From Candidatus Caccoplasma merdavium (GTDB lineage: Bacteria > Bacteroidota > Bacteroidia > Bacteroidales > UBA11471): a DNA stretch of 64,000 nucleotides. The notes beneath the pieces are model-generated. The model ran no database searches. It had not been told where the DNA came from and saw only the letters and a program-made list of their open reading frames with translations. Made by a program: the position numbers and the translations under genes. Below, piece by piece: positions 1 to 64,000 of the stretch. The stretch is taken from positions 62,001-126,000 of the forward strand of contig DVLI01000017.1 in the NCBI GenBank assembly GCA_018715595.1, given 5' to 3'. The stretch's first letter is position 1, and each line of letters begins with the position of its first letter.

Positions 1-2382
1 CAGGTGGAATTCATCGGCCAGTATGGCGTGGACCTCAACCAGTCGAAACTCCCCACACTCAATGTCAAGGACTATAAAAATTATGTATCGGCACTTGGCC
101 TCACCGACGGGTCTTATGAAGACATGGACGATTTGCTCGTAGATTTCCCCTACCTCTCGCAAGACCCCTCGGTCTATGTCAATCCTCATCTTTATACCAA
201 CGACACCGATTGGCAGGACGAGATTTATTCGCCGGGCTTCGTTACCGACAATACCTTGAAAATCAAAGGTGGTGACGCTATTGCCAAATATGACCTTTCG
301 GTAGGTTACAAACGTAAGGAGGGTCAGGTGAAAAATACCGACTACAACCGTTATTACGCTCGTTTGAATTCCGATATCAACCTGAGCCGTAACCTTGTCT
401 TCACCTCTTCGCTCTCGTTGGCCTATATCAACAGCAACTTGCAGGAGCAGGGTCTTTCGCGCGAAACCAATCCGCTCCTTGCCGCCCTGCGCAAAGCTCC
501 CATGCTTTCGCCTTATCAAATCGATGACGACGGCAAGATGCTGCCCGAATACGCTCCCGTGCGCAACGATACCGGCCTTGTGGTTACCAACAATGCCGTC
601 TCGAACCCCCTCTCGCTCGTCGACAACGTGCGTGCCAAAAACACCATCTATGACGTGCAGGCGCTCTTCGGCCTCAATGGCAAAATCAAAGACCATTGGA
701 CTCTCGGTGTGACGGCCGGCCTTTACTATTACAAGAAAAACGAGTCGGTGTTTATCCCCGGTGTGACCGAGCAAAGCATCATGCCCTTGCAAAACGGTCT
801 GGCCGAGAATACCTCTCGCGATGGTGAAACCGAGTTGCGTAACTTCTATTTCGCCGCCCGTGCCGGTTATGACCAGACATTCTCGGGCATGCACAACCTT
901 AAGGGTTCGCTCGGTGTCCAGTCGGCCATCAACAGTTCCGAGTATGATTATGCACAAGGTATCAACTCGGCCAACGACTACTATTACCTGCTCGGTAATT
1001 CCAGTTCGAATGTGGGTCGTGTCGTATCGGGTTACATCGACAAGTTCAACTGGGTGAATATCAACGCCAACCTCAACTATACCTACAACCACTTGGTAGG
1101 TGTGGGTGTGACCTTGGCGTCGGACTATGCCTCGTCGTTCGGCAGCGATGCCCCGGCCATGGCGGTGTTCCCCTCGGTCAATGCCGCATTCTATGCCAAG
1201 AATGCTCCCGGCGTGCGTGACGTCGACTTCATCAACCAGTTGACCCTCCGTGCCGAGTATGTGACCACCGGTAACAGCCGTTTCTCGTCGAGCCTCAGCA
1301 AATATGCCTATTCGCAATCGTCTTTCCGTGCCCTCTCGGGTCTCGTGCGTGCCGGTATCGCCAATACCGACCTCAAATGGGAAACCGACCGTACGTTTGA
1401 CGTGGGAGTCGATTTCTCCATGTGGAACAACCGCATCGACGCTTCGATCGATTACTACAATGGCAAAACCAGCGACGTGATCATGTTGCGTGGCATCTCC
1501 TCTGTATTCGGAACCAGTTCGATGTATGACAACATCGGTACGCTGAAAAACGAAGGCGTTGAAGTAGGATTCCAGTTTGCTCCCGTTTATACCAAGAACT
1601 TCCAATGGTACATCGGCGCAACTCTTGCCCATAACAAGAACCGCCTTACCTCACTTGACGGCAATGCCAGCATCATCACCGAGATGAGCGACGGCTCCGC
1701 CATCATTTCCGAAGTAGGCCAGCCTTTGTACAGTTTCTACGGTTATGAGACCGCCGGCGTATTCGCCACCGATGAAGAAGCCGCTGCCGCCAACCTCACC
1801 ACTCCGGCAGGTGTTGCCTTCGGTGCCGGCGACATGCACTTTGTCGACCAGGACGGCAATGGTATCATCGACGAGAAAGACCGTGTGAACCTGGGTAGCG
1901 CCGATCCCAAAATTTTCGGTAACATCTACACCACGTTGCGGTACAAAAACTTTGAACTCTCGGTGAACTTCGGTTACAGCCAGGGCAACATGGCCTACAA
2001 TGCCGTGCGCCGCATCGGCGAGAGCATGAGCGACTATGGCAACCAGCTCTCTTCGACCAACCGCCGCTGGCAAAGCAACGGTGACGTGACGACCATGCCT
2101 CGCGCCACCTATGGCGACCCGATGGAAAACAACCGCTTCTCCGACCGTTGGATTGAAGATGCCTCCTACCTCAAACTCAAAGAAATCTATGTAAGCTACA
2201 AATTCAATTTCTTGAGAGGTACCACCATCTTTGCTTCGGCCGAGAATGTTTGCACCTTTACCAAGTATCTGGGTCTCGACCCCGAAACTTATTATTCCTA
2301 CGACTCATCGATGCGCGGATTCGACTATGGAAAGATTTCGCTGCCGCGTTCATTCAAAGTCGGTGTTAAGCTCGAATTCTAA
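1..2382 (+). CDS. SusC-family TonB-dependent outer-membrane transporter, C-terminal part
   Basis: The frame is open from the first base, so the gene is cut by the window edge; the GTG at position 4 is not a credible start. About 793 residues remain, of the roughly 1000 usual for SusC proteins. Missing are the signal peptide, the carboxypeptidase-like N-domain and most of the plug. What remains is beta-barrel sequence with alternating aromatic strands (YDLSVGYKRKEGQ, YYARLNSDINLSRNL) and the usual SusC ending in an aromatic residue (FKVGVKLEF). It should form the outer-membrane channel that, with the SusD protein 21 nt downstream, imports oligosaccharides. The substrate cannot be read from this part; pectic glycans are a guess from other genes in the window. 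Confidence 0.93.
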   Translation, partial: QVEFIGQYGVDLNQSKLPTLNVKDYKNYVSALGLTDGSYEDMDDLLVDFPYLSQDPSVYVNPHLYTNDTDWQDEIYSPGFVTDNTLKIKGGDAIAKYDLSVGYKRKEGQVKNTDYNRYYARLNSDINLSRNLVFTSSLSLAYINSNLQEQGLSRETNPLLAALRKAPMLSPYQIDDDGKMLPEYAPVRNDTGLVVTNNAVSNPLSLVDNVRAKNTIYDVQALFGLNGKIKDHWTLGVTAGLYYYKKNESVFIPGVTEQSIMPLQNGLAENTSRDGETELRNFYFAARAGYDQTFSGMHNLKGSLGVQSAINSSEYDYAQGINSANDYYYLLGNSSSNVGRVVSGYIDKFNWVNINANLNYTYNHLVGVGVTLASDYASSFGSDAPAMAVFPSVNAAFYAKNAPGVRDVDFINQLTLRAEYVTTGNSRFSSSLSKYAYSQSSFRALSGLVRAGIANTDLKWETDRTFDVGVDFSMWNNRIDASIDYYNGKTSDVIMLRGISSVFGTSSMYDNIGTLKNEGVEVGFQFAPVYTKNFQWYIGATLAHNKNRLTSLDGNASIITEMSDGSAIISEVGQPLYSFYGYETAGVFATDEEAAAANLTTPAGVAFGAGDMHFVDQDGNGIIDEKDRVNLGSADPKIFGNIYTTLRYKNFELSVNFGYSQGNMAYNAVRRIGESMSDYGNQLSSTNRRWQSNGDVTTMPRATYGDPMENNRFSDRWIEDASYLKLKEIYVSYKFNFLRGTTIFASAENVCTFTKYLGLDPETYYSYDSSMRGFDYGKISLPRSFKVGVKLEF

Positions 2383-2403
2383 CCTCTAAGTGAATTTAAG
2401 ATT

Positions 2404-4167
2404 ATGAAAAATATCATCAACAAATTTACAGCTGCTATTGTCGCCTCGCTCCTTTTGGTGTCGTGTACCGACGATACCACCGACGTGCTCGACGAAAGCA
2501 CATATCCCCAGACCATATCCGAGCTTTACGCCGGTTTGTGGGGCTGTGCCTCAACGGTAGCCGATGTGGCCGACCAGGCTTTGATTATCGAGGCGCTCCG
2601 CGGCAATTTGGCGCAGCCTACCTCGAATGCCGGTACCGAGTTGTGGGATATTTACGAATACCGCGACCTCAACGGCAATTCTCTTGTCGACCCTGCCGGT
2701 TATTACCGCATCATCATGAATGTCAACGATTATGTGGCTCATGTCAATGCATTCCGTCAGGAAAACCCCACCGCCCTCAACTTCGAGGAGATGTATGGCG
2801 TTTCTTTCGACATGTATATCTCCACCGCTATCCGTTACAAGGTGTGGGCCTACTTGATGCTGGGCAAAATCTACGGTGAGGCCGTCTATTTCGACGACCC
2901 CTTGAAAGAGTACCAGGATATAAAGAACTATCCGACGCTCAACTTCGAACAAATCATCGAGAAATGCATGCAGCTGATGACTACCGGCATGTACGGCGTT
3001 GACGGTATGCAGATGACCCGTTGGAGAACATTCCTTTTCCCCTCCACAACCGGTGAAGAAGAAGGTCTGATGCGTTATGACCGTTACCAGTTCACGCCCT
3101 ATACCCTCTTGGCCGAGCTCTATTTGTGGAAAGCTGCGTTGTCGCCCAATCCCAATGATTACAAGCAGGCCGCCATCAACGCCATGACCGAAATCACCAA
3201 CGGTGGTTACACCTCGGGCGCAGAGAACTATCTGTTGAGCTTGCGTGGTGCTTATGGCTCAAACTTCAAGAATGCCATACATACTTATTATCGTTGGGAA
3301 GATGTAACGATGGCTTCGTACAATCCTCGTGTAGGTGAGTCGAACCGCCTCGAAGATTATGCTTCGAACGTTGCTCCATACAGTTATTATGTCATGCCTA
3401 CCGATGATGCCAGAGCCCGTTTCGACACCACCTACATCGCCAACAGCGACCAGCAGTACCGCGATAACCGCGGAAGTGGAAGAACCTTTTCAGAGGCAAC
3501 TCCCGGGCAATATGTCCTGACAAAATGGATTAACGGTTCGTCGCAAACGTCCGAAACCATTATCGCCATTTACCGTGCGTCTAACTTGCATCTCATGCTT
3601 TGCGAAGCATTGTCGGGCGTAGCTCGTTTCACGACCGATGAAACTCAACGCCATGCCCTTATCGAGGCCGCCTTGGCCCTCATCAATGGCGGTATAGGTT
3701 CTTATTGGAACGCCTCGACCGGTGCGTATGCCGAAGATTCTTGCTTCGATATACTCTATGACATATTCGGTAAGGGCAGTACGGCATCTCCTTATTTGGC
3801 CAACCTCTACCGGGGCGGCACCCACGAAAATAGTGCGTCGCAATACATCAACCGCGGCGTGCGCGGGCGTGTCGACATGCTCTATGTGGGCGACAGCATT
3901 TTGGTGAAAGACGAGTTGACCAACGATTATCTCTATACTCCCGAACAGCAGTGCTGGAAACTCGATTCGCTCATCGCCGAAGAGAATTTCTTCGAGCTTT
4001 CGGGTGAAGGCCACGTCATGTTCACGATGCACCGCATCAAACGTTCTTATGCCGGAGCACACGATGACTTCTTCATCGATTGGATGGCCGGCGGCCGTGC
4101 CGCTGCGGCCGGTGCCTTGGCCAGTGAAGACGGTTGGTTCGTCGGGTATGACTTGAAAGGTAACTGA
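2404..4167 (+). CDS. SusD/RagB-family glycan-binding lipoprotein
   Basis: 587 residues. The N-terminus is a lipoprotein signal with a lipobox LLVSC about 20 residues in, so the mature protein is probably lipid-anchored and displayed at the cell surface. The following text (DVLDESTYPQTISELYAGLWG) and the helical, tryptophan- and tyrosine-rich body (IRYKVWAYLMLGKIYGEAV, YTLLAELYLWKAALS) are typical of SusD TPR-like proteins. In this family the protein caps the partner SusC barrel and captures the glycan. It lies directly after the susC gene and is followed by a strong terminator, so susC-susD form the end of a transcript. Substrate not determinable. Confidence 0.93.
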   Translation: MKNIINKFTAAIVASLLLVSCTDDTTDVLDESTYPQTISELYAGLWGCASTVADVADQALIIEALRGNLAQPTSNAGTELWDIYEYRDLNGNSLVDPAGYYRIIMNVNDYVAHVNAFRQENPTALNFEEMYGVSFDMYISTAIRYKVWAYLMLGKIYGEAVYFDDPLKEYQDIKNYPTLNFEQIIEKCMQLMTTGMYGVDGMQMTRWRTFLFPSTTGEEEGLMRYDRYQFTPYTLLAELYLWKAALSPNPNDYKQAAINAMTEITNGGYTSGAENYLLSLRGAYGSNFKNAIHTYYRWEDVTMASYNPRVGESNRLEDYASNVAPYSYYVMPTDDARARFDTTYIANSDQQYRDNRGSGRTFSEATPGQYVLTKWINGSSQTSETIIAIYRASNLHLMLCEALSGVARFTTDETQRHALIEAALALINGGIGSYWNASTGAYAEDSCFDILYDIFGKGSTASPYLANLYRGGTHENSASQYINRGVRGRVDMLYVGDSILVKDELTNDYLYTPEQQCWKLDSLIAEENFFELSGEGHVMFTMHRIKRSYAGAHDDFFIDWMAGGRAAAAGALASEDGWFVGYDLKGN

Positions 4168-4191
4168 TGCCGGTTGTCATCATCTGAGTAC

Positions 4192-4238
4192 AGTGACCGA
4201 AGCAAGTATCTTCCTGCTTCGGTCACTTGTGTTTTTTT
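4192..4238 (+). terminator. Rho-independent terminator after susD
   Basis: A perfect 13-bp stem (AGTGACCGAAGCA, 4192-4204, pairing with 4215-4227), a 10-nt loop and a T-run at 4232-4238. It separates the susCD transcript from the next gene, which therefore either depends on read-through or has its own promoter. Confidence 0.85.
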
Positions 4239-4266
4239 GAAATCCCAATAAACTTTTTTTTACATT

Positions 4267-7200
4267 ATGCGTATATCTCGTTTATTCTTTTCGGCGCTGT
4301 TGGCTGCTGCCTGCCTTGTTCCCGCTCAGGCACAGCTCTTCACTTCTTCCGACTCGAAGCGCACCGCTCCCGGCCAAAGCCGCACGTTGCGTTATCAGCC
4401 CGACGGGGAAGATTTTGTCATCGTCAACGGCAATCGCAAGTTTACGCGGGCACTGTATGGTTCCAATACCGGCTTCCGCCTCGAAACAAGCGACGTGCCC
4501 GAGTTTGCCCTTTACATGCCCCGCATGGGCGGAAACCTCTCTCTCGGAGTTATCGTAGGCGAGAAAAGCCTGTGGCTCAACAACGCCGAGCGCATCGAGG
4601 CTCGTTACAGTGCGGGACGTCGCATCTACACCATTACCGACCCGCTTTTGGAAAATGGTTCGCTCGTGATTACGGCGTTGGCCCTGTATGAGGCCGACGG
4701 TATGATGCTCCAAGTCGAAGGCCGCAAGCTCCCGTCGGGAACCCAACTCGTCTGGCTCTATGGCGGAGCCACCAACAAACGGTTCAGCCGCGAAGGCGAC
4801 ATGGGAGTCGATGCACCCGATTGTTTCGACCTCAAAGCCGACTATTGCACCAATAACGTCTACCGCCTGCGTCAAGACGGATTCGATATTTGGTATGGAA
4901 CCTCGCGCGAGACGATACAGGAGTTCCTGGCCGGCAAGAATCCCGAGACCGGCAAGAATCCGGTGTGTCACCTTACGGCACTTGTCCCCGACGGAGCCTC
5001 TCAGTTGGTGGGCGATGCCACGGCTCGCACCACTCCGCTGGCATTGCGGCAAGCTCCTGCTTCCGATAAATATCCCGTCGTGTCGGGAACCGTTGCCTTG
5101 GGCAAGAAACCGGCCTACATAGCGATATACAATCCCGAGACCGCACCTTCGTCATGGAGCTATGACGACTTGGCGGCATGTTACGACCGTGCCGACAAGA
5201 GCCGTGCCGAAGTCGCTTCGACGGTGAAAATAACCACCCCCGACCCCTATTTCAACACCCTTGGGCCGGCATTGAGCCTGGCCGCCGACGGTATTTGGGA
5301 TTCGTCATACAAGGTGTGGATGCATGGCGCCATTGGTTGGCGCATGCCGCTCAACGGTTGGCGCGCCGCTTATACGGGCGATGCCATCGGTCGTCATGAC
5401 CGCGCCCGTGAACACTTCGACGGGTATGCGGCTTCGCAAGTGACCGATGTAGAGCCGGTCTTGCCGCACCCGGCACAAGACAGTGCCCTCAACTTGGCCC
5501 GTTCGTTGAAGAAGTGGGGAACCCCCATGTATAGCAACGGTTACATCTCCCGCTATCCCAACCGCAAGAACGTCATGCACCATTATGACATGAACCTTTG
5601 CTACATCGACGAACTCCTGTGGCACTTCAACTGGACGGGCGACATGGACTATGTGCGTCGCATGTGGCCGGTGTTGACGGCTCATCTCGCTTGGGAGAAA
5701 CGTAATTTCGACCCCGACGACGACGGCCTCTATGATGCCTATTGCTGTATATGGGCCAGCGACGCGCTCCAATACAACAGCGGCGGTGTCACCCATTCGT
5801 CGGCCTACAATTACCGCGCCAATAAAATGGCTGCCGAGATTGCCGAAAAGATAGGAGAGGACCCTGCTCCTTATCGCCAGGAAGCCGAGAAGATACTCCA
5901 AGCCATCAACAACAACCTGTGGCTTGCCGACAAGGGGCATTGGGCCGAGTACAAGGATTTCATGGGATTGAAGCGGGTGCACCCCGATGCTGCCATCTGG
6001 ACGGTGTACCATGCCATCGACTCTGAGATTCATGACGACTTCCAGTCGTGGCAGGCCACCCGTTATGTCGATACCGAGATTCCTCATGTCCCGGTTATCG
6101 CCGAGGGTCTCGACCGGGACGATTATGCGACGATAGCCACGACAACCTGGTTGCCCTATGTGTGGTCGATCAACAATGTGGCTTTTGCCGAGGTGATGCA
6201 CACCGCTTTGGCTTACTGGCAGAGCGGTCGCAGCGACGAAGCCTTCCATCTCTTCAAGAGTTCGATTCTCGACGGCATGTATCTCGGCGGCAGTCCCGGA
6301 AACTTCGGTCAGATAAGTACCTATGATGCGGCTCGCGGAGAGTGTTACCGTGACTTCGGCGACCCGGTGGGTGTCGCATCGCGGGCTCTTGTGCAAGGTC
6401 TTTTCGGAATCCTCCCCGACATGATGAACGATCGGGTCGTGTTGCGTCCCGGATTCCCCTCGGAATGGGAATCGGCTTCGTTCGAGACCTCCGATATTAC
6501 CTATGACTTCAAACGAAAAGGCAACAAGGATACCTATAAAGTACAACTCCGCTTCGAGCGTCCTGCCACATTGTCTTTGCAAATAAAGGCTCGACGCGAT
6601 AAAATCGCGTCGGTGAAGGTCAACGGCAAGAAAACCTCCTGGTCGCTGAAAGAGAACAGTGTGGGTGTGCCTCAAATCGAGATTGTTGCCCAACCGGCAC
6701 CGTCGAATAAAATCGAAATCGTCTGGGCCGGCAAGCCCCTGTCTCAGCCCGAGTATGACACCTTGGCTGTCGTTGGCTCGCGATGGAAACTCTCCTTGCC
6801 ATTGAGCGCACGGCTCATGGAGGTGCGTGATGAGCAGAAGCTCCTTTCCCAAACCCGCTGGGAGGCTCATTCCCTTTCGGCCGTTATCCGTGAGAATTTG
6901 GGCGAACGCACCCTTTTCCTCAAATTGGTTCAGGGAGATATGGCGTGGTGGCAACCGGTTCCCGTTACCGTGACACAGCCGGTGACGCTGGCTTCTTCGA
7001 CGACCGAGGGATATGCCCTCTCTTTCGCCTTGGCCAACCACACCGATAAACCTCTCGCGCTGAGATGCCTTGTCAATCCCGGACGTCATGAGTATGAGCA
7101 GGTGGTCGAAATCCCTGCCCACGGCGTGTCGGCCGAGGTACTTGTCCCGGCCTCGTGCGCCGAACCGGGCAGCAACACCCTGATAGCCTACGATGCTAAA

Positions 7201-7980
7201 AATCAGGAGATGGCCCGTTTCAACTGCATCAACTGGGAGGTGAAAAATTCCCACACGTTGCGTTATGAGACGGTCGACCTCGACAGTAGTATGAACGCCC
7301 GGGTGACCGATATTTTCGAAAACCGCTACTTGTCGCCGCGTTCACCCTACACGACGTTGCAAGTACCGGCACAAGGTATCGGTGAGTGGTGTCACCCAAA
7401 AGCCTTTGCCGAAATCGATGACAGCGGATTGTGCCGTGTCGCCTCGGGCGATGTGCTCGATACCCCGATGGGTGTTCCTTTCCGTGTGAAACAAGACACG
7501 ACGGCCCGCAATATCATCTTTACCACGCGTTGGGACAATTATCCCGACTCGGTAAGCGTGCCCCTTTCGGGAAAAGCCTCCCGGGCCTACCTGCTCATGG
7601 CCGGTTCGACCAACCACATGCAGTGCCACATGACCAACGGGCTGGTAACGGTTACTTATACCGACGGTACGACGTCGACCCTACCGCTCATCAATCCCGA
7701 GACCTGGTGCCCCATCGACCAGGACTTCTATGTCGACGGCCAGGCGTTCCGTCTCCAAGCACCGCGTCCCTACCGCGTCCTCTTGAAGAGCGGAATCATT
7801 ACCCGCGATGTGGAGTCTCTCCTCAAATTCCGGGGAGCCGATGGCCGTAACATTCCCGGTGGAGCTGCCGTGATACTCGATTTGCCGCTCGATGCCACCC
7901 GCACGTTGCAAAGCCTGACGCTCTCGGCCGTGTCGACCGAAGTGGTGATAGGGCTCATGGCTGTTACGCTCGAACGATAA
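4267..7980 (+). CDS. Large secreted six-hairpin glycosidase-like protein (DUF4450-type)
   Basis: 1237 residues. A signal peptide ends near AQA-QL (residue 22). Residues about 25-320 form a beta-rich N-terminal region with the pattern RALYGSNTGFR and FALYMPRMGGNL, which I associate from memory with the DUF4450 family of Bacteroidetes PUL proteins. Residues about 328-735 read as an (alpha/alpha)6 barrel (WMHGAIGWRMPLNGWRAAYTG, HHYDMNLCYIDELLWHFNWTGD, DPDDDGLYDAYCCIWASD), the fold of several glycoside hydrolase families including rhamnosidase and glucuronidase types. About 500 further residues are beta-sandwich. It follows susCD, consistent with a periplasmic or surface glycosidase of that locus. 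Catalytic residues and substrate cannot be assigned; acidic residues in the DPDDDG and ASDA loops are candidates. Confidence 0.7.
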   Translation: MRISRLFFSALLAAACLVPAQAQLFTSSDSKRTAPGQSRTLRYQPDGEDFVIVNGNRKFTRALYGSNTGFRLETSDVPEFALYMPRMGGNLSLGVIVGEKSLWLNNAERIEARYSAGRRIYTITDPLLENGSLVITALALYEADGMMLQVEGRKLPSGTQLVWLYGGATNKRFSREGDMGVDAPDCFDLKADYCTNNVYRLRQDGFDIWYGTSRETIQEFLAGKNPETGKNPVCHLTALVPDGASQLVGDATARTTPLALRQAPASDKYPVVSGTVALGKKPAYIAIYNPETAPSSWSYDDLAACYDRADKSRAEVASTVKITTPDPYFNTLGPALSLAADGIWDSSYKVWMHGAIGWRMPLNGWRAAYTGDAIGRHDRAREHFDGYAASQVTDVEPVLPHPAQDSALNLARSLKKWGTPMYSNGYISRYPNRKNVMHHYDMNLCYIDELLWHFNWTGDMDYVRRMWPVLTAHLAWEKRNFDPDDDGLYDAYCCIWASDALQYNSGGVTHSSAYNYRANKMAAEIAEKIGEDPAPYRQEAEKILQAINNNLWLADKGHWAEYKDFMGLKRVHPDAAIWTVYHAIDSEIHDDFQSWQATRYVDTEIPHVPVIAEGLDRDDYATIATTTWLPYVWSINNVAFAEVMHTALAYWQSGRSDEAFHLFKSSILDGMYLGGSPGNFGQISTYDAARGECYRDFGDPVGVASRALVQGLFGILPDMMNDRVVLRPGFPSEWESASFETSDITYDFKRKGNKDTYKVQLRFERPATLSLQIKARRDKIASVKVNGKKTSWSLKENSVGVPQIEIVAQPAPSNKIEIVWAGKPLSQPEYDTLAVVGSRWKLSLPLSARLMEVRDEQKLLSQTRWEAHSLSAVIRENLGERTLFLKLVQGDMAWWQPVPVTVTQPVTLASSTTEGYALSFALANHTDKPLALRCLVNPGRHEYEQVVEIPAHGVSAEVLVPASCAEPGSNTLIAYDAKNQEMARFNCINWEVKNSHTLRYETVDLDSSMNARVTDIFENRYLSPRSPYTTLQVPAQGIGEWCHPKAFAEIDDSGLCRVASGDVLDTPMGVPFRVKQDTTARNIIFTTRWDNYPDSVSVPLSGKASRAYLLMAGSTNHMQCHMTNGLVTVTYTDGTTSTLPLINPETWCPIDQDFYVDGQAFRLQAPRPYRVLLKSGIITRDVESLLKFRGADGRNIPGGAAVILDLPLDATRTLQSLTLSAVSTEVVIGLMAVTLER

Positions 7981-8035
7981 TCGTTTTTTTAACAACTCTT
8001 ATCGTGATGCACTGTTAAATTTAATGCGATATTCG

Positions 8036-8043
8036 TATCTTTG
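8036..8043 (+). promoter_or_regulatory. Bacteroidetes -7 box upstream of the M16 protease gene
   Basis: TATCTTTG, a perfect match to the TAnnTTTG -7 consensus. No good TTTG -33 box sits 19-21 nt upstream. Initiation would be near 8050, giving a leader of about 100 nt that starts at the hairpin 8049-8096. Confidence 0.55.
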
Positions 8044-8048
8044 AGCAC

Positions 8049-8096
8049 AAAAAGAGGGAGCATACAGAGATTTATCTCTCGTATCTTCCTCTTTTT
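8049..8096 (+). other. Long imperfect stem-loop in the M16 protease leader
   Basis: Outer stem AAAAAGAGG (8049-8057) pairs with 8088-8096. A GA/TT stretch and a 5-nt internal loop follow, then the inner stem AGAGAT/ATCTCT (8066-8071 with 8074-8079). A T-rich stretch follows at 8091-8107. It could be a leader structure, or a terminator of the upstream gene overlapping the new start site. Confidence 0.6.
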
Positions 8097-8150
8097 GAGT
8101 GTTTTTTATAAACGAGATACGAAAAGACAAACCATTAAAAATAAACCGAT

Positions 8151-10994
8151 ATGATGAAGAATTTCATGAAAAAGCTCTTCTTTGCAGCTGTTCTGCTGGC
8201 TCCTGCCGTGCTCTCGGCCCAGCAACCGCTCAAAGAAACCCTTGACCCGGCTATCCGTATGGGAAAGCTCGACAATGGTCTTACTTACTATATCTGCCAT
8301 AACGAACTGCCCGAGAACCGGGTTGAGTTTTACATCGCGCAGCGTGTAGGTTCTATTCTCGAAGAGGAGCACCAGCGCGGCTTGGCCCACTTCCTCGAAC
8401 ACATGGCCTTTAACGGTACGACCCATTTCCCCGGGAAAAATATCATCAACTATCTCGAAAACAATGGCGTGAAGTTCGGCGCCAACCTCAATGCCTATAC
8501 CTCTATCGACGAGACGGTCTACAACATCTCTGATGTACCCGCACGCGAAGGGTTGGTCGATTCCTGCTTGCTCATTCTGCACGACTGGGCATCGGGAATT
8601 CTGCTCGAAGACGATGAAATCGATGCCGAACGCAAGGTCATTCACGAAGAGTGGCGCACGAGAAGTTCTGCCAATTTGCGTATGCTCGAAGCCGTATTGC
8701 CGGCCATCTACCCCGACAGCAACCGTTATGCCTATCGCATGCCCATCGGTTTGATGGAGGTGGTCGATAATTTCCCTTACCAGGCTATTCGTGACTACTA
8801 TCACAAGTGGTACCGTCCCGATTTGCAAGGTATTATTGTTGTGGGAGACATCGATGTCGACAAGGTAGAGACCAAAATCAAAGAGTTGTGGAAAGATGTT
8901 CCCGCTCCGGTGAATGCCGCCAAGAGAGAATATGTGCAAGTGCCCGACAATGACCAGCCCATCGTTTCGGTCGTTTCGGACAAGGAATCTCTTACCAACA
9001 CCCTGCGCATCGCCTTCAAGCAACCCGAGGGTGTCGATGCCAATAAGATGACCGTCGAAGGAGCCCGTCAAGATTTGGTCCGCTCTCTCATTTCCATGAT
9101 GATCAGCACCCGTTGCAGCGAACTGGCGCAACTCGAAAACCCGCCGTTCATCTTGGCCGGCGGCTCTTTTGGTGACTATTACTATTCCCCCACCCGCAAG
9201 GCTTATACGCTCATCGCCATCTTCAAGACCGCGCAATGGCGTCAGGCTCTCGATGGGGTAGTAGGTATGGCCAAGCAGGCTTATGAACACGGATTCACCC
9301 AGTCGGAACTCGACCGTGCCGTAGCCGAGATGCAATCCTATATGAGTAAATCGTATAACGAACGTGCCACACAGAAAAACTCCGCTTTTGTCGACAAGGC
9401 GCTTGCCCACTTCTTGCAGCAAGAACCCCAATTCTCAGAAGAGTATGCCTATGAACTTTACGGAAGCCTGCTTCCCGGTATCTCCCTGCAAGATGTCGAT
9501 ACGACTTTCCGCAGCTTTTTCCCGTCCGATTTCAAAAATCTCTCCATCGTGCTCATGAGCGATGAAAACGAGAACAGCGTCATTCCCTCCGAAGAGGAAC
9601 TCCTGAATGCTTTCTTCGAAGATTGCAAAGCAGAAACCGAGCCTTACAAGGATGAGCACGAGCAACGTGAACTCATCTCTTCAATGCCTGAGAAAGGCCG
9701 CATTGTGAAGACCAAAGAAAATAAACTCTTCGATGCGACCGAGTATGACCTCTCCAATGGGGCAAAGGTGGTTATCAAGACGACCGATTTCAAAGCCGAT
9801 GAGATAAAGATGTATGCCGTCAGCCATGGTGGCACGACCCTCTTCGACATAAAAGACCGTCCCAATTATTATGTCATGAATTCTCTTGTTTCCCTGGGCG
9901 GTATGGGCGATTTCAGCACGATGGAGCTTTCCAAGCAACTCAGCGGTATTCAGGCCAGTGTCTCGGCCAACGTGTCGACCTATACCGAGACGGTTGCCGG
10001 CAGCAGTACCATAAAAGATTTTGAGACCATGTTGAAGTTGACCTATTTGCGGTTTACGACCACCCGTGTCGACAGTGCCCGTTACATTGTCTGGAAAGAC
10101 CGCATGGCCAACTCTCTCAAACTTTCCGAGTCCGACCCCATGCGCCCCATCTCCGATACCGTTACCTATCTTACCTATGGCAACCACGAGCGTGCTCGTC
10201 GCTTTACGCAGGCCGATCTCGACAAAGTCGATTATCAGCGGGCTCTCGAACTCTATACCGAGCGTGTGAACAATGCCGCCGACTTCGTATTCATCTTTGT
10301 CGGCAACATCGACAAGGAGGCCGCCAAACCGCTCATCGAGCAATATATCGGGGCTCTGCCTTCGACGGGCAAACATGAAAAGGCCAACACCAAGGTGATG
10401 CCCAAACAGCGTACCGGCTATCGCGAGTCGATCTTCGACCAGCCGATGGAGACGCCCAAGACCATGGTTTACATCACCTATTCGGGAAAAGAAAAATACA
10501 ACCTCAAAAATGCCATTGTCATGTCGATGTTGTCGCAGGTAATGCGTACCGTCTACACCGAGACCATTCGTGAAGAGGAGGGCGGAACCTATGGCGTTTC
10601 GACATCGGGCAGCATTACCCGCATGCCTCAAAGCGGATTCTCCTATTTGATAGGCTTCGATACCAACCCCGAGCAGGCGGCTTCGCTGGCCGACCGCACC
10701 ATCGTCGAGTTGAAGAAAGTGGCCGACGAAGGCCCTTCACTCGAAATATTCGACAACATCAAGTCCTATATGCTGAAAGAGTATGAAAGCGGCATCAAGG
10801 AGAACAAATACTGGGCTACGACGCTGATCAATTATTACATGTATGACGACGATTTCTATACCGACTATCTCAAAACCTTGAACTCCGTTACGCCCAAAGA
10901 CGTTCAGAAGATGGCCAAGAAGGTCGTTTCCTCGAAAAATATGATGAAGGTGATTCGCTATGGCGTTTCCCAAGAGAAAGCTGATGTGAAATAA
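8151..10994 (+). CDS. M16 family zinc peptidase (pitrilysin/insulinase-like), exported
   Basis: 947 residues, the size of proteins holding two tandem M16 halves. The signal peptide ends near LSAQQ (residue about 24). The inverted zinc motif HFLEH lies at residues 80-84 (metal-binding His80 and His84, catalytic Glu83), and the third ligand is expected in ERKVIHEEWR near residue 165. The C-terminal half contains the expected second M16 fold (RESIFDQPMETPKTMVYITYSG, EEEGGTYGVSTSG) without a zinc motif. Such enzymes degrade peptides in the periplasm. It has its own promoter and a strong terminator and appears monocistronic. The ATG at 8151 is immediately followed by a second ATG, so the start is ambiguous by one codon. 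Confidence 0.93.
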   Translation: MMKNFMKKLFFAAVLLAPAVLSAQQPLKETLDPAIRMGKLDNGLTYYICHNELPENRVEFYIAQRVGSILEEEHQRGLAHFLEHMAFNGTTHFPGKNIINYLENNGVKFGANLNAYTSIDETVYNISDVPAREGLVDSCLLILHDWASGILLEDDEIDAERKVIHEEWRTRSSANLRMLEAVLPAIYPDSNRYAYRMPIGLMEVVDNFPYQAIRDYYHKWYRPDLQGIIVVGDIDVDKVETKIKELWKDVPAPVNAAKREYVQVPDNDQPIVSVVSDKESLTNTLRIAFKQPEGVDANKMTVEGARQDLVRSLISMMISTRCSELAQLENPPFILAGGSFGDYYYSPTRKAYTLIAIFKTAQWRQALDGVVGMAKQAYEHGFTQSELDRAVAEMQSYMSKSYNERATQKNSAFVDKALAHFLQQEPQFSEEYAYELYGSLLPGISLQDVDTTFRSFFPSDFKNLSIVLMSDENENSVIPSEEELLNAFFEDCKAETEPYKDEHEQRELISSMPEKGRIVKTKENKLFDATEYDLSNGAKVVIKTTDFKADEIKMYAVSHGGTTLFDIKDRPNYYVMNSLVSLGGMGDFSTMELSKQLSGIQASVSANVSTYTETVAGSSTIKDFETMLKLTYLRFTTTRVDSARYIVWKDRMANSLKLSESDPMRPISDTVTYLTYGNHERARRFTQADLDKVDYQRALELYTERVNNAADFVFIFVGNIDKEAAKPLIEQYIGALPSTGKHEKANTKVMPKQRTGYRESIFDQPMETPKTMVYITYSGKEKYNLKNAIVMSMLSQVMRTVYTETIREEEGGTYGVSTSGSITRMPQSGFSYLIGFDTNPEQAASLADRTIVELKKVADEGPSLEIFDNIKSYMLKEYESGIKENKYWATTLINYYMYDDDFYTDYLKTLNSVTPKDVQKMAKKVVSSKNMMKVIRYGVSQEKADVK

Positions 10995-11017
10995 CCGTAC
11001 ATCACCTGCGATGAGCA

Positions 11018-11054
11018 AAGGGAAGCAAAATCTGTTTTTGCTTCCCTTTTTATT
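11018..11054 (+). terminator. Terminator after the M16 protease gene
   Basis: Perfect 13-bp stem AAGGGAAGCAAAA (11018-11030) with 11036-11048, a 5-nt loop and a T-rich tail. Confidence 0.85.
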
Positions 11055-11077
11055 TCTCCCCAAAAATCCTATCTTTG
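11047..11077 (+). promoter_or_regulatory. Promoter of the PP2C-like gene
   Basis: TTTT (11047-11050), 19 nt, then TATCTTTG (11070-11077). This is one mismatch from the Bacteroidetes -33 box and a perfect -7 box. The -33 element overlaps the end of the preceding terminator. Confidence 0.55.
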
Positions 11078-11132
11078 GAAATCACGAAGAGTGAGCCGAT
11101 ATACACCGTCTTATTTTTGATAGAGTCTTGGT

Positions 11133-11984
11133 ATGGCATTTACGGTAATAGAAAGTCGAGTCGAGGGAAAATATGGCGATGCATCTCGCTGTGAAGATGC
11201 TCTGGTCGTGACCCCCGATTTTGCGGCGGTCATCGACGGCGCGACCAGCAAGGCCCCGCTTGCCTTCGATGGCAAGACAACCGGGCGTTGGGCCGCAGAA
11301 TTGCTCTCCGGCGTAGTGGCATCGTTGCCTCGCGAAGCAACCCTGTCGCAGTTTGTCGACCGGGCCAACGCCTGTCTCCTGTCGTTTTACCGTAGCCGCC
11401 AAATCCTGCAAAAGACGATTTCCGAGCCCGAGTATCGGTTGGCTGCATCGGTTGCCGTGTATAGCGATGCGCGCCGAGAGGTGTGGTCGGTGGGAGACTG
11501 TCGGGTGAGCGTTGGAGCGGAAATTTACTCGCATGAAAAATCGGTCGATGTGAGATTGGCCGGGAAACGGGCATCGGCCATCGAATGTTATCTTGCCCGT
11601 GGGGGAGAACTCGATGCCCTTCTCGTGCACGATGTGGGGCGAATGGCGATTGCCGACGATTTGCGCCGTCAACTCCGGGCGCAGAACAATCCTTCGCACG
11701 ATGAGGCTTATGGCGTCATCGACGGATACCCGCCTTACGCTCCCGATGTGCGTTGCTATCAGGTCCCGGCGGTCACGTCGCTGGTCTTGGCGACCGATGG
11801 CTATCCGCTTCCGTTGCCGACGCTCTCCGAGGCCGAACGTTACCTCGACGACATCTTGCGCGAAGACCCTTTCTGCTTTCGTCGTTACAAGTCGACCAAG
11901 GGGAAGGGGGCGCAGCAATGTTCGTTCGACGACCGTGCCTATTTGCGACTCTTTGTCTCCGGGGAGCCTGCGGCTGATGTCTAA
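11133..11984 (+). CDS. PP2C-like (PPM family) phosphatase domain protein
   Basis: 283 residues with no signal peptide or membrane segment, so cytoplasmic. Motifs resemble the metal-dependent PPM/PP2C fold: GDASRCEDALVV near residue 15-26, VIDGATSK near 34 (metal-binding Asp), SVGDCRVSVG near 118, LATDGYPLP near 219 and SFDDRAYLRL near 264 (late metal-binding Asp). It may dephosphorylate serine/threonine residues of a protein, or it may be a divergent relative with another substrate. No partner kinase or anti-sigma gene is adjacent. It converges on the gtrA gene 30 nt beyond its stop. Confidence 0.65.
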   Translation: MAFTVIESRVEGKYGDASRCEDALVVTPDFAAVIDGATSKAPLAFDGKTTGRWAAELLSGVVASLPREATLSQFVDRANACLLSFYRSRQILQKTISEPEYRLAASVAVYSDARREVWSVGDCRVSVGAEIYSHEKSVDVRLAGKRASAIECYLARGGELDALLVHDVGRMAIADDLRRQLRAQNNPSHDEAYGVIDGYPPYAPDVRCYQVPAVTSLVLATDGYPLPLPTLSEAERYLDDILREDPFCFRRYKSTKGKGAQQCSFDDRAYLRLFVSGEPAADV

Positions 11985-12014
11985 TGGGGAAGAGGAAAAG
12001 GGAGAACCGTATGT

Positions 12015-12452
12015 TTACATCGTCTCGGCGCTTTCTTCCTCGGCCGATTTGTGCAGGTGCATACGGAAACGGTCCGACCGCAATACGGTGCGCATGAGCC
12101 AGAAGTTGATGGGAAAGATGATGGCCCAAACGGGAACAAGGGCTACTTTTTCGGGAATGCCTATGGCCACGAAAATTTTCAGCGTGACATACTGCATGAG
12201 AAAATTGATTGCCTGGCAGAGCGAGAAACGAATGCCGTTCTCAAAATCGACTCTCGTCTTGAACGTGTAGTAGTTGGTTAGGAAAAAGTTGCAGGCGAAA
12301 CTCACGATAAAGCCCGTGGTGAAGGAGAGGTCGACACTGAAATCGAGATACAGCATGGCATAATATATACCATATAAGATGGCTGTAACGATGGTTCCTG
12401 TGATGCAGAAACGAACCACTTCTTTTTTTGTCCTTGGCGCACTCTCTGACAT
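12015..12452 (-). CDS. GtrA family membrane protein
   Basis: 145 residues from the ATG at 12452. A longer reading to 12527 is open but contains the -7 box TATCTTTG within it, so the shorter start is preferred. Four hydrophobic helices are visible (FCITGTIVTAILYGIYYAML, FTTGFIVSFACNFFLTNYYTF, LCQAINFLMQYVTLKIFV, VPVWAIIFPINFWLMR), the GtrA arrangement. The conserved NFFLTNYYTFK matches the family hallmark. GtrA proteins are thought to help move lipid-linked sugars across the inner membrane. No glycosyltransferase is adjacent, so the role is open. Confidence 0.85.
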   Translation of the reverse strand: MSESAPRTKKEVVRFCITGTIVTAILYGIYYAMLYLDFSVDLSFTTGFIVSFACNFFLTNYYTFKTRVDFENGIRFSLCQAINFLMQYVTLKIFVAIGIPEKVALVPVWAIIFPINFWLMRTVLRSDRFRMHLHKSAEEESAETM

Positions 12453-12472
12453 AATGTTTTGAAACATTTCGA

Positions 12473-12480
12473 CAAAGATA
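12473..12480 (-). promoter_or_regulatory. -7 box of the gtrA-like gene
   Basis: On the minus strand this reads TATCTTTG, placing the start site about 12466 and the ATG at 12452 about 14 nt downstream. It decides the start of the GtrA gene. Confidence 0.55.
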
Positions 12481-12509
12481 GGTATAATAAACGATAAAAT
12501 GACTTTCTT

Positions 12510-12771
12510 GTACGATAGTTTATACATATTTTTTTGCAGGTTTTGAGCCTGTCCGAAACAATTTCTGTTTTATAACTGCAACAGCCCGTTTTTTTTGAGT
12601 GCAAGAGGGCACAGGAATCCCTATTGCCGGGTGATGACTGGTTGGTCAGACCGACGGCGTTCATTTGATAATAGCCGCGGCAGAGCCTGCCTGCGGTTGC
12701 ATGAAGTGTCGGCATTCACTCATTGCAGGTTCTTTGGATGGAATCTAAACCGTCCTGCTGTGGCGTGCAAT
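12510..12771. other. Intergenic stretch without a recognised gene
   Basis: About 260 nt between the gtrA promoter and the oadB terminator. It contains a compact GC-rich stem-loop (12675-12683 with 12687-12696, one bulge, AGC loop) and a shorter TGAC/GTCA inverted repeat near 12634-12647. No credible reading frame, tRNA or known RNA family was recognised. Confidence 0.4.
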
Positions 12772-12810
12772 TAAAAATCGGGGCTCATGCCAATCGACAT
12801 GAGCCCCGAT
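12772..12810 (-). terminator. Terminator of the methylmalonyl-CoA decarboxylase operon
   Basis: Perfect 13-bp stem (12777-12789 with 12798-12810), 8-nt loop, and on the minus strand a run of T at 12776-12772. It lies 22 nt past the oadB stop. Confidence 0.85.
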
Positions 12811-12832
12811 ATGCAGAGCGGTGTTATGCGAA

Positions 12833-13993
12833 TTATCCGAGGAATCCCAACAGGATACCGGCAGCAACAGCCGAACCGATAACACCTGCCACGTTCGGGC
12901 CCATGGCATGCATGAGCAGGTAATTTGACGGGTCATATTCCAGTCCCAATATCTGTGAAATACGTGCCGAGTCGGGTACGGCCGAGACACCGGCGTTTCC
13001 GATAAGCGGGTTGATTTTGTTGTCTTTCTTCAAGAATAGGTTGAAGAATTTCACAAACAACACGCCGGCAGCCGTGGCAATGATAAACGAGATGGCACCG
13101 AGAATAAATATCTTCACCGAATTTTCGGTCAGGAATTGTGAAGCTTGGGTCGATGCTCCTACTGTAACACCCAACAATATGGTGATAACGTCGATAAGCG
13201 GGCCTCGGGCTGTCTCGGCCAAACGGCGGGTAACGCCACTTTCTTTAAGCAGGTTGCCAAAGAACAACATACCCAGCAGCGGAAGACCCGAAGGCACGAG
13301 GAAGCAGGTGAGCAACAGACCCACGATGGGGAAGATGACCTTTTCGGTCTGCGATACGACGCGGGGTGAACGCATGCGGATAAGGCGCTCTTTCTTGGTG
13401 GTCAGCAAACGCATGATAGGCGGCTGTATGACGGGGACCAATGCCATGTATGAGTATGCCGAAATGGCAATTGCCCCCATCAAATTGGGTGCCAACTTTG
13501 AAGAAAGGAAGATGGCCGTGGGGCCGTCCGCGCCACCGATGATACCGATGGCCGCAGCCTGGCTCGGGTCGAATCCCATGCTCAATGCTATGGCATAGGC
13601 ACCGAAGATACCGAATTGGGCGGCGGCTCCGATAAGCATCAACTTCGGGTTGGAAATCAATGCTGAAAAATCGGTCATGGCACCGATGCCGAGGAAGATA
13701 AGCGGCGGGTACCAACCTTGCACGACACCTTGATAGAGGATATTCAATACCGAACCTTCTTCGTATATGCCCAGTTGCAAGCCGGCATCTTTAAAAGGTA
13801 TGTTTCCTATGAGGATACCGAATCCTATGGGTATCAGCAACATCGGCTCGAACTCTTTCGCTATGGCGAGGTAGATGAAGAAACACCCGACAAGAATCAT
13901 GACGAAATTCCCCCACGAAACGTTGGCGAATCCCGTATAGGTGAGAAATTCTTGGATATTCTCCCCTAAAAAACTGATAAATTCTCCTCCCAT
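12833..13993 (-). CDS. mmdB: Na+-translocating decarboxylase beta subunit (OadB/MmdB)
   Basis: 386 residues and strongly hydrophobic with about nine or more membrane segments. The motif IIGGADGPTAIF near residue 149-160 carries the conserved aspartate used for Na+ and proton transfer in this family. The C-terminal segment with NAGVSAVPDSARI and MHAMGPNVAGVIGSAVAAG is characteristic. This subunit decarboxylates carboxybiotin and pumps sodium out of the cell. It is the last gene of the operon, 5 nt after the biotin carrier gene. The mmdA partner points to methylmalonyl-CoA rather than oxaloacetate as substrate. Confidence 0.95.
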   Translation of the reverse strand: MGGEFISFLGENIQEFLTYTGFANVSWGNFVMILVGCFFIYLAIAKEFEPMLLIPIGFGILIGNIPFKDAGLQLGIYEEGSVLNILYQGVVQGWYPPLIFLGIGAMTDFSALISNPKLMLIGAAAQFGIFGAYAIALSMGFDPSQAAAIGIIGGADGPTAIFLSSKLAPNLMGAIAISAYSYMALVPVIQPPIMRLLTTKKERLIRMRSPRVVSQTEKVIFPIVGLLLTCFLVPSGLPLLGMLFFGNLLKESGVTRRLAETARGPLIDVITILLGVTVGASTQASQFLTENSVKIFILGAISFIIATAAGVLFVKFFNLFLKKDNKINPLIGNAGVSAVPDSARISQILGLEYDPSNYLLMHAMGPNVAGVIGSAVAAGILLGFLG

Positions 13994-13998
13994 AAGCC

Positions 13999-14430
13999 TT
14001 ATCCGATAATGACGATTTCGGCTCCTTCAAGTATCGAATCGCCTTTATTAACTTTTATTGCTGTAACCTTGCCGTCGTGTGTGGCAGGAATCACGTTTTC
14101 CATCTTCATGGCTTCGAGGACTGCCACTTTCTGTCCGGTTTTCACGGTGTCTCCTACATTCACGCACACTTCGAGAATAACTCCCGGCAGCGGAGAACGC
14201 ACGGCTCCCGACATCGTGGAAATTGCGGGCCGGGATATGACCGGCTCGCCGGCCGCCGTAAGTGGTGCCGACTGGGGACGGGTAAGCGGTTTGATTTGTT
14301 TCTTGGCCGGTTTGTCAAGTTCCACCTGATAAGGTGTGCCATTCACCTCGACCGTAGCGATGTTTTCTTCGATGCGGTTGATGTTGACGGTATAGGGGGT
14401 TCCGTTGATTTTATATTTAAACTCTTTCAT
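13999..14430 (-). CDS. mmdC: Biotin carboxyl carrier subunit of the decarboxylase
   Basis: 143 residues from the ATG at 14430; the longer open frame upstream overlaps the end of the preceding gene and lacks family similarity. The C-terminal 75 residues are a biotinyl domain with the attachment motif EAMKMEN (the second Lys-type position is biotinylated) and the preceding SPLPGVILEVCVNVGD turn. A proline- and alanine-rich linker precedes it (PLTRPQSAPLTAAGEPV). The N-terminal 50 residues are a small beta domain. It shuttles the carboxyl group from MmdA to MmdB. Confidence 0.95.
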   Translation of the reverse strand: MKEFKYKINGTPYTVNINRIEENIATVEVNGTPYQVELDKPAKKQIKPLTRPQSAPLTAAGEPVISRPAISTMSGAVRSPLPGVILEVCVNVGDTVKTGQKVAVLEAMKMENVIPATHDGKVTAIKVNKGDSILEGAEIVIIG

Positions 14431-14441
14431 AGTACTGTGTT

Positions 14442-15335
14442 TTATAATTTGCGTTGGGGAATCTGTCGCAACCCGTAGATTTTGGAACTCCACGGTGAAT
14501 AGCTACGTTTCACTTGTTTTACGGTGAGAATGGTGTCTTCATAGTCGTGCTCGGCTTCTTGGTACTCATATATGGCCATGGATATTACGGCCAAGACGTC
14601 TCCCGATATGCCTGCCTCCTGTTTGGCTTCGGCTATTGTCGAGGCACTACCTGCTTTCACGGCACGGCGGGCGCTCATGCGGATAGCTGTCTTGCCGACC
14701 ATCTTGAAGAACAGGTACAACACGATGAGGGCTATGAACACGACCATCATGGCTGTTATCGACATGGAAACACCTATGGGGTCTTTTTCTGCAAACTTGT
14801 CGACTTTTGGATTGGAATTTTCGACGTAATTTGCAGCCTCGGGCGTCGGGTGTTCCAGTATTTGGCGGTCGAGCATTCCGTCACGGGGCGAACCGAAACT
14901 TTGGTCGGCAGCCATGACGGGTACACGTATTTCGTCGATGAGGTTTTTGCCGCCGGCATCATACAATGCGATATAATTTTCTTTCGTGGGGTCGAGTACG
15001 AAATTGGTGTGGAACGTCCCGTGATGAGAAAAGCCGTCGGCCCAAATGAGGACAACCTGCCGCGGACCGATTTTTGTTTTGAGGTCACCCTTCGAAATCA
15101 TGTATTTCTTCGGGTTGTTGGGGTCATTGGTAATATAACACCCAGCCATTTCGACCGTTCCTGCCGAGTTGTTGTAGATCTCAATCCAGGCACCCCGGTT
15201 GCCGAACGGGTCGACGTAGTTGCTTACATTGTTGGTAAGCACTTCGTTGATGTGCAGCGCCGAAGTCAGTTGGGCGGGAGCTATGGCAACCGAACAGCAA
15301 GCAAGCAACAATAATCCTAATTTCTTTATATTCAT
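14442..15335 (-). CDS. OadG-type gamma subunit fused to an exported lamin-tail domain
   Basis: 297 residues. A signal-like segment (residues 1-21) is followed by a region at about 23-170 that reads as a lamin-tail-domain beta sandwich (LHINEVLTNNVSNYVDPFGNRGAWIEIYN, then GCYITNDPNNPKKYMI). A single membrane helix (about 190-211, MVVFIALIVLYLFFKMVGK) follows. Residues 212-297 are a cytoplasmic tail as in OadG. Ordinary OadG proteins are about 80-100 residues with one N-terminal helix, so roughly 180 residues of outer domain have been added. Its position between the mmdA and biotin-carrier genes supports the gamma-subunit role of holding the complex together. The role of the outer domain is unknown. 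Confidence 0.8.
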   Translation of the reverse strand: MNIKKLGLLLLACCSVAIAPAQLTSALHINEVLTNNVSNYVDPFGNRGAWIEIYNNSAGTVEMAGCYITNDPNNPKKYMISKGDLKTKIGPRQVVLIWADGFSHHGTFHTNFVLDPTKENYIALYDAGGKNLIDEIRVPVMAADQSFGSPRDGMLDRQILEHPTPEAANYVENSNPKVDKFAEKDPIGVSMSITAMMVVFIALIVLYLFFKMVGKTAIRMSARRAVKAGSASTIAEAKQEAGISGDVLAVISMAIYEYQEAEHDYEDTILTVKQVKRSYSPWSSKIYGLRQIPQRKL

Positions 15336-15356
15336 CTTATTCCGATTTTAGAAAGG

Positions 15357-16910
15357 TTATAGAGGAATGTTGCCATGCTTTTTGGCCGGGTTGACTACTT
15401 TCTTGGTCTGCAACTGAGCCAATGCGCGGCAGATGCGGAACCGGGTGTTCCGGGGCTCGATGACATCGTCGATATAGCCGTATTTTGCGGCGTTATAGGG
15501 GTTGCCGAACAGCTTGGTGTATTCGGCTTCTTTCTCGGCCAAGTAGGCTGCCGGGTCGGCTTGCTCTTTGGCTTCGCGGGCATAAAGCACGGCGACAGCT
15601 CCGCTGGCTCCCATCACGGCAATTTCGGCGGTAGGCCATGCGAAGTTCACATCTCCGCGCAACTGTTTGCAACTCATTACGATGTGAGAGCCTCCGTAAG
15701 ATTTGCGCAGGGTAACGGTTACTTTGGGTACTGTTGCTTCGCCATAGGCATAGAGCAGTTTGGCGCCGTGCCAAATCACGGCATTGTACTCTTGACCCGT
15801 TCCGGGCAGGAAGCCGGGCACGTCGACCAGCGAAACAATGGGAATGTTGAAGGCATCGCAGAACCGTACAAAACGGGCTCCTTTGCGCGAAGCGTTGCAA
15901 TCGAGAACTCCGGCCATCTGGCAAGGCTGGTTGGCGACAATGCCTACCGACTGCCCGTTGAAACGGGCAAACCCGACTATGAGGTTGCGGGCAAAATCGC
16001 GGTGTACTTCGAGGAACTCTCCATTATCTACAATGGAGCCGATGACTTCATACATGTCATAAGCCTTGTTGGGCGAGTCGGGAATAATTTCATTGAGGGA
16101 ATCCTCGATCCTGTCGATGGGGTCGTCGCAAGGTACGATGGGAGCCTCTTCGAGATTGTTTTGCGGAATGAAACTGAGCAGGTTGCGGATAAGTTTGAGA
16201 CCGTCTTCTTCGGTGTCGACGGCAAAATGGGCCACTCCAGATTTGACGGCATGTACGCTGGCACCGCCCAGTTGTTCGGCGTTCACATCTTCGCCCGTCA
16301 CGGTTTTCACTACGGCGGGGCCGGTGAGGAACATGTATGATGTGCCTTTGGTCATGAGCGTAAAGTCTGTCAATGCCGGGCTGTAAACAGCGCCACCGGC
16401 GCAGGGGCCGAAGATGCCCGAAATTTGGGGTATCACACCCGATGCCAGAATGTTGCGTTGGAAAATCTCGGCAAAGCCGGCCAAGGCGTTGATGCCTTCT
16501 TGTATGCGTGCGCCTCCAGAGTCGTTGATGCCGATGCAGGGCGTACCCATCTTCATGGCGAGGTCCATGACTTTGCATATCTTCTGCGCCATGGTTTCGG
16601 AAAGGGAACCGCCGTTCACGGTGAAGTCTTGGGCAAAAACATAAACAAGGCGACCATCGATGGTTCCGCTACCGGTTACCACGCCGTCGCCCAGGTAATG
16701 TTTCTTTTCCATGCCGAAGTTGTGGCAGCGGTGGGTGACAAACATGTCGATTTCCTCAAAACTGCCTTCGTCAAGGAGCATCGCGATGCGTTCGCGAGCC
16801 GTGTATTTGCCTTTTTCGTGTTGTTTGGCGATAGCTTTTTCTCCGCCGCCCAGTCGAGCTTGCTCGCGCAAGGCAATCAGCTCTTTTACTTTTTCAAGTT
16901 GATTACTCAT
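15357..16910 (-). CDS. mmdA: Methylmalonyl-CoA decarboxylase alpha / acyl-CoA carboxylase carboxyltransferase subunit
   Basis: 517 residues, the normal length. This is a carboxyltransferase fold with [21 protein letters not shown] at the N-terminus, the oxyanion segments GGARIQEGI and [17 protein letters not shown], and the second-half motifs [14 protein letters not shown] and [17 protein letters not shown]. In this operon it should move the carboxyl group of (S)-methylmalonyl-CoA to biotin on the carrier subunit, yielding propionyl-CoA. The same fold also serves propionyl-CoA carboxylases; the adjacent OadB and epimerase genes favour the decarboxylase role. Confidence 0.95.
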
Positions 16911-16928
16911 ATTTTTTCGGTATAATGT

Positions 16929-17342
16929 TTATTTCTCGGGTTTTTCGCACAGCTCGGTCAGTACGCTGCATGTCGATTTGGGGTGGAGGAAGGCGATGTT
17001 GAGACCCTCTGCACCGCGGCGGGGAGCTTGGTCGATGAGTCTCACGCCTTTTTCGGCCACTTCGGCAAGCGCGTTGGCAACGCCATCGGCAACGGCAAAA
17101 GCTATGTGGTGGATTCCTTCGCCCCGTTTCTCGATGAATTTGGCAATGGTACTCTCTTCCGAGGTCGGTTCGAGGAGTTCTATTTTAGTGTTTCCTACTT
17201 TGAAGAAAGCCGTTTTCACCTTTTGGTCGGCGACCTCTTCTACGGCATAACATTTCAGCCCCAAAATGTTTTCATAATAAGGCAGAGAGTCGGCAATGCT
17301 TTTCACGGCAATGCCCAGATGTTCGATATGAGAAAGTTCCAT
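16929..17342 (-). CDS. mce: Methylmalonyl-CoA epimerase
   Basis: 137 residues from the ATG at 17342; the frame is open further upstream but those residues do not fit the family and lie close to the -7 box. It is a glyoxalase/VOC fold. Metal-binding positions expected in HIEHLGIAVKS (His), the IHHIAFAV strand (His) and the Glu of SVLTELCE are visible. It interconverts (R)- and (S)-methylmalonyl-CoA, linking methylmalonyl-CoA mutase to the decarboxylase downstream. First gene of the operon, 18 nt before mmdA. Confidence 0.95.
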   Translation of the reverse strand: MELSHIEHLGIAVKSIADSLPYYENILGLKCYAVEEVADQKVKTAFFKVGNTKIELLEPTSEESTIAKFIEKRGEGIHHIAFAVADGVANALAEVAEKGVRLIDQAPRRGAEGLNIAFLHPKSTCSVLTELCEKPEK

Positions 17343-17421
17343 AGTATAAAAAATTAAAGCTCCGCCCCCAGTCTCATCGACACGAAACATAAACGCGGAG
17401 TAGGTTTATATAATCTCGTGG

Positions 17422-17429
17422 CAAAGATA
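17422..17429 (-). promoter_or_regulatory. -7 box of the mce-mmd operon
   Basis: Minus-strand TATCTTTG, giving a leader of roughly 70-75 nt before the epimerase ATG at 17342. No convincing -33 box. Confidence 0.5.
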
Positions 17430-17632
17430 AAAAAATATATTGAACTCCATACTTTTTCTCCAAAAAAGAACGCCTGTTGCCACGACTCTTTTCCCGGGGA
17501 GGCTTTTCTCCCGAGCCAATGTCCACACATGGGGAGAACGACTGACAAATCGGCAGCATTTACTGACAAAGATTGGGCAAAAAAATGCTGTCGGCCTGCC
17601 AAAAAAATAAAAAACTGCGCATCAAGGTGCTT

Positions 17633-17735
17633 TGGCACGGGGTTTGACACTCCCGTAGTGTCGCGGTTCGCCGGGCGGCTTCTTCACAGGGCACTCACCG
17701 AGAACCAAGACCGGGAAGCAGGCTACCTGCTCCCG
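17633..17735 (+). promoter_or_regulatory. dnaK upstream region: promoter-like element and leader hairpins
   Basis: Three elements are visible. (1) TGGCACG, 4 nt, TTGAC at 17633-17648 resembles a sigma-54 -24/-12 element except GA for GC; alternatively TTTG at 17631-17634, 21 nt, then TAGTGTCG at 17656 could be a weak housekeeping promoter. (2) The inverted repeat GACACT/AGTGTC at 17646-17662. (3) A strong hairpin, CGGG and AGCAGG (17712-17722) pairing with 17726-17735, 40 nt before the ATG. No CIRCE element was found. Confidence 0.4.
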
Positions 17736-17775
17736 CAGAAAAAACCGATTATAAACAATAAAAACTTAGAATAAA

Positions 17776-19686
17776 ATGGGAAAAATCATTGGAATCGACT
17801 TGGGAACAACCAACTCTTGTGTTGCCGTTATGGAAGGCAACGACCCGGTTGTCATAGCAAACAGCGAAGGCCGCAGAACAACTCCTTCGATTGTTGCATT
17901 CGTAGATGGTGGCGAACGTAAAGTGGGCGACCCCGCCAAACGTCAGGCTATCACCAACCCTACCCGCACGATTTTCTCTATCAAACGTTTCATGGGAGAA
18001 AATTACGACCAGGTACAAAACGAAATCGCCCGCGTGCCCTATAAAGTAGTGCGCAGCGATAACAATATGCCGCGTATCGACATCGACGGACGTCTCTATT
18101 CGCCCCAGGAAATCTCGGCCATGATTCTGCAAAAGATGAAAAAAACCGCCGAAGACTATTTGGGACAGGAAGTGACCGAAGCCGTCATCACGGTACCTGC
18201 CTACTTCAACTACTCGCAACGTCAGGCCACCAATGAGGCCGGTGAGATTGCCGGACTCAATGTGCGCCGTATCATCAACGAGCCTACGGCTGCCGCCTTG
18301 GCCTACGGTCTCGACAAGGCCAACAAGGATATGAAGATTGCCGTCTTCGACCTCGGTGGCGGTACGTTCGATATCTCTATCCTCGAATTGGGCGACGGTG
18401 TGTTTGAAGTGAAATCGACCAACGGTGATACTCACCTGGGTGGTGATGACTTCGACCACGTCATCATCGACTGGCTGGCCGACGAGTTCAAGGCCGAGGA
18501 AGGTGTCGACCTGCGTCAAGACCCCATGGCTCTGCAACGTCTGAAAGAGGCTGCCGAAAAAGCCAAAATCGAATTGTCGAGCTCCACGACGGCCGAAATC
18601 AACCTGCCTTATATCATGCCCGTAAACGGTGTGCCCAAACACTTGGTAAAGACGCTTACCCGTGCCAAATTTGAGCAACTCTGCGACAAGCTGATTCAGG
18701 CTACCATCGAACCGTGCCGTCAGGCATTGAAAGACGCCGGACTCTCGGCTTCGGATATCGACGAAGTCATTCTCGTCGGTGGTTCGACCCGTATCCCCGC
18801 CGTGCAGGCCGTTGTCGAGAAATTCTTCGGCAAGACACCGTCCAAAGGCGTCAACCCCGATGAGGTCGTTGCCGTAGGTGCTGCCATTCAGGGCGGTGTG
18901 CTCACGGGCGATGTAAAAGACGTGCTGCTGCTCGATGTCACCCCGCTTTCGCTGGGTATCGAAACCCTCGGCGGTGTGATGACCAAACTTATCGAGGCCA
19001 ACACCACCATTCCTACCCGCAAGTCCGAAGTCTTCTCGACGGCAGTCGACAACCAGCCTTCGGTCGAGATACACGTCCTCCAAGGCGAACGTTCCATGGC
19101 CAAGGACAACAAGACCATCGGCCGTTTCCACCTCGACGGTATCCCCGCTGCTCCGCGTGGCGTGCCTCAAATCGAAGTCACCTTCGATATCGATGCCAAC
19201 GGTATCCTCACCGTATCGTCGAAAGATAAGGGCACAGGCAAGGAACAAAGCATTCGCATCGAGGCTTCGAGCGGATTGAGCGACGAAGAAATCAAACGCA
19301 TGAAAGCCGAAGCCAAAGCCAATGCCGAAGCCGACAAGAAGGAAAAAGAGCGTATCGACAAGATTAACCAGGCCGATTCGATGATTTTCCAAACCGAGAA
19401 ACAGCTCAAAGACCTCGGCGATAAATTCCCGGCCGACAAGAAGGCTACCATCGAGACGGCTCTCAACAAACTGAAAGAGGCTCACAAGGCTCAGGACATT
19501 GCTGCCATCGACAGTGCCATGGCCGAGTTGAACAACGCCTTGCAGTCGGCCGCCCAAGACCTCTACAATGCACAAGGCCAGCAACAGGCCGGCGCCCAGA
19601 ACGCAGGCAATGCACAGGCCGGAGGCAACTCGTCGAACAAAGGCGACGGCGGTGTGACCGATGTCGACTTCGAGGAGGTGAAATAA
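17776..19686 (+). CDS. dnaK: Molecular chaperone DnaK (Hsp70)
   Basis: 636 residues, full length. The ATPase signature [17 protein letters not shown] stands at the N-terminus, IFDISIL-type phosphate loop text is in [18 protein letters not shown], and [12 protein letters not shown] near residue 337 is the third Hsp70 signature. The substrate-binding half includes [20 protein letters not shown]. The lid is charged and ends in a glycine/glutamine-rich linker ([17 protein letters not shown]) and the conserved DVDFEEVK tail. It folds and protects proteins in an ATP cycle with DnaJ and GrpE, which are not in the window. Monocistronic, with a strong terminator. Confidence 0.98.
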
Positions 19687-19710
19687 GACGAAAATACATC
19701 GCATACATTG

Positions 19711-19747
19711 AAAAGCGAGAGTCCCCATCGGGGCTCTCGCTTTTTTT
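19711..19747 (+). terminator. Terminator after dnaK
   Basis: Stem AAAAGCGAGAG(T)CCCC with GGGGCTCTCGCTTTT (one bulged T), 3-nt loop, followed by seven T. The A-run on the other side may also let it terminate the convergent esterase gene. Confidence 0.85.
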
Positions 19748-19805
19748 ATCGTTTGTGCTTCGGCCTTTCGGTAGGAAGGTGGGGCTTCCTGTGGCGGGCA
19801 TGGTG

Positions 19806-21389
19806 TTACCACACCGGCTCCCAGTCGAGTATGCGGGCGGGGGTGCGGTACATCTCGATGAGGGCCGAGTCGGCCGGCCACGTCAGTTGGCGCGAACGCG
19901 GGTGGCGGCGGCTCACGTCGACGGGATTGCCGGCCTTGTCGCGGCTGTCGTATTCATAGAAGCGCACATGATGGGCCGAGCCTTCTATCTCGCCCCACCC
20001 TTCGGGTGCGATGTTTTCGAGGGTGCAGTTTATCAACACGGCTTCGGCATAGGGATATCCGTCGGGTTGCTTGTTGAGCGGCGAGCGGGCGAGGACGGAG
20101 CGCGGGTGCGAACCGATGAAGTGGCAGTCGACGAAGATGTTACCGTGGTTGGCCTCGGTGTTGCGTATCCACATGAAGGGGCCGGGGCCTTGCAGCGTAC
20201 ACTCCTTGAAGAAGGCGGGGCCGCGGCCCAGCACCATGTCGCCGCCGCCGTCGACAATGCAGCGTTCGAGATAGACCGAGCCGTTGACTTGCAGGGCGTC
20301 GCCCGACCCCACAACCCGCACGTTGCGCAGGTAATTGCGTGCCCCCATGAGCAGGAGCCCTTCGGCCTGACCCTGCAAGTCGGTCTGTATGGTCATGTCC
20401 TCAAACCGCATGTCGTAGCAGTTGTCGGCGGCAAAGGCGGCGCGGCGCGAGGGGAAGGTGCCCGGCCATTCGTTGGTCTTCACATTGAGGGGGTGGGGGT
20501 TGAAGGTCTCGTTGTTGGCATAATGTATGAGCACGCCGTCGCGGCTTTCGCCCCGCAGGTGCACGTTTTGCTTGTTGCGGAAATAGACCAGCTCCTCATA
20601 GTCGCCGTTGGCGATGAATACTTCCCATTTTTCGGGACTGAAATCGGGTATGAAATCCATGGCTCCCTGCACGGTGCAGAAGTCACCGCTGCCGTCGGGG
20701 CTCACCGTGAGGAGCCGTCGGCCGGCTTCGGGGGCATGGCGACGGGTCGAGAACCGCCACGTTTGCGTATCGTAGATGCCGGGAAATTCGCCCGAGGAGA
20801 GGTCGAACACCTCTTTGTCGATGGTGACGTAGTAGCTTTTGCCGTATTCGAGCAAGTTGTTGTGCGGGTAGATGGTGGCCCGATTGCCGTCGACGATGAC
20901 GGGGTAGAAGCGGAATCCGTCGGAGAAGCCGCCGATGATGGTCAGCTGGTACGGCCCTGTCGTGTCGCGAACGGCCGTGCCCGATGGGGTTCCGGGGCGG
21001 GTATTGGCATTGGTGATGCGTTTCCCGTGCGAGTCATAATCATAAGGAACCGTGGTGTAGGTGGCTTTCTGTTTGCGTATCATGTCGGGCTGGGAAGGGC
21101 CGGCGGGAATTGACAAGTCGAGCGAGTCGACCCGTTGTCCCGTCTCGGCATCGAAGATGCGTATCATGCCTCGGTTGTTGAGTCGCACGGGACTCGCAAA
21201 TTCGATGGTCAGATGGGTGTCGGGCGGTACTTCGGCGGTCTTGTTTCCCGGGGTGAACTGCATGGCCGGCGCCGTAGCGGTTTTTTGCGGGTGGAATTTC
21301 CCCGCTGACGTCGTTGCCTCGGCGGGTTGCGGCATGGCGCCCACCTGTCCGCAGAGCAACAAGAGTAGAGGTAAAAGAACTTTTTTCAT
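19806..21389 (-). CDS. Divergent CE8-type pectinesterase-like beta-helix protein, exported
   Basis: 527 residues from the ATG at 21389. Signal peptide MKKVLLPLLLLLCGQVGA. Residues about 45-215 form a beta-sandwich/Ig-like region (PPDTHLTIEFASPV, RIFDAETGQRVDSLDL), and the C-terminal 310 residues form a beta-helix with CE8 features: TVSPDGSGDFCTVQGAMDFIP, NGDYEELVYF and GQAEGLLLMG. Candidate catalytic aspartates are in GSGDALQV and GGGDMVLGRG, and the arginine in SVLARSP. The Gln preceding the first Asp in typical enzymes is Gly here, and DFIFG is replaced by GDMVLG. It may act on a pectic ester or be a relative with another substrate. Confidence 0.75.
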   Translation of the reverse strand: MKKVLLPLLLLLCGQVGAMPQPAEATTSAGKFHPQKTATAPAMQFTPGNKTAEVPPDTHLTIEFASPVRLNNRGMIRIFDAETGQRVDSLDLSIPAGPSQPDMIRKQKATYTTVPYDYDSHGKRITNANTRPGTPSGTAVRDTTGPYQLTIIGGFSDGFRFYPVIVDGNRATIYPHNNLLEYGKSYYVTIDKEVFDLSSGEFPGIYDTQTWRFSTRRHAPEAGRRLLTVSPDGSGDFCTVQGAMDFIPDFSPEKWEVFIANGDYEELVYFRNKQNVHLRGESRDGVLIHYANNETFNPHPLNVKTNEWPGTFPSRRAAFAADNCYDMRFEDMTIQTDLQGQAEGLLLMGARNYLRNVRVVGSGDALQVNGSVYLERCIVDGGGDMVLGRGPAFFKECTLQGPGPFMWIRNTEANHGNIFVDCHFIGSHPRSVLARSPLNKQPDGYPYAEAVLINCTLENIAPEGWGEIEGSAHHVRFYEYDSRDKAGNPVDVSRRHPRSRQLTWPADSALIEMYRTPARILDWEPVW

Positions 21390-21425
21390 GGTCGTTTCGT
21401 TGAGTAGGACGATAAGGTTAATGCG

Positions 21426-21433
21426 CAAAGATA
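21426..21433 (-). promoter_or_regulatory. -7 box of the divergent CE8 gene
   Basis: Minus-strand TATCTTTG, about 37 nt upstream of the ATG at 21389. It supports that start over the longer frame to 21428. Confidence 0.5.
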
Positions 21434-21509
21434 AGAAATCTCGTGTTTTACCTTCCTGTGCTTCTTAAAAAATAAGCGACCGGAAGCGGGTGCTCGGGAG
21501 AAAAAAGTG

Positions 21510-21517
21510 TATCTTTA
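21510..21517 (+). promoter_or_regulatory. -7 box of the D-lactate dehydrogenase gene
   Basis: TATCTTTA, one mismatch from TAnnTTTG, about 40 nt before the ATG at 21558. It lies inside the longer open frame from 21507 and so argues against that start. Confidence 0.5.
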
Positions 21518-21557
21518 CCGCCGGTATCATGCCTGTAATCCTCAAAATTGTATTGCT

Positions 21558-22556
21558 ATGTCATTCAGAATTGCCTTTTTCGACACGAAACCTTATGATG
21601 AAGACTCTTTCAACAAAATGAACGAGCGTTTCGGTTTCGAGATTGTCTATTTCAAGGGACATCTCAACCCCAACAATGTGATGTTGACCCGGGGGTTCGA
21701 TGCCGTGTGCATCTTTGTCAACGATGTGGCCGATGCCGAAGTCATCGACGCCCTGGTCGAGAACGGAGTCAAGTTGCTGGCGCTGCGTTGCGCCGGATAT
21801 AACAATGTCGACTTGGCTGCTGCCGAGGGTCGCTTGCCGGTTGTCAGGGTACCGGCTTACTCTCCCTATGCCGTGGCGGAGTACACCTTGGCTCTGATGC
21901 TGGCCCTCAATCGCCGCATTCCCCGGGCTACATGGCGCACCCGCGACGGGAATTTCTCGCTGCAAGGTCTCATGGGCTTTGACATGCACGAGAAGACCAT
22001 CGGCATTATCGGTACCGGTAAGATTGCCAAGGTGTTGATACAGCTGTTGAGCGGCTTTGGCATGCGCATACTGGCCTATGACCTCTATCCCGACAAAGAG
22101 TTTGCCGCAGCTTATCATGTCGAATACACCACGCTCGATGAGCTTTATCGCAATTCCGACATCATTTCCCTGCACTGCCCCCTGACCGACGCCACCCGTT
22201 ACATCATCGACGATGAGGCTATTACCAAGATGAAACAAGGCGTGATGCTCATCAATACCGGTCGTGGAAAACTCATTCACACCCACGCCCTTATCAACGG
22301 GTTGAAGAGCAAGAAGGTGGGGTATGCCGGCCTCGATGTGTATGAAGAGGAGAGCGGCTATTTCTATGAGGACAAGTCCGACCGTATTATCGATGACGAT
22401 GTGCTGGCACGCCTGCTTTCGTTCAACAACGTGATAGTTACCTCCCATCAGGCTTTCTTTACGCGGGAAGCTGTGCACAATATCGCCGAGACCACGTTGC
22501 AGAATGTGGCCGATTTCGAGGCGGGTCGTCCGCTCGAAAATGAGGTGAAACGTTAA
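21558..22556 (+). CDS. ldhA: D-lactate dehydrogenase (D-2-hydroxyacid dehydrogenase family)
   Basis: 332 residues from the ATG at 21558. It begins with FRIAFFDTKPYDEDSF. The NAD-binding loop is GIIGTGKIAKVLIQLLSGFG. The substrate-binding and catalytic residues of the family are in LALRCAGYNNVD (Arg), TGRGKLIHTHALING (Arg), LDVYEEESGYF (Glu) and VTSHQAFFTREA (His). The YEEE.. YFYED stretch is typical of the LdhA branch rather than phosphoglycerate dehydrogenase. It reduces pyruvate to D-lactate with NADH in the cytoplasm. The nhaC-type gene follows after 20 nt. Confidence 0.93.
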   Translation: MSFRIAFFDTKPYDEDSFNKMNERFGFEIVYFKGHLNPNNVMLTRGFDAVCIFVNDVADAEVIDALVENGVKLLALRCAGYNNVDLAAAEGRLPVVRVPAYSPYAVAEYTLALMLALNRRIPRATWRTRDGNFSLQGLMGFDMHEKTIGIIGTGKIAKVLIQLLSGFGMRILAYDLYPDKEFAAAYHVEYTTLDELYRNSDIISLHCPLTDATRYIIDDEAITKMKQGVMLINTGRGKLIHTHALINGLKSKKVGYAGLDVYEEESGYFYEDKSDRIIDDDVLARLLSFNNVIVTSHQAFFTREAVHNIAETTLQNVADFEAGRPLENEVKR

Positions 22557-22576
22557 TACGGCTATTTTTTTTCGAT

Positions 22577-23869
22577 ATGGAGACTCTCACACCGCGACGT
22601 TCCGGCATCAGGGCGTTGGTACCGCTGTTTGTCTTTTTGGGCGTTTATCTGCTGGCTTCGATATGGGTCGACGATTTCTATGCCGTGCCCATTACGGTGG
22701 CCTTCATTGTCGCCTCGATGGTGGCGGTGGCTCTTACCGAAGGCTTGTCGTTGAGCGCTCGCATAGCCCGGTTTTCCGAAGGGGCTGCCGACAAGAACAT
22801 ACTCCTGATGATATGGATTTTTATCCTGGCAGGAGCCTTTGCCCAGTCGGCCAAGGCTATGGGAGCCATCGATGCAACGGTCAATCTGACGTTGTGGCTC
22901 TTGCCCGATCACTTCCTGCTGGTAGGGCTTTTTGTGGCGTCGTGTTTTATCTCCCTCTCGGTGGGAACGTCGGTGGGGACAATCGTGGCTTTGGTGCCGG
23001 TGGCTGCCGGCCTGGCCGACAAGACCGGCATCGCCATGCCTTATATCACGGCCATCGTCGTGGGGGGCGCATTCTTCGGCGATAACCTGTCGTTCATATC
23101 CGACACGACCATCGCCGCCACCCGCACGCAGATGTGTGGGATGAAAGACAAGTTCCGCGTGAATATCTTGATTGTCTTGCCCGCCGCTTTGCTGCTGGTG
23201 GTCTACTATACGATTGTCGGCTTCCGTCTCGATGTCCCGCCACCTTCGGCGCCGGTGGAGTGGTTGAAGGTTGTGCCCTATATCGTCGTCCTGCTCACGG
23301 CCTTGGCCGGAGTCCATGTGATGCTGGTGCTGACATTGGGCCTTTTTGCCACTGCGGTGATAGGTGTCTTTACCGGTGGTTATGACATCTTCGGTTGCCT
23401 GTCGGCAATGGGAGAGGGGATTACCGGTATGGGCGAACTGATTATCGTCACGTTGCTGGCCGGCGGTATGCTCGAACTGATACGCTTCAATGGCGGTATG
23501 GAATTTATCATCTCTCGACTCACGGCCCATGTCTCTTCCAAAAGATGGGCCGAGTTGAGCATTGCCGCCTTGGTCTCCCTGGCCAACCTCTGCACGGCCA
23601 ACAACACCATCGCCATCATCACTACCGGCTCGATAGCTCATGACATTACCGAGCGTTATGGCCTCGATGCCCGTAAAACGGCAAGTATTCTCGACACCTT
23701 CTCCTGTGCGGTGCAGGGGCTTATTCCCTATGGAGCCCAATTGCTTATTGCCGCGGGGCTTACCCAGCTCTCGCCCTTGTCGATAATCCGCTACCTCTAC
23801 TATCCGGTGTTGTTGGGGGCTTTTGCGTTGTTGGCGATCATGTTGCGCTATCCGCGCCGCTATTCGTGA
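22577..23869 (+). CDS. nhaC: NhaC-family Na+/H+ antiporter
   Basis: 430 residues with about eleven hydrophobic helices. Hallmarks are FISLSVGTSVGTIVALVPVAAGLA, the GGAFFGDNLSFISDTTIAATRTQ segment with conserved Asp residues, and the C-terminal ANNTIAIITTGSIAHDIT with the half-helix break. It exchanges cytoplasmic sodium for external protons, or possibly an organic substrate as in related malate/lactate antiporters. Co-transcription with ldhA (20 nt apart) makes a link to lactate or to sodium balance plausible. The sodium-pumping decarboxylase elsewhere in the window would supply the sodium gradient. Confidence 0.9.
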   Translation: METLTPRRSGIRALVPLFVFLGVYLLASIWVDDFYAVPITVAFIVASMVAVALTEGLSLSARIARFSEGAADKNILLMIWIFILAGAFAQSAKAMGAIDATVNLTLWLLPDHFLLVGLFVASCFISLSVGTSVGTIVALVPVAAGLADKTGIAMPYITAIVVGGAFFGDNLSFISDTTIAATRTQMCGMKDKFRVNILIVLPAALLLVVYYTIVGFRLDVPPPSAPVEWLKVVPYIVVLLTALAGVHVMLVLTLGLFATAVIGVFTGGYDIFGCLSAMGEGITGMGELIIVTLLAGGMLELIRFNGGMEFIISRLTAHVSSKRWAELSIAALVSLANLCTANNTIAIITTGSIAHDITERYGLDARKTASILDTFSCAVQGLIPYGAQLLIAAGLTQLSPLSIIRYLYYPVLLGAFALLAIMLRYPRRYS

Positions 23870-23873
23870 CACA

Positions 23874-23898
23874 TTTTGCCGGCCGGCAGCCGGTAAAA
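23874..23898 (+). terminator. Possible weak terminator after nhaC
   Basis: Inverted repeat TTTTGCCGGC and GCCGGTAAAA around a 5-nt loop (one G-T pair). There is no T-run on the plus strand after the stem, so function is doubtful. Confidence 0.3.
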
Positions 23899-23974
23899 AG
23901 ACGTCGATGCCTTGAAAAGAGACTTCTCCGACACAATAACAGCCCTTTCGGATAATCGAATTGGGGGCTTACGG

Positions 23975-24006
23975 CTTGGCAGTGTAGAACAGAATGCGTA
24001 TTTTTG
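23975..24006 (+). promoter_or_regulatory. Promoter of the phospholipid/inositol-lipid cluster
   Basis: CTTG (23975-23978), exactly 20 nt, then TATTTTTG (23999-24006). It fits the Bacteroidetes -33/-7 pattern with one mismatch and places the ATG at 24036 about 25 nt after initiation. Confidence 0.65.
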
Positions 24007-24035
24007 CGCGAAATTTCAGTACAGCATCACTCTCT

Positions 24036-24515
24036 ATGTCGGCACAAAAACCACCTTTTTTTCATCTCCTTGTGGCAACGGGTTTCGGCTCCGGATTTTC
24101 GCCTGTGGCTCCCGGTACGGCCGGCGCGCTGTTGGCGGTGCTGTTGTGGGTGGCGGGCTATTTCCTGTTGCCTTTTGCCCAGTTGCAGGTGCTGTTGGCC
24201 GTTTTGGTTGTCTACTTCACCGTGCAGGGTGTCTATTCGAGCGGTGTGATGGAGAAATATTGGGGCGAAGACCCTTCGCGCGTCGTCGTCGACGAGATGG
24301 TGGGCGTGTGGATTCCGTTGCTTGTCGTCCCCGACGGCGGGTGGTGGTATGTGGTGGCCGCCTTTGTCCTGTTCCGTTTTTTCGATATTGTCAAGCCGCT
24401 CGGCGTGCGCCGCATGGAGCGTCTCGGAGGCGGAATGGGCATTATGATGGACGATATTTTGGCCGGCGTTTACAGCGCGGTGTTGCTCGGCGCGGCTCGC
24501 TTTTTGATAGGATAA
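24036..24515 (+). CDS. pgpA: PgpA-type phosphatidylglycerophosphatase / phosphatidylinositol-phosphate phosphatase
   Basis: 159 residues from the ATG at 24036, chosen because the -7 box lies within the longer frame. PgpA motifs are GFGSGFSPVAPGTAG at the N-terminus, VVVDEMVGVWIPLL in the middle (catalytic acidic residues) and FRFFDIVKPLGVRRME. Three or four membrane helices are present. In E. coli PgpA removes phosphate from phosphatidylglycerol phosphate. In the comparable Bacteroides thetaiotaomicron inositol-lipid locus the PgpA-like protein is proposed to remove phosphate from phosphatidylinositol phosphate. First gene of the cluster; its stop is 1 nt before the next start. Confidence 0.9.
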   Translation: MSAQKPPFFHLLVATGFGSGFSPVAPGTAGALLAVLLWVAGYFLLPFAQLQVLLAVLVVYFTVQGVYSSGVMEKYWGEDPSRVVVDEMVGVWIPLLVVPDGGWWYVVAAFVLFRFFDIVKPLGVRRMERLGGGMGIMMDDILAGVYSAVLLGAARFLIG

Positions 24516-24516
24516 G

Positions 24517-24981
24517 ATGTCGCGACGTTCGTTCATATTATTTTTCAAGGCCATGTGCTCGGCTCAGATAGCCAGCGCCGTCGATTTTGCCGTGACCTTT
24601 CTCCTGGTCAATTTTTGCGGGCTCTACTATGTCGCAGCCACTTTCCTCGGCGCATTCTCGGGAGGCGTGGTCAACTGCTGCATCAATTACAAATGGGTGT
24701 TCAGCGTCTCTTCGTCGAAACACCTCATTGCTTTGAAATATTTATTGGTATGGAGCGGAAGCATACTGCTCAATACCGCCGGCACTTATCTCCTTACCGA
24801 AGGGGTGATGCGCATGGCCTGGGTCGACCGCTTGAATGCCCTTGTCTCGGTCAACCTCTTTCTTTTGCCCAAAATCATCGTGGCGCTCCTTGTTTCGTTT
24901 TTCTGGAACTACCAGTTGCAGCGGAAGTTTGTCTACTGCGACTGCCGCTTCGACAGACTCCTGACTTCTCATAAAAGATAA
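24517..24981 (+). CDS. GtrA family membrane protein in the lipid cluster
   Basis: 154 residues with four membrane helices. AQIASAVDFAVTFLLVNFCGLYYVAATFLGAFSGG is followed by the family motif NCCINYKWVFSVSSSK, and the last helix ends in FFWNYQLQRKFVY. The ATG follows the pgpA stop by one base, implying coupled translation. GtrA proteins are thought to flip lipid-linked sugars; in this setting a lipid intermediate is a possible substrate. It is only distantly similar to the GtrA protein at 12015-12452. Confidence 0.9.
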   Translation: MSRRSFILFFKAMCSAQIASAVDFAVTFLLVNFCGLYYVAATFLGAFSGGVVNCCINYKWVFSVSSSKHLIALKYLLVWSGSILLNTAGTYLLTEGVMRMAWVDRLNALVSVNLFLLPKIIVALLVSFFWNYQLQRKFVYCDCRFDRLLTSHKR

Positions 24982-24996
24982 AATCGAAATAGACTT

Positions 24997-25653
24997 ATGC
25001 ATTATCGCGATTATCTGCAACAACTCATCTACAAAATCATCAACCCCGTTGTGAAGGGGCTGATAAAAATGGGCGTGACGCCCAATGTCATCACCACCAC
25101 CGGCCTGGTGCTCAATATCGTCGCGGCGGCTCTCTTTATTTATGCCGGCTATTTGGCTCGTGAAGAATCGTTCTTCTATGTGGGGCTGGGCGGCGGCGTT
25201 GTGCTTTTTGCCGGCCTTTTCGACATGCTCGACGGCCGTGTGGCCCGCATGGGCAATAAGGTTTCCCGCTTTGGTGCCTTCTACGACTCGGTGCTCGACC
25301 GGTATAGCGAGCTCTTCACCCTTTTCGGCCTTTTCTTTTTCCTTGTCCTGCAAGGATATGTGGCTTGGGCCATTGTTGCCTTTGTCGCGCTCATCGGCTC
25401 GATCATGGTGAGCTATGTGAGGGCACGGGCCGAAGGGTTGGGCTTGGAGTGCAAAGTGGGACTCATGCAGCGTCCCGAACGGGTGGTACTCACCAGCCTG
25501 GGCGCGCTTTTTTGTGGCATATTCGGCGACTGCACGGCATTCGACCCGATACTCATTCTCGCACTGCCCTTGGCTCTTATCGCCCTCTTGGCCAATGTCA
25601 CGGCTTTTGTGCGGGTGGCCCATTGTTATCGCTTGTTCAATGAAGGAAAATAA
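24997..25653 (+). CDS. CDP-alcohol phosphatidyltransferase (candidate phosphatidylinositol-phosphate synthase)
   Basis: 218 residues with six predicted helices. The complete family signature is visible near residues 74-100: DMLDGRVAR, eight residues, then GAFYDSVLD, giving the D-x2-D-G-x2-A-R-x8-G-x3-D-x3-D pattern. Such enzymes transfer a phosphatidyl group from CDP-diacylglycerol to an alcohol in the inner membrane. The neighbouring PgpA-like and PAP2/AUR1-like genes match the arrangement of the known Bacteroides inositol-lipid cluster, so inositol phosphate is the likely acceptor; glycerol phosphate cannot be excluded from sequence. Confidence 0.9.
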
Positions 25654-25668
25654 TCGGTTACGCGTCCC

Positions 25669-26598
25669 ATGACAACCTCTTTTCACCGTCGGAAGGATTC
25701 GCTCACGGCTGTGGCCGTCTTGCTCCTTTTTCTGCTCATGACCGCTCTGTTTATCGGCCTGCGGCCCGAACATGTGGCGATGGCGGTGCTCCTCGGCGTC
25801 CTGTTTTTTGCCTCGCCCTACACCCGCAAGCTGCTCATGACCCTTCTGCCGTTTGTTATATTTGCCGTCTCGTATGACTGGATGCGGGTGTGGCCCAATT
25901 ACAAGGTCAACGACATCGATGTGGCCGGCCTTTATACGGCCGAGAAAACCCTTTTCGGCATCGATGTCGATGGCGTGCGAATGACCCTTTGCGAGTTTTT
26001 CAACGAGCACCATGCCGTTGTGGCCGATTTCTTTGCCGGCCTGTTCTATCTCTGTTGGGTGCCGGTGCCGGTACTTTTTGCCCTCTTCCTTTTTCTCCGG
26101 GGGCGTCGGGCGTTGGCCTTGCGGTTTTCTGTCGTCTTTTTGCTGGTCAATCTCATCGGATTTGCCGGATATTATATACACCCTGCGGCTCCGCCCTGGT
26201 ATGTCATGGAGTATGGCTTTGAACCGGTTCTCGGTACGCCCGGGAATGTGGCCGGGCTGGGCCGCTTCGACGCCTTGGTGGGCATGGAGATTTTTGCCCC
26301 CATGTATGGCCGCAATGCCAATGTCTTTGCGGCATTGCCTTCGTTGCACTCGGCCTATGTGCTCGTCGCTTTTGTCTACGCCATCATGGGACGTTGCAAG
26401 AAGTGGCTCATTGCCCTTTTTGGTGTCATCACGGTGGGAATCTGGTTCACGGCCGTCTATTCGGGCCATCATTATCTCATCGACGTGCTGCTGGGCATAC
26501 TCTGTGCCTTGGTGGGTATCTTGCTTTTCGAACAGGTCTTGATGCGCTGGCCGGCCTTCCGCCGTTTCATGGAGCGGTACACCGCCTATGTGTCGTGA
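25669..26598 (+). CDS. PAP2/AUR1-like membrane phosphatase (candidate inositol phosphorylceramide synthase)
   Basis: 309 residues and about seven membrane segments. The PAP2 motifs are PSLHSAYVLVAF (catalytic His, near residue 224) and TAVYSGHHYLIDVLLG (His and Asp, near 263). FAGYYIHPAAPPWYVMEYGF before them is typical of AUR1-like proteins. In the similar Bacteroides locus this protein is proposed to transfer a phosphoinositol head group to ceramide. It is the last gene of the four-gene operon, 15 nt after the transferase gene, and is followed by a strong terminator. Confidence 0.88.
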   Translation: MTTSFHRRKDSLTAVAVLLLFLLMTALFIGLRPEHVAMAVLLGVLFFASPYTRKLLMTLLPFVIFAVSYDWMRVWPNYKVNDIDVAGLYTAEKTLFGIDVDGVRMTLCEFFNEHHAVVADFFAGLFYLCWVPVPVLFALFLFLRGRRALALRFSVVFLLVNLIGFAGYYIHPAAPPWYVMEYGFEPVLGTPGNVAGLGRFDALVGMEIFAPMYGRNANVFAALPSLHSAYVLVAFVYAIMGRCKKWLIALFGVITVGIWFTAVYSGHHYLIDVLLGILCALVGILLFEQVLMRWPAFRRFMERYTAYVS

Positions 26599-26684
26599 GC
26601 GGCAGCGTGAAAGCGGCATGCTTCTCAGAGAGGAAGAAAAATATCTATCGGAAACAGAGATTTTCTGTTGTTCCGAAACGGTAT

Positions 26685-26737
26685 AAACCTCCAATCGGCG
26701 ACCACATCGGCCGCCGATTGGAGGTTTTCTTTATTTG
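26685..26737. terminator. Bidirectional terminator between convergent genes
   Basis: Perfect 16-bp stem AAACCTCCAATCGGCG (26685-26700) with 26712-26727, 11-nt loop, T-rich on the plus side. It separates the lipid cluster from the minus-strand DUF2752 gene. Confidence 0.85.
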
Positions 26738-26767
26738 TAAGATGGGGTATTTTCGGGCGTCCAGTCG

Positions 26768-27154
26768 TCAGACCCCCACGACAAGGTTGCGCCCCACTCC
26801 CCAGAGAATGACGGCTGCGAGATAGCTCCATACATAGACGGGCTTGTGCACGCGCAGATAGAATTTGGGAAATCGCGTGCGGTAGGCTTCGGCGAAAAGG
26901 AGCAACGCGATATAGGGAATCGAGAGTAGCAGCAAGGCGTTGTAACGCAGGGCGTCGGCAAGGTGCAGATGCAGCAGGCTGTGCAAAGCCCGTTGGCTGC
27001 CGCAGCCGGGACATTCCCACCCGGTGAGCGTGAGAAACGGACAGCGGGGAAACACCCGGCATTCGCTTGGGTCGAGCGTGTAAAAAATAAAACACATCAC
27101 AAGGACGAGAAGCGTCCATGCGATGTGTTTCTTTTTTATTCTGGCTTTATACAT
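26768..27154 (-). CDS. DUF2752 membrane protein
   Basis: 128 residues from the ATG at 27154. There are three membrane helices, and the family motif FPRCPFLTLTGWECPGCGSQRALHSLLH with its Cys-Pro-x-Cys-Gly-x-x-Arg core sits after the first helix, so the conserved cysteines lie near the membrane surface. Function unknown. The start overlaps the end of the GYF/CD225 gene by 8 nt, so the two are probably translationally coupled and may form a complex. Confidence 0.85.
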   Translation of the reverse strand: MYKARIKKKHIAWTLLVLVMCFIFYTLDPSECRVFPRCPFLTLTGWECPGCGSQRALHSLLHLHLADALRYNALLLLSIPYIALLLFAEAYRTRFPKFYLRVHKPVYVWSYLAAVILWGVGRNLVVGV

Positions 27155-27641
27155 CGATATATGACATGTCAGAGGTGTCGGTCGTGTATATGACGAGGAA
27201 TACGACGAGAACATACAGGATAATGCCGATGAGACCGGTTATGAATCCTATTTTTACCCATTTCCCAGCCTCTTTGCTTGCCGCTACGGCTTCATCATAT
27301 TGCCCTATGTTCAGCAAGGAGCTCACTTTGCTGGCATAGACAATGCCGACGATGCCGAAAGGCAGGCAGCAGAGTACCGTTATGAGGATAGACTCAACCA
27401 GCCAGGTGCGCGGTGCGATTTTTAACGTAGACGATTCGGCTTGGCGGCGGTTGTCGTCCATGGCCGGTGCGGGAGGAGGCGTGCCGAACAAGAAATTCAA
27501 TTCGCCCACTTGTTCGGCCGGCAGCCATTCGGGCATGCCTTGTCGCCAAACTTTCGTTTGCGGCGTAACGGGCATCTCTTTCAACTTTTCGAGACTGAAC
27601 GGCCCTTCGGTTTTTCCGTCGATTAAAATGTAAAATTCCAT
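27147..27641 (-). CDS. GYF_2 (DUF4339) plus CD225/dispanin-type membrane protein
   Basis: 164 residues from the ATG at 27641. Residues 1-50 form a GYF-like domain (MEFYILIDGKTEGPFSLEKLKEM, then TKVWRQGMPEWLPAEQV), a fold that binds proline-rich peptides. A linker with GTPPPAPAMDD follows. The C-terminal half has two hydrophobic hairpins with LCCLPFGIVGIVYASKVSSLLNIGQYDEA, the CD225/dispanin pattern. Role unknown; it is thought to act at the membrane. Lies between a lipoprotein gene and the overlapping DUF2752 gene. Confidence 0.85.
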   Translation of the reverse strand: MEFYILIDGKTEGPFSLEKLKEMPVTPQTKVWRQGMPEWLPAEQVGELNFLFGTPPPAPAMDDNRRQAESSTLKIAPRTWLVESILITVLCCLPFGIVGIVYASKVSSLLNIGQYDEAVAASKEAGKWVKIGFITGLIGIILYVLVVFLVIYTTDTSDMSYIDV

Positions 27642-27745
27642 AGTGTAGGGATATATGGGGTAATCAATAGCGTCATTTGGGTAGGCAGGAGGCATCGGCG
27701 TCTTTCGACCGATGGATTCCCACCGCGCAAGAGGCAATCGAGCCG

Positions 27746-28255
27746 TCAGTTGATGGAGCCCGTGCAGTGCAGTTGGGCAGTGGCCGAGCCGGTGATGGAG
27801 CTGTAAACAAACCGCGTGCCGGTCATCACGAATTTATTGCCTTCGGTGAAGGTGAGGGTTGTCGTGTATTGGAACGAGCGCACGCCGCTCGATAACCTTT
27901 GTGCCACGGAAAAACTCAATCGGGCGGTGTTTTCACTGGTTTTGGCGTAGGTGTAGGTTCCCCAATCGGGTGACCAGCTGCTGAGGCAGTCGGTCTCGTT
28001 CAAGATGGTGAGTTGGGCGTCCAACTCGGCATACTCTTTGCCTCCGCTGGTGTAGCTTCCGTTCCATTTGATGAGGGTTCCGCTCGGGAGATATTCCGGT
28101 ACGCCGCCTTTGTTTGAGCCCGAAGAGTTTTCACCTGTATTTCCCCAAGCACTCATTTGGTCGCCCAAGTCGCCCTCTTTGGCGCAGGAAGAGAGTGTGC
28201 ATACACAGCCTATGATGCTTGCAAATAGAACTAAAAACAGACGTTTGGTTTTCAT
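27746..28255 (-). CDS. Hypothetical lipoprotein
   Basis: 169 residues from the ATG at 28255. Lipoprotein signal with lipobox TLSSC near residue 20. A Ser/Gly/Asn-rich spacer precedes a beta-strand-rich domain with GTYTYAKTSENTARLSF and TTLTFTEGNKFVMTGTRFVYSS, suggesting a small lipocalin-like or beta-sandwich fold. No function recognised. It may be co-transcribed with the two membrane-protein genes downstream (104-nt gap). Confidence 0.7.
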   Translation of the reverse strand: MKTKRLFLVLFASIIGCVCTLSSCAKEGDLGDQMSAWGNTGENSSGSNKGGVPEYLPSGTLIKWNGSYTSGGKEYAELDAQLTILNETDCLSSWSPDWGTYTYAKTSENTARLSFSVAQRLSSGVRSFQYTTTLTFTEGNKFVMTGTRFVYSSITGSATAQLHCTGSIN

Positions 28256-28297
28256 GACAGATTTGTTTGGTGTGATTTCGTTTTTCCGGTTATGACA

Positions 28298-28305
28298 CAA
28301 AAGTA
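28298..28305 (-). promoter_or_regulatory. -7 box of the lipoprotein gene
   Basis: Minus-strand TACTTTTG fits TAnnTTTG, with the ATG at 28255 about 43 nt downstream. No convincing -33 box was found. Confidence 0.45.
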
Positions 28306-28377
28306 ATAATGATTGTGATTCATTTACTCAGATTCTTCTTTTTTTTAAGTATCCAGACGAATTTCTTGTCAAGTGCA

Positions 28378-28415
28378 TAAAAAAAGCCCCCTGATGAGGT
28401 TTTCTCAGGGGGCTT
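28378..28415 (-). terminator. Terminator of the GGGtGRT operon
   Basis: 11-bp stem (28384-28394 with 28405-28415) reading AGCCCCCTGA on one arm; on the minus strand the stem is followed by a run of T. Confidence 0.85.
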
Positions 28416-28437
28416 GAAGGCGGATAATTTTTCTATG

Positions 28438-29448
28438 TTACTTGTTGAGGGCGGTGGCTACGTCGACGGCGCAGGCTACGGTGCAACCTACCATGGGGTT
28501 GTTGCCGATACCGAGGAAGCCCATCATCTCGACGTGTGCGGGTACCGACGAAGAACCGGCGAACTGGGCGTCGCTGTGCATGCGGCCCATCGTGTCGGTC
28601 ATACCGTATGAGGCGGGGCCGGCGGCCATGTTGTCGGGGTGGAGGGTACGGCCCGTTCCGCCGCCCGATGCTACCGAGAAGTATTTTTTGCCTCTTTCGA
28701 TGCACTCTTTCTTGTAAGTGCCGGCTACGGGGTGTTGGAAGCGGGTGGGGTTGGTCGAGTTACCCGTGATGGATACATCTACGCCTTCGTGCCACATGAT
28801 GGCCACGCCTTCGCGCACGTCGTCGGCGCCGTAGCATTTTACTTTGGCGCGGGGACCGTCGGAGTAGGCGATTTCGCGAACGACTTTCAGCTCGCCGGTG
28901 TAGTAGTCAAACTGGGTCTGAACATAGGTGAACCCGTTGATGCGCGAGATGATTTGGGCGGCGTCTTTTCCGAGACCGTTCAAGATGCAGCGCAGGGGCT
29001 CTTTGCGCACTTTGTCGGCTTTGGCGGCGATTTTGATGGCGCCTTCGGCGGCAGCGAACGATTCGTGGCCGGCGAGGAAGGCGAAGCATTTGGTCTCTTC
29101 GCGCAGCAGACGGGCGGCGAGGTTACCGTGGCCGAGACCTACTTTGCGGTCGTCGGCTACCGAGCCGGGAATGCAGAAGGCTTGCAGGCCGATACCGATG
29201 GCTTCGGCAGCTTCGGCGGCGTTTTTGCAGCCTTTTTTCAGGGCGATGGCGCAACCTACGACGTAGGCCCACTTGGCGTTTTCGAAGCAGATGGGTTGGG
29301 TCTCTTCGCAGGTTTTGTAGGGGTCAAGACCATATTGGTCGCAGATGGCGTTTGCCTCTTCGATGTCTTTGATGCCGTTTTCGTTGAGAGCAGCGATGAT
29401 TTGTTTGATACGGCGTTCTTGGCTCTCGAATTTTACTTCTCTTATCAT
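28438..29448 (-). CDS. GGGtGRT family protein
   Basis: 336 residues, no signal peptide or membrane helix, so cytoplasmic. The family-naming motif GGGTGRT is at residues 262-268 (FSVASGGGTGRTLHPDN). Twelve cysteines are present, several in conserved-looking contexts (NAICDQYG, PYKTCEETQPIC, VVGCAIALKKGC, MVGCTVACAVDV), compatible with metal or Fe-S binding. Biochemical function is not established as far as I know. It is encoded 18 nt after a NifU-like gene, an association I recall as recurrent in anaerobes, which suggests a role in iron-sulfur or thiol chemistry. Confidence 0.9.
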   Translation of the reverse strand: MIREVKFESQERRIKQIIAALNENGIKDIEEANAICDQYGLDPYKTCEETQPICFENAKWAYVVGCAIALKKGCKNAAEAAEAIGIGLQAFCIPGSVADDRKVGLGHGNLAARLLREETKCFAFLAGHESFAAAEGAIKIAAKADKVRKEPLRCILNGLGKDAAQIISRINGFTYVQTQFDYYTGELKVVREIAYSDGPRAKVKCYGADDVREGVAIMWHEGVDVSITGNSTNPTRFQHPVAGTYKKECIERGKKYFSVASGGGTGRTLHPDNMAAGPASYGMTDTMGRMHSDAQFAGSSSVPAHVEMMGFLGIGNNPMVGCTVACAVDVATALNK

Positions 29449-29466
29449 AGTGTCTTGTCCTCCTTG

Positions 29467-30168
29467 TTATTCTTTTCGTGGGTCAATGTATTTTACTGCA
29501 CCGGCCTCTTTCGAGAAGCGACCGTAGGTACCGGTTACTTTTTTCAAGGCTTCGTTGGCGTCGGTACCTTTCTTGATTTCGTCCATGAATTTGCCCAGGT
29601 GCACAAATTCATAACCGCATATTTCGTCGTTCTTGTCGAGGGCGAGCGTTTTGATGTAACCTTCGGCCATTTCGAGGTAGCGGGGACCTTTGGCGAGGGT
29701 GCCGTAGAGGGTACCCGTCTGGCTGCGGAGACCTTTGCCCAGGTCTTCGAGGCCGGCGCCTATCATGAGGCCGCCTTCGGAGAAGGCCGATTGCGAACGG
29801 CCGTAAACGATTTGCAAGAACAGTTCGCGCATGGCGGTGTTGATGGCGTCGCATACGAGGTCGGTGTTAAGGGCTTCGAGAATGGTCTTGCCGGGGAGAA
29901 TTTCCGATGCCATGGCGGCCGAGTGGGTCATGCCCGAGCAACCGATGGTCTCGACGAGGGCTTCTTGTATGACACCGTCTTTTACGTTAAGCGTCAGTTT
30001 GCAAGCGCCTTGTTGGGGAGCGCACCAGCCCACACCGTGGGTCAGACCCGAGATATCGATGATTTCTTTGGCTTTCACCCATTTTCCTTCTTCGGGAATA
30101 GGTGCGGGACCGTGGTTGGGGCCCTTTTTTACAACACACATGTGTTCTACTTCCTGTGAATAGATCAT
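29467..30168 (-). CDS. NifU/IscU-like iron-sulfur scaffold-type protein
   Basis: 233 residues. The region APQQGACKLTLNVKDGVIQEALVETIGCSGMTHSAAMASEILPGKT resembles the IscU/NifU N-terminal scaffold fold (ligand Cys after the first strand, then YGC-type Cys). LNTDLVCDAINTAM may supply a third Cys in a shifted position. About 100 extra C-terminal residues (GRFSKEAGAVKYIDPRKE at the end) are not part of classic IscU. First gene of a two-gene operon with the GGGtGRT gene. It may deliver a cluster to that partner rather than act in general cluster assembly. Confidence 0.82.
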   Translation of the reverse strand: MIYSQEVEHMCVVKKGPNHGPAPIPEEGKWVKAKEIIDISGLTHGVGWCAPQQGACKLTLNVKDGVIQEALVETIGCSGMTHSAAMASEILPGKTILEALNTDLVCDAINTAMRELFLQIVYGRSQSAFSEGGLMIGAGLEDLGKGLRSQTGTLYGTLAKGPRYLEMAEGYIKTLALDKNDEICGYEFVHLGKFMDEIKKGTDANEALKKVTGTYGRFSKEAGAVKYIDPRKE

Positions 30169-30315
30169 AATGCTCTGGTTTTTAATTGGATAATATAATG
30201 TGTCTTGAATTCTTCAATTATGGGTGCAAAACTTTGTGCCCGGCGATGTTGTTATTCTTTGCGAGGCTCTCCGCCCATAGGGGTTGAGCCCGTTATGACC
30301 GAGCCGAAATTGGGA

Positions 30316-30347
30316 CAAAGGTATGTTTTTTTTCCCAATCAGGCAAT
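30316..30347 (-). promoter_or_regulatory. Promoter of the NifU-like/GGGtGRT operon
   Basis: Minus-strand ATTG (30347-30344), 20 nt, then TACCTTTG (30323-30316). The implied leader is about 140 nt before the ATG at 30168, long for this window. Confidence 0.55.
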
Positions 30348-30405
30348 ATCCCCAAAAGGGGAAAACGGGTGTCGTTCGATTTTTTTTCTAAAATGGGAGG
30401 GATTA

Positions 30406-30437
30406 TTTGGCAATCCGTAAAAAAAAACGCATATTTG
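30406..30437 (+). promoter_or_regulatory. Promoter of the PPi-phosphofructokinase gene
   Basis: TTTG (30406-30409), 20 nt, then CATATTTG (30430-30437), one mismatch in the -7 box. Initiation near 30444, about 40 nt before the ATG. Confidence 0.65.
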
Positions 30438-30484
30438 TAAGACTTATTTAAAAATACACGTTAACTCATCAAAATCGAATATCT

Positions 30485-32128
30485 ATGAAAAAGAGTGCAT
30501 TGCAGGTAGCTCGTGCCGCATATCAGCCCAAGTTGCCCAAGTCTTTGAAGGGGGCGGTGCGCATCAAGGAGGGGGCTCCGACACAATCGGTTGCCGACCA
30601 AGACGAGATTGCCGCCCTTTTCCCCAATACCTATGGTATGCCTGTTCTGGCTTTTGAGCCGAGCAGTGAAGAACAATCTTATCCTGCGCTGAATGTCGGC
30701 GTGATTCTCTCGGGTGGCCAGGCTCCCGGCGGGCACAATGTCATTGCCGGTCTTTTCGACGGCATCAAGAAGATGAACAAGGGTTCGCGTCTCTTCGGAT
30801 TCCTGCTTGGCCCGGCCGGTCTCATCGACCACAAGTATATCGAGCTCACCGATGAAATTATCGACGAATATCGCAATACGGGCGGTTTCGACATCATCGG
30901 TTCGGGACGTACCAAACTCGAAAAGAAAGAGCAGTTCGACAAAGGTCTTCAAATTCTCAAAGACCTCAATATCTCGGCGTTGGTCATTATCGGTGGTGAC
31001 GACTCCAACACCAATGCCTGCGTGTTGGCCGAGTATTACAAGCAAATCGGTGCCGGGGTGCAGGTGATCGGCTGCCCCAAGACCATCGACGGTGACTTGA
31101 AAAACGAGATGATTGAGAGCTCGTTTGGTTTTGATACCGCTTGCAAGGTCTATTCCGAGGTGATTGGCAACATACAGCGCGACTGCAACTCGGCCAAGAA
31201 ATACTGGCACTTTATCAAACTCATGGGACGTTCGGCTTCGCACATCGCTTTGGAGTGTGCATTGCAGACCCAACCCAACATCTGCCTTATCTCCGAGGAG
31301 GTCGAGGCCAAGCAGCAGACTCTCGACGACATTGTCAATTACATCGCCAATGCGGTTGCCGTGCGGGCATCCGAAGGCAATAACTTCGGAACCGTGCTCA
31401 TTCCCGAAGGACTCATCGAGTTTATACCGGCCATGAAGAAACTCATTGCCGAATTGAACGATTTCCTGGCCAATCATGGCCACGAATATGCCATGGTGCG
31501 GAAATCGGAGCAAATCAATTACATCATTCAACATCTTTCGCCCGAGAATGCCGCCATCTATTCCTCGTTGCCCGAGACCGTGGCCCGTCAGCTTACGCTC
31601 GACCGCGACCCGCACGGCAATGTGCAAGTGTCGCTCATCGAGACCGAAAAACTGCTCGCCGAAATGGTGGGACGCCGCTTGGCCGAGATGAAGGCCGAAG
31701 GTTCGTATGTGGGCAAATTTGCCGCTCAGACACACTTCTTCGGTTACGAAGGCCGTTGTGCCGCACCTTCGAATTTCGATGCCGACTATTGTTATTCGCT
31801 CGGTTACACGGCCGCCATGCTTATCGGTGCCGGGAAGACCGGTTACATGTCGTCGGTGCGCAATACGACACGTCCCGCCGAAGAGTGGGTTGCCGGTGGT
31901 GTGCCCGTGACGATGATGATGAACATGGAGCGCCGCAACGGTGAGTTGAAACCCGTGATACAAAAGGCATTGGTGAAACTCGACGGAGCACCTTTCAAGT
32001 ATTTCGTTTCGCAACGCAAGCAGTGGGAGCGCGAGACCTGCTATGTCTATCCCGGTCCTATCCAGTATTTCGGCCCTGCCGAAGTGTGCGACCAGCCCAC
32101 CGAGACATTGCGTCTTGAACATCAGTAA
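30485..32128 (+). CDS. pfp: Diphosphate-fructose-6-phosphate 1-phosphotransferase (PPi-PFK, long type)
   Basis: 547 residues, the length of the long Bacteroidetes/plant beta-type PFP. Motifs are [13 protein letters not shown] (nucleotide/PPi loop), [10 protein letters not shown], whose second Asp is the residue associated with pyrophosphate rather than ATP use, [11 protein letters not shown] (catalytic Asp) and [41 protein letters not shown] is typical of this branch. It catalyses reversible phosphorylation of fructose 6-phosphate with PPi in glycolysis. Monocistronic with its own promoter and two tandem terminators. Confidence 0.96.
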
Positions 32129-32136
32129 GATTCTAT

Positions 32137-32175
32137 TGTCGGGGCGTCAGAATGCTGTCGCCCCGACATTTTCTT
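32137..32175 (+). terminator. First of two tandem terminators after pfp
   Basis: 10-bp stem TGTCGGGGCG (32137-32146) with 32159-32168, 12-nt loop, then TTTTCTT. Confidence 0.75.
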
Positions 32176-32183
32176 ATAAAGAG

Positions 32184-32228
32184 AAAGCGAAGGCTTCCGA
32201 CCTGTTGTCGGAAGCCTTCGCTTTTCAT
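32184..32228. terminator. Second tandem terminator after pfp
   Basis: A perfect 18-bp stem AAAGCGAAGGCTTCCGAC (32184-32201) with 32207-32224 and a 5-nt loop. The terminal A/T pairs would let it act in both directions, also ending the convergent HAD gene. Confidence 0.8.
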
Positions 32229-32283
32229 CTTGGGAGCGTGACGCAGAGATGCTTTCCCGTGTTCCGTGGTACTAACTCTCCCG

Positions 32284-32931
32284 TCAGGCCAGCACAATTT
32301 CGCGTAGCTGGGCAAAATCGTCGATGAGGAAGTCGGCTCCGGCGGCTTGGAGTTGGCTGCGGCTGTGGTTGCCGAAAGTCACGCCGCAGGTTTTGCAGCC
32401 GGCCGAGCGTCCCATCTCGATGTCGAAGGTCGTGTCGCCCACGACCAAAGCCTCTTCGGGTCGGGTGCCGGTGAGTGACAGCGCCCGCAAGGCCATGTCG
32501 GGTGCCGGTTTTTTATGGTCTACGTCGTCGTCGCATACGATAGCTCTGACCAAAGCATGAAGGTCAAAGTCTCGCATCATCTGCAACAGAACCCTCCGAC
32601 TCTTCCCGGAGGCAATCGTCAAGATCGTGCCATCGGCGTGCATTCTCATCAGCGTCTCTTTGACACGAGGGAAAAGCCGGGTGGTATTGGGGCTTATCTC
32701 GTCGAAGATTTCGCGGTAAATATCGACGGCCTTGTCGAGAATGTCTCCTTGGGGGATAAGGGCTCCTTCTGCAAGAACCGTACGCAGGGGAAGCCCGATG
32801 CGTGAAATGATTTCTTCTTGGAGTACGGCCGGGAGTTGCAGCCGGTGTAGCGTGGCCTGTGTCGTGGCGACGATGCAGGTCTGCGTGTCGGCCAGCGTGC
32901 CATCAAAGTCGAGAATAACGGTCTTTATCAT
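32284..32931 (-). CDS. HAD-superfamily phosphatase (phosphoglycolate phosphatase-like)
   Basis: 215 residues from the ATG at 32931 (an in-frame TTG four codons earlier is less likely). All four HAD motifs are visible: DFDGTLADT (nucleophile and acid Asp), LTIASGKSRR (motif II), KKPAPDMAL (motif III Lys) and VVGDTTFDIEMG (motif IV). The helical cap follows motif I, as in beta-phosphoglucomutase and phosphoglycolate phosphatases. Substrate unknown. It starts 19 nt after the carboxypeptidase gene, so both are likely co-transcribed. Confidence 0.88.
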   Translation of the reverse strand: MIKTVILDFDGTLADTQTCIVATTQATLHRLQLPAVLQEEIISRIGLPLRTVLAEGALIPQGDILDKAVDIYREIFDEISPNTTRLFPRVKETLMRMHADGTILTIASGKSRRVLLQMMRDFDLHALVRAIVCDDDVDHKKPAPDMALRALSLTGTRPEEALVVGDTTFDIEMGRSAGCKTCGVTFGNHSRSQLQAAGADFLIDDFAQLREIVLA

Positions 32932-32950
32932 AAGATCAGTCAATAGAGGT

Positions 32951-34432
32951 TTATTGGCGGTTGTCGAGTGTCGTGAACACCCGGGTGAGCATGTCGGCTA
33001 TCTCTTTTTGCACCGAGGCCCGGGCGCCGGAGAAGTGATTGACCATCACGACTACGGCGTAGGAGCGTTTACCCGTGTAATACCCTGCATAACATTGCAC
33101 GCCGGTCATGCTTCCGCTTTTGAGATGCAGCGTCGGAGCCAGGGGCGAACCGGCCATGAACCGTTTGAGGGTGCCTTCGCCCGGTTGCGGCAGGAGCTCG
33201 GGAAGGAGGTCTCCTCCTTGTCCCGAGCGGGCTACATGAGCCAGCAACTGCCCCATCATGAGCGGCGTGATGCGGTTGAGCGGCGAAAGACCTGAGCCGT
33301 CATAGAGGGTTGCGTCGTCAATGGAAAATCCGGCTTCGCGCCAAATTGTTTTCATCTCTTCGATACTTCCCGCGAGAGTGGCTGTGGGTGCAACGGCCAG
33401 TTCGACCTGTCGCAGAAGGGCTTCGGCATAGAGGTTGTCGCTTTGGGTGAGCGTGTGCCGCAGCATCTCGGCCAGTGTGGGGGAGGTGTGCAGGAACAGG
33501 AGATGCCCGTCGGTTTCGTAGTCCGGGAGCGTGAGCCCCGATTCGTGGAGCCGTCGGGCCGTGGTCGCTTCATCGTGAACTTTTATGCCGGCCTTGCGCA
33601 GGGCGTCGGTCAGTTGTGAAGCCAGGAAATGTGGCGGGTCGGGGAGGTCTCCTTTGATGGTGAATTGCTCTCGATGGGCCGGCAGCGAGCCGAACACGCG
33701 CCGGGTGTATTCATAAGGGCCTCCGTAGATGTAGGCGCTGTCGCGTCCCGAGCGGTTGGTCGACAGATAGGGGTAATAGAAGCGCAAGCCCTCCACTTCG
33801 GGCGTGATGCCGAGCAAGGTGGGACGGCTGTCGGGCTCGCCGGTGCTGAAAGTGGCGGCGAAGCGGTTGTCGGCATAGTTGATGCCGTAACACCCGGCCG
33901 CATAGTAGTTCCCCACGTCTTCCCACAGCCATTTGCTCACGACCGGGTTGTCGGGTATAGCTCCGTCGTCGGCGACGATGCCGCCCGAGATGGCGGTTAT
34001 GCCGGCCGCTTTTACCGCGGCTACGACCTCTTGTATGAAACGGTCGGGCGGTGTGTCGGCATATTGAGAACCCAGCGACGGGTCACCGCACCCCTGTATG
34101 TAGAGATTGCCATGCAGCCGGCCGCGCTTTGAGACGGCTCCGTCGTAGAAAACCCGGGTTGTCAGTTGCCAATCGGGGCGACGGCACATCAGCAGGGTCG
34201 CGGCCGTGATGAGTTTCTGGGTCGATGCCGGGACGAAGAACTGTTCGGCTTGATAGGCCGCTACGGTCTTCCCCGACTCAATGTCGATGACGCATATCCC
34301 CGACGAGGCGTTTGTGCCTCCGATGGGGAAAAGGGGTATGACGTCTTGGGCTGCTGTCGGTTGCCCCATTGTCAGGAATAAAGCAGCAGCCAAAAAGACG
34401 GGCACCCATCGGTGTGGTTTATATGCTCCCAT
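32951..34432 (-). CDS. dacB: D-alanyl-D-alanine carboxypeptidase/endopeptidase, PBP4 type (S13)
   Basis: 493 residues. Signal peptide ending TAAQ near residue 29. Penicillin-binding motifs are SxxK in PASTQKLITAA (nucleophile Ser near residue 71), SDN in LTQSDNLYAEALL and KSG in LHLKSGSMTGVQCYAGYY. The long insertion between the first two motifs is typical of the class C PBP4 family. It trims peptidoglycan side chains or cross-links in the periplasm. Likely co-transcribed with the HAD phosphatase downstream. Confidence 0.93.
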   Translation of the reverse strand: MGAYKPHRWVPVFLAAALFLTMGQPTAAQDVIPLFPIGGTNASSGICVIDIESGKTVAAYQAEQFFVPASTQKLITAATLLMCRRPDWQLTTRVFYDGAVSKRGRLHGNLYIQGCGDPSLGSQYADTPPDRFIQEVVAAVKAAGITAISGGIVADDGAIPDNPVVSKWLWEDVGNYYAAGCYGINYADNRFAATFSTGEPDSRPTLLGITPEVEGLRFYYPYLSTNRSGRDSAYIYGGPYEYTRRVFGSLPAHREQFTIKGDLPDPPHFLASQLTDALRKAGIKVHDEATTARRLHESGLTLPDYETDGHLLFLHTSPTLAEMLRHTLTQSDNLYAEALLRQVELAVAPTATLAGSIEEMKTIWREAGFSIDDATLYDGSGLSPLNRITPLMMGQLLAHVARSGQGGDLLPELLPQPGEGTLKRFMAGSPLAPTLHLKSGSMTGVQCYAGYYTGKRSYAVVVMVNHFSGARASVQKEIADMLTRVFTTLDNRQ

Positions 34433-34586
34433 GTCGGCAAATAGATAATCTGTTCGAACTCATGATTGGGGATATTTTATTCCCCCGGTTTGTTGGCAAG
34501 GGCGGAAATTTGTCCCTTGATTTCCCGGTATGACCGAGTGGCGATAATGTCGTAAAAGTGAATATCGTCAAATACCAAAGAAGAAT

Positions 34587-35207
34587 TTACCGTATGAACG
34601 AGGTTCTCAGGCGAGGTTCATATACAGGTTTTTCTATGCCTTGGTTTTTCCCGGCTTCGATGCATCGGAGCAACCAAGCCATGTTTTGTCCCAACACGCG
34701 CATGGTCTGTAATCCTTCTTCGTCTTTCTTTACGTCCTCGGGTTTGGAGCCGTGGACCGAGTTCCAATATTGAGAAGCGACAATAGGCATGTTGTTGAGT
34801 GTGAAATATTGATTGAGTTGCTCGAAGGTGGCTGATGCTCCGCCTCGTCGGCAGGAGACGACCGAAGCACCCAATTTCCCGGCCCAACGAGTGCCGGTTG
34901 CGTAGAATAAACGGTTTAAGAAAGAGACAAGTTGTCCCGATGGGGCACTGAAATAGACCGGCGTGCCGATGATGATTCCGTCAAATTCGTCCAATCGTTT
35001 TTGAATTTCCTGCACCTGGTCATCTCGGAAACAATGTCCTGTTTTCAGGCAACTGCCGCAAGCAATGCAACCGGCAATGGGGTTGTGTCCCAGATAGAGC
35101 ATTTCCGTTTCTATGCCATTGGCTTGTAAGGTTGTTTCTGCTTCGTGCAATGCTGTATAGGTACACCCGTTTGCGTGCGGACTTCCGTTAATGAGTAAGA
35201 CTTTCAT
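34587..35207 (-). CDS. Flavodoxin-like NAD(P)H-dependent FMN reductase family protein
   Basis: 206 residues. The start LLINGSPHANGCTYTAL is the FMN phosphate-binding loop, followed by CIACGSCLKTGHC (four Cys in a CxxCxxCx5C-like arrangement characteristic of the iron-sulfur flavoprotein/reductase branch), DGIIIGTPVYFSAPSGQLVSFLNR (isoalloxazine-binding) and SCRRGGASATFEQL. A role in flavin-dependent redox chemistry in the cytoplasm is likely; the partner is unknown. It stands alone on the minus strand with its own -7 box. Confidence 0.88.
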   Translation of the reverse strand: MKVLLINGSPHANGCTYTALHEAETTLQANGIETEMLYLGHNPIAGCIACGSCLKTGHCFRDDQVQEIQKRLDEFDGIIIGTPVYFSAPSGQLVSFLNRLFYATGTRWAGKLGASVVSCRRGGASATFEQLNQYFTLNNMPIVASQYWNSVHGSKPEDVKKDEEGLQTMRVLGQNMAWLLRCIEAGKNQGIEKPVYEPRLRTSFIR

Positions 35208-35253
35208 GATTTTATGGTGATTGGTTGATGTATGATAACCGTTTCCTTTCTGA

Positions 35254-35261
35254 CAAAGGTA
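35254..35261 (-). promoter_or_regulatory. -7 box of the flavodoxin-like gene
   Basis: Minus-strand TACCTTTG, about 47 nt before the ATG at 35207. Confidence 0.5.
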
Positions 35262-35470
35262 ATATTTTTTGTCGGCCCAGAAAAGAATGCTATCAAAATT
35301 CGACGCATCGTCTCCAACGTCCCAACTTGATATTGGGATAGACCGGGAGGCTCTTTTTCATGCGGTTGTTTATGGTCGTTTTATTCCCGATGGAGTGGGG
35401 TTGGAGAGGGGCGAAACCTTTCAGGTCGGGACGTAATCTGTCGATTTTATTAGATTATTCCCGTGAATTT
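35262..35470. other. Intergenic stretch between divergent genes, nothing recognised
   Basis: Roughly 200 nt between the two divergent promoters. No reading frame, repeat or RNA family was recognised beyond promoter elements. Confidence 0.4.
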
Positions 35471-35481
35471 GCTTACATTTG
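35450..35481 (+). promoter_or_regulatory. Promoter of the AI-2E family permease gene
   Basis: TTAG (35450-35453), 20 nt, TACATTTG (35474-35481). The -7 box fits fully, the -33 box has one mismatch. Confidence 0.5.
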
Positions 35482-35556
35482 TCATGACGTATGATGGCTT
35501 TCGGTCGGGAGGCTTTTTCCTACGGTGACGCAATTTATAAAATATCGGAAACAGTT

Positions 35557-36693
35557 ATGAAATCAATACGACAACCCTATACCTTCGACCGGGTGATACG
35601 CATCTTGTTTACGGCGGTAGCCATAGTTGCCGTTTTTTATTTGATACGTTTGCTCAAAAGCGCATTGCTTCCCTTCCTGATAGCCTGGCTCATGGCCTAC
35701 CTTGTCAATCCGTTTGTTGAATTCATTCAATATCGTTGCCGGGTGAAGATACGCATCATTGCCATTTTCCTGGCACTAATCATCTTGGGTGGGGTGATCG
35801 CCTTGTTTGTGTGGTTGATAACACCCGGAATTGTTGAAGAGGCTTCGAAAATGCGGACATTGATTCATGACTATCTCACGCGGGGGTCATCAATAACCCC
35901 GTTTATACCGGAGAGTTGGCATCATTATTTGCAGGAACGCATCAATTTTACCCGCATTGCCGAAGCTATGGATCCACAAGATTGGCGTATGTTGATAGAA
36001 AAAACGGCTACACAGTTGTGGGCGTTGCTCACCGGTTCGGTCAATCAGATTATCAACATCATCAGTTGGCTCATCATCTTTCTCTATTTTATTTTTATCT
36101 TGCTCGATTACGACAAAATCATTTCCGGTTTCAAGGCGTTGATACCCAATCGGTATCGAACAAAGACACTTGAAATTTTCAACGACGTGAAGGAGAGCAT
36201 GAATCGCTATTTCCGCGGACAGGCTTGTGTCGCATTCCTGGTGGGAATTTTGTTCAGTATCGGCTTCTCGATAGTAGGGTTGCCGTTGGCCATTTTGCTG
36301 GGGCTCTTTATAGGGTTGCTCAATATGGTTCCTTATTTGCAGGTCGTCGGTTTTTTGCCGACGCTGCTGTTGTGCATGTTGAAGTCGGTCGAGCCCGGAC
36401 AAAGCTTTTGGTGGCTTGTCTTTGCCTGTGTCATTGTCTTTGTTGTCGTGCAGCTCATAGAAGATATGATTCTCGTGCCGCGCATCATGGGGCATGTCAT
36501 GGGGCTCAACCCGGCCATAATCCTGTTGTCCCTTTCGATATGGGGCACGTTGCTGGGCTTGATAGGCATGATTATCGCCCTGCCGCTGACGACGCTTTTG
36601 CAGTCTTACTACGAACGCTATATCTTGCGCGAAGATACCAAAGAAGATGTCCCGATAGAAAATTCTGAAAATGAGAAAAATAATGATGCGTAA
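35557..36693 (+). CDS. AI-2E family transporter (YdiK/PerM-like permease)
   Basis: 378 residues from the ATG at 35557; the frame is open to 35491 but the extra residues are not family-like and begin within a few bases of the predicted start of transcription. It has seven to eight membrane helices. Family features are LLPFLIAWLMAYLVNPFVEFIQ near the N-terminus, the PxxIxxxL helix with GLFIGLLNMVPYLQVVGFLPTLLL, and VVQLIEDMILVPRIMGHVMGLNPAIILLSLSIWG. Members export small molecules or act as Na+/H+ antiporters; the substrate is unknown. The charged C-terminus (ENSENEKNNDA) is cytoplasmic. Confidence 0.9.
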   Translation: MKSIRQPYTFDRVIRILFTAVAIVAVFYLIRLLKSALLPFLIAWLMAYLVNPFVEFIQYRCRVKIRIIAIFLALIILGGVIALFVWLITPGIVEEASKMRTLIHDYLTRGSSITPFIPESWHHYLQERINFTRIAEAMDPQDWRMLIEKTATQLWALLTGSVNQIINIISWLIIFLYFIFILLDYDKIISGFKALIPNRYRTKTLEIFNDVKESMNRYFRGQACVAFLVGILFSIGFSIVGLPLAILLGLFIGLLNMVPYLQVVGFLPTLLLCMLKSVEPGQSFWWLVFACVIVFVVVQLIEDMILVPRIMGHVMGLNPAIILLSLSIWGTLLGLIGMIIALPLTTLLQSYYERYILREDTKEDVPIENSENEKNNDA

Positions 36694-36725
36694 TATTTTT
36701 TAACACATAAAAAGTAGACTTAAAA

Positions 36726-36757
36726 TTTGGCGTGAAGTAAAATAAGTCTTACCTTTG
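36726..36757 (+). promoter_or_regulatory. Promoter of tRNA-Lys
   Basis: TTTG (36726-36729), exactly 20 nt, TACCTTTG (36750-36757): perfect matches to both Bacteroidetes boxes and the best promoter in the window. Confidence 0.75.
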
Positions 36758-36796
36758 CCACGCATTTGAGAAAAACACCATGTTTTTCGATGCGAT

Positions 36797-36872
36797 GATT
36801 CGCTAGCTCAGCTGGTAGAGCACAACACTTTTAATGTTGGGGTCCTGGGTTCGAGCCCCAGGCGGATCACCA
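36797..36872 (+). tRNA. tRNA-Lys (anticodon UUU)
   Basis: A 76-nt cloverleaf with encoded CCA. The acceptor stem GATTCGC pairs with GCGGATC (one T-G pair). The D arm holds AGCTCAGCTGGTAGAGC, the anticodon stem is CAACA/TGTTG with loop CTTTTAA (anticodon TTT, positions 36830-36832), and the T arm holds GGTTCGAGCCC. A perfect promoter lies 40 nt upstream and the terminator begins at the last base. Confidence 0.98.
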
Positions 36873-36908
36873 AAAAGAGAGTTACTGCAACAGTAACTCT
36901 CTTTTTTT
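36872..36908 (+). terminator. Terminator of tRNA-Lys
   Basis: Perfect 16-bp stem AAAAAGAGAGTTACTG (36872-36887) with 36891-36906, 3-nt loop and a T-run. Confidence 0.9.
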
Positions 36909-36948
36909 GTCCCCGAATATACCCTTCAACCCGGGGCGATAAAGAACA

Positions 36949-37926
36949 TCAGTAAGCGATGGGGAACTCGATGGTTTCTGAGTCTTCTTCCCACTCTTCG
37001 ATGGTGAAGTGTCCCGATGTTTCGCCCACGATGATGTCGCCCATGACGATATTCAGGGTAAGGCGGGTATTGGCGGATAGGGTACTTCCGAGGTTTTGAG
37101 ACAGTTTGTGCAGGCTGCCGTCTTGCATCGTGATGCGCAACTCAAAGAGTGGATTGGCGGCCGAGGGGAAGAGCATGACCGTGGCATTGCTCATCGTTTT
37201 GCCATCGTCGGAGCGTACCAGCCCGAATTTGACCGTCTTGGTCTTGTTCTCGGCTTGGGCCGTGTAGTAATTCATTTTTTCGGCGATGCTGCCGATGCGG
37301 ACTTCCATCGACGCGATGTTGGGGCTGAACGTGCTGCTGTCGTTCATGGTTACCGATACTTTGACTCCGGCCACGACACGCGTGAGGGCCACACTCAGGT
37401 CTTCATAGGTAATGTCGGCTTCCTTTACGGCGTGGACGATGTCGTAAACCGGTGCGTAAGTGCTGTCATTGTTGGCGCGGAGTTGCAGATAGAGCGAGGA
37501 CATGTCGCTGCCGATGCTTACCCCCGGCGTGATGATGGCGGGGTGGCTGTATTCGGGTTCGTCATATACCGGTGTACCCCAATAGACCATGTTGTATTCT
37601 CCTTCCGGGAGCGATAGTTGCCGGTAATACTGGTCGAGAATTTCTCCGTTTTCAAGTGGATAGAAGCCGTTGAACGAACTGAGTTTCTTGTTGATATAGT
37701 TCCCGAAGTAAAACGATGTGTTTCCGATGCAGGGAAATATTTCGAGAATGCCGGTCATGTCTATCTGGTTCCCTTCGGGGTCATCGACATACACGGCAAC
37801 CCGGGGCGTGACAAGAGGGGCTGTTGCCGTCGGGGTATTGTCGGTGTTGATTTTTTTGTCATCGTCTTTTGAGCAGGAGATTGCCAGTAATAACAAGGGA
37901 AGTATTCCCCACATGCATTTTTTCAT
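36949..37926 (-). CDS. FimB/Mfa2-like fimbrial-anchor-type lipoprotein
   Basis: 325 residues. Lipobox LLAISC near residue 18. The body is beta-rich with LRITMQDGSLHKLSQNLGSTLSANTRLTLNIVMGD near the end and the ALTRVVAGVKVSV segment in the middle, a pattern I associate with the FimB/Mfa2 and fimbrillin superfamily of Bacteroidales, whose members anchor or cap surface fimbriae. No fimbrillin subunit gene is adjacent. The assignment rests on these patterns only and a general surface lipoprotein is the alternative. Confidence 0.55.
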   Translation of the reverse strand: MKKCMWGILPLLLLAISCSKDDDKKINTDNTPTATAPLVTPRVAVYVDDPEGNQIDMTGILEIFPCIGNTSFYFGNYINKKLSSFNGFYPLENGEILDQYYRQLSLPEGEYNMVYWGTPVYDEPEYSHPAIITPGVSIGSDMSSLYLQLRANNDSTYAPVYDIVHAVKEADITYEDLSVALTRVVAGVKVSVTMNDSSTFSPNIASMEVRIGSIAEKMNYYTAQAENKTKTVKFGLVRSDDGKTMSNATVMLFPSAANPLFELRITMQDGSLHKLSQNLGSTLSANTRLTLNIVMGDIIVGETSGHFTIEEWEEDSETIEFPIAY

Positions 37927-38051
37927 AATCGTACGTTTAAAGAGTTTCTTAGACTTGTTTCCTATTGTAACAAGAATGGTGGGGTAAAGTTCCCGTAGTC
38001 ATTGTTTTGTTATCGAAATTTGTGTCGGTGTCGCTTCTTGTTTTTTGACTG

Positions 38052-38092
38052 GGAAAACAAAAACGGTACCTTCTTGATAGAAGGTACCGTTT
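38052..38092 (-). terminator. Terminator of the PL1-CE8 operon
   Basis: Perfect 14-bp stem AAACGGTACCTTCT (38061-38074) with 38079-38092 and a TGAT loop. On the minus strand a TTTTGTTTT stretch follows. Confidence 0.85.
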
Positions 38093-38116
38093 GAGAATCA
38101 CAAAGGCAGGGCAGGG

Positions 38117-41100
38117 TTATTTGACAATGACTTTTTGTCCGTTGACCAGATAAAAGCCTGCGGGTAAAGAGGTGATGAAGTGAACGCCCGGTTGGTATGT
38201 GCCTTCTTTGACCTGTTGGCCTGAGACATTGTGGATCGACACAGGAAGAGGGCTCTGTACCAAAATTTCGATATAGCCGTTACCGCCTATGGCAACCATG
38301 TCGGGACGATGGTTGTCGTCTGCCAGGGTATTGCTGCCCGATGTGCCATCTTGGGCGGTGCTCGATGGGCCGAGACTGCCATACTCGTTCACGGCTTTTA
38401 CGGTAAAACTGTCGCTTTTTGCCGAAGCATCGACCACACTTTGGCATTGGGTGGTGATGTCGACAACCGAGTCGTTTTGCAGCACGAGGTAGCAGATGGC
38501 ATAGTCGCAGGCTTCCCAAGACAAGATGTCTTTGTTTTTACGGACATTTTCGGGGGCAGCGATGGGTTCGAAGAACTGACGCGGATTCCAGTTGTCGGCA
38601 CCCGGTATGATGTTGTCGTAGTTCATGCGGGCAGCCTCTTCGGCCGAGATGGTGGCGCGGCAGCTGCCGGTAATGGTTTCGCCGTTTTCGGTGTAGCTGT
38701 ATTGTGTGCGTCGGTTACTCAGGTCGATGGGGTTGCCGTCGGCGTCCATGCTGTTGTATTCGGCAAAGAGAGCAGGAATGGTGCCCATGTTGTTCCAACC
38801 GATGGCACTGGGTATGCGTTTCATGGTCGTGTTGAGATATATGGCGATGGGGCTGTTGTGCCACGGGCGGCCCAACGCGTCCTTGTTGTCGACCACACCG
38901 TCGATGGTGCAACTCTCGAAGACGTAGCCATATCGGGTGCCCTCTTTATGGGCCGGAGCTACGATGACGCTACCCGTCGACCGCAGGTTATATAGTTCGC
39001 AGGTTTCAAAGAGACAGTCTCCTCCTCCGTAGATGTAGTCGACTGCACCTTCGATGTAACACTCTTTTGCATAGAGTCGGTCGCTTACTTGGTTGGTCGA
39101 GGTCTGCCAAGTATCCTGGAACGAGCGGAAGTTGCAATGATAGAAGGCGTGGCGGTCGTTGCGGGTATACATGGCCAAGGCCATGGGTCCGTTCTGCTGT
39201 TCATATCCCCAAGTATTGATATAGGAGATATTCTCACTGTAAAAGTCGCTGCTCGAAACCTTCACTACCGTGCCGTCGTCTTTTGCCGGATAGTAGGCGG
39301 CATTGTTGGCCGAGAAGTCCCAGCCGGCATCTCCTTCGGCGGCACAATTTATTTTGTATTGAATGATGGTGCGGTCGCGGTCCTGACCGATGAGGTGGAT
39401 AAAGGGTTTGTTACCGGGTATGCGCACCAGTCCGTCGTAGACGCCATTCTTGATGAAAATCAGATAGGGCTTGCTTCTGTTTTCCGGTGCTGCATCGATG
39501 GCCGCCTGCACGCTGGTGTAGTCACCTGTCCCGTCGGCGGCAACCACAGCGTCGAAAGTCTTGGCGGCAGGTCGCGGCCGTTCCATGGTGGTAAATTGCA
39601 AGGTGACGCCTGCAAACCGGTTGCCGCTCAGGTCGGTGATGGCACCTTCGGGAATGACCACATTATAGGTGGTTCCGTAGGTAAGTCCCGAATAGGCATA
39701 GCTGGCCGTCTTGCTGCCGAATACCGGGGTAAGAACCTCGCCGTTGAGAGTTACTTCGCCGTCTCCGGCCTGTACTTTCTCATCGAATGTGAGCACGATG
39801 TTGCCGTTGGCCGAGGCCGTGTTTGAGTTTTGAGCCGGAGTGGTCGACAGAAGTTGTGGTGCCGTAAAGTCATCGACGTGCATCTCGTCGGCATATACAA
39901 AGACGTCGGCCAAGTAGAATCCCTCGGTGTCACTGCCCGATGACGAGCCAAGCAACTCGGTGGTCGCATCACCTATCCAGCGAACATAAATGCTCTTTTT
40001 TGAGTTTTCAGAAAGCGTGTCGGGCAACATGGCGTCGAAAGCAATCCACTCGCTGCTTATTCCTGCGAATGTCGTGTCGGCCAAGTCGGTGAAATGAGTG
40101 CCGTCGATGGAGTATTGCATCTTCTGTTTTTTGTGCACGCAGTTGTTGTCGGCGGCAATGTAGCTGTGTATCTTGATGTTTTCATATCCCGCGGCAGAGA
40201 ACTTCGCGACTATATAGCGGGGGTTGTCCATATCCGAGAAGTTCGTGTAACGGCGGGCACAAAAGAATGTCTTCCCGCCGAATGTCCTTTCCGAGCCGCC
40301 CCAGTTGGTGGAGGAGCCATCTCCGTTGAATAGCGACATAATCCCTTGGTTGTCGCTCTTGAAATAGTAGTCGCCTGGCCGTTCGTTCCGAGCCGGGTTC
40401 TTTTCTGTGTCGAAGTCCCAACCTACAATAAAGGGAACGACATCGTAATGAAGGGTCAATTCACGGTCTTGGTCCATGACGACGGTTTGTTTGTTTTCGC
40501 CGGTTCCGTCGCCCCAATACAAGAAAGTGGTTACCGAGTTGGGAACAACCGTGACGGTTACCTCTTCGCCACTTTCATAGCGGTTGTTCTCTTTTTGAGG
40601 CGAGAGCATGTATTCTCCCCAAGGGGCTCCTTCACCTTCTTTTCCGATGTTCAGGGTATAGAGGGTTTGCAAAGCAAATGTGGCGGATATTTCGACATCT
40701 TCATCAAGGGTGAACGTGTAGGGGTTGTCGGTAGAGAGGATATTCCCTTCGACATCTTTCCAAGCCTCGAAACGGTAACCATAGTTATGGGTTGCCGATA
40801 TGGTTACATTGGTTCCTTTTTCATAATTACCCGATAATGGTGAGGTGGTTCCTCCCTCTTGTGGCAGGCTGTTGGTGGTCAATGTGACCGCCTGCGAGAA
40901 AGTTTTCAGCCAACGCGGGTCGCCTATGACGCCCCCTTCGGTCGAGGCTGAGGCGAGAGGCGAGGTCGATACAATCGTGAAATCTCCGTTTTCAGGGTCG
41001 GGAAATATTTGGCTGATGTCTAAAGATTCGAGAGTCAGGTCTTCTATCTCCGAACTTACGGCATTCGACACCGAGTATCCGCCGTAGTTGTCGATGAGGT

Positions 41101-41884
41101 TGTTTTGGGCGGTGAGGCTTCCCCCTTTGGCGGCAATGACAAGGGGTTTTTGCCCGGCTACACCGGCTGTCGAGATGATGTTGTTGCGGAAGGTGTAGGT
41201 CGATTCGTTGCTGTACTTGGCATCTATCTTGCACAGTGCATACGACGAGCTTTTAGACCATTTGTATACGGTGTTGTTTTCAAAAATGAATGTCAGGACG
41301 ATGTCCGATGTCGTGTTCTTGGGCCCGAAAAAGCTCTCGCCCGACGTATAGTTTTTGAGGGTACAGTTTTTTACCGATACCGATTTTACGCCATGCTGGG
41401 GGTAGAGGAAACAGTATCCGTTGGCCCCGCAATCGCTGATGATGCAGTTGGTAAATTCGATGGCGTCGATGGTCTTTCCGGCATTGTTGGTGCGAAGGAA
41501 GCAGCGTCCGATGTCGGATATGGAGCAGTTGCGCACGGTGATTGTCTTTACGTTGCCGTATGACATGTCGATGAAGTAATTTTCTCCGGTGGCAATCTCC
41601 AATCCGTCGAGAATGATGCCGCCATCGGTATCGCTTTCGTTACCGGTGAAAGTACCGGTAAAAACGACCTCGGCACCCGGAGCCGCTTTCAACGTGAGGG
41701 TCTTTCCGTTGGGAAAAGTGAGCCGACCGCTGTATGTGCCACTTTCGAGCAGTAAGATGTCCTGGTCGGCGGCTTGGTTAAATTCCGATGTCAATGTATT
41801 GACATCGACGGACGTCTCCTTGGCATGGCCTGTCAAGCCCGGTAAGAGAAGGAGTGTTGTAAGGAAAAAATGTCGTATTTTCAT
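38117..41884 (-). CDS. Giant modular pectin methylesterase (CE8) with beta-helix N-terminal region
   Basis: 1255 residues. Order: signal peptide 1-21; right-handed beta-helix 22-330 (repeated NNTV/NNII/NCTL rungs); two InlB-like small beta repeats 331-482; GWDF jelly-roll module 483-668; Ig-like domain 671-768; CE8 pectinesterase 776-1105; fibronectin-like segment to about 1175; sorting-like tail 1210-1255 (GFYLVNGQKVIVK). CE8 catalytic text: SFQDTW (Asp924), AVDYIYGGG (Asp949), LGRPW (Arg1006). The oxyanion-helper Gln is Met901 in NGPMALAM, whereas the paralogue at 59697 has Gln. It should remove methyl esters from pectin outside the cell. Second gene of an operon, 21 nt after a PL1 lyase. 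Confidence 0.92.
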   Translation of the reverse strand: MKIRHFFLTTLLLLPGLTGHAKETSVDVNTLTSEFNQAADQDILLLESGTYSGRLTFPNGKTLTLKAAPGAEVVFTGTFTGNESDTDGGIILDGLEIATGENYFIDMSYGNVKTITVRNCSISDIGRCFLRTNNAGKTIDAIEFTNCIISDCGANGYCFLYPQHGVKSVSVKNCTLKNYTSGESFFGPKNTTSDIVLTFIFENNTVYKWSKSSSYALCKIDAKYSNESTYTFRNNIISTAGVAGQKPLVIAAKGGSLTAQNNLIDNYGGYSVSNAVSSEIEDLTLESLDISQIFPDPENGDFTIVSTSPLASASTEGGVIGDPRWLKTFSQAVTLTTNSLPQEGGTTSPLSGNYEKGTNVTISATHNYGYRFEAWKDVEGNILSTDNPYTFTLDEDVEISATFALQTLYTLNIGKEGEGAPWGEYMLSPQKENNRYESGEEVTVTVVPNSVTTFLYWGDGTGENKQTVVMDQDRELTLHYDVVPFIVGWDFDTEKNPARNERPGDYYFKSDNQGIMSLFNGDGSSTNWGGSERTFGGKTFFCARRYTNFSDMDNPRYIVAKFSAAGYENIKIHSYIAADNNCVHKKQKMQYSIDGTHFTDLADTTFAGISSEWIAFDAMLPDTLSENSKKSIYVRWIGDATTELLGSSSGSDTEGFYLADVFVYADEMHVDDFTAPQLLSTTPAQNSNTASANGNIVLTFDEKVQAGDGEVTLNGEVLTPVFGSKTASYAYSGLTYGTTYNVVIPEGAITDLSGNRFAGVTLQFTTMERPRPAAKTFDAVVAADGTGDYTSVQAAIDAAPENRSKPYLIFIKNGVYDGLVRIPGNKPFIHLIGQDRDRTIIQYKINCAAEGDAGWDFSANNAAYYPAKDDGTVVKVSSSDFYSENISYINTWGYEQQNGPMALAMYTRNDRHAFYHCNFRSFQDTWQTSTNQVSDRLYAKECYIEGAVDYIYGGGDCLFETCELYNLRSTGSVIVAPAHKEGTRYGYVFESCTIDGVVDNKDALGRPWHNSPIAIYLNTTMKRIPSAIGWNNMGTIPALFAEYNSMDADGNPIDLSNRRTQYSYTENGETITGSCRATISAEEAARMNYDNIIPGADNWNPRQFFEPIAAPENVRKNKDILSWEACDYAICYLVLQNDSVVDITTQCQSVVDASAKSDSFTVKAVNEYGSLGPSSTAQDGTSGSNTLADDNHRPDMVAIGGNGYIEILVQSPLPVSIHNVSGQQVKEGTYQPGVHFITSLPAGFYLVNGQKVIVK

Positions 41885-41905
41885 GGGTATGAGAAGGTTT
41901 TGTGA

Positions 41906-44071
41906 TTATCGAATGATTTGTTTTTCTCCGTTGATGATATTGAACCCTTTTTGCGGAGTTGAGAGGGGCTGTCCCAAGATATTGTATATGAGTTTTTTCT
42001 CCGTAGTAGGGCGTTCGGAATATTTTGTTTCGTCGATGCCTGCCGTGTAGCCGATGTGTCCGCCAATTTTGATGTCGGCCAGTCCCAATTCTTTGGTGGG
42101 GCTCAGTTGGTAGACATAGACAACAAGGCGGCAATTTCCGGTCGAGGTCGGTATGACGAGCCCGTTTAAGTCGATTTTGGTCGTTGACAACGATTCATCT
42201 TCCTTGTCCGAACCGGCATGGATTCCGGTTCCCAATATGACTTCTTCTCCATCGCTGCTCAGCCAGGCCAATTCGAGATATCCGCCACTGGTGCCGTAAC
42301 GCACGGCCGTAATCTCTATTTCGGTGGGGCGGAAAGTGACGCCCTCTTCGAGGTCGATGTCGAAGTATATGGCACTTGTCGAGGTGGGTGTCTTATATTC
42401 GATGGTGGGTTGGAATGTCGTGAATGTTTTCCCGAAAGTCTGCCGGGTGCTGTATTGTCTCATTTCCGATGCGGTGGAGTATTCGCTCCGTGCGACGATG
42501 CCGTTTTTCGTTGTCGTGGCTGCTTCACCCTCTTTGCCGCTATTCATGCTCCATGACACCGTAATGTCGGTCGAGAGGCCACCCGGAACATACGGTTCGC
42601 CCGGTTTGCCTACCACCTCGGCATCTTGGTATTGAGCCTCGGTGATGTCGGCCACGAGACTGTTGAGGTAGACTTCGAGCATGGTGTAGCCTTCGTCGTT
42701 GCGGGTGTTGCGGTCTTCGGCATTTTCGGGGTCGAGACTGTTTCTGATTTCCCAGTTGTCGGGCATGCCATCGTTGTCGCTGTCGGCCAGCGGCGTTTGG
42801 CTTTTCAGTTCGGGCCAGGGCGACCAGTCACTGCCCGCATCGGCCGGCATCAAGTCTTCGAGTTTGTCGATAATACCCCCTTTATTGGCCGATTCTCCTT
42901 TGTATGTGGCTGTTCCGGTGCGGCATTCGGTTGTGAGTCGGGTGTCGATGGCGTCGCGGCGATGGGAGCAGCCGGCATAGTTGAGCACCGGCAGGAAACA
43001 CCCCTCGGCGGTATGTTGGTGCAATAGTGGGGTTTCTCCCAGTTCTGAATCCGATTTGAGGTCGGCTTTTGAGGGTTTGCCTCCGATGAGCGAGGAGGTG
43101 TTGATGACGACACCGTCCCAGTTGTCGCTATTGATATTGCTATAAGCCGAGTTGTAGTTTCCGGTGATGTAGTATTTCCCCCAAATGGCTGTGGTTCCGT
43201 CGGTACTGGTGGCGTCGTCGATGCCTATGAATCGGTTTTTCGAACTTGTCGTGGTGGCCGGTCCGGGCTTGTAATAGTTGTTTATCATGTTTACGGTCAT
43301 GCCTTCACCACCGTAGCAACCATTTCCGCTCCAATTATAGATGACGTTGTTGCGCATGTCGGTCATGTGGTCGGAGGGTGTACCGAGGTTTCCCGTGCCG
43401 AGGCGCGGGGTGCGGCTGTCGTGGTGTATGAGCAGGTTGTGCAGATAGGAAGCCCCGATACCGCCCCAAATGGCGCCGTATCCGTGCGGTCCTTTGGAGT
43501 GCAGGCTCATGCGCAGGCTCTCGGAGATGATGCACCATTGCATCGTGAAATTGTAGTTGGCGTAGAATGAGGCGCACTCATCGGTACACCACGAGATGGA
43601 ACAGTGGTCGACGATGACATTGTTGCAGAAACGTCCGCCGAAAGCATCGGCTCCGTCGGCCTCTTCGGCCGATAATGACCAGTCGCCCATGCGGAATCGC
43701 ATATATCTGACGATAATGTTGCTGCCCGATATCGACACGGGATATCCGGCCAGGCAGATGCCGTCGCCCGGAGCGCTTTGCCCGGCGATGGTGAGGTTGC
43801 TCCCCGAGATGTTGAGGCTGCTGTTGAGTTGTATCGTTCCCGATACCTTGAAGAGTATCGTGGCTTTGGAGAGCCGGGTTACTCCATAACGCAAGGTGCC
43901 CGGGGTGTCGGTGTCTTCGAGAGATGTTACATAGTAGACTGTTCCTCCACGTCCTCCCGAGGTGTAACGTCCGTAACCGTCGGCTCCCGGGAAGGCAGGA
44001 ACTTGTGCATGGATAATTGCCGTCCACAGGAGGAGAAGGCATAAGATAATGTACTGCTTTTTCATATTCAT
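41906..44071 (-). CDS. PL1-type pectate lyase with accessory C-terminal module
   Basis: 721 residues. Signal peptide 1-22. Residues 24-400 are a pectate-lyase beta-helix (AFPGADGYGRYTSGGRGGTVYYVTSLEDTD at the start, NVIVDHCSISWCTDE, YLHNLLIHHDSRTPRLG with the catalytic-type Arg context, and NNVIYNW). A calcium-binding DSDNDGMPDNWE loop is at 430-441. Residues 503-675 form a beta-sandwich module whose twin heads the CE8 protein at 59697. The tail 690-721 ends IINGEKQIIR. It cleaves de-esterified homogalacturonan by beta-elimination at the surface or in the periplasm. Transcribed with the giant CE8 gene; the regulator gene lies 178 nt upstream. Confidence 0.9.
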   Translation of the reverse strand: MNMKKQYIILCLLLLWTAIIHAQVPAFPGADGYGRYTSGGRGGTVYYVTSLEDTDTPGTLRYGVTRLSKATILFKVSGTIQLNSSLNISGSNLTIAGQSAPGDGICLAGYPVSISGSNIIVRYMRFRMGDWSLSAEEADGADAFGGRFCNNVIVDHCSISWCTDECASFYANYNFTMQWCIISESLRMSLHSKGPHGYGAIWGGIGASYLHNLLIHHDSRTPRLGTGNLGTPSDHMTDMRNNVIYNWSGNGCYGGEGMTVNMINNYYKPGPATTTSSKNRFIGIDDATSTDGTTAIWGKYYITGNYNSAYSNINSDNWDGVVINTSSLIGGKPSKADLKSDSELGETPLLHQHTAEGCFLPVLNYAGCSHRRDAIDTRLTTECRTGTATYKGESANKGGIIDKLEDLMPADAGSDWSPWPELKSQTPLADSDNDGMPDNWEIRNSLDPENAEDRNTRNDEGYTMLEVYLNSLVADITEAQYQDAEVVGKPGEPYVPGGLSTDITVSWSMNSGKEGEAATTTKNGIVARSEYSTASEMRQYSTRQTFGKTFTTFQPTIEYKTPTSTSAIYFDIDLEEGVTFRPTEIEITAVRYGTSGGYLELAWLSSDGEEVILGTGIHAGSDKEDESLSTTKIDLNGLVIPTSTGNCRLVVYVYQLSPTKELGLADIKIGGHIGYTAGIDETKYSERPTTEKKLIYNILGQPLSTPQKGFNIINGEKQIIR

Positions 44072-44168
44072 GGTATTTGTTTGAGATATTAGTCTGTGGG
44101 GCCGGGTGAGCTTGTTGCCGTGGAAATTACGACATGGCTAATTTCGGGTAAAAACAAATGCCGCACTT

Positions 44169-44245
44169 GCAATAATTGGTTTATTGCTTGTATAATTTAT
44201 TCAAAAGCGCGAAGAGTGAAGATTCATGGAGACAAATATGTCTCC
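44169..44245 (-). promoter_or_regulatory. Two palindromes upstream of the PL1-CE8 operon (candidate operators)
   Basis: GCAATAA-5 nt-TTATTGC (44169-44187) and GGAGACA-4 nt-TGTCTCC (44228-44245) are both perfect inverted repeats in the 178-nt gap between the hybrid regulator and the lyase gene. Neither is followed by a T-run, so terminator function is unlikely. No clear -33/-7 pair was found nearby. Confidence 0.45.
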
Positions 44246-44248
44246 CGC

Positions 44249-47200
44249 TTAGTCATTTTTTCCACCTTTGTATTCCGTCGGAGATTGACCTGTCTTCTCT
44301 TTGAATACGCGGCTGAAATATTGGGGGGAGGAGAAGCCGCAGCGGTACGCGATTTCTGAGACGCGCAAGTTCCCTTTCTGTAAAAAATCAATGGCTTTCT
44401 TTATGCGGATTTCCTGCACAAGGTCAATGGGAGAACTTCCGGTAAGTGATTTTATTTTCCGATAAAATACCGTGCGGCTTATGTGTTGGGTATCGGCCAG
44501 GTCTTCGATTTTGAAATCGCTGTTTTGGATATTGTTTTCAATCTCTTGAATGATGTCCCGTATGAAGGCGTCGTCGAAGCGGGTGAGTTGGCAGGTCGCT
44601 TGATGGTGTGCCTTTTCGTCGGTCTGATGCAGGTACCACGTTTTTAATCCGCGTCTTTTTTGCAGCAGATTGTGCACGCGAGCTTTCAGGTATGATGGAC
44701 TGAATGGTTTGGTGATGTAGTCGTCGGCGCCATACTCTAATCCTTTTATGCGGTCTTCGACCGATGTCTTGGCCGAGAGCAAGATAAACATCGTGTGGGA
44801 GATGTCGTTGTTTTGTTTTACGGCATTGAGAAATTCGATGCCGTCCATGACGGGCATCATAATGTCGCTGATGATGAGGCTCGGTTGGTCAGATAGTGTT
44901 TTGTCGAGACCTTCTTTTCCGTTGGAAGCCGTAATGATGTTGTAGTCGTCTTGTAAGACGTATTTGATGAAATGCCGTAGTTCGTCGTTGTCTTCAACAA
45001 TAAGTATCGACTCGTCGCCGCCCTCCCTTTTCCCGGTTATATCTTCTTCACGGGGCAGGTCGGCCCGCTCTTCGGTGACAATGTCGGAGAGTCGGACGCT
45101 CGGATAGCTCGATGCCGATATGGGTAGGGTGACACGGAATGAGCTGCCTCTTCCCAAGGAACTTTCGACTTGAATTTCCCCATGCAGAATCTGTATAAGT
45201 TCTTGTACCAAAGATAATCCGATGCCGGAGGAAAGAATGTTGCCGGGGTTGCCCAATGTCTCGAATCGGTTGAATATTTTGCCTATTTTTTCGGGGGCGA
45301 TGCCTTGCCCTTCGTCATGTACGGTGATAAAAAGTCTGTTGTCGGCTGTTTGGAGCGACACGCCAATGTGTTTTCCTTCCGGTGTGTATTTGAATGCGTT
45401 GGAGAGCAGATTGAACAGTATTTTTTCGACCTTGTCGGCATCGGTGTACCCGAAAATCGGAGACTCGCTCACCGTGAACGTGTAGTCGATGTGTCTCTTT
45501 CGAGCCAGATATTCAAACGATTCGTAGGTGTGCCGCGATAGTTCGCACAAGTCGACGCGAGTGATGTGCAATTCCATTTTGCCGTTTTGTGCCTTTCTGA
45601 AATCGAGAATCTGGTTGATGAGTTGTAACATGCGGTGCACGTTGCGTTGGGCGATGCGGAGGTTGTTGCGGGTATCGGCCGGCAGGTTGTCTTGCCGCAA
45701 GGTCGTTTCGAGTGGAGCCGCAATCAAGGTGAGAGGGGTGCGCAGCTCGTGCGAGATGTCGGTAAAGAATTTCAATTTAAGTTGGGTTACCTGTTGCTCG
45801 ATGGTGATGCTGCGGCGCAGATTGGCTATATAAATGAATATGCCCGAGATAAGCAGCGCCAGCAGTATACCGGCACAAACATACAACAGTATGGCCCATG
45901 GCGTTTCCTTGAATGTGGGGGTGACCGAGAGGTGCAGGGTGCGGTTGTTGTTGCACCAGACGCCGTCTCCATTTGTCGAACGGATTTCCAGGTCCCATTC
46001 TCCTGCCGGAAGGCCGGCGAAACTTACGGTGCGGTTGTCGGATAGGTTGTTCCATGTGTCGCTTCGCTCTTTTATCCGGTAGGCATATTGTATGGCTGCG
46101 GAGGCCGTGTAGTCGAGAGCGGCAAACGTGAGCGAAATGTTCCGTTCCCGCGGCGACAACGTGAGTGTATCGCCGATGATGGGTTTGATGATGTCGTGCC
46201 CGTCTGTGCCTGGAATCTGCATTTGTGTAAAGACGAGGGGTGGCACGATGTCGCTTTTCCCTATTTTGCCGAGGTCGAGACATAATGTTCCATAGGCGGT
46301 TCCCACATAGAGTCTGCCCTGCTTGTCGATGACAGGCGGTACTTCGCTGATGGTCAGAGGGGAGAGGTTGAAGCGGTCGTATGTCTCGATGCCGTGAGTT
46401 TGCGGGTCGTAGCGACAGATTCCGTTTTGGAATGTAATCCACAGAATGCTGTCGCCGGCTTCGGTTATGGCGTATGTGAGGTCGGAAGGCAGCCCGTTTC
46501 TTTTGTTGAAGTGTTCAAACTCGATACTGTCCGAGAGCAGGTTGTCGGAGACGATGCGGCTGATGCCTCCGCTGTACGGAACGACGTAGAGGTCGCCGCA
46601 GGCCCGTTGGTACACATGCATGACATCGTTGTTGCTGAGGCTCGATGCCTGGTTCTGTCGGCTTCGGTTGAGATGGAATGTCAGTCCTTCGGGATTTGCG
46701 AAGCGACTGTCGAAAGTGAGTAATCCTCCGGTTGTGGCTACCAGTATCACATCGCTGTCGGTGGGACAGATGTGCCGTATTTTGACGGCTTCCGGTGGAA
46801 AGGTTTTCAGTTTGTTTCCTCCGTGCAGGAAACGGAGGGGTTGCGTGGTGGAGTTTTCCACGAGATTGAGTCCCCCGCCATAGGTGCCTATCCATATTCG
46901 TCCCCGCTTGTCGGTGCGTATGTCGTAGACCGAATTGTTGCTTAGACTGTATGGCTCTTTGTCGTTGTGCCGGTAATGCCGTATCCGGTATCTTCCCCCG
47001 TTCAGCGGGGTGGCAATGAACAAGCCGTCGTCTTTGCATCCAATCCATATTCTTTGCAAGGAGTCTTCAAAAAGCGTGTAGGCATTGGAGCCGAAGACGG
47101 CGTGGCGATTGGGTACGATTTCACCTTGTCGGGTAAGGTTCCCGATATACCGGTTCGAAGTATCGTATAATGAGATGGTGCCTTGTTTGGTGGCACACCA

Positions 47201-48505
47201 TAGCCGTCCTTCGTGGTCGATGAGAAGACCTCGCACCAAACCCTCTATTCCATACTCTTTCTCGCCGAGAAGCGTGTAACGGCGCGGCGTGAATGTCAGA
47301 CAGTCGAAACCTTCTGCGGCGCACAGCCATAGATTTTTGTGGTTGTCGACGAGATATTCGTAGCCTGCTGCCTGATATGAGGCTTTCTGGCCGTTGCGTG
47401 TCAGCCAAGCAGGTTTCAGTGTATTCGTTCCCGGGTCGTAGTAGGAAAAAGCTCCATAATAAGGTTGTATCCAGATGCCGCCGAAAGCATCTTCGTGTAT
47501 GAAGCGGATTCTTTTTTGTGACTCATGCGCGTAGCTTACGGGGCGAGCCTGTTTGTCCGACGGGTCGATGCGCCATATCTTCTCAAAGCCGTCGAAGAAC
47601 CATATTGCCCCGTCCTGCGATTGATGGAGGCGGTTGATGCGCCACGATGTTTCGTCTGGTGCGCCTATCGAAGCAAATCGGCCATCTTTCTCCCGTAGAA
47701 GCAACAGCCGCGGAGTGGCGATGCACAATGTCCCTTCTTGCAATGCATAGAGCCCATCAATGTATCGGAATGATGCCGGCAGGCGGCATTCTTGTAATTT
47801 GTTCCCTGCGGTATATGAGAAAAGTCTTCCGTCGGCGGAGGCTAAGAATGCGGTGCTGTCTACAAGGCAAAAGTGGCGGAATGTCTCTTGGCTTTCGAAC
47901 GGTTGGTTGTATATGTATGTTCCGCTTCGGGTGAGTATCCATTCCTGCCCTTCTGCGTCTTCGGCAATGGTGTAAATGTCGTTGGGCAATGTCTCTATGT
48001 TTTCACATGTCTCTGAGGCCGCATTTCCTGTCAATCGTTTTTCGTCGACGCGATATAGTTTCCCATTGGGGGTAACCACCCATGTGACGCCTTTCTTCAA
48101 AGGGAAAATGCGGGGGGATTTTCCTGAAATGAAATCGCCTTGCTCCGACAGGGGGTTGAGAAATTGCTCGGTATCGCTGTCGAACAGGTAGGTGTGGCCG
48201 CCGAACGTCTGACACCAAATGTGCGAACCGAACCCTTTCTCGATATGGGTGATGCGGTTGTAGCTCAACCGCACTCTGTCGGTGGGATAGGATTTGTAGT
48301 TTTTGAAGCTGTATCCGTCGAATCGTTCCAGTCCGTTCCATGTGGCCAGCCATATATATCCCTTGTCGTCTTGCAAGATGCTTTGTATGGTATTTTGCGA
48401 CAATCCATCTTCGAGAGAGTAATGCCTGACATTGAGAAGGCTTTCTCCCCGGACGGTTGTCAGCGTGAAGATGGCAAGAAGAAGGATGAGTTTTCGGAAC
48501 GACAT
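44249..48505 (-). CDS. Hybrid two-component system regulator (sensor kinase, receiver, AraC output)
   Basis: 1418 residues from the ATG at 48505. Signal/uncleaved anchor at 1-20. Residues 22-755 are two Reg_prop beta-propellers (repeating IWLATWNGLERFDG, IWIGTYGGGLNLV, LWITFQNGICRYD). A Y_Y_Y domain is at about 780-862, with a membrane helix at 870-893. The histidine kinase has DISHELRTPLTL (His919), an ATPase with NLLSNAFKYTPEG and GIGLSLVQELIQ, a receiver with LIISDIMMPVMDG (Asp1214), and an AraC DNA-binding domain with VSEIAYRCGFSSPQYFSRVFKEKTG at the end. It senses a periplasmic oligosaccharide and activates transcription of a glycan locus; the flanking lyase and esterase genes point to a pectic ligand. 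Confidence 0.96.
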   Translation of the reverse strand: MSFRKLILLLAIFTLTTVRGESLLNVRHYSLEDGLSQNTIQSILQDDKGYIWLATWNGLERFDGYSFKNYKSYPTDRVRLSYNRITHIEKGFGSHIWCQTFGGHTYLFDSDTEQFLNPLSEQGDFISGKSPRIFPLKKGVTWVVTPNGKLYRVDEKRLTGNAASETCENIETLPNDIYTIAEDAEGQEWILTRSGTYIYNQPFESQETFRHFCLVDSTAFLASADGRLFSYTAGNKLQECRLPASFRYIDGLYALQEGTLCIATPRLLLLREKDGRFASIGAPDETSWRINRLHQSQDGAIWFFDGFEKIWRIDPSDKQARPVSYAHESQKRIRFIHEDAFGGIWIQPYYGAFSYYDPGTNTLKPAWLTRNGQKASYQAAGYEYLVDNHKNLWLCAAEGFDCLTFTPRRYTLLGEKEYGIEGLVRGLLIDHEGRLWCATKQGTISLYDTSNRYIGNLTRQGEIVPNRHAVFGSNAYTLFEDSLQRIWIGCKDDGLFIATPLNGGRYRIRHYRHNDKEPYSLSNNSVYDIRTDKRGRIWIGTYGGGLNLVENSTTQPLRFLHGGNKLKTFPPEAVKIRHICPTDSDVILVATTGGLLTFDSRFANPEGLTFHLNRSRQNQASSLSNNDVMHVYQRACGDLYVVPYSGGISRIVSDNLLSDSIEFEHFNKRNGLPSDLTYAITEAGDSILWITFQNGICRYDPQTHGIETYDRFNLSPLTISEVPPVIDKQGRLYVGTAYGTLCLDLGKIGKSDIVPPLVFTQMQIPGTDGHDIIKPIIGDTLTLSPRERNISLTFAALDYTASAAIQYAYRIKERSDTWNNLSDNRTVSFAGLPAGEWDLEIRSTNGDGVWCNNNRTLHLSVTPTFKETPWAILLYVCAGILLALLISGIFIYIANLRRSITIEQQVTQLKLKFFTDISHELRTPLTLIAAPLETTLRQDNLPADTRNNLRIAQRNVHRMLQLINQILDFRKAQNGKMELHITRVDLCELSRHTYESFEYLARKRHIDYTFTVSESPIFGYTDADKVEKILFNLLSNAFKYTPEGKHIGVSLQTADNRLFITVHDEGQGIAPEKIGKIFNRFETLGNPGNILSSGIGLSLVQELIQILHGEIQVESSLGRGSSFRVTLPISASSYPSVRLSDIVTEERADLPREEDITGKREGGDESILIVEDNDELRHFIKYVLQDDYNIITASNGKEGLDKTLSDQPSLIISDIMMPVMDGIEFLNAVKQNNDISHTMFILLSAKTSVEDRIKGLEYGADDYITKPFSPSYLKARVHNLLQKRRGLKTWYLHQTDEKAHHQATCQLTRFDDAFIRDIIQEIENNIQNSDFKIEDLADTQHISRTVFYRKIKSLTGSSPIDLVQEIRIKKAIDFLQKGNLRVSEIAYRCGFSSPQYFSRVFKEKTGQSPTEYKGGKND

Positions 48506-48557
48506 TTCACGGTATGGTTTTTCAGGCGGCAAGAGGTACTCGATTGGTTAATCTTTA

Positions 48558-48590
48558 CAAAGATAGGAAAAGAGGAAAAAGAAAAGCAAG
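48558..48590 (-). promoter_or_regulatory. Promoter of the hybrid regulator gene
   Basis: Minus-strand CTTG (48590-48587), 21 nt, TATCTTTG (48565-48558), about 53 nt upstream of the ATG at 48505. Confidence 0.6.
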
Positions 48591-48684
48591 TCTGTTTTAA
48601 AGATTCTTGATAAATGGTCTTGAAACTTGCAAGAAAAAATGCAAATGTCCGGGAGCAAATGATCCCGGTGCCGTTGTTTCTTTC

Positions 48685-48731
48685 AAAAAAAGCAGGCGGT
48701 TGCTCTCTCGGGGAGCAAGCCGCCTGCTTTT
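48685..48731 (-). terminator. Terminator of the second pectate lyase gene
   Basis: Stem of about 18 bp with AAAAGCAGGCGG and TTGCTC arms and one bulge, followed by T on the minus strand. It lies next to the lyase stop. Confidence 0.8.
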
Positions 48732-48740
48732 CGGTGCGGA

Positions 48741-50915
48741 CTATTTATATAAGAACTTTTGCCCTTTTGTGATGTAGATGTTGCCCGGTTGCATGTGGGT
48801 AACGCGACGTCCCTGCAAATCGTAAATCGCATCGTTGCGGAGGTCGGCTTTCACTTCGTCGATGCCACTGCTCGTCGTGGAGGTGAGCGTGATGTAGAAG
48901 AGGAAGTTCTGGTCGGCCTTGGTCAGTGTGTGGGTTCCGGCCGGGAGGGTCTGGGTGATGATGCTGCCCGAGGTGGCCGATACTTTCACGCCATCGATTT
49001 TGATGTTGGGCGACGACCCGTCGTTGAAGACGAGGGTGAGTGTCATCTCTTCGGTGGTGGTGAAGGAGACTTGGGTCGATGATTCCATCTTCAAGCACTC
49101 GGTGTAGGTGGTGCCGTTGACCGTGGCAGAACCTTTGGAGTTGGAGTAGTTGCAGGAGGTGAAGGTATAGAAACCGTTCGACGGGGTCATGCCGGTGAAG
49201 TGACAGTCATATCCGTCGGAAGGGATTATCGGCGTATCGCCGCCCTCTTCTTCGCCATCGCCACCTTCTCCGCCACCGCTGCCTTGGTCGCCGCTATCGG
49301 TGAAGAGCCCCACGAGGCTGGTTTGGTATCCGGTCACGGCGGCTTTCAGGGCGCTGTTCACGTCGTAACTCTTGTCGTCTACGGCGTTGTTGAAGGTCCA
49401 TTGCAGGTCACCGTGTTGCATGCGCCCGGCACCGTACTGGCCCGACAGGAGGGCGGGAATGTCTTCGGCGGCATCGGGCGTGTAGGTGTAGATGCGCGAG
49501 GGGTCGGTATCGAAGTTGTTGTAGGAGGTGCCGCCCAGTTTCGTTTTTACGGCAGCCGGTACCTGTTCGTCGCGCGTCGTGGCGCCGTAGGCGTCGAATT
49601 CGACGTTGTTCTCTTGGTAGGTGACGAAGCGGAAACTCGACGATTTCTCGGCAAAGACATTTCCGTAGGCTTTTATGATGCCGCCGGTCTCGCCGCTGAA
49701 TGTGCCCGCGCCCGAGACAATGTCGGTGCCCTGCATCGAAATCATCATGGGCTTGCTGGTGTTGCGGAAGTAGTTGTTCTCGACAAATACGCTCGATGCC
49801 ATGGTGGAGCCTACGCCGTACTTGGCGCAACCGTCGTAGTAGTTGTTGTAGACGTGGCAGGAGTAGGAGCGTATGCGCGGGTGGCGGCTGTCGCTGTGGT
49901 CATACCAGTTGTGGTGGTAGGTAATATACATTTGGTCGTTTTCGCCACTTAGTCCCAACAGGTTGCACTTGCCGTTGTCCCAAAAGTGGTTGTAGGAGAA
50001 GGTGACATAGTTTGACTTCTTGCAGTCGAGGGCGCCATCACCTTTCACTTGGTCGGCGTCGCTACCGGCGTGGCCGTAGAAGAAGTCGCAGTTATGCACC
50101 CAGATGTAGCTGTTGTCTTGTTGCAGACCGATGTTGTCGCCCTCGTCGCTGTCGCAGTTGATGGTGGCGAGGTTGCTGATTTCGATGGAAGAGGAGTTTT
50201 TGATGCGTATGCCCCACCCGTCGAGCGTGGCGTCATTGCCCACCCCTTCGATGGTGATGCCCGGGCAGGCCGTTTTGTTGCTCAGGTCGATGACGATGTC
50301 GCCCTTGTCGGTCACGGCCGGGTCGGTAATCTGCCCGATGACCCGTATCAGAAGCGGACGCGACTCGTATCCTTTCTTATACCCGTAGAGTATCTCCTGC
50401 AAGCCGGTGCAGGTGGTTACGGCCCCTTTCGAGCTGGTGGTTACGTCCAGGGTAAGGGTGTTTTTGTTGTTTTCGGTGAGGTACAGCACCACGGTACCGG
50501 CTTTCAGGCTGGCGTCGGCGTTGTAGGCTCCGGGTGTTTTCCCGTTGAAGAAGGCATAACCCGTGCGGTCATGGGCTCTCACTTCGCAAGAGGAAGATTC
50601 GGCGGCCAGAGTTTCCATCTCGGTTCCGTCGCTGTCGACAGGCACGACCTTGAATCGGTAAGTTCCTGCGGGTATGCCCATGGCATCGGCACGGCCATAC
50701 TCTCCATAGTTGCGCACCAACTGGTCGTCGATTTTCTGGTAGTCGTTCTCTCCGTTTTGGTAATAAACGTGGTAAGAGGCAGCATCATCGACCAGAGAGA
50801 AGGTTACATAACCCGACTCATACCACCCTCCGGCGTCCTGTATGGTGGTCTGTGCCGGGGAGAAGGTGGCAACAGACAGCAGTAGTGCCGGCAAGAGAAG
50901 TTTGGTGTTCATCAT
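48741..50915 (-). CDS. PL1-family pectate lyase with N-terminal and C-terminal accessory modules
   Basis: 724 residues from the ATG at 50915 (a second ATG follows). Signal peptide to about 22. Residues 22-115 are fibronectin-like. Residues about 125-510 are a PL1 beta-helix: ITIEGVGNDATLDGWGIRIKN, SYIWVHNCDFFYGHAGSDADQ with the calcium-ligand Asp residues, VTFSYNHFWDNGK, and HHNWYDHSDSRHPRIR with the catalytic Arg (344-347). A glycine/glutamate-rich linker (GGGEGGDGEEEGG) leads to a beta-sandwich of about 115 residues, perhaps carbohydrate binding. The tail IYDLQGRRV... ends KGQKFLYK. It cleaves polygalacturonate by beta-elimination. Confidence 0.93.
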   Translation of the reverse strand: MMNTKLLLPALLLSVATFSPAQTTIQDAGGWYESGYVTFSLVDDAASYHVYYQNGENDYQKIDDQLVRNYGEYGRADAMGIPAGTYRFKVVPVDSDGTEMETLAAESSSCEVRAHDRTGYAFFNGKTPGAYNADASLKAGTVVLYLTENNKNTLTLDVTTSSKGAVTTCTGLQEILYGYKKGYESRPLLIRVIGQITDPAVTDKGDIVIDLSNKTACPGITIEGVGNDATLDGWGIRIKNSSSIEISNLATINCDSDEGDNIGLQQDNSYIWVHNCDFFYGHAGSDADQVKGDGALDCKKSNYVTFSYNHFWDNGKCNLLGLSGENDQMYITYHHNWYDHSDSRHPRIRSYSCHVYNNYYDGCAKYGVGSTMASSVFVENNYFRNTSKPMMISMQGTDIVSGAGTFSGETGGIIKAYGNVFAEKSSSFRFVTYQENNVEFDAYGATTRDEQVPAAVKTKLGGTSYNNFDTDPSRIYTYTPDAAEDIPALLSGQYGAGRMQHGDLQWTFNNAVDDKSYDVNSALKAAVTGYQTSLVGLFTDSGDQGSGGGEGGDGEEEGGDTPIIPSDGYDCHFTGMTPSNGFYTFTSCNYSNSKGSATVNGTTYTECLKMESSTQVSFTTTEEMTLTLVFNDGSSPNIKIDGVKVSATSGSIITQTLPAGTHTLTKADQNFLFYITLTSTTSSGIDEVKADLRNDAIYDLQGRRVTHMQPGNIYITKGQKFLYK

Positions 50916-50916
50916 A

Positions 50917-50985
50917 GCATTTTGATTTTTAATGGATTGTGGAAGGAAAAGTCCGCCCAAGGTAATGATTAAAAATCAAAAATGC
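50917..50985. repeat. Inverted repeat flanking the pectate lyase -7 box
   Basis: GCATTTTGATTTTTAAT (50917-50933) and its reverse complement with one extra T (50968-50985), separated by 34 nt. The right arm fills the spacer between the -33 and -7 boxes; the left arm ends 2 nt before the ATG. Candidate operator for a transcription factor; not a repeat seen elsewhere in the window. Confidence 0.6.
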
Positions 50986-50988
50986 AAG
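50957..50988 (-). promoter_or_regulatory. Promoter of the second pectate lyase gene
   Basis: Minus-strand CTTG (50988-50985), 20 nt, TACCTTGG (50964-50957), with one mismatch in each box. Confidence 0.55.
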
Positions 50989-51004
50989 TGGTGAGGCAAA
51001 ATAA

Positions 51005-51373
51005 TTATTTCATAAAGACGAAATAGACGGCGAGAACGAGGCACACGGCGGCGGCGAGGTGATTCCATTGCAGCGACTCGTTGTGAAAGGCCAGGCTCGA
51101 AAAGACGGCAAAAACCGTGAGGGTGATAACCTCTTGTATCACTTTGAGTTGTACCAATGTGAAGGGGCCTCCGTTTTCCTGGAATCCGATGCGGTTGGCC
51201 GGTACTTGGAAGCAGTATTCCAACAGGGCGATGCCCCACGAGAGCAGTATCACACCGAAGAGCGGCCAGTTCGATATGAGTTTCATCTCTTGCAGTTTGA
51301 GGTGGCCATACCAGGCAAACGTCATGAATATGTTCGACACGACGAGCAGCAGTACAGAGTAAATTCCTTGCAT
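51005..51373 (-). CDS. DUF486 (DMT-superfamily-like) membrane protein
   Basis: 122 residues with four membrane helices (MQGIYSVLLLVVSNIFMTFAWYG, SNWPLFGVILLSWGIALLEYCF, VITLTVFAVFSSLAF, HLAAAVCLVLAVYFVFMK). Motifs FMTFAWYGHLK and EYCFQVPANRIG are characteristic of DUF486 proteins, small relatives of drug/metabolite transporters. Substrate unknown. It follows the ttcA-like gene after 28 nt and is likely co-transcribed. Confidence 0.85.
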   Translation of the reverse strand: MQGIYSVLLLVVSNIFMTFAWYGHLKLQEMKLISNWPLFGVILLSWGIALLEYCFQVPANRIGFQENGGPFTLVQLKVIQEVITLTVFAVFSSLAFHNESLQWNHLAAAVCLVLAVYFVFMK

Positions 51374-51401
51374 GGTTTAAGGGGTATTATAAAATGGGTA
51401 T

Positions 51402-52202
51402 TCAAAGATTTTCGGGAAAGAGGTCGGGGGCGTTTCCTGCCTCTTTGCGGGCGCGGTACGGTCGGGGCAGATACGCCTCTTGTATGTGGCTCATGCTGTT
51501 CCACAAGTGGCCGCGCAGTTGCGGGCTGATGGCTTGCAGTTGTTGCAGAATGCCGCGTATCTCGCGACGGTGGGAGGCGTGCTCGTAGGGGCAGTTTTTT
51601 TCTTGCCGGGGGTACCCTCCCGTGCGGCTCAGTTCCGAGAGGTCGTTTTCGGCGATGAGGCAGAGCGGGCGGATTATCGTCATGTCGAATTTCTCCATCT
51701 GCAAGCGGGGCGGCATGGTGGCGAAGGAGCCTTGGAAAGCCATGTTCATGAGCAGCGTCTCGAAGAGGTCGTCTTGGTGATGGCCGAGGGCGATTTTGGA
51801 GCACCCTCTTTCCCGGGCGATGTCGAAGAGCGCCTTGCGCCGGTACCACGAGCAGAGGAAGCAGGGGGCCTTGCGCCGGTCGCTCGACGGGTCGAAGGCG
51901 GTCTCCCGTTCGACATATTCGATGCCGAACCGTGCACAATGTTCGCGCAAAGCCGCCGTGTCGCTGTGGTAACCGATGTTGCTCATGCGTATGTGGGCGG
52001 CCGTGAGGGTGAACCGCGGGGCGAAGATGCGGGAGCGTCGTCCCAGCAGTTCGACCAGCGCCAGCGAGTCTTTCCCCCCCGAGAGGCCGATGAGCAGGTG
52101 GTCGCCCTCGTCGATGAGGCCGTAGTCTTCGATGGCCTTTTTTACGAGGCGGTCGAGGCGTTGTAGCAGTTGGTTTCGTTCGGTCGATGAGGGGAGGGAC
52201 AT
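51402..52202 (-). CDS. ttcA: TtcA-type tRNA 2-thiocytidine synthetase / ATP pyrophosphatase
   Basis: 266 residues from the ATG at 52202 (a -7 box lies just upstream within the longer frame). The PP-loop LIGLSGGKDSLALVELL is followed by the cysteine pair PCFLCSWYRRKALFDIA, then KIALGHHQDDLFETLLMNMAF and RPLCLIAENDL, the TtcA layout rather than TilS. TtcA uses an Fe-S cluster to thiolate cytidine 32 of tRNAs. Some Bacteroidetes relatives may act on other substrates. First gene of a probable operon with the DUF486 gene. Confidence 0.85.
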   Translation of the reverse strand: MSLPSSTERNQLLQRLDRLVKKAIEDYGLIDEGDHLLIGLSGGKDSLALVELLGRRSRIFAPRFTLTAAHIRMSNIGYHSDTAALREHCARFGIEYVERETAFDPSSDRRKAPCFLCSWYRRKALFDIARERGCSKIALGHHQDDLFETLLMNMAFQGSFATMPPRLQMEKFDMTIIRPLCLIAENDLSELSRTGGYPRQEKNCPYEHASHRREIRGILQQLQAISPQLRGHLWNSMSHIQEAYLPRPYRARKEAGNAPDLFPENL

Positions 52203-52222
52203 GGCTCTCGGTTTTGCGGCTG

Positions 52223-52230
52223 CAAAAGTA
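52223..52230 (-). promoter_or_regulatory. -7 box of the ttcA-like gene
   Basis: Minus-strand TACTTTTG fits TAnnTTTG, about 20 nt before the ATG at 52202; it decides the start. Confidence 0.5.
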
Positions 52231-52308
52231 CGCATTTTTTCATATCGTTGTCGGCTTGCCGACTCTTTTTTGTGCGGCGGCGATTGCTCTGCCACAGTAT
52301 CATGGCTC

Positions 52309-52351
52309 AAAAAAAACGGGGAGCGAACGTGCAAGCTCCGTTCGCTCCCCG
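52309..52351 (-). terminator. Terminator of the TonB receptor gene
   Basis: Perfect 13-bp stem CGGGGAGCGAACG (52317-52329) with 52339-52351 and a T-run on the minus strand. Confidence 0.85.
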
Positions 52352-52372
52352 GCGTGTGCCTTGCGCCGCGGT

Positions 52373-54370
52373 TCAATAGGTGACGACGATGCCTCCGCTG
52401 AACCACCCTTCGGGCATCTTCAAGCCGCCGAAGTCGCAATAACGGGTGGCGGTGATGTTGTTGCCGTCGAGGTAGACGCGCAGGTGGTGCCGCTGCCAGG
52501 AGAGGCGGGCGTCGAGCAGGGCATAGGTGTCGTATCCGACCCGTTGCCCGGCCGCGTCGATGTAGTTGCCGTTGCGGTCATAGAGTCCCCCCGTGAGGGT
52601 GAGGGTCATGTACCGCAGGAAATGCACGCTCACCGTGGCCATGGCTTTGTGACGCATGTAGTCGAGGGCATATTTCGAGATGTAGTCGCCACTCTGTTTG
52701 TCGGTGGTCATGTAGGCATAGGAGAGGGTGGCTTGTCGCAGGAATCCCCGCCCATAGTATCCGCCCGTCCATTCGACGCCTAAGGTGCGGAGGCGGGTCA
52801 GCTGCAACGATTCCCATTCGCTGTCGGCGCTCTTCTGCACCCAGTCGATGATGTCACGCCCGTCGCGGAAATATACCTCGGCCGAGGTTCTCCACCGCCC
52901 CCTTTCGTAGGAGCCGCGCACCCGGTATGTCGTTGCCCTTTCGGGTTTGAGGTAGGGGTTGCCGATATATCCGGTTGTCGTGTAGTAGAGGTCGGTAAAC
53001 GAAGGCAACCGCATCGATTGCACGGCGGCTACGCCGATGTGCAGGCCGTCGACGGGCCGGTATCCGCCCGAGAGGCTCCATACCGGGGTCGCTTCTCCGG
53101 GGGAGAACACGCAACCGGCCGACCCTTCGATGTCGAAACGCCTCCATTGTTTGACGTGTCGCACGCGCACATCTCCGCTGTTCTGCTTTTCCCCTTTGGT
53201 GTAGAGGACGTCGCTTTCCCCTTTGACCCTGCGGGGGTTGGCGAGGGGCTCGCCGAGTACCGAGCTCAAAAGATGGTCATAACGATAATCGGCATACAGC
53301 GATGTCTTTCCCCACAGCCACGAGTAGTCGGCCCGGAGAGCCAGCCCCAGACGGTCGGTATTGTGGTAATTGTAAGGTACGGTCGAGGGGGAACCCTTTA
53401 CCAGCTCGAAGCGGTCGAAGTTCTTGCGGTAGCTGATGCTCGACTCTATGAAGAAACGTCCAAAACTTTTTTGCCAACGGAGGGAGGATAGGAAGGTGCG
53501 GGTGGCCTCGTATTGGTCGGGATATTTCAGCGAATAGAATCCGTTGGCGCCGAAGTGCCGGGTCTGCCAGCCCGACTGGAAGTCGAAGTAGCCGGCCTGT
53601 CGGCTGTCGTATCCGGCCCGCACGAAGGCATTGTAGTTTTGGAAATCGGTGTTGTGGGTATATCCGTCCGAGGCCCGGTAGGACCCGGCGCCAAACAGGG
53701 TAAACCGCTCTTTTGTCACGGCTCCCGAGAGGTTGCCATAGGCATAGCCATACTGTCCGCCCGAGGCTTCGGCCCGCACATAGGTGGGGCGCAGCGGTTG
53801 GGTGCGGATATTCACGGCTCCGGCAAAAGCGCCGATGCCGGCCGTGCCGTCTTCGATGGCAATGTCCGATACGATGTCGAGGTCGATAGGCAGGGAGTGG
53901 CTTTGGTGTCCGGTGCGGGCGTCGGAAAAGTCGATGCCGTTGAGCAGGATGATGGTTTGGTCGAAAGAGCCTCCCCGTATGGAGATGTCGGCTTGTACGC
54001 CTTTGCTCCCCCTTTCCCGCAAATCGACAGAAGGGCAGAGCCGCAAGGCAGCCTCGATACTTTGCAGCGGAGCGACCGCCGCCTCGTTTCTGTCGAGAAC
54101 AGGTATGGGCAACACCGCCGTGCGGGTCGGGGGCAGGATATTCCCCGTCACCACCACTTCGCTGATGTCGAGTTCCTTTACCGAGTCGGTATCGAACTGC
54201 TGGGCGAATGTTTCGGTCGGTGTTGAGAGCAAGACGAGCGACATCGAGCAGGAGAGGACTCCGATGACGACCTCCTTGTGGAGGCTCGCAAAGGCGCCGA
54301 AGTTTTTTCGGCTCCATCTCCTCCACCGTTGCGGGCAGAGGGCGGGTCTTGATGCAGAATGTTTTTTCAT
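52373..54370 (-). CDS. TonB-dependent outer-membrane receptor (BtuB-like)
   Basis: 665 residues. A long N-terminal stretch with a hydrophobic segment (VVIGVLSCSMSLVLLSTPTETFAQ) ends as a signal peptide. The TonB box region is ISEVVVTGN; the plug has ADISIRGGSFDQTIILLNGIDFSDARTGHQS and GAFAGAVNIRT. The barrel closes with FSGGIVVTY. At this length it belongs to the BtuB/FepA class, not SusC. It imports an unknown ligand such as a cobalamin or siderophore. No transport genes or SusD partner are adjacent. The leader of about 65 nt holds a GC-rich hairpin but no recognisable cobalamin riboswitch. Confidence 0.92.
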   Translation of the reverse strand: MKKHSASRPALCPQRWRRWSRKNFGAFASLHKEVVIGVLSCSMSLVLLSTPTETFAQQFDTDSVKELDISEVVVTGNILPPTRTAVLPIPVLDRNEAAVAPLQSIEAALRLCPSVDLRERGSKGVQADISIRGGSFDQTIILLNGIDFSDARTGHQSHSLPIDLDIVSDIAIEDGTAGIGAFAGAVNIRTQPLRPTYVRAEASGGQYGYAYGNLSGAVTKERFTLFGAGSYRASDGYTHNTDFQNYNAFVRAGYDSRQAGYFDFQSGWQTRHFGANGFYSLKYPDQYEATRTFLSSLRWQKSFGRFFIESSISYRKNFDRFELVKGSPSTVPYNYHNTDRLGLALRADYSWLWGKTSLYADYRYDHLLSSVLGEPLANPRRVKGESDVLYTKGEKQNSGDVRVRHVKQWRRFDIEGSAGCVFSPGEATPVWSLSGGYRPVDGLHIGVAAVQSMRLPSFTDLYYTTTGYIGNPYLKPERATTYRVRGSYERGRWRTSAEVYFRDGRDIIDWVQKSADSEWESLQLTRLRTLGVEWTGGYYGRGFLRQATLSYAYMTTDKQSGDYISKYALDYMRHKAMATVSVHFLRYMTLTLTGGLYDRNGNYIDAAGQRVGYDTYALLDARLSWQRHHLRVYLDGNNITATRYCDFGGLKMPEGWFSGGIVVTY

Positions 54371-54392
54371 CTTGAAAATATGGATTGTTTAG

Positions 54393-54427
54393 GTTTGTTA
54401 CAGTCGGCCGGCGGGCTTGCTCCGCCC
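54393..54427 (-). other. GC-rich hairpin in the TonB receptor leader
   Basis: On the plus strand the arms are ACAGTCGGCCGG and CCCCGGCTGT around a short loop (about 54393-54427). It lies within the predicted transcribed leader of the receptor gene. Function unknown. Confidence 0.45.
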
Positions 54428-54442
54428 CGGCTGTTTCGGGCG

Positions 54443-54481
54443 CAAAAGTAGGACATATTCTCCGAAAAATCGTTATCTTTA
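54443..54481. promoter_or_regulatory. Back-to-back -7 boxes of the divergent receptor and PH-like genes
   Basis: Minus-strand TACTTTTG at 54450-54443 (receptor) and plus-strand TATCTTTA at 54474-54481 (PH-like gene). The two promoters overlap, so they may compete. Confidence 0.5.
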
Positions 54482-54510
54482 CTTCCCCAATGTGAAAACC
54501 TGTATCTGTC

Positions 54511-55014
54511 ATGTCTAAGCAAAATATTGTGACGCAGTCGTTTATGATGCCGGCCGGTCTTTATCTGCGCTTGCTGCTCGGCGCGTTCCTGCGCCGTAAC
54601 TGGGCCTGGGGCATTGTCATCATCTCGTTTTTTGTGGGATTGGGCTATTTTACCGTCAACGCCGTGTATGTGGCCGTGATTCTTTTCTTCGCTCTCATTC
54701 CGGCGGTGATATTCCATTTCTTTGTGACACGTCTCACCCGTCCCGACGAGCGGCGTGTCCTGCGGGAGCACACCGCCACTGTCGACGAGGGGGGAATCGT
54801 GTTTACCTATCCCGACGGCTTGTCGCTCTACTATCCGTGGGAATCGTTCTCGACCTGCACCTCCAAACGCCATTACTACCTGCTCTCGCTCGGCGACGAA
54901 GACCCGCCCTTCCTCTATCTTCCCAAGGGGGCTTTTCCCGATGAGGCCGCCTGCCTGGCCTTTGAGAAACTGGCGCTCTCCATAGAATCCGGCGACGAGA
55001 ATGGCGAGATTTAA
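54511..55014 (+). CDS. YcxB/PH-like membrane protein
   Basis: 167 residues. Two adjacent membrane helices (AWGIVIISFFVGLGYFTVNAVYVAVILFFALIPAVIFHFFV), then a cytoplasmic beta domain (TVDEGGIVFTYPDGLSLYYPWESFSTCTSKRHYYLLSLG, PPFLYLPKGAFPDEA). This layout resembles YcxB-like proteins whose C-terminal domain has a pleckstrin-homology-type fold. Function unknown. Followed after 44 nt by the TPR/PD40 gene. Confidence 0.7.
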   Translation: MSKQNIVTQSFMMPAGLYLRLLLGAFLRRNWAWGIVIISFFVGLGYFTVNAVYVAVILFFALIPAVIFHFFVTRLTRPDERRVLREHTATVDEGGIVFTYPDGLSLYYPWESFSTCTSKRHYYLLSLGDEDPPFLYLPKGAFPDEAACLAFEKLALSIESGDENGEI

Positions 55015-55025
55015 AAAAAAAAGAT

Positions 55026-55033
55026 TAACTTTG
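55026..55033 (+). promoter_or_regulatory. -7 box of the TPR/PD40 gene
   Basis: TAACTTTG fits TAnnTTTG, about 25 nt before the ATG at 55059. Confidence 0.45.
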
Positions 55034-55058
55034 TTCCTGAATGTAGCTCCTGTCTGCT

Positions 55059-56498
55059 ATGAAAAGAATCCTCCTTATCGCTTTCCCGTTGCTCTTCTTC
55101 TCGCTCTGTGTCGGTGCACAGACCCTCGAAGACGCCCGCAACATGTATCGGGCCGGCCTCTATGCCGAAGCCTTGCCGGTCTTTGAGAAAAACCTCAAAA
55201 AGAAGCCCAAGAACCCTTCTCTCAACCAGTGGTACGGTGTGTGCCTGTATGAGACGGGACGCAAGGCCGAAGCCGAGAAATATCTCAAAATTGCCGCCAA
55301 CGGGAAAATTCCCGAGTCGTATCGATATTTGGCCGGTCTCTGTTTTGAACAATACCGCTTTGTAGAGGCCGTAAATTATTTCACCCGTTATATCGGTTAC
55401 CTCAATGACCGCAAGGACGATGATGCCGACGGCACCGATTATGAGTTGTTGGCCACGCAGGCCGAGTTGGGCGCCCAGATGCTTGCCAAGGTGCAGTGTG
55501 TGCAGGTCTTCGACAGCATGGTGGTGAGCAGGGACGGTTTCTTTTCCCACTACAAACTTTCGTCCGAGGTAGGCTCTTTGCATGATTACGAAGCGTTGCT
55601 CGAAGATGAGAATGCCGAAGCAAGTCCGGTTTTCCAAACCCAGCGCCAAGACAAGATTCTCTATGCGGTTCCCGACGAGGAGGCCGGATATGAAATCGTT
55701 TCCCGCATTCGCCTGGGCGATGGAAGCTATGGCGAAGAAGAGTCGATTGATGACCTCAACACCTTGTATGACGATAGCTATCCTTTCTTGTTGAGCGATG
55801 GAGTCACCTTCTTTTATGCTTCGAACGAGGAAGACCGCACACTGGGAGGATACGATATTTTCATGTCCCGTTACAATATCAATACCGGAGAGTTCACCAT
55901 ACCCGAACAGTTGTCCATGCCTTTCAATTCGCCCTATGACGACTATATGATGGCTATCGATGAAGTGACTCGTGTCGGTTGGTTTGCCAGCAACCGGTAT
56001 CAGCCCGAAGACTCGGTCTGCATCTATCTTTTCCTCTATGAGACATCGCCCGAGTTTTATGCTCCCGAGGAAGAGGCTTCGCACCTTCGCGTGTTGGCCC
56101 GTCTCTCCTCGATAAGAGCGACGTGGAAGGAGGGGGCCGATTATGCTTCTGTGCGGGAGAGAATCGCCCGGATACAGCCACCCGAGAAGAAAGCACCCGT
56201 GAAAAATGCCATTGCCTTTGTTGTCACCGACGAGGTCGTCTACACCTCCCTGTCGCAGTTCCGCAGCAAACCGGCTCGTGACCTCTACATCAAGGCGCGG
56301 GAGTTGCGTCGGGTCATTGCCGCCAACGAGACCGAACTCCATCGCCTGCGCAAAGACTATGTCGACGGGAAGAACCTCCCCGAGACCGCAGCCCGCATAC
56401 AGGAGCTCGAAAAACTGTTGCTTACCCTGTATCCTCAACCCGAAGAGTATGAAAAGCAAAGCCGGGAGGCCGAGTTGTCGGTTTGGGATCAGAAGTGA
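55059..56498 (+). CDS. Exported TPR and PD40-propeller protein of unknown function
   Basis: 479 residues. Signal peptide MKRILLIAFPLLFFSLCVGAQ. Residues 23-120 are TPR helices (ARNMYRAGLYAEALPVFEKNLKKKP, SYRYLAGLCFEQYRFVEAVNYF). Residues about 185-320 carry PD40-type propeller strands (PFLLSDGVTFFYASNEEDRTLGGYDIFMSRYNINTGEF, DEVTRVGWFASNRY). The C-terminal 100 residues are a charged helix, possibly coiled coil. Bacteroidetes proteins with this TPR-PD40 plan often sit in the periplasm or in envelope complexes, for example next to OmpA-like peptidoglycan-binding domains, but no such domain is present here. Unassigned. Confidence 0.75.
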   Translation: MKRILLIAFPLLFFSLCVGAQTLEDARNMYRAGLYAEALPVFEKNLKKKPKNPSLNQWYGVCLYETGRKAEAEKYLKIAANGKIPESYRYLAGLCFEQYRFVEAVNYFTRYIGYLNDRKDDDADGTDYELLATQAELGAQMLAKVQCVQVFDSMVVSRDGFFSHYKLSSEVGSLHDYEALLEDENAEASPVFQTQRQDKILYAVPDEEAGYEIVSRIRLGDGSYGEEESIDDLNTLYDDSYPFLLSDGVTFFYASNEEDRTLGGYDIFMSRYNINTGEFTIPEQLSMPFNSPYDDYMMAIDEVTRVGWFASNRYQPEDSVCIYLFLYETSPEFYAPEEEASHLRVLARLSSIRATWKEGADYASVRERIARIQPPEKKAPVKNAIAFVVTDEVVYTSLSQFRSKPARDLYIKARELRRVIAANETELHRLRKDYVDGKNLPETAARIQELEKLLLTLYPQPEEYEKQSREAELSVWDQK

Positions 56499-56551
56499 CG
56501 ACTGAACCGGGATAATGCATACGGAACCTTATCATTCTAATATCGCGAAAT

Positions 56552-57529
56552 ATGGATTTATTTGTATTGCTCATCGTGGCACTTTGTATCGTGGCTTTGG
56601 CCGTGTTTTTCTACTTTGTGCCCTTCTTGTTGTGGATTTCGGCACTCGTTTCGGGGGTGCACATATCCTTGGTCCAACTCTTTCTCATGCGCATTCGCAA
56701 GGTGCCGCCCCAAATCATTGTGCGCGCCATGATCGAGGCTCACAAGGCCGGTCTCAAATCGATTACCCGTGACGAGTTGGAGGCTCACTATTTGGCCGGA
56801 GGCCGTGTAGAGCGTGTCGTGCATGCTTTGGTGTCGGCCGCCAAAGCCAACATCGACCTCGGTTTCCAGATGGCGACGGCCATCGACTTGGCGGGGCGTG
56901 ATGTGTTCGAGGCCGTGCAGATGTCGGTCAATCCCAAGGTCATCGATACCCCTCCCGTTGTGGCCGTGGCCAAAGATGGCATACAACTCATCGCCAAGGC
57001 CCGTGTGACGGTGCGGGCCAATATCCGACAACTGGTGGGCGGTGCCGGAGAAGATACCGTGCTGGCTCGTGTAGGTGAGGGCATAGTTTCGTCTATCGGT
57101 TCGTCCGAGTCGCACAAGTCGGTGCTTGAAAATCCCGATTCCATATCGAAACTCGTTCTCAAAAAAGGTCTCGATTCGGGAACCGCCTTTGAGATTCTCT
57201 CCATCGATATTGCCGATATCGACATAGGCAAGAACATCGGTGCCGGTTTGCAAATCGACCAGGCGCAGGCCGACAAGAACATTGCCCAGGCCAAGGCCGA
57301 AGAGCGCCGAGCCATGGCCATCGCCCTCGAACAGGAGATGAAAGCCAAAGCACAGGAGGCGCGCGCCAAGGTCATCGAAGCCGAAGCCGAAGTGCCGCGT
57401 GCCATGGCCGAAGCCTTCCGCTCCGGGAACTTGGGCATAATGGACTATTATCGCATGAAGAATATCGAGGCCGACACCTCGATGCGTGATGCCATAGCCA
57501 AACCGTCGTCCGGCGGTCCGGCCAAGTAA
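56552..57529 (+). CDS. floA: Flotillin-like protein FloA (SPFH family)
   Basis: 325 residues. An N-terminal membrane hairpin ([30 protein letters not shown]) is followed by the SPFH domain ([48 protein letters not shown]) and an Ala/Glu-rich helical flotillin repeat ([53 protein letters not shown]). It organises functional membrane microdomains in the inner membrane. The usual NfeD partner is not adjacent; the nearest upstream gene is the TPR/PD40 gene, 53 nt away. Confidence 0.95.
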
Positions 57530-57550
57530 GTTGCTGTTTCCTATCCGATA

Positions 57551-57587
57551 AAGCAGGCGGCCTTTGGGTCGCCTGCTTCTTTTTTTT
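57551..57587 (+). terminator. Terminator after floA
   Basis: Stem AAGCAGGCGGCC with GGTCGCCTGCTT (one G/T mismatch, 4-nt loop) and an eight-T run. Confidence 0.85.
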
Positions 57588-57723
57588 GTGCTTGTTCCCA
57601 TGCTGGTGGATATTTTGTTCGGGGGTGATTTTTTTGAGCGGGGAGAGGTTGAAAATCGTCTTTATTCGGTGGAATTTCTGTTTTTTCTGTTTTTCGTCGG
57701 TTACAACAAATCGACAGGAGTTG

Positions 57724-57731
57724 TAACTTTG
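57724..57731 (+). promoter_or_regulatory. -7 box of the CE12-CE8 operon
   Basis: TAACTTTG, with the ATG at 57762 about 31 nt downstream; it lies inside the longer open frame from 57564 and supports the later start. Confidence 0.5.
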
Positions 57732-57761
57732 GGTAATTCCATTTTAAAAAACAAATACACC

Positions 57762-59660
57762 ATGAAACGCACACACATGATTGTCTCGGCCTTTTGCGCC
57801 ATCTCCTTGTTGGCGGGTCCTTTATCGGCGAAGACCGTGCACACCATCGGCGATTCGACGATGGCCAACTACGACGAGTCGACTACCGACCAAAGAGGTT
57901 GGGCACAGATGTTCCAACAGTTTTTCGACGGGACCATAACGGTCAACAACCGGGGTAAAAGCGGATCGAGCAGCAAAAGTTTTTATGAAGAAAGCGCTTA
58001 TTGGGCTTCGGTAAAAAAACAGATTGTCGAGGGCGATTATGTCATCATACAGTTTGCCCACAACGATGAGAAAAATAATGGTATGGACGGCGACTCGGTG
58101 CGCGCCAAGACCGGCGATTTAACGGTCGATTACCGGGGAACGACGCCACAAGGTTCGTATAAGGAGTATCTGCGACGTTATGTAAACGAGACCCGGGCTT
58201 TGGGTGCCACGCCCATACTGGTATCGTCGATGTGCCGCAAATATTTCTCGGGCAACACCATACGCCGCAACGGCCGTCACGACCTCGGCGATTCCTTTTC
58301 CATATTGAACGACGATGGTACCATATCGACCGGGAATAAGATTCCCGAGAGCGACCATTCGATGGACTATCCCTATGCCATGAAAGAGGTGGCCGAAGAG
58401 ATGGACGTGCCCTATATCGACCTTACCACCAAGTCGGCCGAGTTGTTTGCCAGTTACGGGGAAGCCGCTTGTACCGAATTGCTTTTCAGGGAAAACGACG
58501 GGACCCACCCCATAGCCTTGGGAGCCACCCTCATGGCCCGCATCGTGGCGCAGGAGATGGCGGCACAAGGTATCCTGGCCGACCATATCCTGCAAAATGC
58601 CGATTTGCTGGTCAATCCGACCTCGGTGGATTTCGGGAAAGCCTATACCGGTCAACAGCTGGTGCGCGAAGTCTCCGTTTCGGGTTTCGATTTGACTCCG
58701 GCCGACGGGACGGTCACGGTTACGGCCTCGGAGGGTTTCGAGGTGTCGGCCGACAGGGACAATTACCAATCGTCGTTGTCGCTGAGCTATTCGGAGGGCA
58801 ACCTCGATTATACCCGCATCTATGTCCGCACAACGGTTTCAGGCGCCGGTGAAGTGTCGGGAATGTTGTCGTTCACCAATGGCAATCATACCAAAGACAT
58901 ACCCCTGTCATGCACGGGAATCGAACTCTCCGGGGGAGAAGAGGTCGTTTTGCGGTGGCCGCTCGACAAGGACGACTCCTATATCCTCACCGGGCCGGCA
59001 ATAGCCGTGCCGCAGAGTTGGAGCGAGATGACGGTGCAGCGATATGCTTCGCCCAATGCCAACACGGTTTGGCCCGACTGGTGCGAGTTTGTAAACGGCC
59101 AGCTTACCCAGCGCAACCTTATTGTCGGCGAGGTATGGCCGGCCGGTGAGATAGATGAGGTGTCGACCCGGTACATACAGTTCGGTATTACGGCTTCCGA
59201 GGGCACGGTCCTGCATATCGACTCGATCGGTCTCTATGTGTGCGGTGCCGGCGGTAGCGGCATGCGCTGCCGCATCTCATACTCGACACAACCCGACTTC
59301 GCCGATGCCACTTCGATAGCCGAGCTCACCTCGGCCATGACGGCCAACACGATGTATGCCATACAATACCAGCCCGTCGTGGAGTTGCAGGCCGGCGAGA
59401 CGTTGCTCCTCCGGGTTTATCCCTGGTACAGTTCACAGGCTACCGGCAAGACGATATGCCTGAGTCACGTCACTCTGCACGGTGTCGCCTCTTCGGCTTC
59501 GGCCATATCCGAGACGACTGTCCCGGGTGCGACTTTGGCGCGGACGCTCTATTATGACATTTGCGGAACCCTTTTGCCTGTCGTCCCTGAGCATGGCATC
59601 TATTTCAAGAAAGAGATTTATTCCGACGGGACAAACCTCGTGACCAAACTCATTCGATAA
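57762..59660 (+). CDS. SGNH rhamnogalacturonan acetylesterase (CE12-like) with accessory modules
   Basis: 632 residues from the ATG at 57762. Signal peptide to about residue 23. The SGNH domain spans 24-275: block I VHTIGDSTM (Ser32), block II NNRGKSG (Gly65), block III IIQFAHNDEK (Asn101), block V NDGTHPIALG (Asp246, His249). An Ig-like domain (283-387) follows, then a beta-sandwich (about 394-575, VVLRWPLDKDDSY, IQFGITASEGTVLHIDSIGLYVCG). The tail is the sorting-like end ...YSDGTNLVTKLIR. It should remove acetyl groups from rhamnogalacturonan or other pectic acetyl esters. First gene of an operon with the giant CE8 gene, 36 nt downstream. Confidence 0.9.
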   Translation: MKRTHMIVSAFCAISLLAGPLSAKTVHTIGDSTMANYDESTTDQRGWAQMFQQFFDGTITVNNRGKSGSSSKSFYEESAYWASVKKQIVEGDYVIIQFAHNDEKNNGMDGDSVRAKTGDLTVDYRGTTPQGSYKEYLRRYVNETRALGATPILVSSMCRKYFSGNTIRRNGRHDLGDSFSILNDDGTISTGNKIPESDHSMDYPYAMKEVAEEMDVPYIDLTTKSAELFASYGEAACTELLFRENDGTHPIALGATLMARIVAQEMAAQGILADHILQNADLLVNPTSVDFGKAYTGQQLVREVSVSGFDLTPADGTVTVTASEGFEVSADRDNYQSSLSLSYSEGNLDYTRIYVRTTVSGAGEVSGMLSFTNGNHTKDIPLSCTGIELSGGEEVVLRWPLDKDDSYILTGPAIAVPQSWSEMTVQRYASPNANTVWPDWCEFVNGQLTQRNLIVGEVWPAGEIDEVSTRYIQFGITASEGTVLHIDSIGLYVCGAGGSGMRCRISYSTQPDFADATSIAELTSAMTANTMYAIQYQPVVELQAGETLLLRVYPWYSSQATGKTICLSHVTLHGVASSASAISETTVPGATLARTLYYDICGTLLPVVPEHGIYFKKEIYSDGTNLVTKLIR

Positions 59661-59696
59661 CTCCATACAACAAATACACGCTTAAATTTTTACTCC

Positions 59697-62600
59697 ATGA
59701 AAAAATGTGCTTTTGGGTGGCAGCTACTTCTGCTGGCTGTCATGACGATGCCCCTTGCGGCATCGGCGGCTTCCGGCGAATGGTATATCCACTGGCCACT
59801 CGATGAAGGCGTGGCTGTCCACACGGCTACGCGTAGCGACAAGTCGCTCTTTGCCTATGACATGAATGCTACCGGCAGTAATGTCCCCTATTTTGCCATG
59901 CGGGAAACCAACGGCATCAAGTTTACCCAATTCCAGCCGGTGACACAAAGCTCATCGCCCACCGAGAATGATAAGATAACGTTCACGTTCAAACCGCAAG
60001 TGGGTGTGACCTTTACCCCGACCCGGGTTTCGCTCGATGGTTGCCGATATGGCACGAGCGGCGGCAAACTCGATATTTATTTGGTATGTGGCGACCAGCG
60101 CATCAATTTGGTAAAGGGGGCGAATCCCAATCGCAATGACGACACGTCGACCTATTCCTTCGATGTCTCTTCCATTACCAACACCACCGAGGAGATGACG
60201 GTCGAAATTTATCTATACGGTTTGGCGGCCAACAAGCAGGTGGGGTTGGCCAATATCAAGGTCGCCGGGACATTCGAGGGTACCCCCGAAAGTGTGCCGG
60301 TATATGGTATCTCGGTGCAAACCAATCTGCCCGATGCCGGAATTATCAGGCAGGCGCCCGTGGGTGATTCCTTCAACGAAAATACCCAGATAGCCCTCGA
60401 AGCCGTTGCGAATTTCGGTTACAGGTTCCTCAACTGGACCAATGCTGCGGGCGACGTGGTGGCCGAAACGCCGGCATTTACCCACACGTTGACGGCCGAT
60501 GCCGCATTCACGGCCAACTTCGAAACGGTAAACATCTATACTCTGGACCTGACCATCGACGGGGCTCCCGATTATATGGTCTCGCTCTCCGACGAAGGGA
60601 CGATGGTCGATGGCAAGCGCATGTATGAAGAGGGAACAGCGTTGCAATTAAATGCCACGTCGGGCGTGATTTATACCTTTACCAATTGGGAAAATGGCGC
60701 GACCTCCTCGACCCGGACCATGAAATTGACCGAAGACGCGAGCCTTACGGCCGTGTATAGCCATGTGCCGTTTATTTGTGGCTGGGATTTTTATAAGGCC
60801 GGTTCGGGAAACCGTGCAGGCGACATTTACAACGACTCGCAGAATGCCGGCATGCTTGTCTTGCGCAAAGCCGACGGAACCACCGGAACCTGGCTCGACC
60901 GCAGCGCTTTGAGCAGCAATCCTACCTACGAGAACCGCTACGCCATCGTGAATTGGAAACCTCTGGCCGACCGCTACTATTATGAGGCTTCGTTCTCGAC
61001 GAAAGGATATTACAATATCCATATACAGTCGTCCATGTTGCTTTCGTTCAACGGCTATTCGGTGCAAAAATTGCAGTATTCGCTCGACGGTGAGACCTAT
61101 AAGGATTTTGGCGAGATAAATATCGTCAATCCCAAAGTCTGGTATGACGACGACAGTGCCTTGCCTGCCGAAGCCGAGAACCAGGAAAAGATCTATGTGC
61201 GGTGGATTCCCGATTATGATTCGCCGCTGGTGGGTACCGAAACGACAAGCGACGGAACGGCCATGTCGGGCATCTATGTCCTGGCCGACCAACTCCTCGA
61301 AGACGATTCCGTTGCACCGCAACTCCAATCGTCGATTCCCGCTGCCGACGCTGTCGATATTACGGCCGACGGCTCTATCGTGCTCAATTTCGATGAAATC
61401 GTGAAAGAAGGCACGGGCAACTGCACCCTCAATGGCCAAGTGCTCGACGATGTCACGTTTAGTGGCGCGACGGTTATTTGCCGGTACCACAATCTCGACT
61501 ATAACACCCTCTACACGGTGAATATCCCTGCCGGAGCCATTGTCGACCGTTCGGGAAATGCTTTTGCTGGCACCTCTTTCTCTTTCACGACCATGAACCG
61601 TCGCCAACCCGAAGCCCGTCTTTTCGATGCCGTGGTGGCACAAGACGGTAGCGGCGATTATGCCACGCCGGCCGAAGCCATCGCTGCGGCACCGGCGGGA
61701 CGCACTTCGCCCTGGCTCATCTTTATTAAAGAAGGTTATTATAAAGGACACATCGAGATACCTGAAAACAAACCGTATATCTATCTTATCGGGCAGGACA
61801 AGGAAAAGGTGACCATCACCGACGATGTGCTGTGTGGGGGCGACAATGCCGTGCACGTCAGTGTGGGGGCGTCGGTAGTATGCCAGGCCTCCGACTTTTA
61901 CGCCGAGAACATATCGTTTGAGAACGAATACGGTGTCGTGCAGAATAACGGCCCGCAGGCTCTGGCCATGTTCTCTAATAATGACCGTATCTGTTTCTAC
62001 AACTGTAAGTTGCGCAGTTATCAAGATACCTATCTTACCTCGACCAAGGCTGTCGATGACCGTCACTATCTGAAAGATTGCTTTATCGAAGGCGCCGTGG
62101 ATTTTATTTATGGTGGAGGTGACGTTTATTTCGACGAGTGTACGCTGAATATCGTGCGCACTTCCGGCGGGTATATCGTGGCGCCTTCGCATTCGCCTGC
62201 GACAAAGTGGGGGTATGTGTTCTACCGCAATCGGATTACGGCACCCACCCGTCCCACGACGGCAACCGATGTCTGGTTGGGGCGTCCCTGGCACGACGCA
62301 TGCAAGACGGTATTCTTGTATACCTGCTCCGAAGTTACCATTCCGGCCACCGGCTGGTACGAAAGCATGGGAACGATTCCGGCCATATTTGCCGATTACA
62401 AGACGACCGATGCCGAGGGTAATCTGCTCGACCTGAGCAATCGTCGCGACACATATTATTATGTCGACGACAGCGGGCAGAAAATTTATGGAAAGGCCAA
62501 AAATGCGCTTACCGATGAGGAGGCCGCGACATATACCTATGCCAATGTGTTGAACGGCAGTGACTACTGGAATCCTCGGGAACTGATGGAGGCTGTCGAT

Positions 62601-63047
62601 GTTCCCGAGGGGCTCTCCTTCACGGCCGACGACAAGCTCTCCTGGACGGCTGTCGACTATGCCATGTGCTATGTCGTGCACTGCAACGACCGGGTAGTGG
62701 GCTTTACCACGGAACCTTCTTATGCGCCTGAACAACTCTCCGATACCGACGTCTATCGCGTGCAGGCCGTCAACGAGTATGGCAGTCTGGGACAACTCTC
62801 CGAGCCGCTCTCGAAAAGTTCTTTTTGCGCACCGGCCGTTGCCGATGATGCTTTCTCGATGTTGAGTGTCGAGGGGGGCGTGACTTTCCGGGGTATCCTC
62901 CCGGGGGCGCAGGTCGAGGTTTTCACCCCCGGCGGAATGATTCTCCTGTCGCGGGTGGCCACGGCGTCCGACCTTACCGTGCAGCTTCCCTTGCGCGGTG
63001 TCTATTATGTGCGTGTAAACGGTCTTACTCGGGCTTTCGTCTATTGA
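59697..63047 (+). CDS. Second giant modular pectin methylesterase (CE8)
   Basis: 1116 residues. Signal peptide to about 24. Order: shared beta-sandwich module 27-195 (also at the C-terminus of the PL1 lyase at 41906); two InlB-like repeats 203-355; GWDF jelly-roll 357-535; Ig-like domain 538-632; CE8 domain 641-960; fibronectin-like segment; C-terminal tail with PLRGVYYVRVNGLTRAFVY. The full CE8 catalytic set is present: Gln754 (GPQALAM), Gln776-Asp777 (SYQDTY), Asp802 (VDFIYGGG), Arg863 (LGRPWHD). It hydrolyses methyl esters of pectin. From residue 357 on it parallels the 38117-41884 protein; only the N-terminal module differs. Confidence 0.94.
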   Translation: MKKCAFGWQLLLLAVMTMPLAASAASGEWYIHWPLDEGVAVHTATRSDKSLFAYDMNATGSNVPYFAMRETNGIKFTQFQPVTQSSSPTENDKITFTFKPQVGVTFTPTRVSLDGCRYGTSGGKLDIYLVCGDQRINLVKGANPNRNDDTSTYSFDVSSITNTTEEMTVEIYLYGLAANKQVGLANIKVAGTFEGTPESVPVYGISVQTNLPDAGIIRQAPVGDSFNENTQIALEAVANFGYRFLNWTNAAGDVVAETPAFTHTLTADAAFTANFETVNIYTLDLTIDGAPDYMVSLSDEGTMVDGKRMYEEGTALQLNATSGVIYTFTNWENGATSSTRTMKLTEDASLTAVYSHVPFICGWDFYKAGSGNRAGDIYNDSQNAGMLVLRKADGTTGTWLDRSALSSNPTYENRYAIVNWKPLADRYYYEASFSTKGYYNIHIQSSMLLSFNGYSVQKLQYSLDGETYKDFGEINIVNPKVWYDDDSALPAEAENQEKIYVRWIPDYDSPLVGTETTSDGTAMSGIYVLADQLLEDDSVAPQLQSSIPAADAVDITADGSIVLNFDEIVKEGTGNCTLNGQVLDDVTFSGATVICRYHNLDYNTLYTVNIPAGAIVDRSGNAFAGTSFSFTTMNRRQPEARLFDAVVAQDGSGDYATPAEAIAAAPAGRTSPWLIFIKEGYYKGHIEIPENKPYIYLIGQDKEKVTITDDVLCGGDNAVHVSVGASVVCQASDFYAENISFENEYGVVQNNGPQALAMFSNNDRICFYNCKLRSYQDTYLTSTKAVDDRHYLKDCFIEGAVDFIYGGGDVYFDECTLNIVRTSGGYIVAPSHSPATKWGYVFYRNRITAPTRPTTATDVWLGRPWHDACKTVFLYTCSEVTIPATGWYESMGTIPAIFADYKTTDAEGNLLDLSNRRDTYYYVDDSGQKIYGKAKNALTDEEAATYTYANVLNGSDYWNPRELMEAVDVPEGLSFTADDKLSWTAVDYAMCYVVHCNDRVVGFTTEPSYAPEQLSDTDVYRVQAVNEYGSLGQLSEPLSKSSFCAPAVADDAFSMLSVEGGVTFRGILPGAQVEVFTPGGMILLSRVATASDLTVQLPLRGVYYVRVNGLTRAFVY

Positions 63048-63070
63048 ACAGCCTCACGATCTGACATTGA

Positions 63071-63108
63071 AAAAAGCTCCCACCCTGTCGAGGGTGGGAG
63101 CTTTTTGT
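63071..63108. terminator. Bidirectional terminator between convergent CE8 genes
   Basis: Perfect 16-bp stem AAAAAGCTCCCACCCT (63071-63086) with 63091-63106, 4-nt loop, T-run on the plus side and a TTTTT-type run on the minus side. Confidence 0.88.
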
Positions 63109-63138
63109 TTCCTCTCCGGAGCACCGGTTTGGGAACCT

Positions 63139-64000
63139 TTAATAGGCGAGAATATTCCACAAATCGCGTATGCGCTGTTCGGGGTTCCATTTCCCGTCGA
63201 AGGCCCAAGGCGCTGTGATGCCGTGGAAAGCGGGAGCCCCTTCGGCATCTTGCAGGTTGTCGTTCAGCCAGCCGCTGTTTCCCCCTTCACGATAACAGCC
63301 ATAGTAGTAGGTGCGTTGTCCCCAAGGGCAGGGGTCGAGCACTTTGTCGGTGTAGGCATAACCGATGTTGTTGTCGAGAATCTTGTCCGACATGCGGCAA
63401 TGTATGAGGAAGAATTGCGAGTCGTGGTGGTAGCGGCCGAGAACGGTGGGCGACTGGGCGTCGAAGTAGGAGTTGGTGATGACCAGTTTCTTGTTTTTGT
63501 CGCCTCTGCCGTCGTGCCAGATGATGGCTCTGCCGTCGCCATAAAAGCGGCAACGTGTGGCGTAGCACCAGCCGCGCGGACAGAGAAAATCGACACCGGG
63601 ACACCGCAGGTAAAGGTCGGCGTGATAGTACATGCCGTCACCGCCCCGGGCCCAAAGGGCGAGGGCGTCGTTGCCGTCGGCCCATACGTTGCAGTTGATG
63701 ATGATGGTGCGGGTGGCGCGTCCGAAGATGGCCATTTGGTGGGTTGTCGTCTTTTCGACGGTCGTGCCATAGTTGTTATACACGGTCAGCCCGCTGATGA
63801 CGCAGTCATCGGCGCCTTCCTGCAACACGATGACGCCGTTGCCCACGGGTTTGCCGTTATACTCCTTGATGGTGCGGGTCTGGGCGGTCTCGGCGTAGAC
63901 GATGACGGTGCTGTCGCGTTGTTCGCCCACCAATACGATGTTGGGGCGGTCGATGATGACTTTCTGGTTATAGGTCCCTTTCCGAATCAGCACCTTGAAA
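63139..64000 (-). CDS. CE8-family pectinesterase-like protein, C-terminal part (cut by window edge)
   Basis: The frame stays open to the right edge (upstream codons read F-K before VLIRKGTYNQK), so the N-terminus is missing; the GTG at 63993 is not a credible start. About 287 residues remain. Features: RKGTYNQKVIIDRPNIVLVGE, the expected early CE8 strand pair; HQMAIFG near the Gln site; ADGNDALAL in place of QDT; PGVDFLCPRGWCYA in place of DFIFG; and VLGRYHHDSQ in place of LGRPW. It is a divergent CE8 branch like the 19806-21389 protein. Convergent with the second giant CE8 gene. Confidence 0.8.
   Translation of the reverse strand, partial: FKVLIRKGTYNQKVIIDRPNIVLVGEQRDSTVIVYAETAQTRTIKEYNGKPVGNGVIVLQEGADDCVISGLTVYNNYGTTVEKTTTHQMAIFGRATRTIIINCNVWADGNDALALWARGGDGMYYHADLYLRCPGVDFLCPRGWCYATRCRFYGDGRAIIWHDGRGDKNKKLVITNSYFDAQSPTVLGRYHHDSQFFLIHCRMSDKILDNNIGYAYTDKVLDPCPWGQRTYYYGCYREGGNSGWLNDNLQDAEGAPAFHGITAPWAFDGKWNPEQRIRDLWNILAY

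Follow-up and report, generated by a model that had tools for sequence, protein, structure and literature searches.

The closest described system is that of P. intermedia, in which cargo with short and with long CTDs is cleaved and C-terminally glycosylated, and both kinds of CTD were modelled on PorV (Ye et al. 2025, PMC11969387). That paper counts the gaps between the motif boxes (1-6 in short CTDs against 10-17 in long ones) and presents P. intermedia as the only species reported with both kinds. A search of the open-access literature on short CTDs together with the T9SS led to two papers, both on P. intermedia, with no title for other species among those listed. The short kind is already known, and a wider spread was not found in print. 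The search for T9SS cargo elsewhere has made use of TIGR04183 (Por_Secre_tail, curated cut-off 23 bits), which a 2024 review equates with type A CTDs, and with which CTDs were called in Candidatus Paraporphyromonas polyenzymogenes, where T9SS-linked CAZymes are predicted (PMC5831590).

The window analysed here, a stretch of 64,000 nucleotides from Candidatus Caccoplasma merdavium, contains a pectin cluster in which five enzymes carry a recognisable tail at their end (two CE8, two PL1-type and one CE12). The habitat of the organism may, as a guess, be an animal gut. On the minus strand lie a giant CE8 pectin methylesterase of 1255 residues (P0001, 38117..41884; non-lipoprotein signal peptide by eye), a PL1-type pectate lyase of 721 residues (P0002, 41906..44071) and a PL1 enzyme of 739 residues with a CBM77 (P0004, 48741..50960), the two PL1 genes being separated by a hybrid two-component regulator of the HTCS type, read by eye (44249..48532, minus strand). 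The assignment of P0002 as a lyase comes from its similarity to PelZ, well under the cut-off of the PelZ model, and a Pfam search returned no lyase match for this protein. The plus strand encodes a CE12 of the pectin acetylesterase type (P0010, 57564..59660; 698 residues counted from the first TTG) and a second giant CE8 of 1116 residues (P0009, 59697..63047). P0010 is listed with an upstream TTG as its start, but to judge from its signal peptide translation more likely begins at the ATG at residue 67. As read directly from the sequence, the N-termini of all five tailed enzymes are hydrophobic and show no lipobox pattern.

The original prediction described one common tail on the five enzymes, composed of Y/F-D/N-x-x-G-x, about 20 residues, G-x-Y-x-x-N/K-G and a short basic end, and likened it to type A T9SS sorting domains. 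All five proteins exist with the ends that it quoted, and the resemblance to sorting domains is supported, as two tail classes rather than one. The interval that it gave, 38117-38245, covers the end of the first CE8, but the other four tails lie outside it; its Y/F-D/N-x-x-G part fits the three short tails, but the CE8s read IHNVSG and VFTPGG at this place; and the second CE8 ends in RAFVY, which is hardly basic. A single tail common to all five was rejected on spacing: 20 residues lie between the conserved glycine of motif B and that of motif D in both P0001 and P0009, as against 8 in each of the two PL1s and 9 in the CE12. The glycosidase linked to SusC/SusD (4267-7980) and the "divergent CE8" (63139-64000) had been described as lacking the tail, and indeed the former has no such tail at its end and the latter no CTD. 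The gene at 63139-64000, which is whole in locus L174 (1140-3311), is a fusion in which a pectic acid lyase of family PL10 (PF09492, 410 bits) is joined to a CE8 domain (27.8 bits).

The five tails thus fall into two classes: the giant CE8s carry long ones, the two PL1s and the CE12 short ones. The long ones comprise about 68 residues in P0001 (38117..38323, minus strand) and about 70 in P0009 (62835..63047, plus strand). The short ones comprise 42 residues in P0004 (48741..48869, minus strand), 45 in P0002 (41906..42043, minus strand), which has the GxN variant of motif D, and 53 in P0010 (59499..59660, plus strand), where the last hairpin is long. Each of the three can be read as following a putative cleavage motif with Ile at +2, namely SGI in P0004, AGI in P0002 and SAI in P0010, and all three lie within the roughly 40-55 residues of the short class.

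Set beside the short CTDs of P. intermedia (PMC11969387), the short tails agree in their length of 42-53 residues, in having a small residue and then Ile where cleavage is predicted, in motif B (Y-x-x-x-G), motif D (GxY or GxN) and the basic end, and in their occurrence beside long CTDs in one genome. They differ in their lineage, a family sampled by seven genomes of one genus that we infer to be a non-Prevotella family, in their cargo, which here consists of pectin enzymes, and in the longer last hairpin of the CE12 tail; in number, six short tails were found in this genome, compared with the 48 reported for P. intermedia. P0001 and P0009 have the motif spacing and the length, about 70 residues, of the long type A CTDs (TIGR04183; RgpB, PorZ), and both lie below the TIGR04183 cut-off. 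The pectin cluster also resembles what PMC5831590 describes for Ca. Paraporphyromonas polyenzymogenes, another uncultured member of the Bacteroidetes with predicted CTD export of plant-polysaccharide enzymes, although that organism comes from the rumen and the enzymes are cellulases and hemicellulases.

Predicted models were obtained for the ends of P0009 and P0004. The end of P0009 is modelled as seven strands at model residues 108-169 (pLDDT 57-80), to be compared with the seven-stranded beta sandwich of the RgpB and PorZ CTDs, and the model matches the PorZ CTD (5m11) with a Z of 9.0 and 2.5 Å over 72 residues (model residues 99-170). This evidence for a CTD fold is supportive only: the PorZ match ranks 35 in a tied list dominated by fibronectin-III hits on the domain that precedes this end, and a Foldseek search with the same model returned unrelated top rows, the RgpB CTD (5ag8) coming 23rd and PorZ 39th. 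The model of the P0004 end consists of a linker block (pLDDT 41) followed by two two-residue and two five-residue strands (pLDDT 62-72), to be compared with the three-stranded sheet behind a flexible linker that characterises the short class; confidence in this model is moderate. When the PDB was searched by sequence with P0004, pectate lyases and CBM77 came up, but no row covered the tail.

Comparison with profiles indicates that the likeness of the tails is real and exceeds chance. A profile made from 29 short tails (28 distinct) of genomes from another family, tested on the 307 ORFs of the window, recovered P0004 (E 5.4e-17) and P0002 (E 2.6e-8), both at their last residues; P0001 came next (E 0.015), the best reversed decoy reached 0.62, and the CE12 was not recovered (E 3.6). 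Since the 29 tails had themselves been selected by a profile with 12 seeds, three window tails among them, we repeated the test more strictly, with a profile built from seven ends that had been selected via the PL1 enzyme and not via the tail. This profile found P0002 at E 1.3e-3, again up to the last residue, with the best unrelated row and the best decoy at 1.4, and, once the nearest orthologue had been removed, P0004 at E 3.8e-12; the CE12 appeared only at E 1.4 and away from its end. For the long class, 15 tails located elsewhere in this genome were selected with TIGR04183 (14 of them above its cut-off), and the profile built on them recovered P0009 (E 5.6e-7) and P0001 (E 2.6e-4) close to their ends, the best reversed decoy being at 0.27. 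Four of the five tails are hence recovered by profiles at or near the protein ends, with decoys far below, and the orthologue of P0001 keeps the end as well. The CE12 is the weakest case of the five: its score of 46.6 bits was obtained against a profile that itself contains the CE12, and what the two orthologues preserve of its tail is Y-x-x-x-G and G-x-Y.

The 29 proteins from the other family show how far the tail is kept while the rest of the sequence varies. In 29 of the 30 loci L144-L173, the sequence was read to confirm that the tail is the protein end. All six invariant columns fall in the tail (two of the four nearly invariant ones lie outside it), and the set, with its 28 distinct tails, is mostly 12-26% identical to its first member, with two at 60-69%. 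Their consensus, TGIxxV...IYDLxGRRVxxPxKGIYIxNGKKxIxK, resembles the cleavage site and the B, D and E motifs of P. intermedia. Among the bodies to which these tails are attached, read over at most about 545 residues, are BspA-type repeats (5), M60 peptidases (3), GH5 and GH43-type domains and a neuraminidase match.

Using the enzyme of P0004 rather than its tail as bait, we then looked at the ends of the best 80 of 553 homologous PL1-CBM77 loci, with phyla taken from the record titles (44 Bacteroidota/Fibrobacterota, 43 with readable ends; 36 Firmicutes, 34 with readable ends). A CTD end was present in 42 of the 43 readable Bacteroidota/Fibrobacterota homologues among these 80 (7 short, 35 long) and in none of the 34 readable Firmicutes ones, whose ends were assigned by Pfam to dockerin (20), choline-binding repeats (4) and CBM77 (5). 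SprA was found in 42 of the 44 Bacteroidota/Fibrobacterota genomes, all seven short-tailed ones included, and in none of the six Firmicutes genomes tested out of 36. One enzyme thus appears to bear different address labels across phyla, the label being one that its host can read. There are exceptions: in an SprA-positive Prevotellaceae MAG (L112) the homologue has no tail after the CBM77, and two loci (L099 and L131) encode a long-CTD PL1 in genomes where the SprA search found none.

The genome, which is 99.5% complete, encodes the corresponding machinery. SprA is located on contig C7 (93084-100301, 2730 bits), PorP-PorK-PorL-PorM-PorN stand in one row on C1, PorV adjoins PorU on C8, and PorQ is on C7; all of them score above the NCBIfam cut-offs, and the T9SS genes are without stops. 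The search for porU, porV, sprA and gldKLMN that the original prediction had proposed finds every one of them over the NCBIfam cut-offs. TIGR04183 has 23 matches in this genome, 14 of them over the cut-off and all 14 of these outside the window, and six short tails are found with the short-tail profile at E up to 1e-3, each of the six being a seed of the latter profile (two, on C26 and C16, were first found with a profile of the other four). The original prediction had left two alternatives, that the enzymes use such a system or that the tail is a remnant or interaction module in a species without it; the T9SS genes and the 14 TIGR04183 tails elsewhere support the former, and the presence of the genes excludes, for this genome, a species without the system.

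Across genomes, short tails track the T9SS, in that they occur nearly always with SprA. Within a sample of the order, in which short tails were seen in 18 family labels, they were present in 35 of 279 SprA-positive genomes (one of these under the SprA cut-off) and in none of 16 SprA-negative ones, a difference that is not significant alone (p 0.23), and a family with many SprA-negative members was therefore used. In its 298 genomes, at least 90% complete and with a short tail counted at E up to 1e-4, SprA was found in 187 and a short tail in 178: both occurred in 174, SprA only in 13, the tail only in 4 and neither in 107. Short tails were thus seen in 174 of 187 SprA-positive against 4 of 111 SprA-negative genomes (p 3e-60, Fisher, kinship ignored) and, by genus (positive if any genome is), in 16 of 17 SprA-positive against 0 of 5 SprA-negative genera (Fisher p 2e-4). 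At least 20 short tails are present in 80 of these genomes, the counts per genome referring to the best 24 candidates scored, so that 24 means at least 24. In the window's own family, seven of seven genomes have SprA and short tails. In the genus labelled g54, however, 12 of the 13 SprA-positive genomes have no short tail, which indicates that the short class depends on lineage.

Among the four tail-only genomes, three (G400, G535 and G574) have one short tail each (E 2e-6 to 8e-6) and no SprA found. The fourth, G354 (locus L144), is a strong and unexplained exception: this 100% complete genome has at least 24 short tails (best 24 of 97 candidates) and no SprA among the best 2 of 5 candidates. 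In its genus label, g183, SprA is present in 17 other genomes. Another genome, G424, is the sole SprA-positive member of genus label g181 in the sample and also the sole one with short tails (at least 24). As for the family labels, f54 may, as a guess, be the Bacteroidaceae.

We consider it highly probable (about 92%) that the five enzymes are T9SS cargo, exported to the surface, cleaved and anchored there, two by a long CTD and three by a short one, the CE12 less surely. Each enzyme would be made with an ordinary Sec signal peptide that takes it to the periplasm, and would then cross the outer membrane through SprA, its CTD being handed to PorV. The PorU sortase would cut the enzyme from the CTD, the enzyme would become fixed to the cell surface, and pectin would be de-esterified, deacetylated and cleaved outside the cell. 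The short CTD, carried by the two PL1s and, less surely, by the CE12, would be a reduced version in which motifs B, D and E are retained. For PorV binding, secretion, cleavage and anchoring, we infer this course from P. gingivalis and P. intermedia.

Chance or low complexity, whereby any end with a Y, a G and a few basic residues looks alike, could be invoked on the grounds that the motif is short, that the originally proposed formula misfits some of the five tails, and that the CE12 is missed by profiles that leave it out. The decoy and whole-window controls, the conservation in orthologues and the C-terminal placement make this negligibly probable, and for four of the five tails it is not tenable. 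The tails might instead be decaying remnants, or folding or interaction modules, that come from T9SS species and have no export use here. They do stay under the standard cut-off, and a comparison of two genomes of the genus shows them evolving at about double the rate of the enzyme bodies (dN 0.19 vs 0.10), but the tail cores appear to evolve under constraint, with a dN/dS of about 0.18 (174 codons; 0.21 in linkers and 0.11 in bodies, although dS approaches saturation at some points and is undefined in one tail). In addition, Y, G, G, Y-I and G of the P0004 tail are invariant in seven aligned sequences in which the linker varies, the genome has a T9SS whose genes are free of stops, and short tails are nearly absent without SprA, all of which renders disuse most unlikely.

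It is also conceivable, if very unlikely, that the long tails alone are T9SS signals and that the short ones serve another purpose, for instance by binding a carbohydrate, a second enzyme or some other outer-membrane receptor. This would fit the failure of TIGR04183 to recognise the short tails as well as their absence from the 12 SprA-positive g54 genomes, where the T9SS evidently does not need them. On the other hand, short tails follow SprA across genera, they retain motifs B, D and E and, in most cases, the site made of a small residue and Ile, and in P. intermedia cargo with short CTDs undergoes the same cleavage and glycosylation as cargo with long ones (PMC11969387). Moreover, short tails replace long ones on related enzymes, so that tail class and enzyme class appear to have been shuffled: the short-tailed P0002 shares 31% identity over 509 residues with a protein encoded in its own genome that has a Pfam Por_Secre_tail over the cut-off, and 45% with a protein from a same-genus genome that, by eye, ends in a long tail. 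The long-tailed CE8s, for their part, share 28-31% identity with a short-tailed CE8 in a same-genus genome.

With T9SS export of all five enzymes as the preferred reading, it is also likely that short CTDs constitute a major second T9SS address code in the Bacteroidales and are not a peculiarity of P. intermedia, as they are seen in seven named metagenome-assembled genomes besides the 178 of one family. If this is true, large parts of the secretomes of such bacteria, polysaccharide enzymes included, would be assigned to the wrong compartment. Whether an enzyme acts in the periplasm or at the cell surface determines if neighbours share in its products, and pectin breakdown would accordingly be read differently if the enzymes are surface-bound.

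The standard model is largely blind to the short class. In the window, P0001 reaches 15.7 bits with TIGR04183 as a protein and 19.9 bits in six-frame translation, both below the cut-off, P0002, P0004, P0009 and P0010 give no match, and the Pfam tail models match none of the window tails at E 0.1. TIGR04183 found none of the three short window tails and none of the 29 proteins with short tails from the other family, although these had been picked by the short profile, a choice that favours such a miss; it also found none of the seven short PL1 homologue ends, chosen by enzyme, at E 1, and it matched 35 of the 35 long ends among the 43 PL1 homologue ends. A 2024 study of rumen relatives (Segatella bryantii and Xylanibacter ruminicola) sought T9SS cargo via TIGR04183 and reports no induced T9SS cargo in X. 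ruminicola, calling T9SS use there unlikely and leaving the question open in the genus (PMC11107044). Because TIGR04183 misses short CTDs, this negative result is insecure, and with a short-CTD profile T9SS use in these rumen species could be tested directly. In the present genome, a fourth short tail, that of a GH10 enzyme on contig C25, does score with TIGR04183, though weakly, at 16.1 bits and so under the cut-off. At this locus (84986-88150), the GH10 enzyme follows a protein with a long-type tail (18.4 bits, also under the cut-off), so that mixed tail classes occur outside the pectin cluster as well.
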